Origin: Deltaproteobacteria bacterium HGW-Deltaproteobacteria-19 | Lineage (GTDB): Bacteria > Desulfobacterota > Syntrophia > Syntrophales > PHBD01 | Assembly (NCBI GenBank): GCA_002841865.1 | Contig: PHBD01000021.1 | Location: forward strand, 1-64,000 | Reading direction: 5' to 3' | Length of the DNA: 64,000 nt | Shown: positions 1-64,000 of the stretch, one piece after another | Layout: every line of letters begins with the position of its first letter | How positions within the stretch are numbered: the first letter of the stretch is position 1 | The notes under the pieces: generated by a model | Seen by the model: only the letters and a program-made list of their open reading frames with translations | Told to the model about the DNA's origin: nothing | The model's database searches: none | Made by a program: the position numbers and the translations under genes

Positions 1-3
1 CCC

Positions 4-50
4 GCAAAGTCATCTGTCTGAGCGCCGCCAGGCGCGAGTTATGACTTTGC
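4..50. repeat. Nested palindrome at left edge
   Basis: A 10-bp perfect inverted repeat (GCAAAGTCAT at 4-13 and ATGACTTTGC at 41-50) encloses a second hairpin, GCGCC-gcca-GGCGC, at 22-35. No T-run follows, so it is not a simple terminator. It resembles an intergenic extragenic palindrome. The remaining bases up to the first gene at 258 hold no convincing reading frame or promoter that I can see. Confidence 0.5.
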
Positions 51-257
51 AGCGGAGCGAGACGATGCAGGGTCGAAAAAACGCTTCTGAGCGCGAGGGA
101 AGCCTCTCTCCCGCTCCATCTCGCCCCCGTGCACCGAAGCGACTCCCCCTCTTCTGGAAAATCCCCAGGAACTATGGTAGCATGCGCCGTCTTCGCATGG
201 GGGGCGGAGACCCTGCCTCACCGACTCATCCACATTCATACCGAAAAAGGAGGGAAC

Positions 258-2279
258 ATGAAAGGGAAGAGCCGTCTGGACGCCATCTTCAAGCCGCGGA
301 GTGTCGCCATGATCGGGGCCTCCGGCACACCGGGAAAGCTCGGCTACGACATTCTCTACAACCTGATCCACGCCGGATTCAAAGGATCCATTTATCCCGT
401 GAATCCCAAGGCCGACGAGATCCTGGGACTGAAGTCCTACCGGGACATCGCTTCCATTCCTGCCGCACCGGACCTGGCAGTGATCGTGATCCCGTCGCGA
501 ATGGTGATCGGGGCCATCGAGGAGTGCGGCAAGGCCGGCGTGAAGGCGGCCGTGATCGTCACCGGCGGCTTCGCCGAGGCGGGGGAAGACGGGGAGAGGC
601 TCCAGGTCGAGCTGGCCGCGACGGCCCGTAAACACAACGTCCGGCTCATCGGACCGAACTGCCAGGGAGTCAATCATCCATATGCCAGCCTCTGCGCCTC
701 CTGGCCGCTGTTGACCACCCGGGGCCGGATGGCCTTCATCTCCCAGAGCGGCACCGTCGGGGCGGCCCTGATGGACTGGGCCAGCGAGGAGACCCTTGGC
801 GTGAGCGTCTTCGTCAGCCTCGGCAACCGGGCGGACGTGGACGAAGCGGACTGCGTTCAATACTTCAACGCCGACAGAAACACCCGGGTGATCGCCCTGT
901 ACGTGGAGGGGGTCAAGCGCCCCGCCGCCTTCCTGGAAGCGCTTGAGAATGTAACCAAGCCCGTGGTGATCCTCAAAGCGGGCCGGACCGCCCGGGGACG
1001 CGTGGCGGCGGAGAGCCACACCAAGTCCCTGGCGGGAACCGACGAGATCTACGAGGCCATCTTCAGGAAGTACAAGGTTCACCGGGCGGACAACCTGGAG
1101 GAGCTGTACGACTACGCCAAGGCCCTGGCTTACATGGACAAGCCGAAGGGACGACGCCTGCTTTCCATCTCCAGTTCCGGCGGCGCTGCCATCCTGGGCA
1201 TCGACGAGGCAGAGAAATTCGGCTTCACCTCCCCGGCACCGTCCGCGGCCCTGCAGAAACGCCTCCGGTCCTTCCTGCCAGCCCATTGCGGTGTCAGCAA
1301 CCCCATCGACCTGACGGGAGACGCCATCACCGATCCCAGCCTCTATGCCAAGGTCATCGCCGAGGCAAAGTCTGACTACGACACGAGCATCGTCATCTTC
1401 GGCGATCCCATCCACGGCGCTTCGGACATCGTCACCGGCAAGGGGGAGCTCGTGGTCTTCTGCGGCGGCGCCGACGTGGAGCGGGAAGAAACCCGGAAGA
1501 TGCACAGGAAGGGAATCCCCGTCTATCCCACGCCGGAGCGGGGCGTCCGGGCCCTGGCCCAGCTGGTCCGCTTCGAGGAGGCCCCGGCGGCAAAGACGCC
1601 CCATACCGCGGCGCCCGCCGGCGGCCCGAACCTTCTTTCCACTCTCGCAGCCATGGCCCTTCTGAAAAAGTATCGCGTGCCTATGGCTGACACGGTCCAG
1701 GCCGACACGCCCTCCAGGGCGGTCCTGGCGGCGAAGGCCTTCGGGGGGCCAGTGGCCCTCAAGATCGCCTCTCCGGATGTGGCCCACAAGTCCGACGCCG
1801 GAGGAATCCGGTTGAACCTTTCCTCCAGTGCGTCGGTGCGCGGCGCTTTCGATGATATCCTGGAAACGGTCAGGCGTAGAATCCCGAAGGCCAGGATCGA
1901 CGGGGTCACCGTCTCCGCCATGGCCCCGGCAGGCGGTGCGGAGGTGATCCTCGGCATCGTGAAGGACCCCCAGTACGGCCATGCGATCATGTTCGGGCTG
2001 GGTGGTATCTTCACGGAGATTTTCAGGGACGTCCGGTTCTGCCTGCTCCCCGCCTCAGAGGACGAGTTCCTCCGGGCGATCCGGGGCATCCGGGGGTGGC
2101 CGGTCCTGGCGGGCGTCCGGGGACAGAAGCCAAAGGACGTCAAGGCGCTGGTGAGGCTGATGCAGTCTATGGCACGGCTGGTAAAAGATCGCCCCGATAT
2201 CGAGCAGATCGATCTCAACCCGGTCCTGGTCTACGAGAAGGGCCTCTGCGCCGTGGACTGGCGGATCTACGCCGGCTAA
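258..2279 (+). CDS. Acyl-CoA/acetyl-CoA synthetase, ADP (NDP)-forming
   Basis: The 673-residue protein has the fused alpha-beta layout of NDP-forming acyl-CoA synthetases: a CoA-binding Rossmann domain (about 8-135, with MIGASGTPGKLG), succinyl-CoA-ligase-like domains (about 150-450), and a C-terminal ATP-grasp domain (about 480-673, with ALKIASPDVAHKSDAGG). The SHTKSLAG motif near residue 254 corresponds to the phospho-histidine site of this family. The enzyme converts acyl-CoA, ADP and phosphate to acid, CoA and ATP, so it can conserve energy in fermenting anaerobes. The start at 258 follows AAAAGGAGGGAAC; in-frame upstream codons have no such site. It is cytoplasmic. Substrate, acetyl or a longer or aryl acyl group, cannot be read from the sequence. 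Confidence 0.9.
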   Translation: MKGKSRLDAIFKPRSVAMIGASGTPGKLGYDILYNLIHAGFKGSIYPVNPKADEILGLKSYRDIASIPAAPDLAVIVIPSRMVIGAIEECGKAGVKAAVIVTGGFAEAGEDGERLQVELAATARKHNVRLIGPNCQGVNHPYASLCASWPLLTTRGRMAFISQSGTVGAALMDWASEETLGVSVFVSLGNRADVDEADCVQYFNADRNTRVIALYVEGVKRPAAFLEALENVTKPVVILKAGRTARGRVAAESHTKSLAGTDEIYEAIFRKYKVHRADNLEELYDYAKALAYMDKPKGRRLLSISSSGGAAILGIDEAEKFGFTSPAPSAALQKRLRSFLPAHCGVSNPIDLTGDAITDPSLYAKVIAEAKSDYDTSIVIFGDPIHGASDIVTGKGELVVFCGGADVEREETRKMHRKGIPVYPTPERGVRALAQLVRFEEAPAAKTPHTAAPAGGPNLLSTLAAMALLKKYRVPMADTVQADTPSRAVLAAKAFGGPVALKIASPDVAHKSDAGGIRLNLSSSASVRGAFDDILETVRRRIPKARIDGVTVSAMAPAGGAEVILGIVKDPQYGHAIMFGLGGIFTEIFRDVRFCLLPASEDEFLRAIRGIRGWPVLAGVRGQKPKDVKALVRLMQSMARLVKDRPDIEQIDLNPVLVYEKGLCAVDWRIYAG

Positions 2280-2290
2280 CAGTGGGGTCC

Positions 2291-2359
2291 GGTCTTGAAA
2301 TGACGCATCGAGTAAAGAGGGGACAGATTTCAACTCTGTCCCCTCTTTCTTTCAAGACC
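2291..2359. repeat. Long nested dyad with GGGGACAGA core
   Basis: Outer arms GGTCTTGAAA (2291-2300) and TTTCAAGACC (2350-2359) enclose inner 14-bp arms AAAGAGGGGACAGA (2314-2327) and TCTGTCCCCTCTTT (2335-2348) with a 7-nt loop. It sits between convergent genes and could terminate transcription, but the doubly nested form and the GGGGACAG core recur elsewhere in the window (17559-17597, a half copy near 22277, a relative at 61184-61212), so I call it a dispersed palindromic repeat. Confidence 0.6.
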
Positions 2360-2369
2360 TGATCCCGTA

Positions 2370-2831
2370 TCATGGTTCATGGATCATAGGAGGAGTGTCG
2401 ACGGAGATGCGACCGCCTTCCCGAAACCGGATCGCCGGCTGCGGCCCCAGCGGACCATACCAGGCACCGATCTTCGTCCCCTGGGGATCCAGCAGATCAA
2501 AGGCGTGGAGGGGTCGGTTCCGGTCCATGGCCAGCCGTTGCATCCCCTCCACGGCTTCGCGAAGATCCCGCTCGGGAACCGGCAGCTCCCGCCACCCTCC
2601 ATCGAGGGTCCAGTCACGGCGGAGCATCATCATGGCCGATGGGTGAGCATCGGAACCGGCCAGGAAGTAACGGCAGTCAGGATCCGCGTCACCGGCGGTG
2701 AATTCCTCCTCCGCATCCAGAGCCGCCCGCAGGCTTCCCCGGGACCTGGGGATCAGCCGGAACACCAGGACCGTGGCCGCCGCCAGGGCCAGGAAGATCA
2801 CGAACAGCAGGTTTGGGTCGATCTCCGTCAT
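2370..2831 (-). CDS. Membrane-anchored hypothetical protein
   Basis: I do not recognise this 153-residue protein. It has one N-terminal hydrophobic segment (about 8-24, LLFVIFLALAAATVLVF) followed by a charged soluble domain, so it probably sits in the inner membrane with its bulk in the cytoplasm (Arg-rich stretch after the helix). The soluble part has acidic and Trp-containing stretches but no motif I can name. A GAGAGGGC site precedes the ATG at 2831. It lies 69 bases downstream of the aldo/keto reductase gene on the same strand and may be the last gene of that transcript. Confidence 0.6.
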   Translation of the reverse strand: MTEIDPNLLFVIFLALAAATVLVFRLIPRSRGSLRAALDAEEEFTAGDADPDCRYFLAGSDAHPSAMMMLRRDWTLDGGWRELPVPERDLREAVEGMQRLAMDRNRPLHAFDLLDPQGTKIGAWYGPLGPQPAIRFREGGRISVDTPPMIHEP

Positions 2832-2900
2832 GCCCTCTCTTCCCTATTCCGCTTCATGAACACCTCGATCATGGGGTATCCCCCCCGCGGGCGATCCCGG

Positions 2901-3887
2901 TTATCGACCGAGGAGGCTCATCATAAATTCCTGATAACGCTCCCCGGCGGCTCCATGAATCGGAAAGGCATCTTCCAGAGCGCGCCGGTCTGCCTCCGTC
3001 AGTTCGATGTCCAGCGCACCCGCGTTCTCTTCCAGGTAAGATCGGCGCTTGGTGCCGAAGATGGGAATGATGTCTTCGCCCCGGCCAAGAACCCAGGCCA
3101 GGGCGATCTGTCCGGGCCGGCAGCCCTTTGTCCGGGCCATCATCTCCACCCGGTTTACCAGTTCGAGGTTTTTCGCAAAATTCTCACCTTGAAACCGGGG
3201 TGAACTGCGTCGGTAGTCCCCCTCCGGCAGGTCCTCGAAAGAACGGATCTGCCCTGTCAGAAACCCCCGGCCCAGGGGGCTGTAGGCCGTGAAACCGATC
3301 CCCAGTTCGCGGCAGACCTCAAGCGTCCCCTCTTCGGGATCCCTTGTCCAGAGGGAATACTCGCTCTGGAGGGCCGTCACGGGATGGATGGCGTGGGCCC
3401 GGCGGATCGTGCCCGGCCCGGCCTCGGAGAGACCGATGAACCGGATCTTCCCTTCCCGGATGAGATCCGCCATGGCGCCGACGGTCTCCTCAATGGGCGT
3501 TTCCGGATCCACCCGGTGCTGGTAGTAGAGATCGATGACCTCGACGCCCAGGCGCCGCAGGCTGGCCTCACAGGCGGAGCGCACGTATTCCGCCTTCCCG
3601 CACACCCCCCGGTATCGGGGATCGTCGCTGCGCAGGATCCCGAACTTGGTGGCCAGGAAGACCTCCTGCCGGCGGCCGCGGATGGCCCTTCCCACCAGTT
3701 CCTCGTTCAGGAAAGGCCCGTACACGTCGGCCGTGTCGAGCAGGGTGATCCCCATCTCCAGGGCACGATGGATCGTGGCCGTCGATTCCGTGTCATCGCG
3801 GATGCCGTAGAATTCGGACATCCCCATGCAGCCCAGCCCCAGGGCCGAGACAGAGGGACCGTTCCTGCCGAGCCGTCGCTGCTTCAT
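2901..3887 (-). CDS. Aldo/keto reductase
   Basis: The 328-residue protein is a TIM-barrel NADPH-dependent oxidoreductase. The catalytic tetrad is visible: Asp51 and Tyr56 (DTADVYGPF), Lys81 (ATKFG) and a His in YYQHRVD. The C-terminal nucleotide-binding region ([18 protein letters not shown]) matches the family's IPGTKR signature. It resembles the YakC/IolS-like group, which reduces aldehydes of unknown physiological identity. The start at 3887 is chosen because GGAGGAATCCGGG precedes it; a longer in-frame start at 3917 would add ten residues without a site. It follows the peroxiredoxin gene by 26 bases, so the two probably share a transcript and may act in carbonyl and peroxide detoxification. 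Confidence 0.9.
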
Positions 3888-3913
3888 CCCGGATTCCTCC
3901 TTTACGCCCTCAT

Positions 3914-4405
3914 TCATTTGGCGGATCTTTTTCCCGCTGCCGGAGTCGCCAGGACTGCCAGGATCTCGCTCAGATCGGGAGTCTGCCGGATGGGATAGAC
4001 CTTCGTGAAAACAACCTTTCCCGTCTCGTCGAGTAGAATGTTCGCCCGCTCCGAAAAACCCTCGGGGCGCAGGATTCCTACAGATTTCGCTACGTCACCG
4101 TGGGGCCAGAAGTCCGCAAGAAGGCGCGTGTGCTTGAGTTTCAGGCTTTTGGCCCAGGCTGCCTTGCAGGGCACACTGTCCACACTGAGACCGACGGCTA
4201 TCGTATTCAGCCTCTGAAACACCCGATGCTGCTTCTCCAGGTCTTTCATCTGCCGGGCGCAGATGGGGGTCCAGGCCAGCGGATGGAAGGACAGGAGGAT
4301 CCTGTTCCCCCTATAGGCCGCCAGCCGGAAATCTTCGTCGTCCTGGTCCTTGAGCAGAAAATCCTTCACCTTCTTCCCGGTTGTGATGACTTTTCGTTCC
4401 GTCAT
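3914..4405 (-). CDS. Peroxiredoxin (AhpC/TSA family)
   Basis: This 163-residue thioredoxin-fold protein carries the peroxidatic site [13 protein letters not shown], with Pro42, Thr46 and Cys49 matching the P-x3-T-x2-C pattern; the usual Glu after the Cys is replaced. A second Cys at residue 80 could act as resolving cysteine, as in the AhpE/BCP-like groups, but this is inference. It reduces peroxides using a thiol donor in the cytoplasm. The start at 4405 follows CAGAGGAGGCATGTC; the 20 residues upstream in frame are not protein-like. It is the first gene of a minus-strand group with the aldo/keto reductase. Confidence 0.88.
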
Positions 4406-4504
4406 GACATGCCTCCTCTGGTTGGATTCGGATGGATCGCCGCTGCACCCTGGGTGAACCGGCAACTTCCGGCTTTCCTTTCCTGCATCGAAATGACCGT
4501 TTCG

Positions 4505-5176
4505 TCACACGGCAATATTCCGGGCGATTCGCCGGATGGCATCCGATTCGATGATCCGGAAGCCGGGTCTGGACTCCCGGGCGATGGCCAGGATCGCCCG
4601 GGCGAGGTCGCCGGCCGCAACGGGCTTGTAACGGTCCGGGACGGCAAAACCGAGAAGTCCCGAGAGCGTCTTGCCGATCGATTCCCCCATCCTGCTCTCC
4701 CTCCGGTCGCCCAGGATCAGGGACGGCCGGAAGATGCTCACGCTTTGAAAGGGGAGCCCCCGGACGGCCTGTTCGAGTTCACCCTTGACGCGGTTGTAGA
4801 AGATCCGCGAGGAGGCGTCGGCACCAAGGGCCGTCACCAGGAGGAGATGGGACGCCCCGTTTTCGGCGGCCCCGCTTGCCGTCTCATAGGCATATGTGAA
4901 ATCGACGCGGCGGAATCGCTCCCGGGATCCAGCTTTCCCTATCGTCGTGCCCAGGCAGGAAATGATGTGATTCACTGCGAACAGACCGGCGAAAGAGTCG
5001 AGCTGTTCGAAATCGACGGGATGGACCTCCAGTCGTGGATCCTGAACCGCCATCGGGAGTGGAGAGCGGACCGGTACGATGATCCGCTGGTAATCACCCA
5101 CCGAGAGCAGCAGTTTCAGGCATTCACCGCCGACCAGACCCGTCGCTCCCAGAAGCAGAACCGACTTGTCGCTCAT
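4505..5176 (-). CDS. NAD(P)-binding oxidoreductase, atypical SDR (HTATIP2/YbjT-like)
   Basis: The 223-residue protein starts with a Rossmann fold (VLLLGATGLVGGE, residues 5-17) and continues as an atypical short-chain dehydrogenase: GLFAVNHIISCLGTT, then FRRVDFTYAYETASGA, then HLLLVTALGADASSRIFYNRVKGELE, which matches the TIP30/HTATIP2 group where Tyr and Lys lie in YNRVKGELE. These proteins bind NAD(P) and are often regulators or reductases of unclear substrate. The start at 5176 has GGAGAGG six bases upstream; the ATG at 5182 would abut the site. It lies 100 bases upstream of the peroxiredoxin gene on the same strand. Confidence 0.85.
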   Translation of the reverse strand: MSDKSVLLLGATGLVGGECLKLLLSVGDYQRIIVPVRSPLPMAVQDPRLEVHPVDFEQLDSFAGLFAVNHIISCLGTTIGKAGSRERFRRVDFTYAYETASGAAENGASHLLLVTALGADASSRIFYNRVKGELEQAVRGLPFQSVSIFRPSLILGDRRESRMGESIGKTLSGLLGFAVPDRYKPVAAGDLARAILAIARESRPGFRIIESDAIRRIARNIAV

Positions 5177-5323
5177 TTTCATCCTCTCCGATTCAGAATG
5201 TCGCCGATGGGAAACCATAAGGGAAACAAATGCACGCCGTCAATGGATGATTGCCGGATTCAAATGGAATTGCGGTTCAAATCTATACGTTTTAATGTTA
5301 TGAACGATCAGGAGGGATTGAGC

Positions 5324-5737
5324 ATGGCCACTGTGGACCGTTACGAAATCAATCGCAAAATAAGGAACATCCTGGTTCGGTACGACGTCGATACAACGAA
5401 GATCGACTACTCATTCATCGGCAATACGGCGTACCTCTATGGAGAACTCCGGAAAAACAGGAAGGGAGACGAGTTCGAACTCGCCAACCTCGAACAGATG
5501 GTGAAAGAGATCACCAGGATCAATGGTGTCCGCTATATTCAGTTCGATTTGAGAAACTGGATTATCAACTATTCCGGGATGGCCCTGAACATCAGCAAGG
5601 GGAAAGCCGCCCCCGGCCCCCAGACGATCACCGTCGGAGAATTTGAACCGCAGGGCCAGGATCTGGAACTGAAGGTGGAAAAAGAGGAAAAGCCCAAGGA
5701 TCTTCAGAAGAAAGAGAAAGAGAAAAAGGAGTCGTAG
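5324..5737 (+). CDS. Hypothetical protein, possible BON-like fold with charged tail
   Basis: The 137-residue soluble protein has a first half (residues 1-80) with the pattern DYSFIGNTAYLYGELRKN...LEQMVKEITRINGVRYIQFDL, which resembles a BON domain (a strand followed by G-x-V-x-L-x-G and a GV-x-x-V step), though I cannot prove this by eye. The last 40 residues are Lys/Glu-rich and likely disordered. CAGGAGGGATTGAGC precedes the ATG at 5324. A much longer upstream extension of this frame exists but runs antisense through two other genes and is not real. It is flanked by divergent and convergent genes, so it is probably monocistronic. Confidence 0.7.
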   Translation: MATVDRYEINRKIRNILVRYDVDTTKIDYSFIGNTAYLYGELRKNRKGDEFELANLEQMVKEITRINGVRYIQFDLRNWIINYSGMALNISKGKAAPGPQTITVGEFEPQGQDLELKVEKEEKPKDLQKKEKEKKES

Positions 5738-5787
5738 AGACCACGCCATCAGCGCGGCAGATTGCTTTGAGACCGGATCTCCGACTT

Positions 5788-6318
5788 TCACTCCGGGACG
5801 CCGGTTCTCTCCGTAACCGTCCCGGCCGGAATCAATTCGACGGTATCGCTCCCTCCCCGGGACTTTCTTTTCCCGGACGACTGCATCCATTTCTGAATGT
5901 TCGATTTCTGAAGCCTTGAAAAGACGGCCTCCAGTACCCGCCGCATGAATTTCACCTGCAGAACGGGAGCCAGCCGGTTCAGGTCATCGGCGCCAAATGC
6001 CAGCATCAGGCAGTCCGTCCGGGCCTCGACATGGGCGATACGGGGCTTTCCCATAAGACCGACCTCGCCGAAGATGTCCCCGGCCTGAAGGCTTGCAATC
6101 GCCTTCCCCCGGAAGAGGACATCCGCCCGGCCTTTCACCAGAACGTACATCCGGAGATCCAGATCCCCCTCCCGGATAATGCGCCGGTTTGCCGGCATGT
6201 CTTCCCATGCTGCGATTTGCATGAGATCGTCGATTTCGTCCGCTTCGAAAATATCGAAGAATGCGATTTCATCGAGAAGCCGAAACAGAACGGTCTTCTG
6301 AACTTCTGAAGGAATCAC
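5788..6318 (-). CDS. Cyclic-nucleotide-binding (CNB/CAP-like) domain protein
   Basis: The 176-residue protein has one cNMP-binding beta-roll (about 20-130): IIREGDLDLRMYVLVKGRADVLFRGKAIASLQAGDIFGEVGLMGKPRIAHVEA. The phosphate-binding cassette FGEVGLMGKPRIA lacks the typical Arg-Ser/Thr pair in its exact place, so ligand binding is uncertain. There is no HTH or catalytic domain; the C-terminus is a short charged tail. It starts with GTG at 6318, which overlaps the stop of the upstream Nudix gene (GTGA), so the two are translationally coupled. A sensor or adaptor role is inferred. Confidence 0.85.
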   Translation of the reverse strand: MIPSEVQKTVLFRLLDEIAFFDIFEADEIDDLMQIAAWEDMPANRRIIREGDLDLRMYVLVKGRADVLFRGKAIASLQAGDIFGEVGLMGKPRIAHVEARTDCLMLAFGADDLNRLAPVLQVKFMRRVLEAVFSRLQKSNIQKWMQSSGKRKSRGGSDTVELIPAGTVTERTGVPE

Positions 6319-6761
6319 CAGAACCCCCGCTCCATGCAGTTGACGATAAAGGGCAGGGACCGGCCGGCGCCCTGCTGGAAATATTCATGAAGCTGTTTCC
6401 CGACGTCCGGGTAAAGCGGCGTTCCCCCGAGTTTCCCCACGGGGACCCAGCACACCTCCAGGGAACGGGTGTGATCGGGACGGACTTTCGGCGTCCCGTG
6501 GATTTCTTTCGCTTCGAAAATGATGTGCAGGGTCTGGGGATAACGCTTCGTCGCCGGAGCCTCGCCGATCATGATAATGTCTCCGATGACCAGTTTTACG
6601 CCCAGTTCGTTTCTCCACTCCAGGGTCGTGGCCTCCTGAAGAGGCACATCCTTGTCGACGCCGCCGCCCGGCAGGGCGAACACGTCTTTTCCGCCGTAAA
6701 CGTAACGCATGCAGAGAACTTCACCCGCCTGCTCAAACACGGCCGAAACACGCACTCTCAT
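6315..6761 (-). CDS. Nudix-fold hydrolase with a degenerate Nudix box
   Basis: The 148-residue protein has the Nudix fold; the loop LPGGGVDKDVPLQEATTLEW followed by RNELGV occupies the Nudix-box position (about residues 33-58). Compared with G-x5-E-x7-R-E-U-x-E-E-x-G-U, the Arg is Leu and the first Glu of the EE pair is Asn, while the other two acidic ligands remain, so activity may be altered. Nudix enzymes cleave nucleoside diphosphates linked to another group. The start at 6761 follows AGGAGGCAGAG; an in-frame extension to 6878 lacks a site. It overlaps the cNMP-binding gene by 4 bases. Confidence 0.82.
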   Translation of the reverse strand: MRVRVSAVFEQAGEVLCMRYVYGGKDVFALPGGGVDKDVPLQEATTLEWRNELGVKLVIGDIIMIGEAPATKRYPQTLHIIFEAKEIHGTPKVRPDHTRSLEVCWVPVGKLGGTPLYPDVGKQLHEYFQQGAGRSLPFIVNCMERGFW

Positions 6762-6950
6762 CTCTGCCTCCTGATTTTGATTCAGCGTTGTGAGGATGAA
6801 TGACACATCCAAGATTGAGACATCATCGACTCCATGATAAACCGGCGGCACGCCGGCGTCAACACAAAGACTCTCCACCGGATGCCGCTCCGTTCCGGAA
6901 CGACGGCAATCGACACACCCTGTCCCCGGCCAGGCCGAGCCGAGCCGTTC

Positions 6951-7730
6951 TCAAGACGGCCCGGCGCCGCTGTGAACGAGCCAGTCGTAAATGTGCCCGG
7001 CGATCTCCTCCCAACCCGGCTCGGAGAGCAGCGAGTGGGCGTGATCCGGGAAAATCTTCAGCGTCGAGACGGATCGATATTTCCCGGCGATCTTCTCCAC
7101 AACCGGGACAGGCGTCATCCGGTCCTGCTCGCCGACCAGTGCCAGCACGGGAACGGTGATGTTCGCCGCATTGACGCGGGAGGCCCGCTTCCCGTCCAGG
7201 GACCACAGGCCCATTTCAAAAAGGGCCCGTCCGGAGTCGTGCACGTACCGGCCGTAGATGCGACGCGCGGTTTCTTCCGGCAGCAGGTTCAGGGCGCCGT
7301 ACCGGGAGTCTCCGTAGGACATCAGGACCGGCTTTTCCCAGAACCTCCACTGGAGCATCTGCGCCAGGAAGCTTCGGGTCACGGAAGGGCTCGTGACCCA
7401 GATGCCGGCCGGGGCGGCCGAGGCAACCAGGACAAGCGCCCTGGCAAGTCCCCGGCTCCCCAGGATCTGGGCCAGGAGACCCCCCATGGAATGCCCCATG
7501 ATCACCGGCTTCTCCTCCAGCCTGGCGATTTCGTCCTCCAGGTCCTGCACAAAGTCGAGGAGGCTCGTCATACCCAGCCGCGGGTCCGGGGGCGCGCCGG
7601 GATCCGCATCGTGGTAGCGCAGGGTCGGGGTAATACACCGCCAGCCCCGGGCCTCGAACCAGTCGCGGTAATTCTCCCAGATCCAGGGTCCGACATACAT
7701 GCCGTTGATCATGAAAAGGATTCCACCCAT
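6951..7730 (-). CDS. Alpha/beta hydrolase
   Basis: The 259-residue protein is a single-domain alpha/beta hydrolase. The nucleophile elbow GHSMGG places Ser81; an acid in GEQDRM and the His of FPDHAHSLL complete a triad. An oxyanion region is suggested by MINGMYVGPWIWENY near the N-terminus. Such enzymes hydrolyse esters, lactones or thioesters; the substrate is not evident. The ATG at 7730 follows GAGGAGGCAGGTGCAG. It has no signal peptide, so it acts in the cytoplasm. It is transcribed divergently from the importer operon across about 240 bases. Confidence 0.87.
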   Translation of the reverse strand: MGGILFMINGMYVGPWIWENYRDWFEARGWRCITPTLRYHDADPGAPPDPRLGMTSLLDFVQDLEDEIARLEEKPVIMGHSMGGLLAQILGSRGLARALVLVASAAPAGIWVTSPSVTRSFLAQMLQWRFWEKPVLMSYGDSRYGALNLLPEETARRIYGRYVHDSGRALFEMGLWSLDGKRASRVNAANITVPVLALVGEQDRMTPVPVVEKIAGKYRSVSTLKIFPDHAHSLLSEPGWEEIAGHIYDWLVHSGAGPS

Positions 7731-7914
7731 CTGCACCTGCCTCCTCGTGGATGCCGGCGGGACGACTGCGCGCAAAACATACGCAGCCATCCGCAAGAGC
7801 GCCGGATCGCGCGCCGGCCGTATCCGGTAACGGTGGCATCATGTTAAATGATCCACATTCTTTAGGCAATGAGCGATTCGCAGAGACGGAAAACCAGTTC
7901 CGGGCAATTTCCTC

Positions 7915-7944
7915 TTGACATTCGCAGACATTCCGGGGTAGAGA
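7915..7944 (+). promoter_or_regulatory. Candidate sigma-70 promoter of the importer operon
   Basis: A perfect -35 TTGACA (7915-7920) is followed after 18 bases by a weak -10, TAGAGA (7939-7944). It is placed about 30 bases before the small leader reading frame. The weak -10 keeps confidence low. Confidence 0.35.
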
Positions 7945-7973
7945 CATCCAACTTTTTTCATTGGGAGAAATCA

Positions 7974-8045
7974 ATGTCCATCGGAACCATCCAGGCAAAC
8001 TTCTTTTTCAGCTTTTTTAGCTTTACCCGGGAGGTCTGCCTGTAG
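7974..8045 (+). CDS. Candidate Phe-rich leader peptide (attenuator)
   Basis: A 23-codon reading frame starts with ATG at 7974, seven bases after a GGGAG site, and ends with TAG at 8043-8045. Residues 10-17 read FFFSFFSF, six Phe codons in eight (8001-8024). This composition matches known Phe leader peptides such as PheL and PheM, which control attenuation through charged tRNA-Phe. Two hairpins with U-runs lie downstream, before the importer operon at 8167. I infer that transcription of the operon responds to phenylalanine supply. The frame is too short to prove by composition, and a U-rich tract would encode Phe by chance. Confidence 0.55.
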   Translation: MSIGTIQANFFFSFFSFTREVCL

Positions 8046-8072
8046 GGTCCGAAACAAATTGAAATGAAAGGG

Positions 8073-8113
8073 CCGCGGGCGGATCTCATACCGCCCGCGG
8101 CTTTTGTTTTTTT
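8073..8113 (+). terminator. Terminator-like hairpin 1 of the leader
   Basis: A perfect 10-bp stem, CCGCGGGCGG (8073-8082) with CCGCCCGCGG (8091-8100), has an 8-nt loop and is followed by CTTTTGTTTTTTT. This is a textbook intrinsic terminator, yet no gene on this strand ends upstream except the leader frame, so it probably acts within the operon leader. Confidence 0.75.
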
Positions 8114-8118
8114 GGCCA

Positions 8119-8146
8119 GGCCGCGGAATTATCCACGGCCTTTTTT
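8119..8146 (+). terminator. Terminator-like hairpin 2 with alternative pairing
   Basis: GGCCGCGG (8119-8126) pairs with CCACGGCC (8133-8140), with one mismatch, and six T follow. The right arm of hairpin 1 (CCGCGGC, 8095-8101) can pair instead with GCCGCGG (8120-8126), excluding both hairpins. Such mutually exclusive pairing is the logic of attenuators. Confidence 0.6.
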
Positions 8147-8166
8147 ATTTTCCGAAGGAGGAGATC

Positions 8167-9369
8167 ATGAAACGGATTTCTTGTCGCACCCTGTGGGCTG
8201 TCCTGGCGGCAGTTTTCCTCATTGCCGCCGGTCCGGTCCAGGCGAAGACGATCAAGGTCGGCGCCGCCATCAACATGACGGGCCCCGCCTCCACCTGGGG
8301 CCAGTACCACGCCAAGGGCATGCAGGACTACCTGGCCTACGTCAACGACGTCAAGGGAGGCGTCGCGGGCAACAGGATCCAGGTCATCCTGGCCGACACG
8401 GCCTACAAGGTTCCCGAGGCGGTGGCGGCAGTCAAGAAGTTCGCCATCCAGGACCAGGTGGACATGATCGCCACCTGGGGGGCCGGCGAGGGGCTGGCGG
8501 CCAAACCCATCGTCCAGCAGTACAAAATCCCCACCATCAATTTTTCCACCAGCTGGGAGATCCTGGAGAAACCGGTGGACTACATGTACCTCCCCTTCGG
8601 CAGCTACCGCATGGACTGCCAGGCCGTCCTCGAGTACATCAAGGCGATCCACACGGGCAAGGACGCGCCGAAAGTCGGGCTCCTGACCTTCAACAACGCC
8701 TACGGTCGATCCATCCACAAGCCGACCCGGGAATACGCCGCCCGTCTGGGGGTGAAAATCGTCGCCATTGAAGAATTCCCGCCCAAGACCGTGGACCTGA
8801 CCACGGAGCTGCTCCGGCTCCAGAAGAGCGGCGCCGAGTACGTCTTCATGCAGATGCTCCCGTCAGCCATCATCACGACCCTCCGGAGCGCCGACCGGCT
8901 CCGTTACGCCCCCCGTTTCTTCGGTACCTGGACCTCGACGGATCCCGATTTCTTCCGTCAGGGCAAGGGTCTCATCCGGGACCGCCTCGCCATGCAGTTC
9001 CCGGGAGGCCTCCCGTCGGACAACATAGCGGGGATGAACGTCATGAAAGAGCTCTGGAAACGCTACCGGACCGTGACCCGTTTCGACGCGGCCTACTGGG
9101 AAGGCGTCGCCGTGGGCATGATCATGGAGCGGTCCTTCGTCCGAGCCCAGCAGAAATTCAAACAGATCAACCGCAGCACGATCAACCAGGCTATGGAATC
9201 CTTCAAGAACGAGGATTTCGGCGGCCTGCTCCCGCCGGTTACCTACACGAAGAAGGATCACGGCGCCTCGTTCAGGGCACGCATCGTCCAAGTCCGGGAA
9301 GACGGCACCTACGTTCCGTTGACCAATTTCTATACACCGGGAAAGGAAAAGATCCGGCTCGTGAAATAG
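8167..9369 (+). CDS. ABC transporter substrate-binding protein, LivK/branched-chain type
   Basis: The 400-residue precursor has a signal peptide (MKRISCRTLWAVLAAVFLIAAGPVQA, cleaved after about residue 26 at VQA-KT; only fragments needed to see it: basic start, Leu/Ala core, AxA site). The mature protein opens with IKVGAAINMTGPASTWG, the usual start of periplasmic binding proteins of the hydrophobic amino-acid uptake (HAAT) family. It captures a ligand in the periplasm for the permeases encoded downstream. The start at 8167 follows GAAGGAGGAGATC. It is first in a six-gene operon, behind a putative Phe-codon attenuator. HAAT-family ligands include branched-chain amino acids and aromatic or aliphatic acids; the acyl ligase in the operon favours an acid, the leader favours a Phe link. 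Confidence 0.88.
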   Translation: MKRISCRTLWAVLAAVFLIAAGPVQAKTIKVGAAINMTGPASTWGQYHAKGMQDYLAYVNDVKGGVAGNRIQVILADTAYKVPEAVAAVKKFAIQDQVDMIATWGAGEGLAAKPIVQQYKIPTINFSTSWEILEKPVDYMYLPFGSYRMDCQAVLEYIKAIHTGKDAPKVGLLTFNNAYGRSIHKPTREYAARLGVKIVAIEEFPPKTVDLTTELLRLQKSGAEYVFMQMLPSAIITTLRSADRLRYAPRFFGTWTSTDPDFFRQGKGLIRDRLAMQFPGGLPSDNIAGMNVMKELWKRYRTVTRFDAAYWEGVAVGMIMERSFVRAQQKFKQINRSTINQAMESFKNEDFGGLLPPVTYTKKDHGASFRARIVQVREDGTYVPLTNFYTPGKEKIRLVK

Positions 9370-9379
9370 ATTCCAACGA

Positions 9380-9409
9380 CGCCGGTCCGGCGATTTTACC
9401 GGGCCGGCG
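9380..9409 (+). other. Intercistronic hairpin after binding-protein gene
   Basis: CGCCGGTCCGG (9380-9390) pairs with CCGGGCCGGCG (9399-9409), with one wobble, around an 8-nt loop, without a T-run. Its place between the binding-protein gene and the ATPase gene fits an mRNA-stabilising hairpin that raises binding-protein yield. Confidence 0.5.
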
Positions 9410-9473
9410 AGGATATGGGTTCCGCCCCGCCGATTCCGGACGCGGCGGCACAGAAAGACGAGGAGCAACAACC

Positions 9474-10301
9474 ATGAAGGCATTTCGGGGAGAGCCGGCT
9501 CTCTTCAAATCCCCCACGGAGCCGGACCGCCGGGCGGATCTGGACGTGGAGGGCCTGTCACTGGCCTTTGGAGGGGTCCAGGCCCTGCAGGACGTAAGCC
9601 TCACAACCAGGACCGGCGAGCTCCTGGCTGTGATCGGCCCCAACGGGGCGGGCAAGACAAGCCTCCTGAACTGCATCACCGGCTTTTACAGGCCCCAGAA
9701 GGGAACCATCCGTTTCAACGGCCAGGACATCACGCGGATGCCCGCTCACCACCTCGTGCGAGTCGGTATCGGACGGACATTTCAGAACATCGAGCTGTTT
9801 CCTGGAATGACGGTCCTGCAGAACCTTCTTCTGGCCCGGAACATTCACTGCCGGTACCGTTTGGCGGATGCATGCCTTTTCAGTCCCGCCGTCCGCCGGG
9901 AGGAAATCCGTCACCGCCGTCTCCTGGAGGAGCTGATCGATTTTCTCGAGATCCAGGCCATCCGCAAGAAAACCGTGGGGTCCCTTCCCTACGGCCTGAT
10001 GAAGCGGGTGGAACTGGGACGAGCCCTGGCCCTGGAACCGAAGCTCCTCGTTCTGGATGAACCCTTCGCCGGGATGAACCTGGAAGAGAAAGAAGACATG
10101 GTTCGATTTCTCCTGGAGCTGAACAAAGGGTGGAACCAGACCATGATCCTCGTGGAGCACGACATGTCCATCGTGATGAGCATCTCGGATCGTGTCGTGG
10201 TTCTCAATTTCGGCGAGCAGCTCGCCGAGGGCACGCCGGAGGAGATCCGGAACCACCCGGAGGTGATCCGGGCTTACCTGGGGGACGAACATGACGGCTG
10301 A
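9474..10301 (+). CDS. ABC transporter ATP-binding protein, LivG type
   Basis: The 275-residue ATPase has Walker A GPNGAGKT (55-62), a signature region LPYGLMKRVELGRAL (171-185) and Walker B LLVLDEP (191-197), followed by an H-loop in LVEHDMS. The long insert between Walker A and signature, and the end EEIRNHPEVIRAYLG, are typical of LivG. The signature lacks the classical LSGGQ, which is usual for LivG (LPYGxQR-type), here with LMKR. A 20-residue charged N-terminal extension precedes the core. It powers import at the cytoplasmic face with the LivF-like partner. Its last 11 bases overlap the ligase gene. Confidence 0.92.
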   Translation: MKAFRGEPALFKSPTEPDRRADLDVEGLSLAFGGVQALQDVSLTTRTGELLAVIGPNGAGKTSLLNCITGFYRPQKGTIRFNGQDITRMPAHHLVRVGIGRTFQNIELFPGMTVLQNLLLARNIHCRYRLADACLFSPAVRREEIRHRRLLEELIDFLEIQAIRKKTVGSLPYGLMKRVELGRALALEPKLLVLDEPFAGMNLEEKEDMVRFLLELNKGWNQTMILVEHDMSIVMSISDRVVVLNFGEQLAEGTPEEIRNHPEVIRAYLGDEHDG

Positions 10302-12336
10302 TTCCGTTTTGCTGGCCCGTGCCTCCGGAGGCTGGCTCAGCCGGTTGCTCTCCGGCACGCCTCCCGGGACATCGGCGCCTTCGCCCGAGGTCGCGGCAGG
10401 GGCGCCGACCGGACCCGGCCCGAAGGACGCGCCCAAGGACATCTCCCGCCTGACGCTCCCGCAGGTGCTCGCTCGCCAGGCGGCAATGCTGGGCGACCGC
10501 ACGGCCATCCGAGAGAAGGCCTACGGCATCTGGCAGACCCATTCCTGGAACGACTACCTGTCCGGCGTCCGGAAGACGGCCCTGGGCCTCCAATCCCTGG
10601 GGCTGCGGCGTGGCGAGTCAGTCGCCCTCATCGTCAACAACTGCCCCGAATGGCTCTTCGGAGAACTGGGTGCCCAGGTCCTCGGAGCCGCCACCCTGAA
10701 CCTCTTCACCTCCTCCGTCGCCAGTGAACTCCGCTTCTCACTGAACCGGATCGGCGCATCCTACGTCATCGTCCAGGACCAGGAGCAGGCGGACAAACTC
10801 CTGGAGCACCGGCAGGACCTCTCCCATGTCCGGAAGGTCATCTACATCGATCCGACAGGGATGCGGTTCTACCGGGAAGATCCCTGGCTGATGAGCTACC
10901 GCGAACTCCTGGATCTGGGCGAGGAGTCGAACCGGAGCGACCCGGAGCGTTTCGACCGGGAGATGGCTCAGGGAAATTCCCGGGATACGGCCCTGATGAT
11001 CCAGACCTCGGGAACCACGGGGGTCTCCAAGCTGGCCATGCTGAGCCACCGGGGCCTCACCGCCATGGGCCGGAGCTGGACCGGCCATCTTTCACTCCAA
11101 CCCGGGGAAAACTGGATCTCCATCTCTCCCCCCGCTTGGATCGTCGACCAGATGTGGGGCGTCGGCGTTGCCCTGGTAAGCGGGATGACGATGAACTTCC
11201 CGGAGACCCCGGAGACCGTGACGGAAGACTTCAGGGAGATCGGCCCCGCCGTCCTGATCACCTCGTCCCGTTTCTGGGAGGACCTTGCCTCCCGGATCCG
11301 GGTCCGCATGTCCGACGCCGGCTGGATCAACCGCCTGCTCTTCCACTGGGCAGAGGCGGCGGGTCACAGATCCGCCGAGCAGGGCCGATCCAACGGCTCC
11401 CGCTCCTGGTCCAACCGGCTGGTCCAGGGCCTTGCGAAACGGATCGTCTACGATCCGCTCCTGGACCGCATCGGCTGCTCCGGCTTCCGCTGCGTGCTCA
11501 CAGGAGGCCATCCCATCAGCCCCGACGTGATCCGCTTCTTCCGTGCCATCGGACTGAACCTGAAACAGTGCTACGGCCTGACCGAGTCGGGAGGGATCTT
11601 CCAGATCCAGCCGGATGACGAGGTGAAACCCGAGACCGTGGGCCGTCCCCTGCCGGGAACGGATGTGAAAATCGCCGAGGACTCGGAGGTCCTGGTCCGG
11701 GGGGATGCCAACTTCACAGGATATTACAAAGACTTCGCCGCCACCGAAGGGGCCTTTCAGGACGGCTGGCTCCTGACGGGAGACGCCGGCTACCTGGACG
11801 GGGACGGGCATCTTGTCATCATCGGCCGCAAGGAGGAGATCATCCGCAACAAGACCGGTGAGGCCTTCTCCCCCGACTTCATCGAGACGCGGCTGAAATT
11901 CAGCCCCTATATCAAGGAGGCGGTAATCTTCGGCGAAGGCCGTCCGTTCCTCTCGGCGTTTATCAACATCGACTTCGGCAACGTGGGAAACTGGGCGGAG
12001 GAGCGGATGATCCCCTACACGACCTACCTCGACCTCTCCCAGCGGCCGGAGGTGGAGGAGCTGATCCTTGCCGAGCTGAAGGAGGTCAACGAGCGGCTCC
12101 CGGCGTTCATGCGGATCCGCAAGTTCATCCTCCTCTACAAGCTCCTCGACGCCGACGACGACGAACTGACGCGGACGGGCAAGGTCCGGCGACGCTTCGT
12201 CTACGGACTGTACCTCCGCCTGATCGAGGCCATGTACCGAAACGAGCGGGAAGTGGACGTGAAGACCCCCATCCGCTACCGCGACGGCCGGGAAGGATGG
12301 ATCGAGACCCGGGTCCGGGTCATCCCGGTAGACTGA
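10291..12336 (+). CDS. AMP-dependent acyl-CoA ligase embedded in importer operon
   Basis: The 681-residue enzyme belongs to the ANL superfamily, long-chain (FadD15/FAA-like) branch: P-loop TSGTTG (239-244), YGLTES, the LLTGDAGYLD hinge and GRKEEIIRNKTGE. It forms an acyl-AMP and then acyl-CoA. Residues 20-50 are a Pro/Gly/Ala-rich linker before the catalytic domain. The ATG at 10291 lies inside the end of the ATPase gene, an 11-base overlap that suggests coupled translation. Because it is placed between the two halves of an importer, I infer that it activates the imported acid, trapping it as CoA thioester. Substrate chain or ring type cannot be told from sequence. Confidence 0.9.
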   Translation: MTADSVLLARASGGWLSRLLSGTPPGTSAPSPEVAAGAPTGPGPKDAPKDISRLTLPQVLARQAAMLGDRTAIREKAYGIWQTHSWNDYLSGVRKTALGLQSLGLRRGESVALIVNNCPEWLFGELGAQVLGAATLNLFTSSVASELRFSLNRIGASYVIVQDQEQADKLLEHRQDLSHVRKVIYIDPTGMRFYREDPWLMSYRELLDLGEESNRSDPERFDREMAQGNSRDTALMIQTSGTTGVSKLAMLSHRGLTAMGRSWTGHLSLQPGENWISISPPAWIVDQMWGVGVALVSGMTMNFPETPETVTEDFREIGPAVLITSSRFWEDLASRIRVRMSDAGWINRLLFHWAEAAGHRSAEQGRSNGSRSWSNRLVQGLAKRIVYDPLLDRIGCSGFRCVLTGGHPISPDVIRFFRAIGLNLKQCYGLTESGGIFQIQPDDEVKPETVGRPLPGTDVKIAEDSEVLVRGDANFTGYYKDFAATEGAFQDGWLLTGDAGYLDGDGHLVIIGRKEEIIRNKTGEAFSPDFIETRLKFSPYIKEAVIFGEGRPFLSAFINIDFGNVGNWAEERMIPYTTYLDLSQRPEVEELILAELKEVNERLPAFMRIRKFILLYKLLDADDDELTRTGKVRRRFVYGLYLRLIEAMYRNEREVDVKTPIRYRDGREGWIETRVRVIPVD

Positions 12337-12353
12337 ACCAGAAAGGGTGTGTC

Positions 12354-13232
12354 ATGGATTTCTTCCTTCATCTTCTTGTCAACGGCCTGAGCGTGGGTTT
12401 CCTTTACGGCCTGTCGGCCCTGGGCTTCGTTATGATCTTCAAGTCCTCGAGCGTTCTCAACTTCGCCCACGGGGAACTTCTGGCCATGGGGGCATTTCTG
12501 TTCCTGGCCCTGGTGACATGGGCCGAACTTCCCATTGCCCTCGCTTTCCTGCTGACGCTCGCAGGCTGTTTTTTCCTCGGCTTCGTCATCGAGCGGCTGT
12601 TCCTCCGGCCCCTCATCGGAGAGCCGCTGATCTTCGTCATCATGCTCACGGTGGGGCTGGCCTCCATGTTCAAGGGGCTCCTGCTCTTCATCTGGGGAGG
12701 AAACCTGCGCACCTACCCCGATTTTCTCCCCGAGTGGATGGGGCTCACCTGGGGCACCATCTCGGTGCCGCCTGTTTATACCGCCGTTCTGGCCGTGGGG
12801 ACGGTCTTTCTCATCCTCTTTGGCCTCTTCTTCAAATTCTCATCCCAGGGAATCTACATGCGATCCGTGGCGGACAACCAGCGGGCAGCCCTCTCGCTGG
12901 GCGTTCACGTGAAACGGGTCTTCGCCCTCTCCTGGGCCATCGCCGCGCTGGTTGCCGGGATGAGCGGCATCGTCCTGGGCGTCATCAACGGCATCAACGT
13001 CCACGACCTGTCGGCCATCGGGCTCAAGGTCTTCCCCGTGGTCATCCTGGGCGGGCTGGATTCCATCGGCGGGGCCATCCTGGGGGGCATCATCATCGGC
13101 CTCCTGGAGACCTTCACCGGCGGCTACCTCTCCCCTTCCCTCCGGGACGTGGTGCCCTACATCGCCCTCGTGGTGATCCTGATGGTGAAGCCCTACGGGC
13201 TCTTCGGACTGAAAGAAATCGAGAGGGTCTGA
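12354..13232 (+). CDS. ABC transporter permease, LivH type
   Basis: The 292-residue membrane protein has about eight hydrophobic segments and the LivH start FLHLLVNGLSVGFLYGLSALGFVMIF. The coupling-loop region RAALSLGVHVKRVFALSWAIAALVAGMSG is characteristic of branched-chain type permeases. It forms the channel with the LivM partner, whose gene starts one base after its stop. The ATG at 12354 follows AGAAAGGGTGTGTC; an in-frame extension to 12297 lies within the ligase gene. Confidence 0.92.
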   Translation: MDFFLHLLVNGLSVGFLYGLSALGFVMIFKSSSVLNFAHGELLAMGAFLFLALVTWAELPIALAFLLTLAGCFFLGFVIERLFLRPLIGEPLIFVIMLTVGLASMFKGLLLFIWGGNLRTYPDFLPEWMGLTWGTISVPPVYTAVLAVGTVFLILFGLFFKFSSQGIYMRSVADNQRAALSLGVHVKRVFALSWAIAALVAGMSGIVLGVINGINVHDLSAIGLKVFPVVILGGLDSIGGAILGGIIIGLLETFTGGYLSPSLRDVVPYIALVVILMVKPYGLFGLKEIERV

Positions 13233-13233
13233 G

Positions 13234-14310
13234 ATGACGACGAGGAAATGGAGTTTTCATCCCTGCGGGAATTATCGGGAACGGTACGACCAGGAACTTA
13301 CGGTGTTCGAGACCGACTTCGGCCGCCTCTGGGCCGTTCTCGGACTGGTTCTGCTCTTCGGGGCCGTCCCTTTCGCGTCCTCTCCCTACCTCCTGTACAT
13401 TCTCAACATAACGGGCATCGCCGCCGTCGCAGCGGTGGGCCTGAACATTCTCGTCGGCTACACGGGACAGATCTCTCTTGGCCACGGGGCCTTCGTCGGC
13501 GTCGGGGCCTACGCGGCGGCTATCCTTGCTTCTCGCTGGAACGTCCCGTTCCTGGCGGCGGTTCCGGCGGCAGGACTGATTGCGGCGGCGGTCGGTATGG
13601 TCTTCGGCATCCCCTCGGGACGGATCAAGGGACTCTACCTCACCATTGCCACCCTGGCAGGCCAGTTCATCATTGAATACGTTCTTGTTCACTGGGAATC
13701 GGTCACGCAGGGAACCATGGGGATCACCGTTCCACCGGCAGGCATCCTGGGGTGGTCCATATCCGGAGACCTGCCTTTCTTTTATGCCATTTACCTGGTC
13801 CTGGCGGTAATGATCTGGATGGCCGTGAACCTGATGCGAACCCGCTACGGCCGTGCCCTCGTGGCGATCCGCGACAATGACCGGGCCGCCGAGGGGATGG
13901 GCATTCCCATATTCCCCTACAAGCTCCTGGCCTTCGGGATCAGTTCGTTCTACGCCGGTGTCGCCGGAGCCCTGTGGGCCTACTACCTGGTCAGCGTCAC
14001 GTCGGAGCCATTCAACCTGGGCCTCTCGGTGGAGTACATTGCCATGGTGATCATCGGCGGCATGGGCAACATGGCCGGCGCCGTCTTCGGGGCGATCTTC
14101 ATCACAGGCTTGAACGAGATTCTCCGGTTCGTCACAGAGGCCTTCATGAACATGGGCATCCTGTCGGAATACGGCCTGAATCTGGCCCCCCTGCGGGAGT
14201 TCACCTTCGGCCTTGCCATCGTCCTCTTCATTCTTATCGAGCCCCGGGGACTGGCGGAGGTCTGGCGGATTGTCCGGTCGAACTTCCGCCTCTGGCCGTT
14301 CTCATACTGA
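13234..14310 (+). CDS. ABC transporter permease, LivM type
   Basis: The 358-residue membrane protein has a polar N-terminal stretch of about 35 residues and then about ten hydrophobic segments. GLNILVGYTGQISLGHGAFVG is the LivM signature, and ALVAIRDNDRAAEGMGI is the ATPase-coupling loop. It forms the translocation path with the LivH-type permease. The gene begins one base after the previous stop, so the pair is tightly coupled. No unusual features. Confidence 0.92.
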   Translation: MTTRKWSFHPCGNYRERYDQELTVFETDFGRLWAVLGLVLLFGAVPFASSPYLLYILNITGIAAVAAVGLNILVGYTGQISLGHGAFVGVGAYAAAILASRWNVPFLAAVPAAGLIAAAVGMVFGIPSGRIKGLYLTIATLAGQFIIEYVLVHWESVTQGTMGITVPPAGILGWSISGDLPFFYAIYLVLAVMIWMAVNLMRTRYGRALVAIRDNDRAAEGMGIPIFPYKLLAFGISSFYAGVAGALWAYYLVSVTSEPFNLGLSVEYIAMVIIGGMGNMAGAVFGAIFITGLNEILRFVTEAFMNMGILSEYGLNLAPLREFTFGLAIVLFILIEPRGLAEVWRIVRSNFRLWPFSY

Positions 14311-14322
14311 GGAGGAAAGACC

Positions 14323-15126
14323 ATGGACAACGAGGTTCTTCTGCAACTCAACAATATATCGGTGGTCTATTCGGATGTGATCCAGGTCCTCAAGGGTGTC
14401 TCCCTGGCGGTGGAGAAGGGGCGGATCGTCTCCCTTCTCGGAAGCAACGGGGCTGGGAAAACGTCCACCCTCAAGGCCGTCTCGGGCCTCCTCAAGCCGG
14501 AGAACGGCCGGGTTACCGAAGGTACGATTCTCTATGGCGGACAGCCCGTCCAGAACGAGTCGCCCGAGACGATCACCCGCAAGGGGATCATCCAGGTCCT
14601 GGAGGGACGGCAGCCGTTCAAGTATCTGACGGTGGAGGAAAACCTCCGGGTGGGCACAGCCACCCGGCCTGTCGGCCCGTATCGGAAGGACCTGGACATG
14701 GTCTATGCCTATTTCCCGGCCCTGCTGACGCGGCGGAAGAGCCTGGCGGGCTACTGCAGCGGCGGTGAACTGCAGATGGTCGTCATCGGCCGGGCCCTGA
14801 TGGCCCACCCGTCGCTTCTCCTCCTGGACGAGCCCTCCCTGGGCCTCGCCCCGCTTGTCGTAAAGGAGATCTTTACGATCATCCGCCGCATCAACGAGGA
14901 GCAGGGCACTACGATCCTGCTGGTGGAGCAGAATGCCCGGATGGCCCTGTCCATCGCACACTACGGCTACGTCATGGAAAACGGCAAGATCGTCATGGAG
15001 GGGCCGGCTGCGGAACTGGCGGAAAACCCGGACGTCAAGGAGTTTTACCTGGGGATGGGGGCGGAGGGGATGGTCCGCTCCTATCGGGACGTGAAATCCT
15101 ACAAGCGTCGGAAGCGCTGGCTGTAA
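14323..15126 (+). CDS. ABC transporter ATP-binding protein, LivF type
   Basis: The 267-residue ATPase shows Walker A GSNGAGKT (40-47), signature YCSGGELQM (144-152) and Walker B LLLLDEP (165-171), with the H-loop replaced in LLVEQNARMAL, as is common in LivF proteins. The C-terminus has about 25 residues after ELAENPDVKEFYLG ending in a basic tail. It pairs with the LivG-type subunit. GAGGAGGAAAGACC precedes the ATG. It is the last gene of the importer operon; no clear terminator is seen in the 80 bases before the convergent gene. Confidence 0.92.
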   Translation: MDNEVLLQLNNISVVYSDVIQVLKGVSLAVEKGRIVSLLGSNGAGKTSTLKAVSGLLKPENGRVTEGTILYGGQPVQNESPETITRKGIIQVLEGRQPFKYLTVEENLRVGTATRPVGPYRKDLDMVYAYFPALLTRRKSLAGYCSGGELQMVVIGRALMAHPSLLLLDEPSLGLAPLVVKEIFTIIRRINEEQGTTILLVEQNARMALSIAHYGYVMENGKIVMEGPAAELAENPDVKEFYLGMGAEGMVRSYRDVKSYKRRKRWL

Positions 15127-15206
15127 ACGCGGCGCAGGGACGGAAAACGGCTCACCGGACGGCATCCGCCCGATGATTCAAACAGATGAGGGTTCCTCTT
15201 CCCGTG

Positions 15207-16544
15207 TCAGGCGTTACGGGATCCGGCTGCCAGGGACAGGCGACGGCCGAGGTGGTTTCCCAGGCGTTTCCCCAGGGCGGCCAGGGTCCAGATGAGCGGC
15301 GCCCCCATGGCCTGGGGCAGAACGCCGGCGTCGCAGCAGTACAGATTCCGGATCCGGGTCTCGAGGTTGGCATCCATCACTTCGCCTACGCGGCAGGAGG
15401 CCGAGGGGTGGGCTCCGATGGGGTTCAGGGCCAGGATGCTGTCTTCCCGGGCCCCGGCTTTCCGAAGGACCCGCTTGATGAGTTCGACACCCTTATCCAG
15501 ACGCTTGCGGTCCTGCAGGGTGATGGGCTTGGAGAAGGACCCGCCCGGGTAGATCTCACCCTCCGTTTCGTCCCGAACCTTCACCATGATTCCCGTGTAA
15601 TCCCTGAACTCCCGAAGCTTCGTAAAGTGCTGGAATCCCTTGGAGGCAAGGAGCACGGCAAACTGGGACCAATTGGGGAAAACCGGCAGGATGATGAGGC
15701 CCTCGGACTCATAGAGGTCGGTGGTCCCCACCGCCATCGGATGGGCGTTGTACGTGTTCATCCCGGGTACGACGCCGCCGACGAATTGTAGCCAATCGCA
15801 GCAGAACCCTTTCCCGGCCTCCCGGATGCCCGCCCGCCGGAGCAGGTGGACATCGGACATTCCCGCCGAGAGGACCACCGCCTTCCCCCGGTACCGGAAG
15901 GTTCGCCCGAAACGCTTCCCCTCCACGCCGACGGCCGATCCGCCCTCGCAGAGGATTCTGTCCACGCGAGTACCCAGTTTGAGTTCCGCTCCGAAACGGA
16001 CAGCCTCGTCAACCCAGGCCCGCGCCGTCCACTTGGCGCCCCTGCGGCAGCCCAGCATGCAGTCGCCGCAGCCCTCAATGCATTTCTCGGCATCGATGAA
16101 TTTTTCCATCTTCCGCCAGGGAAGACCGGTGGACTGAGCGGCATCCATGAGGCGGAAATTGGCCTCGCCGATGAGCCGGTCCGGCAGTTCGGCGATGCCC
16201 AGTTCCCGGCGGACCTCCCCGGTCTCGACGGACAGGTCGATTCCAAACGCAGACAAGACCGATAGTGGCGGGGGCATGGCGCATCCGGCGGAGAGATTGG
16301 AGGCGCCACCCAGGGAATCGGCGAACGTCACGGGATGCTTCTCCCGGCTGCGGGTCAGTCCGCAGCCATCGAGGACCCGCATGACCGTCAGGGTGCTCCC
16401 CATGTGGTTCACCCGGCCGCCCCGTTCCAGCAGGAGCACCCGGCCGCCCTGCGCCGCCACGCTCCGGGCGACGGCGGCCCCGGACACGCCGGAACCGACG
16501 ACGATGACGTCATATTCCTCTTCATGCCTGTCTGCCGGTTTCAC
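15207..16544 (-). CDS. GMC-type FAD oxidoreductase with four-Cys motif
   Basis: The 445-residue flavoprotein has an N-terminal dinucleotide-binding motif (VVGSGVSGAAVA, 15-26) and a C-terminal GMC-type end with the HPSASCRVGEVMD and GVLPQAMGAP stretches around the active site. Cys155, Cys159, Cys162 and Cys166 form C-x3-C-x2-C-x3-C, followed by RRGAKWTARAWVDEA; this resembles the conserved Cys-Gly region of long-chain alcohol oxidases of the GMC family. It probably oxidises an alcohol or steroid-like hydroxyl; in an anaerobe the electrons must leave to a carrier, and the Fe-S protein gene upstream on the same strand is the obvious candidate. It is cytoplasmic or membrane-associated, with no signal peptide. 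Confidence 0.82.
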   Translation of the reverse strand: MKPADRHEEEYDVIVVGSGVSGAAVARSVAAQGGRVLLLERGGRVNHMGSTLTVMRVLDGCGLTRSREKHPVTFADSLGGASNLSAGCAMPPPLSVLSAFGIDLSVETGEVRRELGIAELPDRLIGEANFRLMDAAQSTGLPWRKMEKFIDAEKCIEGCGDCMLGCRRGAKWTARAWVDEAVRFGAELKLGTRVDRILCEGGSAVGVEGKRFGRTFRYRGKAVVLSAGMSDVHLLRRAGIREAGKGFCCDWLQFVGGVVPGMNTYNAHPMAVGTTDLYESEGLIILPVFPNWSQFAVLLASKGFQHFTKLREFRDYTGIMVKVRDETEGEIYPGGSFSKPITLQDRKRLDKGVELIKRVLRKAGAREDSILALNPIGAHPSASCRVGEVMDANLETRIRNLYCCDAGVLPQAMGAPLIWTLAALGKRLGNHLGRRLSLAAGSRNA

Positions 16545-16651
16545 GATTCAATTCTCCCGGCGATGTGCTTTCCCCTGATCATACCTGCGCTGTCTCAACC
16601 CCATCCGCCGTTTACCGTCTGCGCGCTTGACCCGTCTCCCGAAACAACAAC

Positions 16652-17551
16652 TCATGTCTTCATCGTTTCCCGGACCCAGTCCATGTCCAGGGGCAGGGGT
16701 TTTCCCGGATCCCGGTAGAGTGAAAGAGATCCTTCCGGGCAGTGCTCCACGCAGAGTTCGCAGCCCATGCAGGCCTCCTTGTCGTATGACCGGACACCGT
16801 CCAGAAGGGTCATCGCCCCGAACGGGCAGATGCCCGCACAGGTCCCGCAGTCCCGACAGATTTCATGGTTTACCCGAACCGAATAGCCGGAGCCGGCGCT
16901 CTGGGAGAGGGAACCCTCGAATTTTCGGACCCTGCGGGAAGCCTCCAGGCTCACGCAGCATTCGGGGCAGCAGTTGCAGATCACGCCGGTCGTGCCCCCG
17001 GTGGCAACCTTGAAGAACGCCTGGGTAATATGCCCCCTCTTCCGGAAGTCCCGGACCAGGGCCAGGGCTTCTTCCTGCGTGACTCGCCGCGGGTGGTACC
17101 TCCCGCAGTGGTCCAGCCAGAATTCGGCGATGTCCCGGCCGACGGCGATGCAGCAATTGACAGGCCTGCAGGCCTCTCTGCCTCCCTTCGCCGCCCGGCA
17201 GGGGCAATCCATTACGGCGATGAAATCGGGCTCCCGGAAGAGAATTTCCGTGGCCTGTGCATAAGGAATGATCTGCCGGTTGCCCGGACCTGCAAGCCTG
17301 ACATCCTCCCGGAGGGTCATAATCTTGACCGCGTCCGAAGAGGACAGGACTTTTGCATGGTAACGATCGAAGGCGGCCCGGAAGAGCATCGCCGACGGCC
17401 GGAACCACCTCGGAGCGGCAGCCGCCAGTCGGGTCATCGCCAGGCTCAGACGCACGTACGGGTGATACGCGGCAAAATATAGGTAGTTGTGCAATGCGCG
17501 ATCGATTCGCCAGCCGTGCTTCCGGATCATCGTCCGGGTGGACGCCTTCAT
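16652..17551 (-). CDS. Ferredoxin-type 4Fe-4S protein with extra Cys clusters
   Basis: The 299-residue protein ends with a two-cluster ferredoxin domain: CRDCGTCAGICP and CMGCELCVEHCP (about 232-275). The centre holds further Cys clusters, MDCPCRAAKGG with ACRPVNCC, and CNCCPECC, which are conserved in a family of Fe-S proteins of unknown function in anaerobes. The first 60 residues are basic and partly hydrophobic, suggesting membrane association. It begins at 17551, 107 bases upstream of the GMC oxidoreductase gene, so the two are probably co-transcribed and exchange electrons. No role is known. Confidence 0.8.
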   Translation of the reverse strand: MKASTRTMIRKHGWRIDRALHNYLYFAAYHPYVRLSLAMTRLAAAAPRWFRPSAMLFRAAFDRYHAKVLSSSDAVKIMTLREDVRLAGPGNRQIIPYAQATEILFREPDFIAVMDCPCRAAKGGREACRPVNCCIAVGRDIAEFWLDHCGRYHPRRVTQEEALALVRDFRKRGHITQAFFKVATGGTTGVICNCCPECCVSLEASRRVRKFEGSLSQSAGSGYSVRVNHEICRDCGTCAGICPFGAMTLLDGVRSYDKEACMGCELCVEHCPEGSLSLYRDPGKPLPLDMDWVRETMKT

Positions 17552-17558
17552 TCAGAAC

Positions 17559-17597
17559 CTGTCCCCAGCGTCTTTTTCCATCAATTTCGGGGGACAG
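17559..17597. repeat. GGGGACAG dyad
   Basis: CTGTCCCC (17559-17566) and GGGGACAG (17590-17597) form an 8-bp stem with a 23-nt loop just upstream of the Fe-S protein start codon. It shares its core with the palindrome at 2291-2359. Confidence 0.45.
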
Positions 17598-17665
17598 TAA
17601 CGTCTATGCCGGGGCCTGTCAAGGGCATTGGACCTCCCAATGTCTGTTGAACCGGTTCGCCGCCC

Positions 17666-17693
17666 TTGACAACCACCATCGAATGAGTAAATT
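17666..17693 (+). promoter_or_regulatory. Candidate sigma-70 promoter of groESL
   Basis: TTGACA (17666-17671), a 16-base spacer, and TAAATT (17688-17693). A second perfect TATAAT lies at 17710-17715 but has no good -35. I see no CIRCE element (TTAGCACTC-N9-GAGTGCTAA) and no clear heat-shock sigma-32 promoter, so heat control is not evident in the DNA. Confidence 0.5.
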
Positions 17694-17793
17694 ACGACGG
17701 TTGTTTTCCTATAATAAGCATTCCGGCCGATGAATCGTATCCCGAGGGGCCTGGCAGATCGCCGGGAGGGCCGGGACGACCCGGATTCAATGC

Positions 17794-17823
17794 GCAGGCA
17801 GGCCCTTCGGAATGCCTGCCTGC
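17794..17823 (+). promoter_or_regulatory. Strong hairpin in groES 5' leader
   Basis: GCAGGCAGGC (17794-17803) pairs perfectly with GCCTGCCTGC (17814-17823) around a 10-nt loop. It sits 36 bases upstream of the groES ATG, ahead of the ACAGGAGGTGTCC site, without a T-run. It may stabilise the mRNA or serve as a protein or temperature-responsive element; this is speculation. Confidence 0.45.
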
Positions 17824-17859
17824 AAATCGAAATTCATAAAAAACAGGAGGTGTCCGAAG

Positions 17860-18147
17860 ATGAAGGTGAGACCGTTGCATGATCGAGTCCTGGTACAGCG
17901 CGTGGAGAGCGACGCAAAAACCGCGGGGGGAATCATCATTCCCGATACGGCCAAGGAGAAGCCCCAGGAGGGCAAGGTGGTGGCCGTCGGTCCGGGACGC
18001 ATGGATAAGTCGGGCAAGCGGATCGTTCCGGAGGTCAAGAAAGGAAATCGGATCCTGTTCGGGCGCTATGGAGGAACGGAAGTCAAGATCGACGGGGAGG
18101 AATACCTCATTATGGGCGAGGAAGACATCCTCGGGATCATCGAATAA
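17860..18147 (+). CDS. groES: Co-chaperonin GroES
   Basis: The 95-residue protein is a canonical Gro[18 protein letters not shown] at the start, the mobile loop [20 protein letters not shown] (written here in part) and the end EDILGIIE. It caps the GroEL cavity during ATP-driven folding in the cytoplasm. ACAGGAGGTGTCCGAAG precedes the ATG at 17860; the in-frame upstream start would add 16 residues not found in the family. groEL follows after 21 bases. Confidence 0.98.
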
Positions 18148-19842
<1,695 letters not shown>

Positions 19843-19871
19843 TCCATGCACCAGACTACCGATTGACATGG

Positions 19872-19899
19872 AGCCCTCTCCCTTGGGAGAGGGCTTTTT
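19872..19899 (+). terminator. Intrinsic terminator of groESL
   Basis: AGCCCTCTC (19872-19880) and GAGAGGGCT (19887-19895) form a 9-bp stem with a short loop, followed by TTTTTCTTC. Confidence 0.85.
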
Positions 19900-20054
19900 C
19901 TTCACCCGATAACGGCTGCAGATGGAAACAAACCGTTTGCCATCTTCCCGGTCATCCCTTATTATGTGCCCCGATTGTGATCAGGCATCGGGGCACGCGG
20001 ACCTCCCGCAATCTGCAGGCCCTGACCGGACAAGGATTTTGCCCGGTAGAAACC

Positions 20055-20843
20055 GTGACGAAAAAACGATACCAATTCGGCATTCTTCTTTTTCTTCTCC
20101 TGGCGCTCATCCTCTGGGCGCAGCCCCCTGCGGCTTTTTCTGAAGCCGCCTTTCCGTCCCCCCGGGGAGCCGTCAATGATTTTGCCGATGTCGTTCCCCC
20201 CGCATACAAAACCCGAATGGAGAACCTCGCCCGGGAGGTCCTCGAGAAGACAGGAACTTCCGTGGTCGTGGCCGTCCTGCCCACCCTGGGCGAGGAAGAC
20301 CTGAAAGATTACACGAATGGGCTTTACTCGGCATGGGGAATCGGGAAAAAGGGACAGGACAAGGGAGTCCTGATCCTCCTGGCCGTGAAGGAGCGAAAAC
20401 TTCGGATCGAGACGGGTTACGGCGTCGAGGGGATCCTCCCGGACGGGCTGACCGGCGAGATCATGGACAAGTACATGCTCCCGCATCTCGGCCGGGGGGA
20501 ATATGGAATGGGCCTTTATAACGGCATGTTCGCCGTCTCCTCGGTGATCGCAAAGGACGCCGGGGTACAACTGACCGGCGGAGGAAACGGAAATTTGTCT
20601 TCTCGACGGACGGCACCGGCCGTCAAGAAGAGCATGTCCCCCCTGACGGTGATCCTGCTCATCGCGGTGGTGGCCGTACTGCTGCTTACCCCCCAGGGAC
20701 GGGCGCTCCTGCCATGGATCCTGTTCCTCCTGCTGAGCAGCAGTGGCCGGGGCGGCGGTGGATTTGGCGGATTCGGAGGCGGTGGATTCGGCGGGTTCGG
20801 CGGAGGATCGAGCGGAGGAGGCGGCGCCGACAGGGGATTTTAG
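20055..20843 (+). CDS. TPM-domain protein (YgcG-like) with Gly-rich tail
   Basis: The protein of about 262 residues has an N-terminal signal peptide or anchor (KKRYQFGILLFLLLALILW), a TPM domain (about 40-165: GAVNDFADVVPP...MENLAREVLEKTGTSVVVAVLPTL, then RIETGYGVEGILPDG), a transmembrane segment near 200-225, and a Gly/Phe/Ser-rich C-terminus. TPM proteins face the periplasm; the biochemical role is unsettled (phosphatase activity has been reported for plant TLP18.3). I chose GTG at 20055 because it opens the signal peptide, but no good ribosome site precedes it. The pairing with lemA 0.8 kb downstream is a common bacterial association. Confidence 0.8.
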   Translation: MTKKRYQFGILLFLLLALILWAQPPAAFSEAAFPSPRGAVNDFADVVPPAYKTRMENLAREVLEKTGTSVVVAVLPTLGEEDLKDYTNGLYSAWGIGKKGQDKGVLILLAVKERKLRIETGYGVEGILPDGLTGEIMDKYMLPHLGRGEYGMGLYNGMFAVSSVIAKDAGVQLTGGGNGNLSSRRTAPAVKKSMSPLTVILLIAVVAVLLLTPQGRALLPWILFLLLSSSGRGGGGFGGFGGGGFGGFGGGSSGGGGADRGF

Positions 20844-20869
20844 CAGGCGTTTGAAAAAATGGCCGCCTG
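20844..20869. repeat. Hairpin with TTTGAAAAA loop
   Basis: CAGGCG (20844-20849) and CGCCTG (20864-20869) enclose a loop beginning TTTGAAAAAA. It directly follows the TPM stop codon. Two further hairpins at 22245-22265 and 22339-22364 have a nearly identical loop, so I group the three. Confidence 0.4.
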
Positions 20870-20894
20870 GAAACAGGTTCAGCAGAGAGGTGCC

Positions 20895-21626
20895 ATGATG
20901 GGAAAAATACCGCAGCGACCGGAAGAGATTTTCGAGGCCTTCCGGGATGACATGAAACAGGCCTTTGGCGACGACCTGCGGGGGATCATCCTCTACGGGA
21001 GCGGTGCGCGAGGGGAATACGTCCCCGGCCGTTCGGATCTGAACTTCCTGGTGACCCTTACCGATGCCGGCATCGACAACCTGGACCGATCCTTCGGGGT
21101 CGTCTCCCGTTGGAAGAAGCGAAATGTGGCGGTCCCCCTGTTCATGACAAGGAGCCTGATCCTGCAATCCCTGGACTGCTACCCCATCGAGTTCCTCAAC
21201 ATGCAGCTTCACTACGTACCCATTTACGGAGAGGATGTGCTCAGGGGCCTCGACTTTGACCGCGGCAACCTGCGCCTTCAGCTCGAACGGGAACTGAAGG
21301 GAAAACTCCTCCACCTGAGGACAGGCTTCCTTGAAACGGAAGGCAAGGACAAGGCCATCGGCAGGCTCATCAAGGTTTCCCTGACGGCCTTCCTTTCCCT
21401 CTTCACGGCTCTTCTGTACCTGAAGGGAATCGCCGCTCCCCGGGATCGAAAGGAACTGATCCGTGAGACGTCGATTGTCGCGGGGCTGGATGGGAGCATT
21501 TTTGAAAAATGCCTGGACATCCGGGAGAATGTCCGAAATCCCCGGGGTGCGGAGGCCCTCGCACTCTTCAAGTCTTACCTGCGGGATATCGGAAAACTAT
21601 GCGATTATGTAGATCAAATGGAATAG
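20895..21626 (+). CDS. Nucleotidyltransferase-fold protein
   Basis: The 243-residue protein has the minimal nucleotidyltransferase motif YGSGARG (34-40) followed by SDLN (47-50). In active enzymes the second motif is normally D-x-D; here the second Asp is Asn, a variant also known in aminoglycoside-type and orphan members, so catalysis is uncertain. The C-terminal half is helical and includes a hydrophobic stretch LTAFLSLFTALLYLKGIA. Two adjacent ATGs at 20895 and 20898 follow GAGAGGTGCC; I take the first. The gene lies between the TPM gene and lemA and is separated from lemA by 20 bases, so it is likely co-transcribed with it. I cannot assign a substrate. Confidence 0.75.
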   Translation: MMGKIPQRPEEIFEAFRDDMKQAFGDDLRGIILYGSGARGEYVPGRSDLNFLVTLTDAGIDNLDRSFGVVSRWKKRNVAVPLFMTRSLILQSLDCYPIEFLNMQLHYVPIYGEDVLRGLDFDRGNLRLQLERELKGKLLHLRTGFLETEGKDKAIGRLIKVSLTAFLSLFTALLYLKGIAAPRDRKELIRETSIVAGLDGSIFEKCLDIRENVRNPRGAEALALFKSYLRDIGKLCDYVDQME

Positions 21627-21646
21627 ATAACTAAAGGAGGTTGGTC

Positions 21647-22222
21647 ATGTCGAAAGGAAAGATCACGTTGTTTGTCGCCATCGGGGTGCTCGTCATTCTG
21701 GCCGCAGGCCTGTATGGCTTCTTCAAGGGGAATTACAACCGGTTCGTAACCTTGGACGAGGGCGTCAAGGCATCGTGGGCGCAGGTCGAAAACCAGCTTC
21801 AGCGCAGGTACGACCTTATTCCGAACCTGGTGGAGACGGTGAAGGGCTTCGCCGCCCAGGAGAAAAGCGTGCTGGTGGAAGTGACCAACGCGCGGGCCAA
21901 GGTCGGCGGCGCCGGGTCAATCCCCGACAAGATCAACGCCAACAACGAGCTGTCGGGCGCCTTGAGCCGCCTTCTGGTTGTGGTGGAAAAGTATCCGGAC
22001 CTGAAATCGAACCAGAACTTCCTGAAGCTCCAGGACGAACTGGCGGGAACGGAAAACCGGATTGCCGTTGAGCGCAAGCGTTACAACGAGGCCGTTCAGA
22101 GGTACAATGTGGCCATCAGGAGCTTCCCGGCAAATCTGTTGGCGGGCATGTTCGGATTCAACGCGGCCACGTTCTTCCAGGTGCCGGAGGCAGCGAAGGC
22201 GGCGCCACAGGTCAAATTCTGA
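21647..22222 (+). CDS. lemA: LemA family protein
   Basis: The 191-residue protein has one N-terminal transmembrane helix (about 8-27, TLFVAIGVLVILAAGLYGFF) and the LemA coiled-coil helical domain, with the hallmark VKASWAQVENQLQRRYDLIPNL and RYNEAVQRYNVAIRSFP. LemA proteins are membrane-anchored with an extracytoplasmic helical bundle; their function is unknown, and they commonly neighbour TPM-domain proteins. AAAGGAGGTTGGTC precedes ATG 21647; the TTG six bases upstream is less likely. Confidence 0.93.
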   Translation: MSKGKITLFVAIGVLVILAAGLYGFFKGNYNRFVTLDEGVKASWAQVENQLQRRYDLIPNLVETVKGFAAQEKSVLVEVTNARAKVGGAGSIPDKINANNELSGALSRLLVVVEKYPDLKSNQNFLKLQDELAGTENRIAVERKRYNEAVQRYNVAIRSFPANLLAGMFGFNAATFFQVPEAAKAAPQVKF

Positions 22223-22244
22223 CGGGTTGAGAAAAGACTCGACG

Positions 22245-22364
22245 CGGGCAGTTGAAAAATGCCCGTGTTCCGGGCTGCCGAAAGGGGACAGCGATTTACC
22301 TTTCCTCCAAAGCGGCGAGGGATGAGGAGAACTTGAGCAGACGGCTCTTTTTCAACAGCCGTCT
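22245..22364. repeat. Pair of inverted hairpins with conserved GTTGAAAAA loop
   Basis: Hairpin 1 is CGGGCA-GTTGAAAAA-TGCCCG (22245-22265). Hairpin 2, read on the minus strand, is AGACGGCT-gttgaaaaag-AGCCGTCT (22339-22364). The loops agree while the stems differ yet still pair, and the two point in opposite directions about 75 bases apart, as in BIME-like repeats. GGGGACAGCGATTT lies between them. The region follows lemA and holds no gene; a compact mobile or structural repeat is inferred. Confidence 0.5.
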
Positions 22365-22532
22365 ATCGGGGCGGGTATGGGGGCTGCGGGTAACACTCCG
22401 CGGCCCCTGCTGTGTTATGGACAATGCTCTGCCGTCATGTACGGGCAGATCGACGATCCGGAATACGGAACGCTGATTCCGGCCCGATCATGGACGAGCC
22501 GCCGGGATTACCCTTCTGTTCCGATCGAATTC

Positions 22533-22576
22533 GAAATAAAAAACCGGGGGCGCGGTGGGTTCCCACCGGCCCCCGG
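22533..22576 (-). terminator. Intrinsic terminator of the bS22-like gene
   Basis: On the minus strand a long GC stem (arms CCGGGGGC and GCCCCCGG with CGGTGGG/CCCACCG inside, 22544-22576) is followed by TTTTTTATTTC. It lies 57 bases downstream of the very short gene and supports that gene being real. Confidence 0.8.
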
Positions 22577-22632
22577 AAATTGTAACATCCTCTGCCAACG
22601 GCGCACCCCGCATGCCGCGGGGCGCCTGCCGC

Positions 22633-22722
22633 CTATCGCTTCTTATGCCGATTGGCCTTGAGGCGTTTCCTGTACTTATGCTTGCTGATTTTCCTTCTTC
22701 GTTTTTTGACAACGCTGCCCAT
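22633..22722 (-). CDS. Small basic ribosomal-type protein, bS22/COX24 (AURKAIP1 domain)
   Basis: A 29-residue protein, starting MGSVVKKRRRKISKHKYRK and ending in RHKKR, is 55% Lys/Arg. The start and the KKRRRKxSKHKxRK pattern match the AURKAIP1/COX24 domain, which includes mycobacterial bS22 (MGSVIKKRRKRMSKKKHRK) and mitochondrial mS38. In those ribosomes the peptide binds small-subunit rRNA near the decoding centre. AGGGGTCAAG precedes the ATG at 22722, a promoter-like TTGCGT-N17-TATAGG lies upstream, and an intrinsic terminator follows. It is far below usual gene-calling cutoffs. Confidence 0.85.
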   Translation of the reverse strand: MGSVVKKRRRKISKHKYRKRLKANRHKKR

Positions 22723-22777
22723 CTTGACCCCTGATTTTTCTTGATAAAATGATTGTTCTCCGTCAACGCGGGGGCAC

Positions 22778-22806
22778 CCTATAGCACGCTGGTTCCCCGG
22801 ACGCAA
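22778..22806 (-). promoter_or_regulatory. Candidate sigma-70 promoter of the bS22-like gene
   Basis: On the minus strand, TTGCGT (22806-22801), an exact 17-base spacer, then TATAGG (22783-22778). Transcription would start about 50 bases before the ATG at 22722. Confidence 0.5.
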
Positions 22807-22861
22807 CGACTTTTTCCGCATGCACCGCTTTTTTCTGTTACGACGATGAACCCGATAATAC

Positions 22862-24304
22862 TCAGCCGGACAGGCCGAGGCCACAGAAGGCCCGGACGTT
22901 CTCCATTTTCTCCATGAGATCGTAGCTGCGCTGTACCTCCACTCGGTTCGTCTCAGGCGTCCCGCCGGCACAGATGGCGCTGGCCATCAGGTAACCACTG
23001 AACCGTGAGGCGGTCAGGTCCTGGATGAAATAGAGGAGTTTCATCCTGTCTTCTGTCGTAAATTTCGCACTCCCGCGCAGGTACTTGTCAATCCAGGGGC
23101 GAGTCACTTCGTTCCGGTAGTCCGCCTCCACAGGCATTGTCGTGACGATCCCACCGGCGATCTCCTGGAGTGTCCCCAGGAACTCGATGAATTTCAGCCT
23201 CGTGTGATAGAGGCCGGCATTGGAGATGCCCGTGTCCGGAACGGGAATTCCGCTCGGGTGCTCCACCGCCTTGGCCAGGGATCCGAGGACGCATCCCCAG
23301 CCGATCTCCGAGGCGATCATCATGTCGGTGATCTTGCTGCGAATGTGGCCGGCGCGCTCCGTGCCGTTCATCCGGGCCACCAGTGCCGCCGCCCCGGCCA
23401 GGATGTCGATGCGGGCGGACGTGCAGGCCCCCTTGGCGATACGGACATAGGGCGAAAAGTAGTTGATGAAGTTTTGCGTGAATTCCCACTCACCGCACAG
23501 AAACACCCGCTCCCAGGGTATGAACACATCGTCGAAGACCGACAGGCACTCGACAAACCCGATCCTGGTGCTCACGGGGGACTCCATTTCCCGGGGCTCC
23601 CGGGGCCCCGGGGCCGGCCGGGTGATGAAGGTCAGGCCCTTCGTTTCGATGGGGGTTACGAAGGACACGGCATAGTCCTTGTCCTCCTCCCCCAGCACCC
23701 GGGAAGGGGATACGAAAATGTAATGGGTAAGCGGCGCATTGGAGGTGTGCGTCTTGGCCCCCCGAACCACGATTCCCTCTCGGTTCCTTGACACCACCCG
23801 CAGGTGCAGGTCCGGGTCGGCCTGACGGGAAGGCGGAAGCGACCGGTCGCCCTTGGGATCCATGACCCCCATGCAATAGCGCAGGTCCTTCCTCTGCATC
23901 TCCTCGAAAAAGGCCCGGAGGTTGGCGTGATAGTTCGTTCCCCGGGCCCGATCAATGTCCCAGGTGGTCGCCCACATCACGGAGAGCCCGATGCCCATGC
24001 ACATGGAGCAAAAGTGCCGGCTGTTGTTCCGCTTGATCACTTCCACCATTTTCCGGACCTCACCGGTTCCCAGGCGCAGGTGCGTCCAGAAGCTCACCTT
24101 TTCTTCGATGAAGGGCGACCAGGCCGCGAAGTCCTTTTCGAGTGCCGGATCCCCCGGCCAGTCATACTGGGTACAGGTCTCGCGCAGGCTGATGGAGAAC
24201 CAGGGACTATCGGCCACATTCTCCACCCGCTCTCCGCCGATATAGATACAGGGATGCTGGGCCCGCAGGCTGTCGAGGTACTGCCGGGATGTCATGATGC
24301 CCAT
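22862..24304 (-). CDS. HpaB / 4-hydroxybutyryl-CoA dehydratase family protein
   Basis: The 480-residue protein matches the acyl-CoA-dehydrogenase-like fold family containing 4-hydroxyphenylacetate 3-monooxygenase (HpaB) and 4-hydroxybutyryl-CoA dehydratase (AbfD). Landmarks are GIVVRGAKTHTSNAPLTHYIFV (given in part) and FDDVFIPWERVFLCGEWEF. Cys99, Cys102 and Cys294 lie where AbfD has its Fe-S ligands Cys99, Cys103 and Cys299, but I cannot find the fourth ligand, His292, so a 4Fe-4S dehydratase is possible, not shown. Flavin binding is expected. The start at 24304 follows GAGAGGAGGAAGAGGC; a longer frame upstream overlaps the SDR gene. It lies 77 bases downstream of that SDR gene and probably shares its transcript. 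Confidence 0.82.
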   Translation of the reverse strand: MGIMTSRQYLDSLRAQHPCIYIGGERVENVADSPWFSISLRETCTQYDWPGDPALEKDFAAWSPFIEEKVSFWTHLRLGTGEVRKMVEVIKRNNSRHFCSMCMGIGLSVMWATTWDIDRARGTNYHANLRAFFEEMQRKDLRYCMGVMDPKGDRSLPPSRQADPDLHLRVVSRNREGIVVRGAKTHTSNAPLTHYIFVSPSRVLGEEDKDYAVSFVTPIETKGLTFITRPAPGPREPREMESPVSTRIGFVECLSVFDDVFIPWERVFLCGEWEFTQNFINYFSPYVRIAKGACTSARIDILAGAAALVARMNGTERAGHIRSKITDMMIASEIGWGCVLGSLAKAVEHPSGIPVPDTGISNAGLYHTRLKFIEFLGTLQEIAGGIVTTMPVEADYRNEVTRPWIDKYLRGSAKFTTEDRMKLLYFIQDLTASRFSGYLMASAICAGGTPETNRVEVQRSYDLMEKMENVRAFCGLGLSG

Positions 24305-24381
24305 GCCTCTTCCTCCTCTCAGCGATGGAATCCGTTCCCGCAACGGGGCGATGAAGGCTCTTCCTTCCGGAGCGCCTCCCG

Positions 24382-25170
24382 CTACTTGGCGATCATGCCG
24401 CCGTCGTTGACGACGATGTGGCCCGTTATATAGGCCGAGGCGTCGGACGCCAGGAAGACAACCAGGCCTTTCATGTCGTCCGCGTCCCCGATTCTTCTCA
24501 GGGGAATGCCCTGAAGGATCATGTCGTGAGCCTCCTTGAACTCGGGCTTCTCGATGTAGGCCATCATGTCCGACCGGAAGAAGCCCGGGGCGATGGCGTT
24601 GACGCGGATCTTGTAAGGGGCCAGCTTCACCGCCAGGTTCATCGTAAGGACGTTGATGGCCGCTTTCGTGGAATTGTAGGGCACTGCAGGATGGGCGATC
24701 TCTTCCGAGCCACGGAAACCCATGACGGACGAGATGTTGATGATGTTGCCGCCCCCCTGCTCCTTCATGATCCGGGCGACCTTCTGGGTCAGGATCCATA
24801 CGCCCCGGACGTTCACATTGAACAACTGATCCCAGCGCTCCAGGGGGAAATCGAGGGTCGGGGCTCCCCAGGTGGCCCCGGCATTATTGACAAGGATGTC
24901 GATCCGGCCGAACCGCTCTTTAACCGCCTGGACCATCTTCTCGACCTCTTCCTCCTTGGCGACATCGCAGGCGATGGGCATCACCTTCACGCCCGTCTCT
25001 TTCTCGAGCAAGGAGGCCGTTGCCTCCAGGTTCTTCATCTTCCGCGAAGTGACGACCACGTCCGCCCCGGCTTCAGCCAGGCCCGTAGCGATAAATTTTC
25101 CGATGCCGCGCCCGCCGCCCGTCACCAGGGCGACCTTTCCGTTGAGCTTGAACAAATCGAATGTCTTCAT
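24382..25170 (-). CDS. Short-chain dehydrogenase/reductase (SDR)
   Basis: The 262-residue protein is a classical SDR: coenzyme motif TGGGRGIG (17-24), NNAG in ILVNNAGATWG, catalytic Ser in INISSVMGF and Tyr/Lys in VPYNSTKAA. The Arg in VTSRKMKNL suggests NADP(H). The end VVNDGGMIAK is typical of FabG-like and alcohol-dehydrogenase-like SDRs. It would interconvert a hydroxyl and a ketone. GGAGGATTTT precedes ATG 25170. Co-transcription with the HpaB/AbfD-type gene suggests work on a hydroxyacyl-CoA or hydroxyaromatic substrate. Confidence 0.9.
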   Translation of the reverse strand: MKTFDLFKLNGKVALVTGGGRGIGKFIATGLAEAGADVVVTSRKMKNLEATASLLEKETGVKVMPIACDVAKEEEVEKMVQAVKERFGRIDILVNNAGATWGAPTLDFPLERWDQLFNVNVRGVWILTQKVARIMKEQGGGNIINISSVMGFRGSEEIAHPAVPYNSTKAAINVLTMNLAVKLAPYKIRVNAIAPGFFRSDMMAYIEKPEFKEAHDMILQGIPLRRIGDADDMKGLVVFLASDASAYITGHIVVNDGGMIAK

Positions 25171-25857
25171 AAAATCCTCCGTTGCTGCGCATGATGGCGA
25201 ATCCGTAACAGAGATGGCTTCATTTTTCCATGAAAAGCTCGCGGAAGCAGGATCCTGCGCATCCATGCACCCGCTGACGGTCCGAGAGTCGGAATACCGG
25301 AAACGAAATGTGGGAAATTTCAGGTTGACGGAAAACCGGAAGATGGTTTAGAATTTTACTACATGCGACGTACCGGATGGTGATGTTCTCGACTTCCCGG
25401 ACATCCCTTTTCCCATCGCCGCTTCTTGAAAGCATGGAAATGGTGCTTCCGTATCTAAAAGACTTCCATGGAGGAACCGTCCAGCGACGAGAACGTCCCG
25501 CCGCGGTCGATCCAACAGGGCATGAGTGAAATCAAGCCGGAAAATCAAGCAACATCTCCCCAAACACCCGCAGTCCGACGAATACCGCCGGCACCATCGA
25601 GGCTCCGGCATACGCTGACTCAGAACACTTTCATTATTGGCTCAGTCATGGTACAAATCTCCAAGCCCTGTACGACAGACAGCGGCTGCATCGTTTTTCC
25701 CGATGAGGCACCGGCGGAGAGATATCCTGTCGTGCTACCCGCTGTCCACCCCCGGATGACATCCCGCCCGGATAAATGAAACGCGGGGTATCAGGCTCGC
25801 AACCGTTTATGAGTACAGTTTGAGGCCCAGTAAAATCAATAAATGGAGGAGGAAGCT
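25171..25857. other. 687-base gap without a supported gene
   Basis: This divergent intergenic stretch holds the upstream signals of the SDR operon on one side and of the OmpA-family gene on the other. A reading frame of 103 codons at 25468-25779 has no ribosome site and an unlikely composition, so I do not call it. A sigma-70-like promoter on the plus strand is at 25325-25354. Lower G+C than its neighbours is evident around 25300-25360 and 25800-25857. Confidence 0.5.
25325..25354 (+). promoter_or_regulatory. Candidate sigma-70 promoter
   Basis: TTGACG (25325-25330), an 18-base spacer, then TAGAAT (25349-25354). A transcript from here would have a leader of about 500 bases before the OmpA-family gene or encode something unrecognised. 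Confidence 0.4.
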
Positions 25858-26937
25858 ATGAAGAAATTTTTATGCGGCATCGTAATTGCTGTGCTTATCC
25901 TGGCTGCAGCGTCGCCGGGACAGGCAGAGGTTCGTCCCGGCACTTTTTCCGTAACCCCATTTGTCGGCGGCTACGTCTTCCACCACGATCAGAACCTGAA
26001 AAATGCCCCGGTCTACGGAATTCGGTTCGGCTATGACATCACCCGGTACATCGGCGTGGAAGGCGTCTTCGATTATGTACGCACCGAGTACTCCGCACCC
26101 TGGAATGTGATGAGTACGGACGCCCAGAACTGGGCGGCCGCCAGGAGCGATAAGACGAACGTCTTCAACTACCGGTTGGAGGGTCTCGTCTACCTCGCGC
26201 CCGACTGGAAGGTGGTTCCCTACCTCGCAGCGGGCTTCGGCGGCCAGTCCGTCTCCTATCCGTCAGAAGTTGGTGGAAACAAGAACAAGTTCCTGATCGA
26301 CGTCGGCGCAGGTTTGAAGTGGTTCATCACCGACTGGCTGGCCCTGCGGGGCGATGTCCGTGTGCCGTACGTTTTCGGCAGCACTTTCGAAAACCTTGAG
26401 TACACGCTGGGACTGAGCTTCATGTTCGGCGGCTCAAAACCTGCACCTCCTCCCCCTCCGCCCGTAGTGGAACCCAAGGTAGAAGCACCCCCGCCTCCTC
26501 CGCCCCCGAAGGAAGAGCCCGTCCAGGAAGTGAAGAAAGAGGCTCAGGCAGAGCAGACGGCTACCGAGAAGGAAATGCTGGAGAAGGGCCGGGCCACGAT
26601 CAACGTCCTGTTTGACACGAACAAGTCGGTCGTCAAGAAGCAGTACCACGACGAGATCGCCAAGTTTGCCGATGTCATCAACCGGCATCCGGAGATCAAG
26701 GTCTGCATCGAGGGCCACACTGACAACGTCGGAGGCAAGGCCTACAACAAGAAGCTCTCGGAAAGACGGGCCAAATCGGTTATGAAGTACATGATCGACA
26801 AATTCAAGGTCGACAAGGATCGCCTCTCCTCGAAGGGCTTCGGCCTGACGCAGCCCATCGCGAGCAACAAGACCAAGGACGGCCGGCAGAAGAACCGCCG
26901 GGTGGAAGCCGTGGTCGAGTACATCGTCCAGAAGTAG
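25858..26937 (+). CDS. OmpA-family outer-membrane protein (OprF-like)
   Basis: The 359-residue precursor has a signal peptide (MKKFLCGIVIAVLILAAA..., cut near GQA-EV), an N-terminal eight-stranded beta-barrel (about 25-200, ending SFMFGG), a Pro-rich hinge with two runs of seven prolines (about 205-230), a charged linker and a C-terminal OmpA peptidoglycan-binding domain (about 245-359: VLFDTNKSVVKKQYHDEIAKFA, VCIEGHTDNVGGKAYNKKLSERRA, NRRVEAVVEY; the first given in part). It ties the outer membrane to the cell wall and may be a slow porin. GGAGGAGGAAGCT precedes ATG 25858. It is probably monocistronic. Confidence 0.93.
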   Translation: MKKFLCGIVIAVLILAAASPGQAEVRPGTFSVTPFVGGYVFHHDQNLKNAPVYGIRFGYDITRYIGVEGVFDYVRTEYSAPWNVMSTDAQNWAAARSDKTNVFNYRLEGLVYLAPDWKVVPYLAAGFGGQSVSYPSEVGGNKNKFLIDVGAGLKWFITDWLALRGDVRVPYVFGSTFENLEYTLGLSFMFGGSKPAPPPPPPVVEPKVEAPPPPPPPKEEPVQEVKKEAQAEQTATEKEMLEKGRATINVLFDTNKSVVKKQYHDEIAKFADVINRHPEIKVCIEGHTDNVGGKAYNKKLSERRAKSVMKYMIDKFKVDKDRLSSKGFGLTQPIASNKTKDGRQKNRRVEAVVEYIVQK

Positions 26938-27013
26938 ATTTCCCCTGAAGCCGCCCTTCCGGCCCGCCGGAGGGGCGGCTCCTCCAAATCCACATGTTGA
27001 CAAGGAGAACCCG

Positions 27014-27772
27014 ATGAGAAAGCCATGGCACCTGGCTGCCGTCGCAGTTCTGTGTTTCTTCCTGCTCTCTCCCGCGGACGCCGCGGAGAAGGTCTACATT
27101 AACGGGATCGACGCCAATTTCCCGCCCTTCGCCTATGTGGACAAGAAGGGCGTTCCTGACGGCTTCGATATCAAGGCCCTTGACTGGATCGCCAAGGACC
27201 AGGGCTTCAAGGTCAAGCACCAGCCCCAGGACTGGGACAGCATCGTCCCAAGCCTCCTGGCCAGGAAGATCGACATCGTCGCCTCCGGGATGAGCATTAC
27301 AGACGCCCGGAAAAAGCAGGTCAATTTCTCCACGCCCTATTGGAAAATCAAGCAAGTCCTCGTCGCCAAGAAGGATGCCAGACTGACGGTGGAGCAGGCC
27401 CTTGCGGCCGGCAACAGGATCGGCGTCCAGCGCGGCACCACGGAGGCCAAGTGGATTGATGAAAATCTCATCAGGAAAAAGGGCCTGAAATTCCAGCTTG
27501 TCCAGTACGACTCAGCGCCAATGGCCATCGAGGACGTCCTCAACGGCCGCATCGCTGCCGCCGCCATGGACGACGCACCCGCTATGGATGCCGTCAGCAA
27601 GAAAAAGGCCGTGAAAATCCTGGGGACCTTCGGTATGCCCGACGAGTTGTTCGGCTACGCCGTCCGCAAGGAAGACACGGCTTTTCTGAATAGAATCAAT
27701 GCGGGTCTGACGAAGCTCATGAAGACTCCCTACTGGAAGGAACTGGTCAAGACCTACATCAACAAAAAATAG
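27014..27772 (+). CDS. Polar amino-acid-type ABC substrate-binding protein
   Basis: The 252-residue precursor has a signal peptide ending near ADA-AEK and a type-II periplasmic binding fold: VYINGIDANFPPFAYVDKKG, PDGFDIKALDWIAK, then ASGMSITDARKKQVNFSTPY, the SBP_bac_3 signature. It binds an amino acid or related small acid for the permeases downstream. Arg in MSITDARK and Asp in MDDAPA are in positions that contact the ligand's carboxylate and amino groups in this family. CAAGGAGAACCCG precedes the ATG. A hairpin follows the gene. Confidence 0.93.
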   Translation: MRKPWHLAAVAVLCFFLLSPADAAEKVYINGIDANFPPFAYVDKKGVPDGFDIKALDWIAKDQGFKVKHQPQDWDSIVPSLLARKIDIVASGMSITDARKKQVNFSTPYWKIKQVLVAKKDARLTVEQALAAGNRIGVQRGTTEAKWIDENLIRKKGLKFQLVQYDSAPMAIEDVLNGRIAAAAMDDAPAMDAVSKKKAVKILGTFGMPDELFGYAVRKEDTAFLNRINAGLTKLMKTPYWKELVKTYINKK

Positions 27773-27804
27773 AAGCCCGGAAAGCTTCCCGGGATATTTC
27801 GTTC

Positions 27805-27835
27805 ACCCTCCCCCGTCCCAGTGATGGGGGAGGGT
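27805..27835 (+). other. Intercistronic hairpin after binding-protein gene
   Basis: ACCCTCCCCC (27805-27814) pairs perfectly with GGGGGAGGGT (27826-27835) around an 11-nt loop, followed by only a weak T-run (TCGTTTGTC). It probably acts as an mRNA stabiliser or partial terminator that favours the binding protein over the permease genes. Confidence 0.55.
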
Positions 27836-27880
27836 TCGTTTGTCAACGAGGGGCCGGCCGGCCCGAACCTCGGAACTTCA

Positions 27881-28558
27881 ATGCCTGAATCGCTTCTCGC
27901 CGTCCTGGACGCCCTGCCCTATCTCCTGGAAGGATCCTTCATCACCCTGGTGGTTGTTCTCGGAGCCATGGGTTTCGGATTCTGCCTGGCCGTCCCCTTG
28001 GCAGTAGCTCAGGTATACGGCCCACGCTGGCTGCGTCCGCTTGTCGCCCTGTATGTCTGGTTCTTCCGCGGGATCCCGCTTCTCGTCTTCCTGTTCCTCT
28101 TCTACTTCGGCCTCTGTACGGCCCTGGACATCAACCTCTCCGCCTTTACGGTGGCCGTCGTTGTCCTGGGTCTCATCAGCGCGGCCTATCAGTCGCAGAT
28201 CTTCCGGGGCGCCATCATGTCCCTGCCGGAGGGGCAGTTGAAGGCGGCCCGGGCCCTCGGAATGAGCGATGCAAAGGCGATCCTTTTCATTATTCTCCCC
28301 CAGGCCCTGCGGCTGTCCATCCCCGGATGGTCAAACGAGTATTCCATTATCCTGAAGGACTCGGCCGTAACCTATGCCCTGGGCGTCGCGGAGATCATGG
28401 CCCGGACCCATTTTGTGGCCACCCGGACCTACCAGCACATGCCCCTCTACGCCGCAGCGGGGGCGATTTTTCTGGTCCTCACCTGGCTGGGGATCAGGGG
28501 ACTGAGGTACCTGGAAGAAAAGGTCCGCATCCCCGGCTACTCTCATCACGAGTTTTGA
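27881..28558 (+). CDS. Amino-acid ABC transporter permease 1
   Basis: The 225-residue membrane protein is a HisM/GlnP-type permease with about five helices: a PYLLEGSFITLVVVLGAMGFGF start, VWFFRGIPLLVFLFLFYFG, and the coupling loop QLKAARALGMSDAKAILFIILPQALR, with the EAA motif. I take ATG 27881, which begins at MPESLLAVLDALPYLLEG; an earlier in-frame codon lies in the hairpin. The ribosome site is weak. It works with the ATPase that follows after three bases and probably with the second permease at 29474. Confidence 0.9.
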   Translation: MPESLLAVLDALPYLLEGSFITLVVVLGAMGFGFCLAVPLAVAQVYGPRWLRPLVALYVWFFRGIPLLVFLFLFYFGLCTALDINLSAFTVAVVVLGLISAAYQSQIFRGAIMSLPEGQLKAARALGMSDAKAILFIILPQALRLSIPGWSNEYSIILKDSAVTYALGVAEIMARTHFVATRTYQHMPLYAAAGAIFLVLTWLGIRGLRYLEEKVRIPGYSHHEF

Positions 28559-28561
28559 ACC

Positions 28562-29320
28562 ATGGAAGAACCAATCCTGAAGGTCGAAGGCATCAAGAAA
28601 CGCTACGGGAAAAAGGAGATCCTCCGGGGGACCTCCCTGTCCATACGCCGCGGGGAGCTGAAGATCCTCATCGGCCCGTCCGGTGCCGGGAAGAGCACGC
28701 TTCTCCAGTGCATCAACTTCCTGGTCCGCCCGGATGCGGGCCGGGTCTGGCTGGAAGGAAAGGAAATCCATCATGCACAGGGCAGAGAGCTCCACCACTA
28801 CCGCCAGCAAGTGGGCATGATCTTCCAGGATTTCAACCTGTTCGATCACCTTACGGCGCTCCGGAACGTGGAGATCGCCCTCGTCAAGGTCCGGCGGATG
28901 AGCCGGAACGAGGCCCACGACCGCGCCATGGCCGAACTGGAACGGGTCGGGCTTGGGGACCACGTACAGAAATACCCCGCCCAGCTCTCCGGAGGCCAGA
29001 AGCAGCGCGTCTCCATCGCCCGGGCCCTCGCCATGGATCCCAAGGTGATGCTCCTGGACGAGCCCACCTCGGCGCTGGATCCGGAGCTGATCGGAGAGGT
29101 CCTGGCGGTAATCCGCGACCTGGGGGAACTCGGCATGACGATGCTCATGGCGACCCATCAGATCGCCTTCGCCCAGGCTCTGGCAAACGAGATCGTCTTC
29201 ATGGAGGACGGCCTCATCGTCGAAGCGGGCCCGCCGGAGAAAATCTTCGGGTGTGCAGAAAACGAGCGGACCCGGGAGTTCTGTTCCAAAGTAATGGAAC
29301 TATATACGGATAACCGGTGA
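28562..29320 (+). CDS. Amino-acid ABC transporter ATP-binding protein
   Basis: The 252-residue ATPase (GlnQ/HisP type) has Walker A GPSGAGKST (near 39-47), signature LSGGQKQRVSIARALAMDP (near 140) and Walker B VMLLDEPTSALDPE, then an H-loop in MATHQIAFAQ. It energises the polar amino-acid importer from the cytoplasmic side. It follows permease 1 by three bases. No unusual features. Confidence 0.95.
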   Translation: MEEPILKVEGIKKRYGKKEILRGTSLSIRRGELKILIGPSGAGKSTLLQCINFLVRPDAGRVWLEGKEIHHAQGRELHHYRQQVGMIFQDFNLFDHLTALRNVEIALVKVRRMSRNEAHDRAMAELERVGLGDHVQKYPAQLSGGQKQRVSIARALAMDPKVMLLDEPTSALDPELIGEVLAVIRDLGELGMTMLMATHQIAFAQALANEIVFMEDGLIVEAGPPEKIFGCAENERTREFCSKVMELYTDNR

Positions 29321-29473
29321 AATGCCTGTTCTGTCCCCTCCGCTTGATAACCCTCAGGGGTGCGGGGGCCGTCGCGGGGGCTTCCAGCGAGGCTTCCGGC
29401 AGCACCCTCCCGCTATAATAAAGCGACCATGCAGGGTGCATCGGGAGGGATAAAAGAGGGATAGCGGTACGTC

Positions 29474-30148
29474 ATGGAAGAATGGCTCTACATACAGAAT
29501 GAGGCGGCGCCGGCCCTGTTCAGGGGGTTTTGGGTGAGCGTCCAACTCATCATCCCCTCTGCAACCCTGGGGCTCCTCCTGGGTATCCTCGTTGGAATCC
29601 TGCGGGTCTTCGGCAACCGCGCCGTCTCCGCCGCGGCGAACCTTTATGTCACCCTCTTCAGGGGTATCCCCCTGATCGTCCAGCTCTTCGTCTGGTACTT
29701 CGGCCTTCCCTACTGGAACATCTACCTGACGCCCTTCACTGCGGCAATCCTGGGATTCAGCCTCTGCAGCGCCGCCTATCACTCCGAATACATCCGGGGG
29801 GCGCTCCTGTCCATCAAACGGGGCCAGATGCTGGCGGCCCACTCCCTGGGCTTTACCAGGACCCAGACGATCTTCTCGGTGATCCTGCCCCAGGCCATGC
29901 GCCGCGCTCTTCCCGGCTGCGGAAACGAGATCATCTACCTGATCAAGTATTCCTCCCTGGCCTACATGATCACCTGCATCGAGCTGACGGGAGAGGGGAA
30001 GATCCTCGCCTCCGACTCTTTCAAGTTCACCGAGGTGTTTCTCCTGGTCGGTGCCTGCTATCTCGTGATGACAACCCTGGCGACACTTCTTCTCCAGGCG
30101 CTGGAGGCGCGACTCCGGCTCCCCGGCTTCGAGCACCGGAGCTTCTGA
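29474..30148 (+). CDS. Amino-acid ABC transporter permease 2
   Basis: The 224-residue membrane protein is a second HisQ/GlnP-type permease: ALFRGFWVSVQLIIPSATLGLLLG, LFRGIPLIVQLFVWYFGLPYW and the EAA loop RGQMLAAHSLGFTRTQTIFSVILPQAMR (in part). Two different permease genes flanking one ATPase suggest a heterodimeric channel, as in HisQM. It is separated from the ATPase gene by 153 bases that contain a TATAAT at 29414-29419 lacking a clear -35, so separate expression is possible. The FAD oxidase gene follows after seven bases. Confidence 0.9.
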   Translation: MEEWLYIQNEAAPALFRGFWVSVQLIIPSATLGLLLGILVGILRVFGNRAVSAAANLYVTLFRGIPLIVQLFVWYFGLPYWNIYLTPFTAAILGFSLCSAAYHSEYIRGALLSIKRGQMLAAHSLGFTRTQTIFSVILPQAMRRALPGCGNEIIYLIKYSSLAYMITCIELTGEGKILASDSFKFTEVFLLVGACYLVMTTLATLLLQALEARLRLPGFEHRSF

Positions 30149-30155
30149 GGACGCC

Positions 30156-31556
30156 ATGGCATCGAATTTCCGCCCCCTCGATCCGGAGACCATCGCCCGC
30201 ATCCGGGAAGCCGTCGCACCCGCCTCGGTGATCGAGGATCGCGACAAGCGGGAACCCTTCGGCAGGGACGGAACCGTCGAGGCCTTCGCCATGCCGGAGC
30301 TTGTCGTCGAGGCGACCTCCGCCGTCCAGATCTGTGCGCTCCTCAAGCTCGCCAACGAACTCCGTTTCCCCGTCACGCCGCGGGGGCTCGGAACGGGCCT
30401 GGCGGGAGGCGCCGTTCCGATTCACGGCGGTGTGCTCCTGTCCCTGGCGAAAATGAACCGGATCCTGACCATCGACCGGGATAACTTTCTGGCTGTGGTC
30501 GAGCCGGGCGTTCTGAACAAGGACCTCAAGGACGCCGCCCGGGAGGCGGGCCTGTACTACCCTCCCGATCCCGCCAGCTACGACACCTGCTCCATCGGCG
30601 GCAACGCCGCCACGAACGCCGGAGGCCCTTCCTGCGTGAAGTACGGCGTCACCCGGGAATACATCCTGGGCCTCGAGGCGGTTCTGCCCACGGGGGAACT
30701 GATCCGCACGGGCGTCCGGACCCGCAAGGGCGTCGTCGGTTATGACCTGACCCGCCTCCTGGTCGGGTCCGAGGGAACCCTGGGAGTCATCACTCAACTC
30801 GTCCTCAAACTTATCCCGCATCCCCCTGCGATCACGACGCTGGTGGCTCTCTGCCCGAGTCTCTCCAGCGCCATGGAGGCCATCCGGGCGGTCCTGGGCG
30901 CGGGTTACGTCCCCTGCGTCGTGGAGTTCCTGGACCGGCACTGCCTCGATCTCGTCGGAGACCTTCTGCCTTTCGAGGGCGTGCGGGACGCCGACGCGTT
31001 CCTCCTGATCGAGACGGACGGCGCTCCGGAGATCATCGCCCGGGAGATCGAGGCGATCGGGGAGATCTGCCTGGGATCGGGGGCGGACCAGGTGCTGCTC
31101 GCCCCGGACGCACGGCGGCGGGATCGCATGTGGGACGTCCGCAAGGCCGTGTCCCTCCGGATCGAGGAACGCTACCCCCTCGACGTCCACGAGGACATTG
31201 TGGTTCCCATCCGCTGCATCGCCGATTTTGTGCGAAAGCTGCCCCCCCTGGAGGCGGCCTACGGCATGAAGATCTTCACGTTCGGCCACGCCGGGGACGG
31301 GAACCTGCACCTCAGCATGACAGCGGAGACCCGGGAGGCCCGGGAGCGCATCGAACGGGGGATCGAGGAGATTCTGAAGCTTGTGCTGGGCATGGGCGGA
31401 ACGATTTCCGGGGAGCACGGCATCGGCATGATGAAGAGCAAATACCTGTCCCTGGAGCTGTCCCCCGAGAGCATCCGCCTGCAGCGGCGCATCAAGGCGC
31501 TCTTCGACCCGCAGGGCATCCTGAACCCGGGAAAGGTCTTCTCTCCCCTGCCCTGA
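30156..31556 (+). CDS. FAD-linked oxidase, GlcD / D-2-hydroxyacid dehydrogenase type
   Basis: The 466-residue flavoprotein has a PCMH-type FAD-binding domain (TPRGLGTGLAGGAVPIHGGV, then GNAATNAGGPSCVKYGVTRE) and a C-terminal FAD-oxidase domain ending GTISGEHGIGMMK and FDPQGILNPGKVF. Family members oxidise glycolate, D-lactate or other 2-hydroxyacids and pass electrons to an Fe-S partner, quinone or electron-transferring flavoprotein; no GlcF-like Fe-S gene is adjacent. It is seven bases after permease 2, so the imported substrate may be, or may become, a 2-hydroxyacid. Start at 30156. Confidence 0.9.
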   Translation: MASNFRPLDPETIARIREAVAPASVIEDRDKREPFGRDGTVEAFAMPELVVEATSAVQICALLKLANELRFPVTPRGLGTGLAGGAVPIHGGVLLSLAKMNRILTIDRDNFLAVVEPGVLNKDLKDAAREAGLYYPPDPASYDTCSIGGNAATNAGGPSCVKYGVTREYILGLEAVLPTGELIRTGVRTRKGVVGYDLTRLLVGSEGTLGVITQLVLKLIPHPPAITTLVALCPSLSSAMEAIRAVLGAGYVPCVVEFLDRHCLDLVGDLLPFEGVRDADAFLLIETDGAPEIIAREIEAIGEICLGSGADQVLLAPDARRRDRMWDVRKAVSLRIEERYPLDVHEDIVVPIRCIADFVRKLPPLEAAYGMKIFTFGHAGDGNLHLSMTAETREARERIERGIEEILKLVLGMGGTISGEHGIGMMKSKYLSLELSPESIRLQRRIKALFDPQGILNPGKVFSPLP

Positions 31557-31672
31557 GTATTTGCCCGCCAGCGGCGAGTGATGCGCGGATGCATGCCCCG
31601 TGACAGCCCCCGCGCCCCGGAATAACCATCCAGTTGCGGGGGCGCGGCCGGCAGAGGCAAGAGGTTCGATTC

Positions 31673-32881
31673 TTGAGCGAATCCACGAACACACCAAGAC
31701 TCTGGACCTTTGAATTCCTTTCACTCTGCCTGGTCGTCATGGCGGCCTTCGGCAACGTCAGCGTCTTCTACGGCTTTTACCACTACCTGGGAACCATCGA
31801 CATTCCCGTCGTCTGGCGGGGCTTCCTGGTCGGCCTGGAGCCGATGGCTGCTTTTATCCTGCGGCTGGCCGTCCTTCCCTGGCTTCACGTGCGCAATGCG
31901 TATTCCGTCCTGACGGCCTCGCTTGTCCTCCTGATCCTGTGCTCCTGTTCCTACCTGTGGGTCTTCACGGTCCCGGCCATGATCGTCCTCAGGATCGTCC
32001 ACGGAGCGACCTTCATGCTTCTCACGTCGGCCGCCATCTCCCTGATCGTGAACTTCATCCCGAAAGAAAGAAGCGGCCAGGGATTCGGCACCCTCAGCGT
32101 GGCGACCATGCTCCCCTATGCCGTCATCCCGCCGCTCTGCGAGGCCCTCCTGCCCCGCGTGCGCGGCGAAGCAGACCTCTACGCGGGCGTGTCGGTCTTT
32201 TCCGTTATCGCCATCGGGCTCCTCGTCCTCCTGCGCCGGCGCCTGACCGGGGCCATGCGGGACATGGACGGGGCGCTCCTTCGCCGCCCCTCCATGTCCG
32301 AGATCCGCCGCAATTTCCGGATCCGGGCGGTGCTTCTGCTCCTGTCCGCCACCCTGCTCGCCTATATGGCCCATGCGACGTTTTTCTACTTCCTGAAGGA
32401 CCTGTCCCTGGAACTGCGCACCGGAAATGTCGGCCTTTTCTTCACGATTTTTACAACGACGATGATTGCCGTGCGCGTTTTCGGAGGCTTTCTCTTCGAC
32501 CGGCTCGACAAGCGGCGCTTCCTGATGGCCGGCCTTGCGCTTCTTGGCCTTTGCCTCTTCATCCTCCCCTGGGCCTCGACGCCTTCCGTCTACTACGGCC
32601 TGGCCGGGCTGTACGGGCTGTCCGTGGGCGTCAGCCTGCCCCTCCTGAACGCCCTGCTCTTCACCGCTTCTCCCCCGTCACTCCGGGGCCTGAACACCAA
32701 CATGACCCTGTTTACGCTGGACCTGGCATACTGCCTGATGCCGTACCTGGGAGGAATGCTCGTCGCGTTCGGAGCGGGCTTCGGTGTCCTCTTCCACGTC
32801 TCCCTGGGATTCGTGGCCCTCTCCCTCGTGATGATCGCCGTGCCTTCCGAATCGATGACACTTTCGACCAAATCACAATAA
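31673..32881 (+). CDS. Major facilitator superfamily transporter
   Basis: The protein of 402 residues has about 12 hydrophobic segments in two bundles of six, typical of MFS drug/metabolite carriers (FLVGLEPMAAFILRLA, then FIPKERSGQGFGTLSVATMLPYAVIPP; second half VRVFGGFLFDRLDKRRFLMAGLALLGL, in part). I take TTG 31673, 9 bases after GAGG, because it gives a complete first helix; an earlier TTG at 31634 adds an Arg-rich stretch. The ligand is unknown. A GC hairpin at 31610-31647 precedes it. It could export a product or import a substrate of the neighbouring oxidase. Confidence 0.85.
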   Translation: MSESTNTPRLWTFEFLSLCLVVMAAFGNVSVFYGFYHYLGTIDIPVVWRGFLVGLEPMAAFILRLAVLPWLHVRNAYSVLTASLVLLILCSCSYLWVFTVPAMIVLRIVHGATFMLLTSAAISLIVNFIPKERSGQGFGTLSVATMLPYAVIPPLCEALLPRVRGEADLYAGVSVFSVIAIGLLVLLRRRLTGAMRDMDGALLRRPSMSEIRRNFRIRAVLLLLSATLLAYMAHATFFYFLKDLSLELRTGNVGLFFTIFTTTMIAVRVFGGFLFDRLDKRRFLMAGLALLGLCLFILPWASTPSVYYGLAGLYGLSVGVSLPLLNALLFTASPPSLRGLNTNMTLFTLDLAYCLMPYLGGMLVAFGAGFGVLFHVSLGFVALSLVMIAVPSESMTLSTKSQ

Positions 32882-32912
32882 AAAAGCCGCCCTCTCCATC
32901 GGAGAGGACGGC
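32880..32912. terminator. Terminator between convergent genes
   Basis: GCCGCCCTCTCC and GGAGAGGACGGC (32886-32912) form a stem with a 3-nt loop and one mismatch; on the minus strand six T follow (32885-32880). It ends the cytochrome transcript and perhaps, in the other direction, the MFS transcript. Confidence 0.75.
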
Positions 32913-32933
32913 CCTTCTTCATGTCGGGGAGCC

Positions 32934-33314
32934 TTATTTCACCTTGAACCCGAAGGAGTGGCAGCTCCCGCAATGGTCCGTCGGGGGCTTGTGGCCGTGG
33001 TGGCAAACCTCGCAGTCCAGCTTGCCCTCGTGGGAGGCATGCGGGTTGGGCTCCACCTGCTTCGTCCGCTGTGCAAGCCGGTCGTAGTCGCCGTGGCATT
33101 CGAAGCAGACCTTCGTAGGAACGGCGGCCTTCGGCGGGCTCTCCTTGTGGCACTTGTCACACGTGACGCCCCTGTCCTGGTGCCGGTCCGCCATGAACTT
33201 CCCTTTCGGGGCGGAGGCTGGGTCCGCGGCCGACACAGACAGCACGACCGCGGTCCCCAGCAGGATCGCGGCGAGGACCAGCAGTCCCCTCATTCCGATC
33301 CGATTTCGCTTCAT
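32934..33314 (-). CDS. Periplasmic tetraheme c-type cytochrome
   Basis: The 126-residue precursor has a signal sequence (GLLVLAAILLGTAVVLSVSA, cut near ADP) and four CxxCH haem sites: 52-56, 70-74, 101-105 and 115-119. Free His at 45, 92, 95, 106 and 108 can be distal ligands, giving bis-His haems as in the cytochrome domain of Shewanella flavocytochrome c3. It transfers electrons in the periplasm. The gene follows the Tat-exported flavoprotein gene by 14 bases, so the pair probably forms a two-subunit flavocytochrome c reductase. Confidence 0.93.
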   Translation of the reverse strand: MKRNRIGMRGLLVLAAILLGTAVVLSVSAADPASAPKGKFMADRHQDRGVTCDKCHKESPPKAAVPTKVCFECHGDYDRLAQRTKQVEPNPHASHEGKLDCEVCHHGHKPPTDHCGSCHSFGFKVK

Positions 33315-33328
33315 GTCCCATCATCCCT

Positions 33329-35056
33329 TCATTTCCAGGGTTTCAGCGCCGCGACATTCTTTCCGGCGATCCGGCCGAAGACGATGCACTCCGTCAGATT
33401 CCCGCCGCCCTGGTAGACGAACTTCAAGGCCGATGAAATTTCGCCGGCCGTGTAGAGCCTTGGAATGGGCTTGCCTTCCCAAGTCAGGACCTCCCGAGCA
33501 GCATTGGCGGCGATCCCGCCCTTCGTATTCGGCCCACCCGGGTAGAGGGGCAGTGCATAGAAGGGCGCCTTCTCCACGGGTTTCAGGGTGGCGGCCAATC
33601 TGCCGAAAGTCTCGTCCTTTCCCTTGGCGCATGACTCGTTGAAGTTGGATACAGCCTTGACAAGCCTCTGCGAATCCATGAGTTTTCTGTTCTCCGGGTG
33701 GTTCCTGATCTTTCCCGCAATCTCCTCGATCGTGTTCCCCTGGAGGATCCATCCCCTGCGAACGGCATCCATGTTGTCTTTCGACCAGGGAACGATTCCG
33801 AAGCCGGCGGTTGAGATCCCGAGGTTTGTGATGGTGAACGTCGAACGGAGGGTCTCGTCGAAAACAAACCAGCTGGGAACCCGAGGATAGATGAGCTCGA
33901 GGATGTCGAACTTGACCGCCTCCTTGTAGAAGAAGTAGCGGCTCGGGTCTTTCGTCACGAGATGTTCCGCCGCATAGCGATCGCCGTAGTTGTCGACGAC
34001 GATTGCATTCGGGCGTCCCACGGCCGGTGTGATCAGACCCGCTTTCAAGCCGTGATACCGCAGGGGAACCGCCGTAATGATTCTTGATGCCGCTTTCCCC
34101 ACCTTCGCCAGACCTGCACCGACTGCCATGGCCATGGCAATGCCGTCGCCCGTGTTGTCCGGAGAACCATAGAACGCCCAGCCTTCCACGCCCGGCCCCT
34201 CGAGAAAAGCCTTTCTCATGGCTTTGTTGTATTCGTATCCACCTGTCGTGATGATGACTCCCCTCTTGGCCTTGACAGCGATCTCGCCGCCGCCCTTCCT
34301 GGCCGCAATCACGCCGATGACTTCTCCCCTGTCGTTCTGCACAAGCCGCTTCGCCGGCGTCTCGTACATGATCCTGGCCCCCTTCTTCCGGGCGCCTTCG
34401 GCCAGCACGTAAAAGAAGGCCTCGCCGTTCATTTTCTCCATCTTGGGCTTGTTCATCGTCGCCTCGTTGAAGCTGGCCTGCCCCGTGAAGGTGCTCCCGA
34501 ATACGCGGTACTTGGAGTCTTTCGCGCCCGGGAATTTCGGGAATGCCGCCCCGGCGAATGCCGAGAAGCCCACGGTCTTGTACTGCGGGTCCAGCTTCTG
34601 GAGAAAGTCGACATTCTGCGGGGCATACTCGGCCCAGGCCTCGGCCAGGCCGTCAGACCATTCCGGCTGCTCCCCCTCCAGCTTCCAGGGAATGTTCTCT
34701 CCGCTGAACATGGCCTTGGCGTATTCCTTCAGCGCTTGCCTGTCTCCCGTTGGGTCTGGACAGTGATAAATCCCTCCCGACATCCTTGTATTGTTAATGA
34801 GTTTTGCTTCGGGCTGTTTCTCCAGGACGAGGACCTTCGCGCCTTTTCCGGCGGCCTCGATGGCCGCACAGGCTCCGGCCCCGCCGAATCCCAGGATCAC
34901 GACGTCCGCCTCCAGGTTCCATTTCTTCGGCACGACGGAGCGGGCACCGGCTTCTGCCACGCCAATGCCCACCAGGGCTGCGGCGCCGGTGACCGCGGCG
35001 GTTCCCTTGATAAAGGACCGCCTGGACAGGTTCCGGTCTGATTTCTTTTCGGACAT
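33329..35056 (-). CDS. Tat-exported FAD reductase, flavocytochrome c / fumarate-reductase type
   Basis: The 575-residue precursor starts with a twin-arginine signal (LSRRSFIKGTAAVTGAAAL). The mature protein has an FAD_binding_2 domain (ADVVILGFGGAGACAAIEAA, TYETPAKRLV-type region, VIITTGGYEYNKAM) and ends with the FAD-closing motif NLTECIVFGRIAGKNVAAL. Relatives reduce fumarate, urocanate, methacrylate or related enoates in the periplasm. With the separate tetraheme cytochrome it parallels the two-protein methacrylate reductase (Mrd/Mcc) reported in a Geobacter strain. The substrate is not determinable by eye. A dyad over the likely promoter at 35236-35275 suggests control. Confidence 0.9.
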   Translation of the reverse strand: MSEKKSDRNLSRRSFIKGTAAVTGAAALVGIGVAEAGARSVVPKKWNLEADVVILGFGGAGACAAIEAAGKGAKVLVLEKQPEAKLINNTRMSGGIYHCPDPTGDRQALKEYAKAMFSGENIPWKLEGEQPEWSDGLAEAWAEYAPQNVDFLQKLDPQYKTVGFSAFAGAAFPKFPGAKDSKYRVFGSTFTGQASFNEATMNKPKMEKMNGEAFFYVLAEGARKKGARIMYETPAKRLVQNDRGEVIGVIAARKGGGEIAVKAKRGVIITTGGYEYNKAMRKAFLEGPGVEGWAFYGSPDNTGDGIAMAMAVGAGLAKVGKAASRIITAVPLRYHGLKAGLITPAVGRPNAIVVDNYGDRYAAEHLVTKDPSRYFFYKEAVKFDILELIYPRVPSWFVFDETLRSTFTITNLGISTAGFGIVPWSKDNMDAVRRGWILQGNTIEEIAGKIRNHPENRKLMDSQRLVKAVSNFNESCAKGKDETFGRLAATLKPVEKAPFYALPLYPGGPNTKGGIAANAAREVLTWEGKPIPRLYTAGEISSALKFVYQGGGNLTECIVFGRIAGKNVAALKPWK

Positions 35057-35581
35057 GGGATAATCTCCTTTCGATGGATTGTGTTGATGGAAAGTTAACG
35101 ATTACTGAGGGGGATCATTGGATATGCCGGGTTCCCGGACTGCATGTCGACTTGGACGTTGATTTGAAAATGGTTAACGGATTACGCGATCAAACCTTTC
35201 GGGAGCATATGTTCTCCATGTCGCAATAAATAAATGACATCCGACGGAATCCTTGTCAAGTCCCTTTCGGATGTCCTGCCCGGCGTCACGATAGGGCCGG
35301 CTGCAGAACGTGTTCTTTGCCGGGCCATCCAGGCGGCGGCTGGGAAAGCGTTTCCTTTCGTAGACGGGAGATGCTCCCCGCTTTGCATCCTCGACCGTGA
35401 ATGATTCCGCATTGACAGGCCGATCCTTTTCATCCTATTCCTTGAACCGTTCATTTCGGCCCTCCCTGCTGATCCCCTGCCGACGGACGGCATCATAACA
35501 ACGGGGAAACAAGAAAACGGACCGCAAGGCTGAACGGAGCCGCAGACTTTCGAACCCCCCACAGAAAAAGAGAACCCGTCC
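35057..35581. other. 525-base divergent regulatory gap
   Basis: It separates the flavoprotein operon (minus) and a radical SAM gene (plus). I see no gene. It holds a direct repeat GTTAACG(G)ATTAC at 35094-35105 and 35173-35185, and a 9-bp dyad at 35236-35275. The half nearer the radical SAM gene holds nothing I can name. Confidence 0.5.
35236..35275 (-). promoter_or_regulatory. Candidate promoter and dyad operator of the flavoprotein operon
   Basis: GACATCCGA (35236-35244) and TCGGATGTC (35267-35275) form a perfect inverted repeat with half-sites 31 bases centre to centre, about three helical turns. On the minus strand TTGACA (35256-35251) sits inside it, followed by AT-rich ATTTATTTATT as a possible -10 at a 18-19-base spacing. 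This looks like an operator over a promoter. Confidence 0.4.
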
Positions 35582-37027
35582 ATGGACGTCTTTCTCGTCA
35601 ATCCTTTTTTCAACGGGCAGGCGGAGATTCCCCCCCTGGGGCTGGCGGCCGTTGCGGCGCCCCTGACGGCGATGGGAATCGGCGTCGGGATCCTCGACCT
35701 GGACCTCGCCCCTTCTTCGCCGGACGGTCTCTCTCTCCTCCGGAAACGCATCGCCGACGGCCGCCCCCGGATCCTGGGCGTCACGGCCCTGACGAACAGC
35801 TTTCCCGCGGCCCTGGACGTGTTCCGGACAGCGAAGGAAGCGGATCCGGACCTCTTCACTGTCCTGGGCGGCATTCACGGGACGGTTCTCCATGATGAAA
35901 TGCTCGGGAGGCACGAGACCATCGACGCAGTCGTGCGAGGGGAAGGGGAAGTGACGTTCCCCGCCCTGGCAAGAACCGTTCTGCAGGGAGGAATAATCGG
36001 GACAGTCGACGGAATCAGCTTTCGGGGTCCCAAGGGCATTATCGTCACCCCGGACCGGACTCCCGAACCTGACCTGGACGCCTTTCCCCTCCCCGGTCAT
36101 CATCTCCTGGAAAGCGGACGTTACCGGACGCGGAGCCTCTCTTCCAGCCGGGGATGTCCTCATCGCTGTACCTTCTGCTCCATTCGCTCACTCTATGGCG
36201 GGACCGTACGCCTGCGGTCCTCCGGCTCCCTTCTGGAGGAGATCCGGCTCCTCATCGGGCAGGGAGCGGAACGGATCATGTTCACGGATGACAACTTCAC
36301 CATGGACAGCCGTCGAGTCCGGGAGTTGTGCGGCGCCATGATCGGTCACGGCCTGAACCGGGGCGTAGAATACTATGCCCAGGGACGGATCGATGACCTG
36401 TGCCGGATGCCGCTTATGGCGGGTATGCTCGGGGGGGCAGGGTTTCGCGGGCTCTACATCGGCGCCGAGTCGGGGTCGCAGGAGATCCTGGATTCATACC
36501 GGAAGGGCATCTGCCCCGAGGATGTGCTCCGAGGTGTTTCCCTGTGCATCGAACAGGATCTTACCCCTGTGGTGAACTTCATCCTCCTGGGCCCTCTGGA
36601 CACGGCCGAAACGGTGATGGAGACGATCCGCCTGGCGAAGAGGCTCTTTGAAAACGGCGCTGAGATCGCCTATACGGAGGCCGTCATTCCCTACCCCGGC
36701 ACGCCTCTTCGGGAGGAGCTCCGGCGGGACGGTCTTCTCCGGGAAACGAACGGCATGGCATATTTCGCTCCCCGCCGCGGCCTGGACCCGGAGGGCTTCT
36801 TCCGCCTCTGCGACATGGCCCGGGCCATGAACCGGCTCGTCCACGCCCGGGACCCGCTCTACGAAGCCCGCCGCGTTTACTACGACCTTTCTTTTCTCGA
36901 ATCCCTTCTCCTCCGTGAAACGCCACCGGCCTTCGCGGAGCTGTGCCGGACCACTCCCGCCGACAATTCGTCGGAGACGGCCCGGGAGATCCTGTTTCTC
37001 GGGAAGCAGGTTCGGGAAGCAGTCTGA
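35582..37027 (+). CDS. B12-binding-domain radical SAM protein
   Basis: The 481-residue protein has an N-terminal cobalamin-binding-like Rossmann domain (about 1-160, with FTVLGGIHGTVLHDEML) and a radical SAM domain with Cys192, Cys196 and Cys199 in RGCPHRCTFCSI, then FTDDNFTMD and YIGAESGSQEILDSYRKG. Such enzymes make a 5'-deoxyadenosyl radical with a 4Fe-4S cluster and often methylate or rearrange lipids, natural products or peptides. The cobalamin domain lacks the DxHxxG motif of methionine-synthase type, as usual in this family. The ATG at 35582 has only a weak site (AAAGAGAACCCGTCC). It lies 39 bases upstream of the DUF3467 gene. Confidence 0.85.
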   Translation: MDVFLVNPFFNGQAEIPPLGLAAVAAPLTAMGIGVGILDLDLAPSSPDGLSLLRKRIADGRPRILGVTALTNSFPAALDVFRTAKEADPDLFTVLGGIHGTVLHDEMLGRHETIDAVVRGEGEVTFPALARTVLQGGIIGTVDGISFRGPKGIIVTPDRTPEPDLDAFPLPGHHLLESGRYRTRSLSSSRGCPHRCTFCSIRSLYGGTVRLRSSGSLLEEIRLLIGQGAERIMFTDDNFTMDSRRVRELCGAMIGHGLNRGVEYYAQGRIDDLCRMPLMAGMLGGAGFRGLYIGAESGSQEILDSYRKGICPEDVLRGVSLCIEQDLTPVVNFILLGPLDTAETVMETIRLAKRLFENGAEIAYTEAVIPYPGTPLREELRRDGLLRETNGMAYFAPRRGLDPEGFFRLCDMARAMNRLVHARDPLYEARRVYYDLSFLESLLLRETPPAFAELCRTTPADNSSETAREILFLGKQVREAV

Positions 37028-37066
37028 ACACAGCGACCAATTCAACAGCAACGAAAGGAGATCCGC

Positions 37067-37351
37067 ATGTCGAACGAACAGACACCCCAGCAGGGCGTCC
37101 AGATCATCACCGGGGACGATATGGCAAGGGGGCGCTACAGCAACAACATGGCCGTGGCGTTCAACCCCGAGGAATTCATTCTGGACTGGCTGCTGAGCTC
37201 CCCCGGGGGAGTCCACCTGGTGTCCAGAGTTATTGTGAGTCCCTCGCACGTAAAACGGATCATCGATCTGCTCTCGAAGAACCTGGAGCGATACGAGGAA
37301 CAGTTCGGCGGCATTCCTGTCAGGGATTCGGTGGATCCGCATATTCACTGA
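37067..37351 (+). CDS. DUF3467 family protein
   Basis: The 94-residue protein contains RYSNNMAVAFNPEEFILDW and VIVSPSHVKRIIDLLSKNLERYEEQFG, the conserved pattern of DUF3467, a small bacterial and archaeal family of unknown function. It is soluble. CGAAAGGAGATCCGC precedes the ATG. Downstream, 37352-37585 has no gene until the promoter of the next gene. Confidence 0.88.
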   Translation: MSNEQTPQQGVQIITGDDMARGRYSNNMAVAFNPEEFILDWLLSSPGGVHLVSRVIVSPSHVKRIIDLLSKNLERYEEQFGGIPVRDSVDPHIH

Positions 37352-37554
37352 TCCGCAGTGTTTCACGGGCGGAGCGGTCCATGCTGCCGCTGCCGTTCCA
37401 TGGAAGACATCGAATGCTCTACAAACGGCTATCCCCTGGAAACACGTGGTTGAAGGGAGCGGAACGATTTTCCTCTATCCGTTCCCGGGAACCGGTCCCC
37501 CTGGCGATTCGGGATGGAGCAAAGATCCTTGCATGATGTCCTGCGCGGGAAATC

Positions 37555-37583
37555 TTGACAGAATACCGCAGGACCTTTATAGG
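37555..37583 (+). promoter_or_regulatory. Sigma-70 promoter abutting a start codon
   Basis: TTGACA (37555-37560), an exact 17-base spacer and TATAGG (37578-37583). Transcription should begin near 37590, after the first possible ATG of the next gene at 37586, which favours the in-frame ATG at 37616. Confidence 0.55.
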
Positions 37584-37585
37584 AA

Positions 37586-38578
37586 ATGGAATTTCTCCCC
37601 TTCGACGACGAGGCCATGACTGCACTTTTTCTCGACAAGATAACGCGCGAGGACATGGAGCGCATTCGGCTCTTCCGATATGTCAGCCTGGATTCCATCA
37701 TGGGCCTTCTGGAGGCCTGCAGCATCCGCACCCTGCAGGAAGGAGAGATCCTGCTCCAGCCCAGCCGTTCCAATACAGACCTCTTCCTGATCCTGAGCGG
37801 CAAGGTGAGGATCCACCTGGAGTCCATGGATTCGGACCCACTGACCATCCTTGGTGTCGGCGAAAGCATCGGAGAGATGTCCGTCCTCGACGGCAAGCTG
37901 ACCTCGGCATTTGCCGTGGCAGACGAGATCTGCCAGCTCCTGGTCATGGACGAGGACATCCTCTGGTCCCTTGTCCACTCGTCCCACGCGGCGGCATGCA
38001 ATCTTCTCGCTATCCTGACCTGCCGCCTCCGGAATACGGATCGCGTCCTGACCAAAAGCAACCATCTTGACGAGGTCTACCAACTCTACGGAACCGTCGA
38101 CGCCCTGACGGGGATCCACAACCGCCACTGGATCGACGACGCCCTGGATCGCCTCTGCAGGCGCTGCGATGTGGGCGAGATCCCGCTGACGGTCTTCATG
38201 ATCGACATCGACCATTTCAAGCTCTTCAACGACCATTACGGGCATCTGTGCGGCGATCGAATCCTTCACTCTGTGGCCCGGATTCTTGCCGATCACGTCC
38301 GTCCCTCCGAACCGCTCGGCCGCTATGGCGGCGACGAATTCCTCATCGTTGTCCCCCATGTCGATGAATCCGAGGCCGACTGGATCGGCCAGCGGCTCTG
38401 CCAATCGATACGCGAAGCCCCTTCCATCAGCGTAGAGGGGAGAGACCTCCCCCATCCGACGATCTCTGTAGGCCTGGCCACGAAAAAGGCAGGCCAGACC
38501 ACGCGAGAACTTCTGGATGCCGCCGACCAGGCCCTGTACCGAGCCAAGAACAAGGGTCGGGACCAGTTCTCCCGCTGA
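37586..38578 (+). CDS. cNMP-binding domain plus GGDEF diguanylate cyclase
   Basis: The protein of up to 330 residues has a CNB beta-roll (about 35-150: EGEILLQPSRSNTDLFLILSGKVRIHL (in part), LGVGESIGEMSVLDG) and a GGDEF domain (about 165-330) with DALTGIHNRHW, MIDIDHFKLFNDHYGH and RYGGDEFLIVV, so the cyclase site is intact. It should make cyclic di-GMP from two GTP under control of a ligand bound by the CNB domain. An inhibitory RxxD motif is not evident. Two starts are possible: 37586, which lies before the predicted transcription start, and 37616, after GACGAGGCC; both keep the domains whole. Confidence 0.88.
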   Translation: MEFLPFDDEAMTALFLDKITREDMERIRLFRYVSLDSIMGLLEACSIRTLQEGEILLQPSRSNTDLFLILSGKVRIHLESMDSDPLTILGVGESIGEMSVLDGKLTSAFAVADEICQLLVMDEDILWSLVHSSHAAACNLLAILTCRLRNTDRVLTKSNHLDEVYQLYGTVDALTGIHNRHWIDDALDRLCRRCDVGEIPLTVFMIDIDHFKLFNDHYGHLCGDRILHSVARILADHVRPSEPLGRYGGDEFLIVVPHVDESEADWIGQRLCQSIREAPSISVEGRDLPHPTISVGLATKKAGQTTRELLDAADQALYRAKNKGRDQFSR

Positions 38579-38643
38579 TCCATTCCTGCAACCCGTGACG
38601 GGCCGGCAGGCCCAGTCCGCCGGATCCCGAAAGGAGAAGCATC

Positions 38644-39420
38644 TTGGAATTCCGGTTCATCCGGTTCGAGACATTCGGCCCCATTGGAATCCTCACCCTG
38701 AACCATCCGGAGAGGAGAAATGCACTCTCCCTGGAGATGCTCCGGGAGCTGAACCTCCTGACCGGGGACATCGCGCGGGATGAGTCCGTCCGGGTCCTGG
38801 TCATCCGCGCCGCGGGAAAGGTCTTCTCGTCCGGCCACAATCTGGGCCAGATGGTGGACGGGAGCCTGACGCACTATCGGGATATTTTCCAGACGTGCGG
38901 TTCTTTCATGCAAAAGCTCCAGGAGCTGCCCCAGCCTGTCATTGCCCAGGTCCAGGGCGTGGCCACCGCTGCAGGCTGCCAACTCGTGGCGGCCTGTGAT
39001 CTCGCCATAGCCGAGGAAGGAGCAACCTTCGGCACTCCGGGAGTCCGGATCGGTGTGTTCTGCACTACGCCGGCCATTCCCCTCGTGCGGGCCGTCGGCC
39101 GGAAGCGGGCCCTGGAGATGCTCTTCACCGGACGCATGGTCACCGCCCGGGAGGCACTGGACTGGGGGCTGGTGAACCGCGTCGTTCCCCTCGACCGGCT
39201 CGAGGCGGAGACCCGCTCCATGGCGGAAGAGATCGCCCAGGCCAGCCCACTGACGCTCGCCATCGGGAAGCGAGCCTTCTATACCCAGGTCAACCTCAGC
39301 GATGAACAGGCCTACGGCTTCGGCAGCGAAATCATGGTCGGAAACCTCTTTGCCGAAGATGCCCGCGAGGGCATGCAGGCCTTTCTCGAAAAGCGAAAAC
39401 CCCTCTGGAAAGGGAAGTGA
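38644..39420 (+). CDS. Enoyl-CoA hydratase/isomerase
   Basis: The 258-residue protein is a crotonase: ILTLNHPERRNALSLEML, oxyanion-hole stretches RAAGKVFSSGHNLGQM and VQGVATAAGCQLVAACDLAIAEE (in part). The catalytic Glu pair of ECH is not obvious at the usual places: one is replaced in SSGHNLGQ and the second position reads FGTPGVRIG, as in the ECHDC3-like group, so the exact reaction is uncertain. It starts at TTG 38644, after AAAGGAGAAGCATC. It is close to an acyl-CoA synthetase gene, as expected for beta-oxidation-type metabolism. Confidence 0.85.
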   Translation: MEFRFIRFETFGPIGILTLNHPERRNALSLEMLRELNLLTGDIARDESVRVLVIRAAGKVFSSGHNLGQMVDGSLTHYRDIFQTCGSFMQKLQELPQPVIAQVQGVATAAGCQLVAACDLAIAEEGATFGTPGVRIGVFCTTPAIPLVRAVGRKRALEMLFTGRMVTAREALDWGLVNRVVPLDRLEAETRSMAEEIAQASPLTLAIGKRAFYTQVNLSDEQAYGFGSEIMVGNLFAEDAREGMQAFLEKRKPLWKGK

Positions 39421-39532
39421 AACCGTGCCGACGGAAAGGAGGTGAAAGGGAAACGCCGGTCAGCTCTAGCATGGCACTCATGGTTCATTCCATCACTCAT
39501 CAACCTTTGACACGAGCTGAAGGAGGCCGCTT

Positions 39533-41179
39533 ATGCTCTGGGCACCACTGACGGAAGAAGACAAGAAACGTTACAGTGTCCTCAACAAGGAAAACCTTGA
39601 ATTCCTGATGAACCGCTACAACAAGGTGAACCGCTGGGTCATCGCCGACATGATCCGCCGGAGCGCCTACCACAACCCGGACAAGCCGGCGGTCATCTTC
39701 CAGGGAAAGACCCTCACCTACAGCCAGTTGGAACAGGAGTCCAACCGGGTGGCCAACGCCCTGACCGCACTGGGCGTGAAGAAATACGATCGGGTGGCCA
39801 TTCTGGCCCACAACACCATTCATCACGTGATCACCTGGCTCGGCTGCGCCAAGATCGGCGCCATCTACCTGGCCATCAACTACCTTCTCCGGGGCAAGGA
39901 CATCTCCTACTGCATCGACCACTCGGAGAGCGTCGCTTTCATTATCGAGGACGCCCTGTTCGATCTGGTCAAGGATGTGCAGAACGACATGCCGACGGTG
40001 AAGACCTGGATCTGGTCGAACCAGGGGGCCGGCAAGCCGCCCGCAAACGACCGGTTCGTCGATTTCGACGCCTGGTACGGGAAGTATCCCGCCGACGAGC
40101 CGGATGCCATTCTCCACATCGAAGATCCCTGCCAGATGACTTATACCAGCGGCACGGAGGCACTGCCCAAAGGAGTCATCATCAGCAACCAGGCACTCAT
40201 GGCCCAATACATGGGCGCGATCGTGGACGGCCAGTACGACGAGGACGACATCTCCATCAACGCCCTCCCCATCTACCACTGCGCCCAGCGGGATGTCTTC
40301 CTGAACCCAATCTTCTGGGTCGGCGGGACGAACGTCCTCATTCAGCCGGATATCGGCCTGATCCTGAAGAGCATCGCCGAGTTCAAGGCCACCCTGTTCT
40401 TCGCGCCTCCGACCGTCTGGATCGGCATGCTCCGCCACCCGGAGTTCGCGAAGCAGGACCTCTCGAGCCTGAAGAAGTGCTACTACGGCGCCTCCATCAT
40501 GCCCATGGAGATCCTGAAGGAGATGATGGAGCGTCTCCCGGGCGTGCGGATCTACAACTACTACGGCCAGACGGAGCTGGCGCCCTACCACACGATCCTG
40601 AAGGCCAAGGACGCCCTCGCGAAAATCGGCTCCGCCGGCCTGGGCGGCATCAACATGGAGACCCGCCTGGAGGACGACGAGGGGAAGGTGGTGGCGGTCC
40701 CGGACGTCCCCGGTGAGATCTGCGGCAAGGGACCCCACGCGCTTATCATGTACTTCAAGGAGCCTGCAAAGACGGATGATGCCATGAAGGGAGGCTGGTT
40801 CCATTCCGGAGACATCGGCATCATGGACTCGGACCGTTACATTACCGTGGCGGACCGGAAGAAGGACATGATCAAGACGGGCGGCGAGAACGTAGCCACC
40901 CGCGAGGTGGAGGACGCCGTCTACCTGGACAAGAGGGTCCAGGAAGTGGCTGTCATCGGCCTGCCCGATCCCAAGTGGGTCGAAATCGTCACCGCGGTCA
41001 TCGTCCTGAAGGCCGGCGAGACCATGACCGCCCAGGAAGTCATGGATCACTGCCGGAAGAACCTGGCGCCGTTCAAGTGCCCCAAGAAGGTCGTTTTCAT
41101 GGACGCCCTCCCGAAGACCCCTACGGGGAAGATTCTCAAACGGGAGATGCGGGCCTCCCTGAAGAATGCCCCGGGCTGA
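39533..41179 (+). CDS. Acyl-CoA synthetase (AMP-forming), FadD3-like
   Basis: The 548-residue enzyme is a second ANL ligase: P-loop YTSGTEALPKGV, a slightly altered TSGTTG (TSGTEA), then YYGQTELAP, WFHSGDIGIMDSD and the catalytic Lys in TPTGKILKREMR. It forms an acyl-CoA from an acid with ATP. TGAAGGAGGCCGCTT precedes ATG 39533. It lies 112 bases downstream of the enoyl-CoA hydratase gene. The change of TTG to EAL in the phosphate loop is found in some fatty-acyl/O-succinylbenzoate-like ligases. A strong terminator follows it. Confidence 0.92.
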   Translation: MLWAPLTEEDKKRYSVLNKENLEFLMNRYNKVNRWVIADMIRRSAYHNPDKPAVIFQGKTLTYSQLEQESNRVANALTALGVKKYDRVAILAHNTIHHVITWLGCAKIGAIYLAINYLLRGKDISYCIDHSESVAFIIEDALFDLVKDVQNDMPTVKTWIWSNQGAGKPPANDRFVDFDAWYGKYPADEPDAILHIEDPCQMTYTSGTEALPKGVIISNQALMAQYMGAIVDGQYDEDDISINALPIYHCAQRDVFLNPIFWVGGTNVLIQPDIGLILKSIAEFKATLFFAPPTVWIGMLRHPEFAKQDLSSLKKCYYGASIMPMEILKEMMERLPGVRIYNYYGQTELAPYHTILKAKDALAKIGSAGLGGINMETRLEDDEGKVVAVPDVPGEICGKGPHALIMYFKEPAKTDDAMKGGWFHSGDIGIMDSDRYITVADRKKDMIKTGGENVATREVEDAVYLDKRVQEVAVIGLPDPKWVEIVTAVIVLKAGETMTAQEVMDHCRKNLAPFKCPKKVVFMDALPKTPTGKILKREMRASLKNAPG

Positions 41180-41202
41180 TCCGGCAAGCATCCGGCGACG
41201 CG

Positions 41203-41229
41203 GCCCCCTCCTTCGGGAGGGGGCTTTTT
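41203..41229 (+). terminator. Intrinsic terminator after acyl-CoA synthetase
   Basis: GCCCCCTCC (41203-41211) and GGAGGGGGC (41216-41224) with loop TTCG, followed by TTTTTG. Confidence 0.9.
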
Positions 41230-41285
41230 GTTGCCTGACGAGATTGTTTCTGTTATCGATGGGCCAAATTCATGGCGAGGAAACC

Positions 41286-42761
41286 ATGTACCCGAAGCAA
41301 CACTCCCTACCGATCCTGATGACATTGCCGGCCGCGCTGTTTCTGCTCTTCGCGGAATCGACGTCCTGTCTGGCCTCCGGCGGCCTGCACGAGGCGGCAG
41401 ACCATGTCGGGAGAATCCTGCCCGTGTGGACGGTTCTGCCCTTTGCGGGGATTCTCCTCTCCATCGCCCTGTGCCCCCTGTTCGTCCCCCACTTCTGGCA
41501 CAACCACTTCGGGAAGGTCTCGGCCTTCTGGGCCCTGCTTTTTGCCCTGCCCTTCCTGATTTTCGACTGGCAGGTCGCTCTCTACTCGATCCTCCACATC
41601 GGCCTCATCGACTACATCCCCTTCATCATTCTCCTGTGGGGGCTCTTCACCATCTCCGGCGGCATCGTCGTAAAGGGATCCCTCCGCGGGACGCCCCTGG
41701 TGAACGCGACCCTTCTCCTGATCGGTACGTTCCTGGCCTCCTGGGTGGGAACGACCGGCGCCGCCATGATCATGATCCGGCCGGTCCTCCGGGCCAACCG
41801 CGACAGGGTCCACAAGGCCCATGTGATCTGCTTCTTCATCTTCCTGGTGGCCAACATCGGCGGCTCCCTGACCCCCCTGGGAGACCCGCCGCTCTTCCTC
41901 GGATTTCTCCACAATGTGCCTTTCTTCTGGGTTACCAAGGGCATCCTGCCGGAAATGCTGGCCACGGCGGCGCTGCTCCTGGTCCTCTTCGTCGCCGTCG
42001 ACATCTACTACTTCCGGAAAGAAAAGGAATTCCGAGAGATCGCCTCGGAAGAGCGAGCCCCCGTCCTGATCGCCGGGACATATAATTTCCTCCTTCTCGC
42101 CGGCGTCGTGACGGCAATTCTCGTCAGCGGCTACTGGAAGGCAGGACATCTCACCATCTACAGCGTCGAGGTTCATTACCAGAATCTCCTCCGGGACGCC
42201 GTCATTGTGATCCTTGGCCTCGTCTCCCTCCGGATTACGCCGAAGGAACTGCGGAGCGCGAACGAATTCTCCTGGGGCCCGATCCTGGAGGTGGCCAAGC
42301 TCTTTGCGGGCATCTTCATCACCATCATCCCCGCCCTGGCGATCCTGCGGGCGGGACTCGACGGGGCCATGGCGCCCCTCGTGGCGGCCGTTCAGACGCC
42401 GGCACATTACTTCTGGGCCTCCGGGGTCCTCTCCTCCTTCCTGGACAACGCCCCGACCTACCTCACGTTCTTCAACATGGCCCTGGGCAAGGTGAGTCTG
42501 GTTGAGGCCCAGGTCCCGGCAGCCCTGGCAGCGGGAACAGCCACGGCCAACCCGGCCTTCATCGGCTACCTCACGGCCATCTCCGCCGGGGCCGTCTTCA
42601 TGGGGGCAAACACCTACATCGGCAACGCCCCGAATTTCATGGTCAAGTCCATCGCCGAGGAGGCCGGTGTCGACATGCCGAGCTTCTTCGGGTATATGTT
42701 CAAGTATTCCATCCCGTTCCTGATTCCCGTTTTCATCCTGGTGACATTCATCTTCTTTTAG
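41286..42761 (+). CDS. NhaD-like Na+/H+ antiporter (ion transporter superfamily)
   Basis: The 491-residue protein has a signal-like first segment (SLPILMTLPAALFLLFAES) and about 12 hydrophobic segments. The motifs GGSLTPLGDPPLFLGFL and SSFLDNAPTYLTFFNMALG mark the NhaD/CitM-type ion transporter superfamily; the first is typical of sodium:proton antiporter members. It probably exchanges Na+ for H+ in the inner membrane, useful to an anaerobe using a sodium gradient. I choose ATG 41286 (GGCGAGGAAACC upstream); an earlier start at 41259 is possible. The next gene follows after eight bases. Confidence 0.85.
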   Translation: MYPKQHSLPILMTLPAALFLLFAESTSCLASGGLHEAADHVGRILPVWTVLPFAGILLSIALCPLFVPHFWHNHFGKVSAFWALLFALPFLIFDWQVALYSILHIGLIDYIPFIILLWGLFTISGGIVVKGSLRGTPLVNATLLLIGTFLASWVGTTGAAMIMIRPVLRANRDRVHKAHVICFFIFLVANIGGSLTPLGDPPLFLGFLHNVPFFWVTKGILPEMLATAALLLVLFVAVDIYYFRKEKEFREIASEERAPVLIAGTYNFLLLAGVVTAILVSGYWKAGHLTIYSVEVHYQNLLRDAVIVILGLVSLRITPKELRSANEFSWGPILEVAKLFAGIFITIIPALAILRAGLDGAMAPLVAAVQTPAHYFWASGVLSSFLDNAPTYLTFFNMALGKVSLVEAQVPAALAAGTATANPAFIGYLTAISAGAVFMGANTYIGNAPNFMVKSIAEEAGVDMPSFFGYMFKYSIPFLIPVFILVTFIFF

Positions 42762-42769
42762 GAGGCGTC

Positions 42770-43360
42770 ATGAATCCGACCTATTTCGAAGTAACCGTGG
42801 AGGGCAGCCACGACCTCCTGAAAGGATTCGTCATTGGTTTTCTCGAAGGGCGGGGGATCAGCGGCGAGACCTTCTTCGGTGACGAATATGAACTCGATGA
42901 GGAAAATCCCCTGCAGCTTCTTTTCCGCATGATGGGCAACCGGGAGGAAAGCACGACTGTCATCGTCGAGGCGGAACTACGCAGCCAGCTCCGGGAGGCG
43001 CTCCAGCGCCGGAAGGACTCGCTTCCCCTGAAGGTCGTCTCCGTCCGGGAAGTCATGGGCGCCACCTTCGGCTTCTCCGTAAAAACCTATTCGAGGGAAG
43101 TCGGCCGCTCCCTCCGGGATCTCTTCAGCAGCCCCCCGGAAGGCGTTGCCGTCGAGCCCCCCTTCTCTCCCGAGGAAAAGATCGACCCCGACGGAAAGGG
43201 TGTGGAGGCCTATGCCCCGCTCCATGAATACGAGATGAGATGGAAAGGACGGGTGTCCGGAGCCATCCGGGAGACCTTTGCCCTGTATCACAAAGTGGGG
43301 CGCTTCGAGGTGGTCAAGCTGGGGGACCTGCACCTGGATTACGGTGAGCGGATTCTGTGA
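42770..43360 (+). CDS. Conserved-looking hypothetical protein, coupled to a radical SAM gene
   Basis: I do not recognise this 196-residue soluble protein. It starts NPTYFEVTVEGSHDLLKGFVIGFL, has an acidic segment FGDEYELDEENPLQLLF and a central stretch VVSVREVMGATFGFSVKTYSREVG, and ends KLGDLHLDYGERIL. It reads like a two-subdomain alpha-beta protein. The ATG at 42770 follows AGGAGGCGTC. Its TGA overlaps the GTG of the next gene (GTGA), so both proteins are probably made in similar amounts and may interact. Confidence 0.7.
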   Translation: MNPTYFEVTVEGSHDLLKGFVIGFLEGRGISGETFFGDEYELDEENPLQLLFRMMGNREESTTVIVEAELRSQLREALQRRKDSLPLKVVSVREVMGATFGFSVKTYSREVGRSLRDLFSSPPEGVAVEPPFSPEEKIDPDGKGVEAYAPLHEYEMRWKGRVSGAIRETFALYHKVGRFEVVKLGDLHLDYGERIL

Positions 43361-44919
43361 TCCTTCTCGTCCACCCCCCGGTCTCCAAACCATGCGAGCC
43401 GCCACCCGGCATCGCCAGACTGTCGGGAGCGCTCAGGGAACACGACGTACCACACCTTCTTCTGGATGCAAACCGGGAGGGCCTGCAGCATCTCCTGGAA
43501 CAGACACTCCCCGGGGATCCCGCCGACACATGGACCCGCCGGGCCCGCTCCGGGCTGCAGAAGAATCTCCGGCTGCTGACGACGTCCGGAGGCTATCAGA
43601 ATCCCGATCGGTACCATCGCGCGGTCTCCGACGTGAACCGCACCCTGGAGCAGTCCTGCCCGGAGGGTCACCCCCGGGTGACCCTGAACAATTACGAGGA
43701 TCCCGCACGGTCCCCCCTGCGGAGCGGCGACCTGCTGGCGGCAGCCGAACGTCCCGAAGAGAACCCGTTTTTCCCATGGTTCCGGGACCGCCTATCCCTC
43801 CTCCTCGACGATCCCGGATTCACGGACATCGGTTTTTCCCTTAACTACCTGAGCCAGGCCCTCTGCACCTTCGCGATGATCGGCTATCTCCGTCGCCTCC
43901 AGCCGGGCCTGCGCATTCTGGTCGGGGGCGGACTGGTAACTTCGTGGACCCGCCAGCCCGGCTTCGGTCGACCATTCCGCGGACTGATCGACGAAATCGT
44001 CGATGGTCCCGGAGAGGCCGGACTCCTGGAATTCCTCGGAAAGCGTCCCGGCCTCCTCCCGGCACGGCCGGACTACCGCAACCTCCTGTCCCCGGGTGTG
44101 AAAGGCACGGATCTTCCCTACCTCGCCCCCGGTCCGATTCTGCCCTACAGCGCATCCTCCGGCTGTTCCTACGGGAAGTGCGCCTTTTGCCCGGAACGTG
44201 CGGAGGGCAGCCCTTTTCGCCCAATCGCGCCGAAACGTGCTGCGGAGGAAATCCGGGGCCTGACGGAGGAGTTCCGGCCGGCCCTCATCCATCTTCTGGA
44301 CAACACCCTCTCGGCGGCTATGCTGAAAGCCCTCATCGCGGCTCCTCCCGGCGTTCCATGGTACGGTTTTGTCCGGGTTTCCCGGGACCTGGCGGACCCC
44401 GATTTCTGCACGGCCCTGAGGCGATCCGGGTGCATCCTGCTCCAGATCGGGATCGAATCGGGGAGCCAGCGGGTCCTCGACGCGCTGGACAAGGGGATCC
44501 GCCTGGAAACGGCGGTCAAGGCCCTGCAAGGCCTGCGGGACGCCGGCATTGTCCCGTACGTGTACCTCCTTTTCGGCACACCCGAAGAGACGGAACCGGA
44601 GGCCCGGGAGACCCTGGATTTCACCGTTCGGCACAGCGAAGCCATCGGGTTCCTGAACCTGTCGGTCTTCAACCTTCCCGTCGGTCGCACCGGAATGTCG
44701 GACCTGGACATCCGGCCCTTCTACGAAGGGGATCTGTCGCTCTACCGCGATTTCCGGCACCCCCGGGGCTGGGACCGGGGAATCGTCCGCCGTTTCCTCC
44801 AGTCGGAATTCCGGAGGCATCCCGCCATCGCTCCCATCCTGAGGCGGGATCCGCCGCTCTTCACATCGAACCACGCCCCGTTTTTCGCTCAGACCCTCTT
44901 TCCCCGGGATCGACGCTGA
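43357..44919 (+). CDS. Radical SAM protein with C-x4-C-x2-C motif
   Basis: The 520-residue protein has an N-terminal domain like a degenerate cobalamin-binding fold (LRILVGGGLVTSW, near 186-196) and a radical SAM barrel. The cluster motif SGCSYGKCAFC places Cys270, Cys275 and Cys278, a C-x4-C-x2-C spacing with one residue more than the classical form; similar variants occur in B12-type radical SAM families. IQIGIESGSQRVLDALDKG follows, as usual. It begins with GTG at 43357, overlapping the previous stop. Product and substrate are unknown. Confidence 0.82.
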   Translation: MILLVHPPVSKPCEPPPGIARLSGALREHDVPHLLLDANREGLQHLLEQTLPGDPADTWTRRARSGLQKNLRLLTTSGGYQNPDRYHRAVSDVNRTLEQSCPEGHPRVTLNNYEDPARSPLRSGDLLAAAERPEENPFFPWFRDRLSLLLDDPGFTDIGFSLNYLSQALCTFAMIGYLRRLQPGLRILVGGGLVTSWTRQPGFGRPFRGLIDEIVDGPGEAGLLEFLGKRPGLLPARPDYRNLLSPGVKGTDLPYLAPGPILPYSASSGCSYGKCAFCPERAEGSPFRPIAPKRAAEEIRGLTEEFRPALIHLLDNTLSAAMLKALIAAPPGVPWYGFVRVSRDLADPDFCTALRRSGCILLQIGIESGSQRVLDALDKGIRLETAVKALQGLRDAGIVPYVYLLFGTPEETEPEARETLDFTVRHSEAIGFLNLSVFNLPVGRTGMSDLDIRPFYEGDLSLYRDFRHPRGWDRGIVRRFLQSEFRRHPAIAPILRRDPPLFTSNHAPFFAQTLFPRDRR

Positions 44920-44950
44920 ACCGGCGGCCCCCCGGCGGGGTTCTTTTTCA

Positions 44951-44980
44951 TTGACAGCCGGCGGCTGGAATCCGTAGAGT
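44951..44980 (+). promoter_or_regulatory. Sigma-70 promoter of the GAF-gap group
   Basis: TTGACA (44951-44956), an 18-base spacer and TAGAGT (44975-44980), about 40 bases upstream of the GAF gene. A GC-rich imperfect hairpin plus TTCTTTTT just before it (44918-44948) may end the upstream transcript. Confidence 0.5.
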
Positions 44981-45020
44981 ATCGTGAAAATTCGCCATCC
45001 GCTTTTCGAGGTTCTATCCC

Positions 45021-45584
45021 ATGAAATCCAAGGAAAAGGACTATTTCGAGGCCCTCTACGAGGTGACCCGGCTGATCAACGCATCGCTCGACCCGGACCA
45101 TGTCCTGGACGAGATCGTCCGGTCGGTGGTGAACGCTATGGGCCTGAAGGCCGCAAGCCTCCGCCTCCTCGATACCCGCAGGAAAAAGTTGCTCCTGGGG
45201 ACCTCCTGCGGCCTTTCCGCGGACTACCTCCAGAAGGGCCCCATCCTGGTGGAGGCCAGCGGGCTGGACAGGAAGGCCCTCCGGGGGAAGACCTGTATTG
45301 TCCGGGACGCCCGGACGGATCCGGACTTCCAGTACGGCTCACAGGCCCGGGAAGAGGGAATCGCCTCGGTTCTTGTCGTTCCCCTGGTCCGCGAACGGAA
45401 GGCCCTCGGGGTTCTTCGGGTGTATGCGGACACGGTCCGGGATTTCTCGAAGCGGGAGATTCGCTTTCTGGAAGCCGTAGCCCACCTGAGCGCCATCGCC
45501 CTCGATAATGCCCGCCTGCACCGGGCGCTGGAAACCCGCTGCGAGCTGATGGCGGCCCATAAGCTCCGCATCGACGACAATTAA
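45021..45584 (+). CDS. GAF-domain protein
   Basis: The 187-residue protein consists of one GAF domain (about 12-165): [38 protein letters not shown] and [23 protein letters not shown] (in part). It has no output domain, so it may be a stand-alone small-molecule sensor or an fRMsr-like reductase; a Cys pattern for methionine-sulfoxide reduction is not present. A GAGG site precedes ATG 45021. It is ten bases upstream of the GAPDH gene, suggesting co-transcription. Confidence 0.85.
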
Positions 45585-45594
45585 GGAAAAAGCA

Positions 45595-46605
45595 ATGATC
45601 CGAGTAGGTATCAACGGATTCGGCCGGATCGGTCGCCAGGTCTTCCGGGCCATCCTGGAGCGCTGCCCCGGGACGGTGAGCGTTGTTGCCGTGAACGATC
45701 TCTACGACGTGGCAACAAACGCCCATCTTCTCTCTTTCGACACGAACTACGGCCGTTTCCCCGGAACCGTGCGCGTCCGGAAAGACGGGTTCTCCGTGAA
45801 CGGGCACCCCGTGAGGAACTTCGCCTTCCGCGATCCCGGCCAGATTCCCTGGGACGATGCGGGCGTGGATGTCGTAATCGAAAGTACGGGACTCTTCACG
45901 GAAGCGTCGAAAGCAGCCGCCCACATCGAGGCGGGCGTGAAGAAAGTCATCATCAGCGCTCCCGCGAAAGGGGAGGATCTCACCGTCGTCATGGGTGTCA
46001 ACCACCGTCTATACCGACCGGAGAAGCACCACATCCTCTCCAACGCCTCCTGCACGACCAACTGCCTCGCTCCGCCGGTGATGGTCCTTCACCGCCGTTT
46101 CGGCATCGAACGGGGCATGATGACGACGGTCCACTCCTATACGAACGACCAGCGGATCCTGGACATGCCCCACCGCGACCTCCGCCGGGCCCGTGCAGCC
46201 GGCCAGAACATCATTCCCACCACCACCGGGGCGGCCCGGGCACTATCGCTGGTGCTTCCGGAACTGGAGGGACGATTCGACGGCTATTCCCTGAGGGTTC
46301 CCACGCCGACCGTATCGGTCGTCGACTTCACGGCGGAACTCCGGAGCGAGACCACGACCGATGAACTCAGGCAGGTCCTCCGGGGGGCGGCACGGAACTC
46401 CCTGAAGGGCATTCTCGGATTCGCCGACATTCCCCTCGTATCCAGCGATTTCAAGGGGGACAGCCGGTCGTCCATCGTCGATCTCGAGTTCACCCAGGTC
46501 CTGCGGAAAAATTGGGCGAAAGTTGTGACCTGGTACGACAACGAATGGGGGTATTCCTGCCGGGTAGCCGATCTGGTCGAGTACATCGGCGGGCGGGGGC
46601 TCTGA
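45595..46605 (+). CDS. gap: Glyceraldehyde-3-phosphate dehydrogenase, type I
   Basis: The 336-residue enzyme has the NAD site INGFGRIGR (7-15), Asp35 (NDLYD), which favours NAD, catalytic Cys153 in SNASCTTNC, and the end [16 protein letters not shown]. It catalyses the phosphorylating oxidation of glyceraldehyde 3-phosphate in glycolysis or gluconeogenesis. The next gene, an NtrC-type regulator, starts three bases after its stop. No other glycolytic gene is nearby, so the linkage to a GAF protein and a sigma-54 activator is notable. Confidence 0.97.
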
Positions 46606-46608
46606 TCC

Positions 46609-47940
46609 ATGAGTGTACACATCCTCGTCATCGACGACGACGCCGTGGCGTGTGAGTTCCTCGAGGAGGCCCTCTCCCGGCAGGGCTACGAGGTCCAGAC
46701 GCGGACTTCCGCTCGCAAGGCCCTGGAAGAAGACCTGTCTCGATACGACATGCTCCTGTCCGACATCCGGATGCCCGACATGGACGGCCTGCAGTTTCTC
46801 CGGGCCGTCCACGAGTCCTGGCCCCAGATGCCGGTCATCATGATGACGGCATTCGGGTCTCTGGAGACGACGATGGAGGCCCTCCGTCTCGGCGCCTGGG
46901 ACTACATCAGCAAGCCCTTCTCCCCCGACGCCATCCGGGCCATGGTCCGCAAAGTGCTGGAGGTCAGGAGTCTTCACCAACTGCGGATGCTGGGAGAGCC
47001 CAAGGCGGAGACGGAATCCCATTTCATCGGATCCTCCGCCACGATGGTGAATTTCTACAAACAGCTGGCCCGGGTCGCCGACGCCTCGGCGAGCATCCTC
47101 ATCGAGGGGGAAAGCGGCACGGGCAAAGAGCTGACGGCCCGCTCCCTTCACCAGTTCAGCTCCCGCCGGGACCGGCCTTTCATCCCGGTTCACTGCGGCG
47201 CCATCCCGGATACGCTTCTCGAATCGGAATTGTTCGGCTACGAGCGGGGGGCCTTCACGGGGGCGGATCATTCCCATCCGGGGCTTCTGGAGTCCGCCAA
47301 GGAAGGGACCATTTTCCTTGACGAGATCACGGAGATGTCGCCCGCCCTGCAGGGAAAGCTCCTCCGGTTCATGCAGAACGGTGAGATCCGGCGCCTGGGA
47401 GGACATGACGTCCGGATTGCCTCCGTCAGGGTGGTGGCAGCGGGAAACCGGGACATCGACGAAGAGGTGCGAAGCGGGCGTTTCCGGGCGGACCTCCTGT
47501 ACCGGTTCGTCGTCCGTCTCCACATCCCGCCGCTCCGGAAACACAAGGAGGACATTCCCCAACTGGTGAAGTCCCTGCTGAATAAAATCGGGCACCCGAC
47601 GGTCCGCGTCTCCGACGAGGCCATGGAATGGTTCATGGCCTACTCCTGGCCCGGGAACGTGCGGGAGCTGGAAAACGTGCTTCAGCAGACACTCCTGCTC
47701 TCACCCTTTGCCGTCATTCTGCCGGAGAATCTGCCGCTCCGATTCCGCCCGGAACGGGTCGACGAGCCGTCCCTGCCCTCCGTGACGCCCCTGGAGTCGG
47801 CGGAGCGTGACCAGATCCTCCAGACACTCCGGACGACTTCGTGGAACCAGAGCCGTACGGCAACCCTTCTGGGCATCGACCGGAAGACCCTCCGGAGCAA
47901 AATCCAACGTTACGGTCTGCAGCGGGAAAGCGGTTCCTGA
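46609..47940 (+). CDS. NtrC-type sigma-54 response regulator
   Basis: The 443-residue protein has a receiver domain (1-118) with Asp9-Asp10-Asp11, phospho-site Asp52 and Lys102, an AAA+ domain with GESGTGKE (167-174) and an intact GAFTGA loop (214-219), and a Fis-type HTH at the C-terminus (GIDRKTLRSKIQRYGL). It should activate sigma-54 promoters when phosphorylated. The histidine kinase gene lies nine bases away, convergent, and is the likely partner. A sigma-54 promoter is found at 50434-50449 upstream of a small exported protein, a plausible target. Confidence 0.95.
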   Translation: MSVHILVIDDDAVACEFLEEALSRQGYEVQTRTSARKALEEDLSRYDMLLSDIRMPDMDGLQFLRAVHESWPQMPVIMMTAFGSLETTMEALRLGAWDYISKPFSPDAIRAMVRKVLEVRSLHQLRMLGEPKAETESHFIGSSATMVNFYKQLARVADASASILIEGESGTGKELTARSLHQFSSRRDRPFIPVHCGAIPDTLLESELFGYERGAFTGADHSHPGLLESAKEGTIFLDEITEMSPALQGKLLRFMQNGEIRRLGGHDVRIASVRVVAAGNRDIDEEVRSGRFRADLLYRFVVRLHIPPLRKHKEDIPQLVKSLLNKIGHPTVRVSDEAMEWFMAYSWPGNVRELENVLQQTLLLSPFAVILPENLPLRFRPERVDEPSLPSVTPLESAERDQILQTLRTTSWNQSRTATLLGIDRKTLRSKIQRYGLQRESGS

Positions 47941-47949
47941 AGGAGACTC

Positions 47950-49452
47950 TCAGGCGGATGGTTTCTCGACGATGGGAAAATAGAGGATAAACTCCGTCCC
48001 TTCCCCGGGACGGCTTTTCAGTTCGATCTCCCCCCCGTGCATTTTAACGATGTCCTGGACGATGGCGAGTCCCAGCCCCCGCAGCCCCTCATCGGCATGG
48101 GTGCTGAAGAACGGTTCGAAGACCTTCTCCTGGAGTTCCCGGGGAATGCCCGGTCCCTCGTCACGGACGGACATGGCGACGGCGTTCTTTTCCGGCACGG
48201 GGTAGGCGGACAGGACGATGCCGCCTCCCTCCGGCATGACTTCCAGGGCATTCTGGATGAGGTTGAACAGGGCCGTCTGCGTCCGGTGCCGGTCCACGTA
48301 AAGTCCTGGCACCCCCTCTTCAATTCTTACGGTCAGCGAGACGCCGGTGTTCTGAATCAGGGGTTCCACCAGGGCCGAGGTCTCACCGAAGAGGTTCTGG
48401 ATCGACAGGGCCTCCATGTGGGGCTCCGGAAGCCGTGTTGCCCTGCGGATGTTCTTGATGACGAGGTTCAGCCGCTGGGTCTGCTGGACGATCAGCTCCA
48501 GTTTGCGGTGCACATCCGGCGGCCAGTCGGCCCGCTCCAGGAGAAGCTGTGCCATCCCGGCGATGGAGTGGAGGGGGGTTCCCAGATCGTGGGCCAGCGT
48601 CGCCGTCAGGTATCCCAGTGCGGTGAGCTGCTGGAGCTGGTTGACCTGTTTGGTCAACTGGACCACTTTGGAGGTGGCCTCCTGGACACGTTGTTCCAGG
48701 TGCCGGGTCAACTCCTGGTTCTCCCCGTGCACACGCTGAATCTCGTCGGCCATGGAGTTGAAATGCTCCGCCACGTATCCCCACTCGTCCTTCCAGTGGA
48801 CGGAGATCCTTTTTTTATACAAGCCCCTCGGGAACTCGTCGATGGCCTCGACGATGATCTTGAGGGGCCGATCGATGATCCAGCCGTAGATGAAGACAAG
48901 CACCAGGAGGATCCCCACCAGGAGACCGGCCGTGCTGTAAACAAGCATCATTCGGGCCCGGGAGAGAATTTCACCCCGGGACTGGGAGAAGGAGATGACC
49001 CCCACCACGATGGGCCCCTCCCGATCCGACGTGAAAGGGTACAGGAGACCGAGGGCCGGACCGCTGTCGGTAGTCAGTTCGGTGTATTTCGGTACGGACT
49101 GCTCCAGTGAGGAAAGGATCGCCACTTCGGGCCATTCATACTGGAGTCTGCTCGCTCCGGCCACGTAATCCGCATCCTTCCTGTTCTTGTCTACCGTGAA
49201 GATGTCGATCCGGGCAAAGCGAATGTCCGCCTGGATCAGGTCCTTGAGGGTGACATCCAGGGCGGACAGCCCCTGGCGCGTCGGGAAATGCTGGTAGTAC
49301 GTGTGGACGGTCTCGGCGACGTCATAGAGTCTCTTGATCTGCTGTTCGAAAAGAATGTTTTCCAGGACCCGGAGCTGGATCCATCCCCAGACTGACATCG
49401 CCAGCACAAGGCTGGCCAGGGTTACGACGAGAATGCGGACGCGGACGGTCAC
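47950..49452 (-). CDS. Membrane sensor histidine kinase
   Basis: The 500-residue kinase has TM1 (about 8-26), a periplasmic sensor of about 140 residues (27-166), TM2 (about 168-193), HAMP (about 190-245), a coiled coil, HisKA with His288 in LAHDLGTPLHSIAG, and HATPase motifs (LIQNALEVM, VRDEGPGIP, LRGLGLAIVQD). The HisKA and ATPase domains look intact. It probably phosphorylates the NtrC-type regulator encoded convergently, end to end. The sensor domain has no motif I can name. A dyad CGCCGTT/AACGGCG lies 28 bases upstream of its start (49480-49503). Confidence 0.93.
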   Translation of the reverse strand: MTVRVRILVVTLASLVLAMSVWGWIQLRVLENILFEQQIKRLYDVAETVHTYYQHFPTRQGLSALDVTLKDLIQADIRFARIDIFTVDKNRKDADYVAGASRLQYEWPEVAILSSLEQSVPKYTELTTDSGPALGLLYPFTSDREGPIVVGVISFSQSRGEILSRARMMLVYSTAGLLVGILLVLVFIYGWIIDRPLKIIVEAIDEFPRGLYKKRISVHWKDEWGYVAEHFNSMADEIQRVHGENQELTRHLEQRVQEATSKVVQLTKQVNQLQQLTALGYLTATLAHDLGTPLHSIAGMAQLLLERADWPPDVHRKLELIVQQTQRLNLVIKNIRRATRLPEPHMEALSIQNLFGETSALVEPLIQNTGVSLTVRIEEGVPGLYVDRHRTQTALFNLIQNALEVMPEGGGIVLSAYPVPEKNAVAMSVRDEGPGIPRELQEKVFEPFFSTHADEGLRGLGLAIVQDIVKMHGGEIELKSRPGEGTEFILYFPIVEKPSA

Positions 49453-49581
49453 GGGTCTCTCCGAGGCATGATTCCTTTTCGCCGTTACTTATCATAAACG
49501 GCGACGGATGCAACAGGATCCGGATGAACTGGATAAGGGCAACGAAGCAGACGACCCCTTTTCAACCGTCCGGCCACAAAG

Positions 49582-49613
49582 AAAAGGCACACCGGTAACC
49601 CGGTGTGCCTTTT
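49582..49613. terminator. Perfect 14-bp terminator hairpin
   Basis: AAAAGGCACACCGG (49582-49595) and CCGGTGTGCCTTTT (49600-49613) pair perfectly around TAAC. The A and T ends make it a bidirectional terminator; it ends the small Lys/Ala-rich protein's minus-strand transcript. Confidence 0.85.
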
Positions 49614-49646
49614 CTGAATGACTTCTCGAAACTGCGCTCTTCGAAC

Positions 49647-49910
49647 CTACTTCTTCTCAGGCGCGGGAGCGGGAGCTTCGTCGGCCTTCTTCTCGGCCTT
49701 CTTCGCCTTCTTGGCCTTCTTCACCTTCTTGGCCTTCTTGTCGGCCTTCTTGTCGGCCTTGGCATCTGCCTTCGCATCAGCCTTCGCATCGGCCTTCATT
49801 TCAACCTTTGCCGCATCGGCCTTCGCCGGGGCAGCTGCCTTCTCGGCCGCGATCGCCGACGTCGTGAAGAGGAAAACAAACCCAACCAGCAACAGTACCA
49901 AACGTTTCAT
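49647..49910 (-). CDS. Exported Lys/Ala-rich repeat peptide
   Basis: The 87-residue precursor has a signal peptide (KRLVLLLVGFVFLFTTSAIA, cut before AEK). The mature part of about 65 residues is almost only Lys, Ala, Asp and Glu: KADAKADAKADAKADKKADK, then KAKKVKKAKKAKKAEKK, and ends APAPAPEKK. It should form a long amphipathic or charged helix and be strongly cationic, able to bind anionic surfaces such as LPS or nucleic acid. The DNA has a tandem 12-base unit at about 49755-49797. GGAGGTACAAGTTG precedes ATG 49910. It lies between the histidine kinase and another small exported protein on the same strand. Function unknown. Confidence 0.75.
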   Translation of the reverse strand: MKRLVLLLVGFVFLFTTSAIAAEKAAAPAKADAAKVEMKADAKADAKADAKADKKADKKAKKVKKAKKAKKAEKKADEAPAPAPEKK

Positions 49911-49947
49911 CAACTTGTACCTCCTTCATGGATTTTGTTTTATGTTT

Positions 49948-49970
49948 CCGTTCCTCCCGTAGAGGAACGG
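49948..49970. other. Intergenic hairpin between the two small exported genes
   Basis: CCGTTCCTC (49948-49956) and GAGGAACGG (49962-49970) form a 9-bp stem with a 5-nt loop and no T-run. It may attenuate or protect the transcript between the two minus-strand genes. Confidence 0.45.
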
Positions 49971-49992
49971 TCCCATACGATTTGTATCCGCC

Positions 49993-50394
49993 TTACTTTG
50001 GCGGTGCGGCCGCGTCGGTTTTACCCCTGACGTCCGCTTTCTTCCTGGATACGGCGTTTGTCACCCGGATAGCCACGTCCTGGTTGTCTTTTTTCACATA
50101 GGAAACGGTTACCTTGTCTCCAATGTTCACTTTCACCGGCTTCTCCAGGATGAACTGCATGGTCTCCACAGTTGCCGAATTGCCCTTGACCGCCCGTTCG
50201 ATCCGGATCATCCCCTCGGTTACCTCGACGACAACGCCGCTGGCGTGCATCCTCGTGATCTTCGACGATTTCGCCTTCCCGGGGGCTGCCTTGATCGGCT
50301 CGGCCTTCACGGTGGACTTGGAGGTCTGCTCGGCAGCAATTCCCATTCCGTACATCACGAGGGCCGCGGCAATTACCAGTACAATCAGACGTCT
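49993..50394 (-). CDS. Exported small beta-barrel-like protein, sigma-54-controlled
   Basis: The 133-residue precursor has a signal peptide (RRLIVLVIAAALVMYGMGIA, cut near AAE), a Lys/Ser/Thr-rich linker and a domain of about 70 residues (ASGVVVEVTEGMIRIER, then KPVKVNIGDKVTVSYVKKD) with the strand pattern of an SH3/OB barrel. I choose GTG 50394, preceded by GGAGGCACCTGTTTC, because it begins at the signal peptide; the frame upstream adds 11 residues. A sigma-54 promoter at 50449-50434 would give a leader of about 30 bases. It may be a periplasmic sensor or stress protein for the nearby two-component system; this is inference. Confidence 0.75.
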   Translation of the reverse strand, partial: RRLIVLVIAAALVMYGMGIAAEQTSKSTVKAEPIKAAPGKAKSSKITRMHASGVVVEVTEGMIRIERAVKGNSATVETMQFILEKPVKVNIGDKVTVSYVKKDNQDVAIRVTNAVSRKKADVRGKTDAAAPPK

Positions 50395-50433
50395 CACGAA
50401 ACAGGTGCCTCCGTATTTGTTTGACACCTATAG

Positions 50434-50449
50434 AGCAACAGGCATGCCA
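50434..50449 (-). promoter_or_regulatory. Sigma-54 promoter
   Basis: On the minus strand TGGCATGCCTGTTGCT has the -24 GG and -12 GC at the required ten-base spacing and matches TGGCA-N6-TTGCT. It points at the exported protein gene starting at 50394. I see no upstream activator site that I could assign. Confidence 0.7.
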
Positions 50450-50574
50450 CAGAGGGGCATTCCCAAAAGATCGTGCCAAGCATCTGCCGTTATTGGTAAT
50501 TATTTTTGGAGAGCGGGGTCTGCTGCAGGCCGGAGGCAGGATCAGCGTCTACTTTTTCCCCGGAGGGTGGGGAA

Positions 50575-51381
50575 TTATGCACCAGCATCCCAACCATCAA
50601 GAAACCTGTTGGCCCGGAGGTTATCCAGTGTTCGCCAGAGGTTTCGTTCGCTGTGGGCCTCCACAGTCAGGAGGGGTCTTCTCTGCAGAGAGCGAAGCCG
50701 TTCGAAGAACCCGTGAAAAGGGAAATTGCCCTCACCGACGGGCAGATGCTCGTCCGTCCGGCCGGCGTTGTCGTGAAGATGGACATGCCCCAGAAAGCCC
50801 CCCAGATCATCCATCCACTCACCCATGCCGGCATTGGAAAAGGCATTCCCGTGTCCCGTGTCGAAGCAGAAGCAGGATACGGTCGGGTCCAGGGCAGCCA
50901 GCAGGGGCTTCAGTTGGATCGGATGCGTTTCATAGACGTTTTCCAGGGCGATTCTCGTTCCCATCTCCCGGGCCAGGGCCTCGAAATGCCGCCAGGTCAG
51001 GATGCTCTGCTCCAGCCAGGCGTTTTCCTGTGAAATGTAATACCGGGGATCGAAGGCGGGATGGCAGACAACGATCCGGGGCTGAAACAGGGGAACCAGT
51101 TCGAAGACTTGCTCGATCCGGCGGACACTGACCCGGCGGATTTCCGGATCCACCGCTCCCGGTCGCAGGTCGATGAAGGGGGCGTGAAACGTGATGGGAA
51201 CGCCGGCGCCCCGGAGCCGGACGGCGACATCCGCGAAATCATCTTTCCCGAAGGCTAGGAGCGCGGCGTGGCTGAAGGAGATCTCAGGCTGCAGGCCCTT
51301 CTCGATCATGAAATCGAGATACCGGTCCTTGAGAAGGACAAAGGGAACATGAACATGAATCTGCTTAAGGATTGCCTGCAT
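50575..51381 (-). CDS. Sugar-phosphate isomerase/epimerase-type TIM barrel
   Basis: The 268-residue protein has the xylose-isomerase-like TIM-barrel pattern: ITFHAPFIDLRPGA, RIVVCHPAFDPRYY, RIALENVYETHP, FCFDTGHGNAF, LGHVHLHDNAGRTDEHLPVGEG and LTVEAHSE. The His, Glu and Asp residues in these strands are the metal ligands of the AP endonuclease 2/isomerase family. Substrates range from sugars to abasic DNA, and none is indicated here. The start at 51381 follows TGGAGAATC; an upstream extension of 76 residues overlaps the divergent rsfS gene and is rejected. Confidence 0.87.
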   Translation of the reverse strand: MQAILKQIHVHVPFVLLKDRYLDFMIEKGLQPEISFSHAALLAFGKDDFADVAVRLRGAGVPITFHAPFIDLRPGAVDPEIRRVSVRRIEQVFELVPLFQPRIVVCHPAFDPRYYISQENAWLEQSILTWRHFEALAREMGTRIALENVYETHPIQLKPLLAALDPTVSCFCFDTGHGNAFSNAGMGEWMDDLGGFLGHVHLHDNAGRTDEHLPVGEGNFPFHGFFERLRSLQRRPLLTVEAHSERNLWRTLDNLRANRFLDGWDAGA

Positions 51382-51578
51382 GATTCTCCATCCGGCGGCC
51401 TGTGGGCGCTCCGTCGGGTCGTTTACCACAACCGCCTTGTATTGTCCAAGACCGGGGGAGGGAGATTTGCGTTGACAGCGGGAGTTGGGGCTGCTATTAA
51501 AATGCGAAATGATTTCCTCTGGATGGGATGTCGGATGGGATCCGGATCCCTCTCCGGACATTCGAAAAGGAGACTCGA

Positions 51579-51980
51579 TTGGCCCCTGAGCAGAACGACT
51601 CCCAAGCACTGGCCCTCCACTGCGTCAACGCCTGCCTGACCAAGAAAGCACAAGACCTGACGATTCTGGACGTCAGGAACCTCTCCTCCTTCACGGACTA
51701 TTTCATCCTCTGCACCGGCCAATCGGACCGCCAGGTTCAGGCCGTCTGCTCCGCCGTACAGGAATACCTGAAGGAAAGGGGAATCCGCCCCCTGGGCATC
51801 GAGGGCGAACGACACGGGCGATGGATCCTGATGGACTACGGAGACGTGGTGATCCATATCTTCTATGAGACCGTGCGGGAGTTGTACGACCTGGAACGCC
51901 TGTGGTCGGAAGCACCGCATCGGAAGGTCCCCGACGAGGCAACCCATCTGGACGTCCTCGAGGAGGACCCGGGGCGTTGA
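51579..51980 (+). CDS. rsfS: Ribosomal silencing factor RsfS
   Basis: The 133-residue protein matches RsfS/Iojap: KKAQDLTILDVRNLSSFTDYFILCTG (in part), SDRQVQAVCSAVQEYLKE, EGERHGRWILMDYGDVVIHIF. It binds uL14 on the 50S subunit and blocks joining with 30S under starvation. I choose TTG 51579, seven bases after AAAGGAG; the in-frame ATG 17 codons upstream lacks a site. Its stop overlaps the comF start (TTGA). Confidence 0.93.
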   Translation: MAPEQNDSQALALHCVNACLTKKAQDLTILDVRNLSSFTDYFILCTGQSDRQVQAVCSAVQEYLKERGIRPLGIEGERHGRWILMDYGDVVIHIFYETVRELYDLERLWSEAPHRKVPDEATHLDVLEEDPGR

Positions 51981-52750
51981 GATCCTTCCTGGCGGGGCTG
52001 GCCGACCTGGTATTCCCGCCCCGCTGCGCTTCCTGCAGCGGCAAACTGGAAGACGGGGCGCATTTCTCCCTCTGCGAAGGCTGCCGGTCCGGAATCGGTA
52101 TCATCCATTCCCCCCTCTGCACCGTCTGTGGAGAACCCTTTGCATCGGATGCGGAAAAGGATCATCCCTGCGGTTCCTGCCTGGTCGGCCCTCCTCCGTT
52201 CGCCACCGCACGCTCCCTGGGACGGTACGATGGAGTCCTGATGACCATGATCCATCGGCTCAAATATCGGGAACAGTCCCGCCTGGCAGAGCCCCTGGGG
52301 CGGCTCCTGGCTGCGGGCGACTATCCGGGCCTTCGGATCGGGGAGGCATCCCTCGTCATCCCGGTGCCCCTTCATCCGCGGCGCCTGCGGCAGCGGGGAT
52401 TCAACCAGTCCCTTCTCCTGGCAAAGGCTGTCGGGAAGAGCCACGGCATCCCCGTGGATGCCCGTTCGCTCCGGAAGCCCGTTGCCTCCGATCCCCAGGT
52501 GTCCCTCGGCAGGAGGCAGAGGGAGCGAAACGTCCGGGGGGTCTTTGTCGTGGCGGATGCGGAGCGGATCAAGGGAAAAGGGATCCTCCTCGTGGACGAC
52601 GTCTATACGACGGGGAGCACCCTGAAGGAGTGCGCCCGGGTTCTCCTCCGGGCCGGCGCCCGGGAGGTCTCGGTCCTCACGCTGGCGCGGTCGGTGGAAA
52701 ATCTCCATCCGCCCGGAGAAAAGGAAGAAACCGGCGGCAGGGAAACCTGA
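51977..52750 (+). CDS. comF: ComF family phosphoribosyltransferase-like protein
   Basis: The 257-residue protein has an N-terminal zinc-finger part (FPPRCASCSGK, CEGCRSG, CTVCGEPF, CGSCLVG) and a PRTase domain with the PRPP-binding loop ILLVDDVYTTGSTLKECARVL (in part). ComF proteins take part in DNA uptake in competent bacteria; in others the role is open. It begins at TTG 51977, overlapping the rsfS stop, behind GAGGAGGACCC. Start by overlap is convincing but the exact codon is uncertain. Confidence 0.88.
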   Translation: MRSFLAGLADLVFPPRCASCSGKLEDGAHFSLCEGCRSGIGIIHSPLCTVCGEPFASDAEKDHPCGSCLVGPPPFATARSLGRYDGVLMTMIHRLKYREQSRLAEPLGRLLAAGDYPGLRIGEASLVIPVPLHPRRLRQRGFNQSLLLAKAVGKSHGIPVDARSLRKPVASDPQVSLGRRQRERNVRGVFVVADAERIKGKGILLVDDVYTTGSTLKECARVLLRAGAREVSVLTLARSVENLHPPGEKEETGGRET

Positions 52751-52785
52751 CGCCCCGGAATCGTGAATCGGAAACGGAGAGTCTC

Positions 52786-53274
52786 ATGGACAAGATTCTG
52801 GACCGGCACACCCTGAAACAGGTTCTTGAAGGGCTCCGCGCACAGGGCAAGCGGGTCGCCTTCACCAACGGCTGCTTCGACATCCTCCACGTGGGCCACA
52901 TTCGCTACCTGAGAGAGGCGAAGAAGACCGCCGACATTCTGGTCCTGGCACTCAATTCCGACCGCTCCGTCCGCTCCATCAAGGGGGAGCGGCGACCCAT
53001 CGTCCCCGAGGAGGAACGGGCCGACGTCATGGCGGCGCTGGAGATGGTGGACTATGTCACCGTCTTCGACGAAGACACACCGGGCGAGCTCATCGCCTTC
53101 CTGGAACCGGACGTCCTCATCAAGGGGGGGGACTGGAGCGCGGAGACGGTGGTCGGACGGGACGTGATCAAACGCCGGGGAGGAAAGATCGTGATCGTGC
53201 CCCTTACGGAGGGCGTCTCGACGACCAACGTCATCGGGAAGGTTCTCGATGTCTACGGCGCCGGGAAGAAGTAA
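52786..53274 (+). CDS. rfaE2: Heptose-1-phosphate adenylyltransferase (RfaE2 domain)
   Basis: The 162-residue protein is the nucleotidyltransferase half of HldE as a separate gene: FTNGCFDILHVGHIRYLREAK with the HVGH ATP motif, and DVLIKGGDWSAETVVGRDVI. It converts D-glycero-beta-D-manno-heptose 1-phosphate to the ADP-heptose for LPS core. The kinase half (RfaE1) is not in this window. The start at 52786 follows GGAAACGGAGAGTCTC. It lies 35 bases after comF. It confirms a Gram-negative envelope. Confidence 0.93.
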   Translation: MDKILDRHTLKQVLEGLRAQGKRVAFTNGCFDILHVGHIRYLREAKKTADILVLALNSDRSVRSIKGERRPIVPEEERADVMAALEMVDYVTVFDEDTPGELIAFLEPDVLIKGGDWSAETVVGRDVIKRRGGKIVIVPLTEGVSTTNVIGKVLDVYGAGKK

Positions 53275-53301
53275 AACCGTCCGGCGAACCGCAGGGTCTG
53301 C

Positions 53302-54930
53302 TCAGATGTTCATATGCCGGGGTTCGTGACGGAGGATCCGGCCCGGCAGTTCCCCCGTGTGCTCCCCCCCGTCGATCACCACCCGGCCGTTCACGATGAC
53401 CTGCTCGATCCCCACCGGGTACTGGTGAGGATCCCCCCAGGTGGACCGATCCATGATGCGGACTGGATCGAAGACCACGAGGTCCGCAAACCATCCCTTC
53501 TGGATCCGTCCCCGTCCGGTCAGGCCGAACTTCTCCGCCGTGAGGGACGTCATCTTTTCGATGGCCCTTCCCAGCGACATGATCTTTTCGTCCCGGACGT
53601 AGCGGCCCAGCATGCGCGGGAAGGTCCCGTAGGAGCGCGGGTGCGGCTTGTCCCGGGAGAGAAGGCCATAGGGTGCCAGGGCCCAGCCGTCGGATCCGAT
53701 CACGACCAGGGGGTGCAGGATGATGCGCTTGAACGTCTCTTCGTTCAGGGAGAAATTGATCATCCCCACCTGATCATTCTCCTGGACCACCAGGTCGAGG
53801 ATGAAGTCGAAAGGTTCCCGGCCCGATTCCCGGGCGGCCTGGAGGACTGTCTTGCCTACCAGGCAGCTGCTTTTCTCCGTCAGAACGGAGGCGATCTGGA
53901 TATTGTCCCAGCTTCCGAGCTTCTCCTCCTGCTTGAGGAGATGCCCTCTCAGCTCCCCCTCCCGATCGGTGCCCCGGATCCGGAGCAGGTTCTCCCGGAT
54001 GGATCCGTCCTTGATCCAGCGCGGGAAAAAAACACTCAGGAAGGTCGAGGTGGCGGTGTAGGGATAGCGATCCGCAAGGACGTCCAGTCCATGCGCCCTG
54101 ACTTCCGAGATCCGTGACAGGACCTGGTGAACCTTGGGCCAGTTTCGGGGATAGGCCAGCTTCAGGTGGGAAAGCTGGAGACTGACCCCGGCGGCCCGGG
54201 CCACCGCGATGGATTCCTCCACCGATTCCGCCAGGAAGTCCCCCTCGTCCCGCATGTGGGTCGTATAGACACCACCCCAATGGGCCACGACGGAGCACAT
54301 GGCAACCAGCTCTTCCGGAGGGGCGAACATGCCGGGGGCATAGATCAGGCCTGTTGAGAGACCCATTACGCCGCTCCGCATGGCCGCATCGAGGATCTCT
54401 TTCATGCGTTCGATCTCCCCGGGACGGGCCGCCCGGTCATCTTGGCCGACCACGGCCTGGCGCAGGCTGCCGTGCCCCAGGAAGGTGGCGTAGTTGACGG
54501 CCATTCCCCGGTCGGCAAGGGCGTCGAAAAATCCGTTCACGTCCTCCCAGGTGAGTTCGATCCCGTAACGTTCCCGGAGCAGGCGCTCCTTCTCTTCACG
54601 GAAGGCGCCCGCCAGTGGAAACAGGGTGAAACCGCAGTTCCCGGCGATTTCCGTGGTCACGCCCTGGTGGATCTTGCTCTCCGCCCGGGGGTTCACGAGA
54701 AGTTCCATGTCCGTGTGGCTGTGGGGATCGATAAACCCGGGGGCCACGGCCATTCCGCGGGCATCGAGCACCCGCCGGGTGCGGTTTCTGTCAATGCCCG
54801 GCGCGATCAGAACGATGCGGTCCTCCCGGACGGCCACATCCACATCCAGGCCCGGCGTCCCGAGTCCGTTGAAGACATGGCCTCCCTGGATGATGAGATC
54901 GAATTCGCAATCCGTTTTTCGTGGATTCAT
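53302..54930 (-). CDS. N-acyl-D-amino-acid deacylase-like amidohydrolase
   Basis: The 542-residue protein is a cyclic amidohydrolase of the D-aminoacylase group: FDLIIQGGHVFNGLGTPG at the start, metal motif PGFIDPHSHTD, YTTHMRDEGDFLAESVEE, and the end NGRVVIDGGEHTGELPGRILRH (in part). It hydrolyses N-acyl-D-amino acids or similar amides/lactones. ATG 54930 has only an AGGG site. The residues added by a longer upstream frame are not protein-like. It is convergent with rfaE2 and divergent from the next small gene. Confidence 0.9.
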   Translation of the reverse strand: MNPRKTDCEFDLIIQGGHVFNGLGTPGLDVDVAVREDRIVLIAPGIDRNRTRRVLDARGMAVAPGFIDPHSHTDMELLVNPRAESKIHQGVTTEIAGNCGFTLFPLAGAFREEKERLLRERYGIELTWEDVNGFFDALADRGMAVNYATFLGHGSLRQAVVGQDDRAARPGEIERMKEILDAAMRSGVMGLSTGLIYAPGMFAPPEELVAMCSVVAHWGGVYTTHMRDEGDFLAESVEESIAVARAAGVSLQLSHLKLAYPRNWPKVHQVLSRISEVRAHGLDVLADRYPYTATSTFLSVFFPRWIKDGSIRENLLRIRGTDREGELRGHLLKQEEKLGSWDNIQIASVLTEKSSCLVGKTVLQAARESGREPFDFILDLVVQENDQVGMINFSLNEETFKRIILHPLVVIGSDGWALAPYGLLSRDKPHPRSYGTFPRMLGRYVRDEKIMSLGRAIEKMTSLTAEKFGLTGRGRIQKGWFADLVVFDPVRIMDRSTWGDPHQYPVGIEQVIVNGRVVIDGGEHTGELPGRILRHEPRHMNI

Positions 54931-55070
54931 GACTGAAGCCCTGGTGTGAGAAAGCCGCCGGTCACTATCCCGGCCTGTGGAAGCCCAATAGAGCAGAAAT
55001 CCGAAAAAAATGAAAGTTGGAAAAGGCACCGGCAGGAGCCCGGAATCCCCGGTACAGCGCAAACTTCCCG

Positions 55071-55098
55071 TTGCAAGATGAAGCACACGTGGTATATA
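55071..55098 (+). promoter_or_regulatory. Candidate sigma-70 promoter of the 55.1-57.3 kb operon
   Basis: TTGCAA (55071-55076), a 16-base spacer and TATATA (55093-55098). Transcription would start near 55105, ten bases before ATG 55115, giving a very short leader. Confidence 0.5.
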
Positions 55099-55114
55099 CG
55101 GTGCGGCTTGGACC

Positions 55115-55336
55115 ATGGCTGACCCGGTACAGCAGGAAGCCTTTGTCAAGGCGATCCAGGCAAAATTCGAGAAGAAGATGAGAGAACACGAAATCGAGCA
55201 GTTGGAGTACTGGAAAGGCCATCTGGATCGCCTCGGCGCCATGAAACCCGAGGGGGTCGGCGCCCTCCAGGTTCAGCTTCGCAAGGTCGCGGACATGATG
55301 GCAAACCGGATCCGAACCATCAAAAGGGAACCCTGA
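55115..55336 (+). CDS. Small helical hypothetical protein
   Basis: The 73-residue protein is rich in Lys, Glu and Gln and reads as two or three helices (FVKAIQAKFEKKMREHEIEQ, then VQLRKVADMMANRIRTIKRE). I do not recognise a family. Its stop codon overlaps the ATG of the HD gene (TGATG), which supports that it is a real gene. The ribosome site is poor, in line with the short leader predicted from the promoter. Confidence 0.6.
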   Translation: MADPVQQEAFVKAIQAKFEKKMREHEIEQLEYWKGHLDRLGAMKPEGVGALQVQLRKVADMMANRIRTIKREP

Positions 55337-55911
55337 TGAAAGACCTCGCCAATTTTCTTTTCGAAGTTGGCATGCTCCAGCGGACGCCCCGAACGGGCTT
55401 CCAGTTCCTGGGCTCCGGCAGTGAGTCCGTGGCGGAACACGTCCTGCGGACGTTGTTCATCGGTTACACACTGTGCCGCCTGGACGAACGGGCGGACCTC
55501 CGGAAAGTTCTGCAAATCTGCCTTTTCCATGACCTCCCCGAGGCCAGGACGGGCGACATGAACTATGTGAATAAAAAATACGTCACTGTGGACGAGGAAA
55601 AGGCGGTTGAGGACCTGGCGTCCACCCTCTTCTTCGGCGAGGACATCCGTGAAGCCGTGCAGGAATTCAATGACAAGAAAACCCGCGAGTCGCTGATCGC
55701 CCACGATGCGGATCAATTGTCGCTCATCCTGATCCTGAAGGAACGCGGCGACCTGGGAAACAAGTACAGCACGGAATGGATTTCCTATGCCCGCCAGCGC
55801 CTCTGCACGGACAACGGCCGGAGACTCGCCGCTGCGATTCTTGAGACGGAGTGGTCCGACTGGTGGTTCAAGGAAAAAGGCGACTGGTGGGTCAACGGCA
55901 ACCGGGGCTGA
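55336..55911 (+). CDS. HD-domain phosphohydrolase, YfbR-like
   Basis: The 191-residue protein has HD-superfamily metal ligands: His35 in SVAEHVLRT, His65-Asp66 in CLFHDLPEARTGD and Asp124 in AHDADQL. The size and pattern fit the YfbR/HDDC2 group, which dephosphorylates deoxyribonucleoside 5'-monophosphates. The start at 55336 overlaps the previous stop. The C-terminus has a Trp-rich end (SDWWFKEKGDWWVNG). Next gene after 22 bases. Confidence 0.9.
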   Translation: MKDLANFLFEVGMLQRTPRTGFQFLGSGSESVAEHVLRTLFIGYTLCRLDERADLRKVLQICLFHDLPEARTGDMNYVNKKYVTVDEEKAVEDLASTLFFGEDIREAVQEFNDKKTRESLIAHDADQLSLILILKERGDLGNKYSTEWISYARQRLCTDNGRRLAAAILETEWSDWWFKEKGDWWVNGNRG

Positions 55912-55933
55912 CGCCGTGAAAGGAGGGGAAGCA

Positions 55934-56701
55934 ATGAACCACAAGCGATTCCTGTTCATTATCACCGCTGGTCTATGCGCGATCCTGCTGTGGGGATGCG
56001 CAACCCCCAAGTGGAAAACGGACGAAGCGGACCGGCACCTGCGGATGGCCCTGGCGTACATGACCTCCGGCCAGTTCAACCCGGCCCTCAAGGAACTTTT
56101 TGAAGCGGAGAAACTGAATCCGGACAATCCGAGAACTCATTACGCCATCGGTCTCATCTATATGGAAAAGAACATGCCGTCCGAGGCCATGAAATCCTTA
56201 TCCCGGGCCCTGGAGTTGAAACCCGACTACTCGGAGGCCCACGTTTCACTCGGCACGATCCATTACTCCATGGGTCGCCTGGATGAAGCCATTGCATCCT
56301 TCAACCGCGCATTGTCCAACGTGCTTTACGAAACCCCGGGCCTTGCCTTCTACAACCTGGGACGCACCTATGCCAAGAAGCAGGACAACCAGATGGCACT
56401 TCGCATGTATGCGGAGGCAATCCAACGCGACCGCGGAGGATACATCGTTCCCCTGGTCGAATTCCATATCGGCATGGTCCGGATGGGAGAGGGCAGATGC
56501 GACAAGGCCGTCGGCCACTTCCAGAAGGCCGTGGAATTGTCGCCGGCCTACGCGGAGGCACACTTGCGGCTCGGTGAATGCCAGCTTCGCCAGGGCAAGA
56601 GGACGGAGGCGGCCAAGTCCTTCGAGACGGTCATCAAACAGGCGCCGAACACGGATTTTGCCGCTCGGGCCCGGGAAACCCTGAAAATCCTTTCACACTG
56701 A
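55934..56701 (+). CDS. TPR-repeat lipoprotein, PilF/PilW-like
   Basis: The 255-residue precursor has a lipoprotein signal (FLFIITAGLCAILLWGC; lipid-modified Cys after LLWG, near residue 22). Five or six TPR units follow (ALAYMTSGQFNPALKELFEAEKLNPD (in part), GLIYMEKNMPSEAMKSLSRALELKPD, YSMGRLDEAIASFNRAL). PilF/PilW supports outer-membrane secretin assembly in type IV pili, but a general scaffold role is equally possible. AAAGGAGGGGAAGCA precedes ATG 55934. Confidence 0.88.
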   Translation: MNHKRFLFIITAGLCAILLWGCATPKWKTDEADRHLRMALAYMTSGQFNPALKELFEAEKLNPDNPRTHYAIGLIYMEKNMPSEAMKSLSRALELKPDYSEAHVSLGTIHYSMGRLDEAIASFNRALSNVLYETPGLAFYNLGRTYAKKQDNQMALRMYAEAIQRDRGGYIVPLVEFHIGMVRMGEGRCDKAVGHFQKAVELSPAYAEAHLRLGECQLRQGKRTEAAKSFETVIKQAPNTDFAARARETLKILSH

Positions 56702-56709
56702 GAACCCTC

Positions 56710-57324
56710 ATGGCATCGAAGAAACAGAAACGATCAATTGAAGTTCGAACGCGAAAACAGAAAAAGGGCTGGAGGACTCTTGCCCTGTCCGCTACCGCCC
56801 TGATCGTCGTGGGCCTCCTCATCTTTTTTTTCGTAACCCTTTTCGACGCCCTCTTCCCGACCTCCGGCAAGGGAACCGCTCAAAGAAAGGAAAAACGGGA
56901 GGTGATTCTGTACTTCTCGGATGCCAACGAGCGTTTTCTTATCCCGGAAAAGCGTTTCATTCCGAAAGAGGCGACGGACGAAGAGCAGGCCCGGGAGATC
57001 GTGAAAGCCCTCCTGGCCGGTTCAAAGGCGGGCAATACAGCCACACTTCCGTCGAAGGCGGATGTCCAGGGCGTCAAGATCCGGGAGGACGGAACGGCGG
57101 AGGTCAGCTTCAACAAGGCCTTTGTGAACGCCCACCCCGGTAGCGGGACGAGTGAAATGGCAACCGTCTTTTCGCTGACGAATTCGCTCTGCACAAACAT
57201 CCCCGTCATCAAGAGAGTCCGGATCCTGCTGGACGGCAAGGAACTGGCTTCCATCCGGGGGCACATTGACACGCGGAAACCCTTCACTCCGCGAGAACTT
57301 TCAGCATCAGGCGCCAAGTCCTGA
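56710..57324 (+). CDS. GerMN-domain membrane protein
   Basis: The 204-residue protein has a basic N-terminus, one transmembrane helix (about 23-47, LALSATALIVVGLLIFFFVTLF) and a GerMN domain (about 65-190: LYFSDANERFLIPEKRFIP, LLAGSKAGNTATLPS, KIREDGTAEVSFNKAFV). GerMN occurs in the spore protein GerM and in many non-sporulating bacteria on the outer side of the membrane; function unknown. It starts 9 bases after the TPR gene, with a weak site. Confidence 0.88.
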   Translation: MASKKQKRSIEVRTRKQKKGWRTLALSATALIVVGLLIFFFVTLFDALFPTSGKGTAQRKEKREVILYFSDANERFLIPEKRFIPKEATDEEQAREIVKALLAGSKAGNTATLPSKADVQGVKIREDGTAEVSFNKAFVNAHPGSGTSEMATVFSLTNSLCTNIPVIKRVRILLDGKELASIRGHIDTRKPFTPRELSASGAKS

Positions 57325-57381
57325 AACACACGAAGAGCGGTCGATCCCGGAGTGACCCGGCATCGACCCGGCGGAACGGAT

Positions 57382-59421
57382 ATGTCGGTCAAGACGAACC
57401 TCTCCAGAATCCGGAACATCGGCATCATCGCCCACATCGATGCGGGGAAGACCACCGTAACGGAGCGGATCCTTTATTATACGGGCCGTTCCTACAAAAT
57501 GGGCGAAGTTCATGACGGGGAAGCGGTGATGGACTGGATGCCCCAGGAGCAGGAGCGGGGAATTACCATCACCGCGGCGGTCACGACCTGCAACTGGGAA
57601 AACCACGAGATCCACATCATCGATACGCCGGGCCATGTGGATTTCACCATCGAGGTGGAGCGGTCCCTGCGGGTTCTCGACGGAGCCGTCGTTGTATTCG
57701 ACGCCGTCGGCGGTGTGGAGCCCCAGTCGGAAACGGTCTGGCACCAGGCCGACAAGTACGGCGTTCCGAAGATCGCCTTCGTCAACAAGATGGACCGCAT
57801 CGGCGCCGACTATTCCCGCACCCTGGATATGATGCGGGAGCGCTTCTCCTCGCTCCCCCTGCCGATCCAGATCCCCGCGGGACAGGAAGACGGGTTCCAG
57901 GGCATCGTGGACCTGATCCGCCGCAAGTTCATCACCTGGGACAACAGCACCCAGGGACAGAACTTCACGGTCCAGGATGTTCCGGATGAGTTCGCCGGGG
58001 CGCTGCAAGACCACCGGGACCGGATGATCGAGGTCCTCGCGGATCTGGACGACGGCATCGCCGAGAAGTATCTGGCCGGCGAGGAAATCGGAGAGGATGA
58101 AATCCGGAAGGCCATCCGCCAGGCGACGCTATCGCTCCGGGCCGTACCGGTGATGTGCGGGACCGCCCTGCGTAACAAAGGCATCCAGCCGCTCCTCGAC
58201 GCGGTGGTCCAATACCTCCCCTCCCCCGTGGACGTCCCCCCCGTGCGGGGTCATCATCCCGTCACCCATGAGGAAGAGGTCCGCCACAGCAGCGCTGCGG
58301 AGCCGCTGTGCGCCCTGGCCTTCAAAGTCCAGCTCGACGAGGGGCGAAAACTCACCTACCTGCGCATCTACTCCGGGCAGGTCAAGGCCGGCGGCGAGAT
58401 TTACAATGCCGGCAAAGGCCGGAAGGAAAAGATCGCCCGACTGCTGAAGATGCACGCCAACAAGCGGGAACGCCTCGAGACGGCCATCGCGGGAGACATC
58501 ATCGCCGTCGTCGGCCTCAAGGAAACCGCGACCGGAGACACGATCTGCGACGAGGGGCACCCGATCCTCCTGGAACCGATGGACATCTACGAACCGGTCA
58601 TCAGTCAGGCCATCGAGGCGAAAACCCCGTCTGATCAGGAGCGGCTTGTTGTGGCTCTTGCAAAATTCGTCGACGAAGACCCCACCTTGCGCGTAAAATA
58701 CGACGACGAGACGGCCCAGACGGTGATCTCGGGCATGGGGGAGCTGCACCTGGAAATCATCATCGACCGCCTGATCCGGGAGTTCAACGCCCACGTCAAC
58801 GTCGGCAAGCCGCGAGTCGTCTACCGGGAAACGATCCAGAAGAGTGTTGAACTGGACGGCGTCTTCGAAAGGGAACTGGGGGACCGGCGCCATTACGGAT
58901 CCGTACGTCTCCGCCTGGAGCCCCTGGAGCGGGGCATGGGGAACGACATCGTCAACCGGATCGACCCTGCCCAGGTGCCGGAAGAATTTCACCAGGCGAT
59001 TGTCGAGGGAATCCGGGAGGCGATCTTCAGCGGAACCGTGGCCGGTTACCCGGTCATCGACGTCCGGATAACCCTCCTTGGTGGGCTGCACCGGGACAGC
59101 GAGTCCTCTCAACTCGGCTACAAGATCGCCGCCTCCACAGCGTTCCGCGGGGGCTTTGCCCAGGCGGACCCGGCGCTCCTGGAGCCGATCATGCTGGTCG
59201 ACATTCTCTCCCCGTCGGAGTTCATGGGCGAGGTGATCGGCGATATCAACGCCCGGAAGGGAGAGGTTCAGGCCATCACCCCCCGGGGCCCCATCAGTGA
59301 AATCCGGGCAAAGGTGCCCTTGAGGGCCATGTTCGGATATTCGACCGATCTCCGCTCCGCCACGCAGGGTCGGGCGACATTCTCCATGCATTTTCTCGAA
59401 TTCGGCAAGAGCGGATCGTAA
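57382..59421 (+). CDS. Elongation factor G (paralogue type)
   Basis: The 679-residue GTPase has G1 [10 protein letters not shown]2 RGITI, G3 DTPGHVD, G4 NKMD and G5 CGTALRNKG, plus domains II-V (end [20 protein letters not shown]). It catalyses ribosome translocation or recycling. No ribosomal protein genes (rpsL, rpsG, tuf) lie nearby, so it may be a second copy of the EF-G2 kind. The weak GCGGAACGGAT site precedes ATG 57382. The potassium channel gene starts 36 bases later. Confidence 0.95.
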
Positions 59422-59457
59422 CCGGGGATCAGGCCGCTCCGGAGGACCCCTGCCATC

Positions 59458-60624
59458 ATGAAAACGCTGGGCAAGAAAATCAGCCGCCTGTACAGCCTCC
59501 CCGCGGTTCAGGTCTCCCTGCTCACCCTCAGTGTCGTTGTTTTGAGCGCCCTGGCGGTCCACTACTTCGAGCACCTCCGCCAGGAGGCAAACATCACGAC
59601 GGTCTGGGATGCAATCTGGTGGGCCATCGTCACGATGGGTACCGTCGGATACGGCGATAAATACCCCGTGTCCCTCGGGGGCCGCCTGGTTGGAATCCTG
59701 GTCATCCTGTCGGGGGTGGGGCTCATGTCCCTGTTCACGGCCACGATCGCATCTCTCTTCGTGGAGCAGAAGATCAAGGAGGGAAAGGGGTTGGATACGA
59801 TCAAGGAGAAGGACCATATTGTCCTGTGCGGATGGAATCAGCACACGGAGGAACTGCTGAACGGCCTGATCCGCCAGGGCTTTTCCGGGGAAAAACCGAT
59901 CGTCCTCATCAATGAACTCTCTCCCGATGAACTCGATCCCCTGCGCCTGAAGTACCACGACCTGAAGTTCACCCGGGGCAACTTCGTCCAGGAAGAGGTT
60001 CTCATGCGGGCCAATATCTCCCGTGCTGCCGTTGCGATCCTCATGGCGGACCTGTCGGGGGGGCACCCCCGGGATCGGGTGGACGAGCGGACGACGCTGA
60101 CGGCCCTCACGATCCGCTCCATCAGCCCCCAGATCCGGATCATTGCCGAGCTTCTCAACAGTGAGAACAAACCCAGCCTGAAGCGGGCTCACGTCGACGA
60201 AATCATTGTCCGGGGCGAACACATCGGGGCGCTCATGGCCAGTGCCGTCGACTCCCCGGGACTCCCTAAAATCTTTTCGAACCTGATGGCCCTGGGAGAC
60301 ACGAACAAGCTCTGGCGGGTGGAGATTCCCCAGGCCTTTATCGGGAAAACGTACCGCGAGCTGTCGGATCATTTCCGGCATCATCATCACGCCATTCTCC
60401 TGGGCATCACTCGAGACAAGGCAGCTGTGCGGCTGGAAGACCTGCTTTCAGACAACACCTCCGTCATCGACACCTTCATCCGGGAGAAGATCCGCGAGTC
60501 GAAGAAGGACTTTCTCTACGAGCAGGATGAGGCAAAGTTATCCATCAACCCCGACGGCGGCTATGTGATCGCATCGAACGACCATGCCGTGGTCCTGTCC
60601 CGGAACAAGCCCCGGCGCAGTTGA
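59458..60624 (+). CDS. RCK potassium channel, MthK-like
   Basis: The 388-residue protein has two helices (about 18-36 and 70-92) around the pore with the selectivity filter TVGYGD (62-67), then a TrkA-N/RCK domain (HIVLCGWNQHTEEL near 119, GNFVQEEVLMRANI). The dinucleotide motif GxGxxG is replaced by CGWNQHTE, so the ligand may be Ca2+ or another, not NAD. The C-terminus has a TrkA-C-like part. It gates K+ in the inner membrane. The CNB gene follows after 35 bases. Confidence 0.92.
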   Translation: MKTLGKKISRLYSLPAVQVSLLTLSVVVLSALAVHYFEHLRQEANITTVWDAIWWAIVTMGTVGYGDKYPVSLGGRLVGILVILSGVGLMSLFTATIASLFVEQKIKEGKGLDTIKEKDHIVLCGWNQHTEELLNGLIRQGFSGEKPIVLINELSPDELDPLRLKYHDLKFTRGNFVQEEVLMRANISRAAVAILMADLSGGHPRDRVDERTTLTALTIRSISPQIRIIAELLNSENKPSLKRAHVDEIIVRGEHIGALMASAVDSPGLPKIFSNLMALGDTNKLWRVEIPQAFIGKTYRELSDHFRHHHHAILLGITRDKAAVRLEDLLSDNTSVIDTFIREKIRESKKDFLYEQDEAKLSINPDGGYVIASNDHAVVLSRNKPRRS

Positions 60625-60659
60625 ATCATTGACGGCGCGGAATCGAGGAAAGGCCGGCC

Positions 60660-61175
60660 ATGAACCAAGACAGCATCTCTTTCCTGCAGGAGCCGGAACT
60701 CTTCCGCGATCTGACGGCGGAACAGATCCGGGAACTCATTGACATCTCCCGGCGCGTGACGTTCCACGCCGGGGAGACCATCATGCGGGAAGGCGAAGAG
60801 GGAGATACGCTTTACATCATCCTCGACGGAACGGTAGAGGTGGTCAAGAGCCTCATTCTACCGGGCATGGAAGAGGATGACGCGATGGACAAGAGCAAGG
60901 TCTTCACACATCTGGGCGCCCAGGATCATGCCGTGTTCGGCGAAATCGCCCTTCTGGAGAAGCAGAAACGGACCGCCACCATCACCGCCCTGACGGACTG
61001 CGTGCTGTACGAAATCCGAAAGGACGATTTCCTGCGGCTCGCCGAGGAGGATACAGCCCTGGGTTACCGCGTAGCCCTGAACCTGGCCCGGATTGTGAGC
61101 ACCCGCCTGCGGAAGGCCGACGAAGACACCATCAAGCTGACAACGGCATTGAGCATCATTCTGAAACAGACCTGA
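60660..61175 (+). CDS. Soluble cNMP-binding domain protein
   Basis: The 171-residue protein has one CNB fold (about 15-145: TFHAGETIMREGEEGDTLYIILDGTVEVV (in part), HAVFGEIALLEKQKRTATITALTDC). The phosphate cassette FGEIALLEKQKRTATI contains the RTA pattern of ligand-binding members. No output domain is present. It lies between the potassium channel and a sigma-54 activator and may report cyclic nucleotides or act as a channel subunit. Confidence 0.88.
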   Translation: MNQDSISFLQEPELFRDLTAEQIRELIDISRRVTFHAGETIMREGEEGDTLYIILDGTVEVVKSLILPGMEEDDAMDKSKVFTHLGAQDHAVFGEIALLEKQKRTATITALTDCVLYEIRKDDFLRLAEEDTALGYRVALNLARIVSTRLRKADEDTIKLTTALSIILKQT

Positions 61176-61183
61176 CGTAAATC

Positions 61184-61212
61184 GCGGGGACGGATTTGAA
61201 ATCCATCCCCGC
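61184..61212. repeat. GGGGACGGATTT dyad
   Basis: GCGGGGA-C-GGATTT and AAATCC-A-TCCCCGC form a nearly perfect 14-bp stem around one base. It resembles the GGGGACAGATTT palindrome at 2314-2348. It follows the CNB gene and could terminate it, but no T-run follows. Confidence 0.5.
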
Positions 61213-61283
61213 AAATCTGTCTCCGTTTCCGGGGGACGGGCGTTGCAAGGTACGATGAAACGCGAGAGGGGAAAGCCCCTGCC

Positions 61284-63413
61284 ATGAAGCCCGAAGGAAA
61301 GACAGCATCGGAACGCTGGTCCAAGCCCATTCTGGATAAGGACAAGGTCCTGGCCAGCATCTTCCGCATCAGTGCGCTCCTGACAACCCCATCACGGGTC
61401 GACGAAATCCTGGAAAAAATCCTCGACGAGGTGGTCGGCACCATCGGATTCGACCGGGGGATCATCCGTCTCTTCGATGAAACGAAGCAGTTTCTCCATG
61501 CCCAGGTTATGAAGAATTACACCCCGGAGGAACGCCGCCGGGTCTTTGCCGCTCCCCTGAACATCCATAAGGACGACTGCATGGCTGTGAAGGTGGCCCT
61601 CTCCGGGGAGCTACTGGCCATCGAGGACGTCTCCACGGATGACCGTGTCACGGAACTGGACCGCTACCTGACAAAGATCATGGATGAGGGCTCCATCTTC
61701 ATAGCTCCCCTGAAGATCGACCAGGAAGTGATCGGGATTCTTGCCGGGTTCAGCCGAGAGCATGTCACTTTTTTTGCAGAGGAGATCCGCCTGTTTCTCA
61801 CGTACGCAAGCCAGATCAGCATTATCATCCACGCCACACGGCTTCTGGAGACCAACGCCGAGAAGATCCGCCAGCTTCTTGTCCTGGAACAGGCCGTTTC
61901 GGAGATGAACGAGAGCTACACGCTGGATCATCGGATCATGGACATCATGATCCTCAGCGGTCTCCGAATCGCCGCGGCGGAGAAGGTCCTCGTCTATTTC
62001 CTGGATGTGGTAAAGGAACGCTGTCTGATCAGTGACGGCGAGACCGTCTTTATTCACGATCAGGCGACTTGTAACGAAAAGATCGGCAACGGGATGATCC
62101 GGCAGGCCCTGGACGCCAACTCGATCCTGGTGTCCACCGACCAGGACAGGCGGGAGGGGAAACCCCTCTATGATGACTGTCCCTCAGAGATCGCCATTCC
62201 TTTCAACATCCGGGACAAGTTCCGCGGCGCCCTCTATCTGGCGAAAAAAACGGGAGGATTCTCGCCGGATCAGAAGAACCTCCTGGACATCCTCGTGAAG
62301 AACGCCACCACAACCTACGACAACGCCATCATGCACTCCATTCTCTCCCTGGAGGCGAAAACCCTCAAGTCGGAGGTTGAGAAGCTTCGCGAAAACCAGG
62401 AGATTTTGCTCGGGTACCATAACATTCTCGGCAAGTCGGAGCAGATGATCGACATCTTTCACATGATCGAGGACATTGCAGGACACGACACGAACATCCT
62501 CGTTCAAGGTGAGAGCGGCACAGGAAAAGAACTCATCGCGCGGGCGATCCACCGGCAGAGCAACCGCAAGGGCAAGCCCTTTGTCGATGTCAATTGCGCC
62601 GCCATTCCCGGCACCCTCCTGGAAAGCGAGCTCTTCGGCTACGAAGCGGGGGCCTTCACGGATGCCAAGAAACGGAAATTGGGTCTCCTCGAATCGGCCC
62701 AGGGCGGAACGATGCTCCTGGACGAAATCGGCGATATGAGTTTCCCCCTGCAGGCGAAATTTTTGCGCATGCTGGAAGACAGGCACATCCGTCGTCTGGG
62801 TGGCACGCAGAATATTCCCATCGACGTCCGCTTCGTATTTTCCACCAACAGGGACCTCAATAAGATGGTGGCAGACGGCCAGTTCCGGGAGGATCTCTTT
62901 TACCGGATCAGCGTCGTCCCGATTGCACTTCCCCCTCTTCGTGAGCGGAGGGCGGACATCCTGCTTCTGGCCAGCTACTACGTGGACGAGTTCAATCGGA
63001 AATTTCGCAAGAATGTCCGAGGTTTCACCAAGGAGGCCCAGGAGGTTCTCCTGAACTATCCATGGCCCGGCAATGTCCGGGAACTGCGAAACGTCATCGA
63101 GCGGGTTATGATCCTGCAGAATATCGGACCGTTTATCACGGTGGCCAACCTGCCTATGGAAATGAAAGCCGCGTCACCTGGAGGAATGCAAAAGAGCTCC
63201 CTGGACAATTTCTCCTCTCAACTTGCCCTGGGCGGGATCAATTACGACGAGTTTGTGGAAAAGGTCGCCCATGACGTCAAAGAGAAAATCATTGCCCAGG
63301 CCCTTGAGCAAAGCGCTGGGAACAAAGCCAAGGCAGCAAAATTAATTGGAATATCAAGATATAAATTCATCCGGGAAGAAAAAAAGCTTCTCGGTCAGAA
63401 CAAGGCATCATGA
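61284..63413 (+). CDS. GAF-GAF sigma-54-dependent activator (FhlA-like)
   Basis: The 709-residue protein has two GAF-like sensor regions (about 25-185 and 205-350), a coiled coil near 355-375, an AAA+ domain with GESGTGKE (409-416) and a modified sigma-54 loop GAFTDA (456-461, Gly to Asp), then a Fis-type HTH (GNKAKAAKLIGISRYKFI). It should bind a small ligand and activate sigma-54 transcription. A sigma-54 promoter lies 250 bases downstream at 63660. It starts at ATG 61284 behind GAGGGGAAAGCCCCTGCC (weak spacing). The gene follows a potassium channel and a CNB gene. Confidence 0.93.
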   Translation: MKPEGKTASERWSKPILDKDKVLASIFRISALLTTPSRVDEILEKILDEVVGTIGFDRGIIRLFDETKQFLHAQVMKNYTPEERRRVFAAPLNIHKDDCMAVKVALSGELLAIEDVSTDDRVTELDRYLTKIMDEGSIFIAPLKIDQEVIGILAGFSREHVTFFAEEIRLFLTYASQISIIIHATRLLETNAEKIRQLLVLEQAVSEMNESYTLDHRIMDIMILSGLRIAAAEKVLVYFLDVVKERCLISDGETVFIHDQATCNEKIGNGMIRQALDANSILVSTDQDRREGKPLYDDCPSEIAIPFNIRDKFRGALYLAKKTGGFSPDQKNLLDILVKNATTTYDNAIMHSILSLEAKTLKSEVEKLRENQEILLGYHNILGKSEQMIDIFHMIEDIAGHDTNILVQGESGTGKELIARAIHRQSNRKGKPFVDVNCAAIPGTLLESELFGYEAGAFTDAKKRKLGLLESAQGGTMLLDEIGDMSFPLQAKFLRMLEDRHIRRLGGTQNIPIDVRFVFSTNRDLNKMVADGQFREDLFYRISVVPIALPPLRERRADILLLASYYVDEFNRKFRKNVRGFTKEAQEVLLNYPWPGNVRELRNVIERVMILQNIGPFITVANLPMEMKAASPGGMQKSSLDNFSSQLALGGINYDEFVEKVAHDVKEKIIAQALEQSAGNKAKAAKLIGISRYKFIREEKKLLGQNKAS

Positions 63414-63415
63414 TC

Positions 63416-63519
63416 GTGCGTATATCGCACTACCGTTCACTATTCGCACGCACATAGTTTCATTTTATATTTCAATGTCTTAGGTTAAAATAATACTTAT
63501 CGTGTGCATCAATCGCACG
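63416..63519. repeat. GTGCG/CGCAC dyads downstream of the activator
   Basis: GTGCG-N5-CGCAC (63416-63430) and CGTGTG-N7-CGCACG (63501-63519, one wobble), with a further CGCACG at 63445-63450, form a cluster of similar half-sites. They lie 140-240 bases upstream of a sigma-54 promoter, where activator-binding sites are expected. Confidence 0.5.
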
Positions 63520-63659
63520 GTTCGAGTTTCCAATCCTGACATTCCTGCCTTTTCCTATACCATTACGATTCTTGTACGCATCCCTACTTACAGATATTAA
63601 ACTATATTATTCAATATGTTATGCATCTCTCATATTTTTCCACCCAATCGTTTCGCTTC

Positions 63660-63674
63660 TGGCATCGGACTTGC
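63660..63674 (+). promoter_or_regulatory. Sigma-54 promoter
   Basis: TGGCATCGGACTTGC has the -24 GG and -12 GC at a ten-base spacing. It points right, toward 63741 and beyond the edge of the window. The adjacent sigma-54 activator gene and the upstream dyads support it. Confidence 0.6.
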
Positions 63675-63740
63675 GTAACATAAAGACAAACAAACCCGAG
63701 AACCACTGGGAGATAAAAGAAAACAAGAATCTGGCAACAA

Positions 63741-63962
63741 ATGCGAAAGAGTTCAACGGACAAAGGAAAGCGCAAGAGTTCGAACATCGATTCGGTTTCT
63801 TCGGTCATTCAGAGTAACGGTCAAGGGTTAACAGAAGAAGAGTTTTTCCTGTCTGCAGAAGGCGGGAGCGCCAGCGGGAAAAAAGACGAACAGAGCGAAG
63901 AAAAGAAAGGAGTTGTTCCGAAAGAGCAGAGTATCCGTTTTTTTCTTCCAGAGGTGTTTTGA
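63741..63962 (+). CDS. Doubtful small hydrophilic reading frame
   Basis: A 73-codon frame encodes a Ser/Lys/Glu-rich, probably disordered peptide (SSTDKGKRKSSNIDSVSS, ending RFFLPEVF). There is no clear ribosome site before ATG 63741. It lies about 65 bases downstream of the sigma-54 promoter, which is its main support. It could be a real first gene of a locus continuing beyond the window, or noise. Confidence 0.3.
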   Translation: MRKSSTDKGKRKSSNIDSVSSVIQSNGQGLTEEEFFLSAEGGSASGKKDEQSEEKKGVVPKEQSIRFFLPEVF

Positions 63963-64000
63963 CGCAAATGCCAAGTGTGATGATTGTTTTTAATCGGTGG

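Follow-up and report, generated by a model that had tools for sequence, protein, structure and literature searches.

A Phe-codon leader with switchable hairpins very probably attenuates an importer/acyl-CoA ligase operon in Syntrophales

An importer/acyl-CoA ligase operon preceded by a Phe-rich ORF

The window analyzed here, a 64,000-nucleotide stretch of a Syntrophales genome, carries on its forward strand an operon in the order livK-livG-ligase-livH-livM-livF. It encodes a LivK-type substrate-binding protein (Peripla_BP_6; 8167-9369) with the ribosome site AAGGAGGAG (8155-8163), a LivG-type ATPase (9474-10301), an AMP-forming, FadD-like acyl-CoA ligase (10291-12336), LivH- and LivM-type permeases (12351-13232 and 13234-14310), and a LivF-type ATPase (14323-15126), the operon's last gene in the window. 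This gene order is constant across a collection of 80 loci (mostly Syntrophales; Syntrophaceae, Smithella, and Syntrophus assemblies predominate), and the ligase gene lies inside the operon wherever the locus is long enough to show it. Where related loci leave room 3′ of livF, 32 of 50 have a PaaK-like second ligase gene there; in the window, its place is occupied by a GMC-type oxidoreductase gene on the reverse strand (15207-16541).

Upstream of livK, a 23-codon ORF, MSIGTIQANFFFSFFSFTREVCL, runs from 7974 to 8045 on the forward strand, ending in a TAG stop codon (8043-8045) and preceded by the purine-rich ribosome site GGGAGAAATCA (7963-7973). Its control codons (8001-8024) read FFFSFFSF, six of the eight being Phe; among 1,202 short ORFs (15 to 40 codons) in the window, no other contains a stretch of eight codons with over four Phe. 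The preliminary description of the locus had claimed such a frame, with a good ribosome site and this Phe run, and the sequence bears it out. A possible promoter, read from the sequence, lies farther upstream (7915-7944): TTGACA (7915-7920), an 18-nt spacer, and TAGAGA (7939-7944), which is a poor −10. A promoter scan called no σ70-like site; a TTGAC(A/T) box is present at the equivalent place in relatives.

Alternative pairings in the leader RNA

The leader stretch folds far better than its shuffled versions (z = −6.0; 0 of 200 shuffles as good). Arm 1 (7992-8007) starts a little upstream of the Phe run and extends into it; its protector hairpin with arm 2 is worth about −20 kcal/mol. Arm 2 (8033-8050) spans the 3′ end of the ORF and the bases just past it, and is also the left arm of an antiterminator: its segments 8033-8043 and 8046-8050 bind 8075-8085 and 8070-8074, respectively, with a total energy of about −25 kcal/mol. 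The latter two segments make up arm 3 (8070-8085), which doubles as the left arm of terminator 1 (8068-8113), a 3:4 stem (8068-8105) followed by a U-run and found by folding, terminator scan, and conservation alike. Arm 4 (8091-8101), the right arm of terminator 1, has an alternative partner in arm 5 (8118-8127), with a 4:5 pairing energy of about −17.6 kcal/mol in the window; arm 5 otherwise pairs with arm 6 (8132-8140) to form terminator 2, whose stem and U-run extend over 8118-8146. Both of the terminator hairpins with U-runs noted earlier are present by folding and terminator scan.

The 2:3 antiterminator, overlooked in the preliminary description, is the decisive element. That description had seen a difficulty in the 28 bases separating the leader stop codon from the first hairpin, since stalling on the Phe codons would not let a ribosome mask it directly; the difficulty disappears because arm 2 takes the left arm of terminator 1 as its partner. 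The arrangement is the standard one of 1:2, 2:3, and 3:4 pairings, in which the first hairpin needs no masking.

Leaders of relatives

Of 60 related genomes, counting that of the window, 41 have a LivK ortholog (67 to 93% identity). The leader precedes 37 of these 41 (peptides such as MNRVYVISDQAVPFFAFFSFFSEVCLLRS and MYRHNPVGRFFAFFSFFREVCP); of the remaining four, one is cut by a contig end inside the leader and three are without it. In a second, partly overlapping collection, the 80 loci described above, our RNA model placed the leader before livK in all 79 usable loci at E ≤ 1e−12; the 80th was left out because its sequence ends about 60 bases upstream of livK. The preliminary description held that relatives keeping the operon but lacking the Phe frame would speak against its reading; nearly all relatives keep both, the exceptions being three loci of one family (L036, L038, and L041) in which the livK operon is kept, the leader is degenerate, and the Phe frame is lost. 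Beyond the order, LivK orthologs at L151, L167, and L169 are preceded by short leaders rich in Phe, which read FFFF or FFSFFFFC.

The start codon, frame, and stop codon of the leader ORF are all conserved in relatives. Because the Phe run is U-rich and lies within a hairpin in the window, the stretch might have been selected as RNA, for instance as a pause or protein site, with the ORF incidental. The codon test contradicts this: at Phe-dominant positions across leaders, we counted TTT 161 times, TTC 31 times, and TTA and TTG once each (TTT/TTC, 192; TTA/TTG, 2), so that the third base changed from T to C 31 times and to A or G only twice. Out-of-frame TTN triplets, in comparison, are rich in TTA and TTG (TTA, 66; TTG, 28; TTC, 8). 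The Phe codons themselves thus appear to be selected, beyond any requirement for U-richness, and with the frame and its start and stop codons retained as well, we regard selection as RNA with an incidental ORF as very improbable.

Both alternative folds are conserved too. We scored pairing in 35 aligned leaders, with slid versions of the antiterminator pairings as the control. For the antiterminator plus 4:5 pairing, 97.3% of cells were paired, versus ≤46% when slid, with 15 double changes; for the two terminators, 93.7% were paired, with 30 double changes. Across the 80 loci, the corresponding values were 89.9% and 93.6%, from an alignment fitted to the terminator structure. Aligning relatives, as had been suggested, revealed conserved Phe codons and compensatory changes in both folds. 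Two consecutive hairpins with U-runs could be plain tandem intergenic terminators with no regulatory role, but a promoter-like box lies upstream of them and livK downstream, and they come with an ORF and an antiterminator that are both conserved; there is very little chance that this explanation is correct. By sequence and comparison, the ORF, its Phe codons, the predicted mutually exclusive pairings, and their conservation are established, and leader and switchable hairpins appear as a conserved unit across a whole order of anaerobic bacteria.

A predicted switch set during transcription

We folded truncated RNAs ending after arm 3 from each of the 35 leaders, placing the ribosome either at the first Phe codon or at the stop codon. 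With the ribosome at the first Phe codon, the mean probability of the 2:3 pairing was 0.98, exceeding 0.5 in all 35 leaders; at the stop codon, the mean was 0.01, and no leader exceeded 0.5. The left arm of the antiterminator is thus computed to be exposed on stalling and covered at the stop codon, and its pairing with arm 3 is exclusive with terminator 1. Full-length equilibrium folding with ribosome masks failed to separate these states, which the truncated-RNA test did: at full length, most leaders still favor terminator 1 when the ribosome sits on the Phe codons. Consequently, the switch must be kinetic and set during transcription, as known attenuators are. The 1:2 protector hairpin, strong in the window, is weak in many relatives; its z fell below −1 in 14 of 35.

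We consider it highly likely, from the conserved Phe codons, frame, and pairings, that the leader works as a ribosome-mediated attenuator of transcription, reading the level of charged tRNA-Phe to control the importer/CoA-ligase operon. That the Phe codons, the frame, and both folds are kept over the order supports the earlier proposal that tRNA-Phe charging controls these genes. We infer the kinetics of ribosome and polymerase, as well as the response to Phe, as follows. When Phe is sufficient, the ribosome would reach the leader stop codon and cover arm 2; with arm 2 covered, arms 3 and 4 would form terminator 1 and arms 5 and 6 terminator 2, leaving the operon off. When charged tRNA-Phe is short, the ribosome would stall on the Phe run and cover arm 1, and the free arm 2 would capture arm 3 once it is made, blocking terminator 1. 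The freed arm 4 could then capture arm 5 ahead of the synthesis of arm 6, so that terminator 2 would also be delayed. Phe shortage very probably turns on the operon through a classic switch, one not known to have such a target.

The preliminary description had proposed that 4:5 pairing excludes both hairpins. The pairing itself stands, at the energy given above; the covariation evidence for it is mixed. When we sought independent 4:5 covariation, the 35- and 80-sequence alignments pointed in different directions: in the former, a single column of arm 5 changes along with arm 4, and in the latter, five leaders follow arm 6 instead of arm 4. At equilibrium, 5:6 beats 4:5 in 28 of 35 leaders. With arm 3 trapped and arm 6 unmade, all 35 leaders form a 4:5 hairpin (mean, about −15 kcal/mol), which persists when half of arm 6 is out. 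Because 4:5 forms before arm 6 and outlasts half of it, a kinetic domino is plausible, and so is the disarming of terminator 2 through 4:5 pairing. Terminator 2 is absent from a Smithella-like subgroup, as judged by gaps in the 80-locus alignment. The double-terminator layout makes the leader a compact case for studies of cotranscriptional folding.

Aromatic leaders elsewhere in the genome and phylum

We used the same RNA model to search the window genome and 297 Desulfobacterota genomes. In the window genome, a YWFGFYYF leader precedes a DAHP synthase-aroB-pheA-aroD-aroE-aroA-aroK-aroC-tyrA operon. The leader MAPKLNLTYWFGFYYFGPQVCLVLGRR at C50:69174-69339 (L052), which has two terminators followed by an aromatic amino acid operon, appears to be paralogous to that of the window (E = 2e−12). 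Two terminators in tandem also occur in a Trp leader (WWWW) before trpE (C50:78512-78651) and a Val leader (VAVVVVV) before ilvB (C36:9428-9582); a further Trp leader (WWW), with a weak score, precedes a trpB-like gene (C81:41441-41560). The identity of pheA was confirmed; the other aro, trp, and ilv names are those we presume from reading the sequence. The control codons of the aromatic, Trp, and Val leaders match their own operons.

Hits at E ≤ 1e−5 were found in 131 of the 297 Desulfobacterota genomes. The best of these have Phe/Tyr/Trp-rich leaders and lie before genes resembling ADTH synthase or DAHP synthase, aminotransferase genes, and importer genes. Nine loci (L150, L152, L154, L158, L159, L161 to L163, and L166) have Tyr/Phe/Trp-rich leaders before a gene like that of ADTH synthase (DhnA type), an alternative entry into the shikimate pathway; at L168, L171, and L172, Phe/Tyr-rich leaders precede a PLP aminotransferase gene (PRK06836-like).

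Three Tyr-rich leaders (GYYYYGY, for example), in three genomes of the phylum, precede an operon encoding a LivK-type protein, permeases, ATPases, PaaK, IorA, and IorB (loci L174, L175, and L176 [L156, L157, and L170]). The PaaK homolog matches TIGR02155 (phenylacetate-CoA ligase) at E = 1.8e−148, a score below the curated cutoff, and IorA scores above its own. By its annotation, the Tyr-leader operon has the components expected for an aryl-acid route to Tyr; this suggests that importers of this kind supply aryl acids to aromatic amino acid synthesis.

What the operon may import

Since an attenuator's control codons identify the amino acid that its operon serves, the leader informs on the function of a widespread importer/CoA-ligase operon. 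In the reading we prefer, to which we give a little less than an even chance, the operon takes up an acid, phenylacetate for instance, and converts it to its CoA ester for Phe synthesis via a reversed indolepyruvate ferredoxin oxidoreductase and a transaminase. An aryl-acid route to aromatic amino acids is known in Methanococcus maripaludis (Porat 2004, as cited in PMC4162585). Syntrophus is found in digesters that form phenyl acids, and its abundance drops as the phenylacetate concentration rises (PMC7201606).

The main alternative is direct Phe import: the same attenuator would turn on uptake of Phe or other aromatic amino acids when these are short, with the ligase a passenger or otherwise used. 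We consider this less likely than not. Annotation credits E. coli LivKHMGF/LivJ with Phe import, and the nearest solved relative of the window LivK (predicted structure, mean pLDDT of 83) is 3lkb, at 25% identity, which has valine bound. On the other hand, a ligase lies inside the operon at every locus long enough to show it, often with the PaaK-like second ligase following, and the Tyr-leader operon includes PaaK and IorAB. In E. coli LivJ/LivK, a Glu faces the amino group of the ligand; its aligned position here holds an invariant Trp. We considered this missing ammonium-binding Glu as proof against amino acid binding but demoted it to a weak argument, because valine-bound 3lkb also lacks a Glu there.

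Alternatively, the operon could import fatty or other nonaromatic acids, with Phe control serving as a general proxy for starvation. The ligase is FadD-like, and the second-best fold match to LivK, 4n03, is a fatty-acid binding protein; however, Phe codons are used throughout the order, while elsewhere in the window genome the leaders carry codons suited to their own pathways, and we consider this reading improbable. Lower-ranked structure matches include several aromatic-acid binding proteins of Rhodopseudomonas. Taken together, the structure matches leave Phe, aryl acids, and other acids all as candidate LivK substrates, and the importer and ligases, as annotated, would fit Phe import or aryl-acid salvage.

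Returning to the aryl-acid reading, the ior and PaaK genes are absent from the window operon, and IorA- and PaaK-like genes lie on other contigs of the window genome; the combination of importer, PaaK-like ligase, and IorAB under an aromatic signal occurs in the Tyr-leader operon of other genomes. The window genome encodes a full de novo Phe pathway, and among the relatives compared, leader presence does not track pheA absence. In a dozen relatives (G005, G007, G009, G014, G023, G025, G028, G030, G031, G032, G038, and G050), iorA lies 17 to 31 kb downstream of livK on the same strand. We dropped a functional linkage between the two: where looked at, housekeeping genes lie between them in the same order (recJ-, purN-, purM-, and hom-like genes, as we take them to be from their sequences), and the proximity is thus probably inherited gene order.

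The full proposal, a domino attenuator in which one stall disarms two terminators to control aryl-acid salvage beside the shikimate pathway in Desulfobacterota, by tRNA-Phe here and by tRNA-Tyr in the sister operon, is speculative and, as a whole, rather doubtful. If the aryl-acid reading is true, translational control governs a recycling of phenyl acids to Phe and Tyr in these anaerobes.

Likeness to characterized attenuators and importers

In the largely open-access literature searched, we found no description of this leader. At cutoff, Rfam yielded no match for the window leader, nor in 15 loci with such leaders, and no T-box riboswitch match in either. The window leader scored 16.5 bits against Phe_leader (RF01859; cutoff, 55). 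The best Rfam score was for His_leader (RF00514), at 26.7 bits over 7975-8110 (cutoff, 49); the attenuator layout is alike, but the window codons are Phe, not His.

Among importers, the E. coli branched-chain system LivKHMGF/LivJ belongs to the same family, its binding proteins sharing 17 to 19% identity with that of the window; the window operon differs in its internal ligase gene and Phe attenuator. The M. maripaludis aryl-acid route is alike in the proposed downstream use (acid, CoA ester, reductive carboxylation, and transamination), whereas the window case is bacterial, with an importer under predicted attenuator control.

PheL/PheM-type leaders and those of pheA, pheST, trp, his, and ilv have a control-codon ORF and protector, antiterminator, and terminator arms in the same order as in the window. 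Unlike these, the window leader has an importer plus CoA-ligase operon as its target and a second terminator that arm 4 could disarm. The mechanism read from these features is thus that of a ribosome-mediated attenuator of the trp/phe kind; what is new is its putative target and its order-wide conservation, and possibly also the coupling of two terminators.
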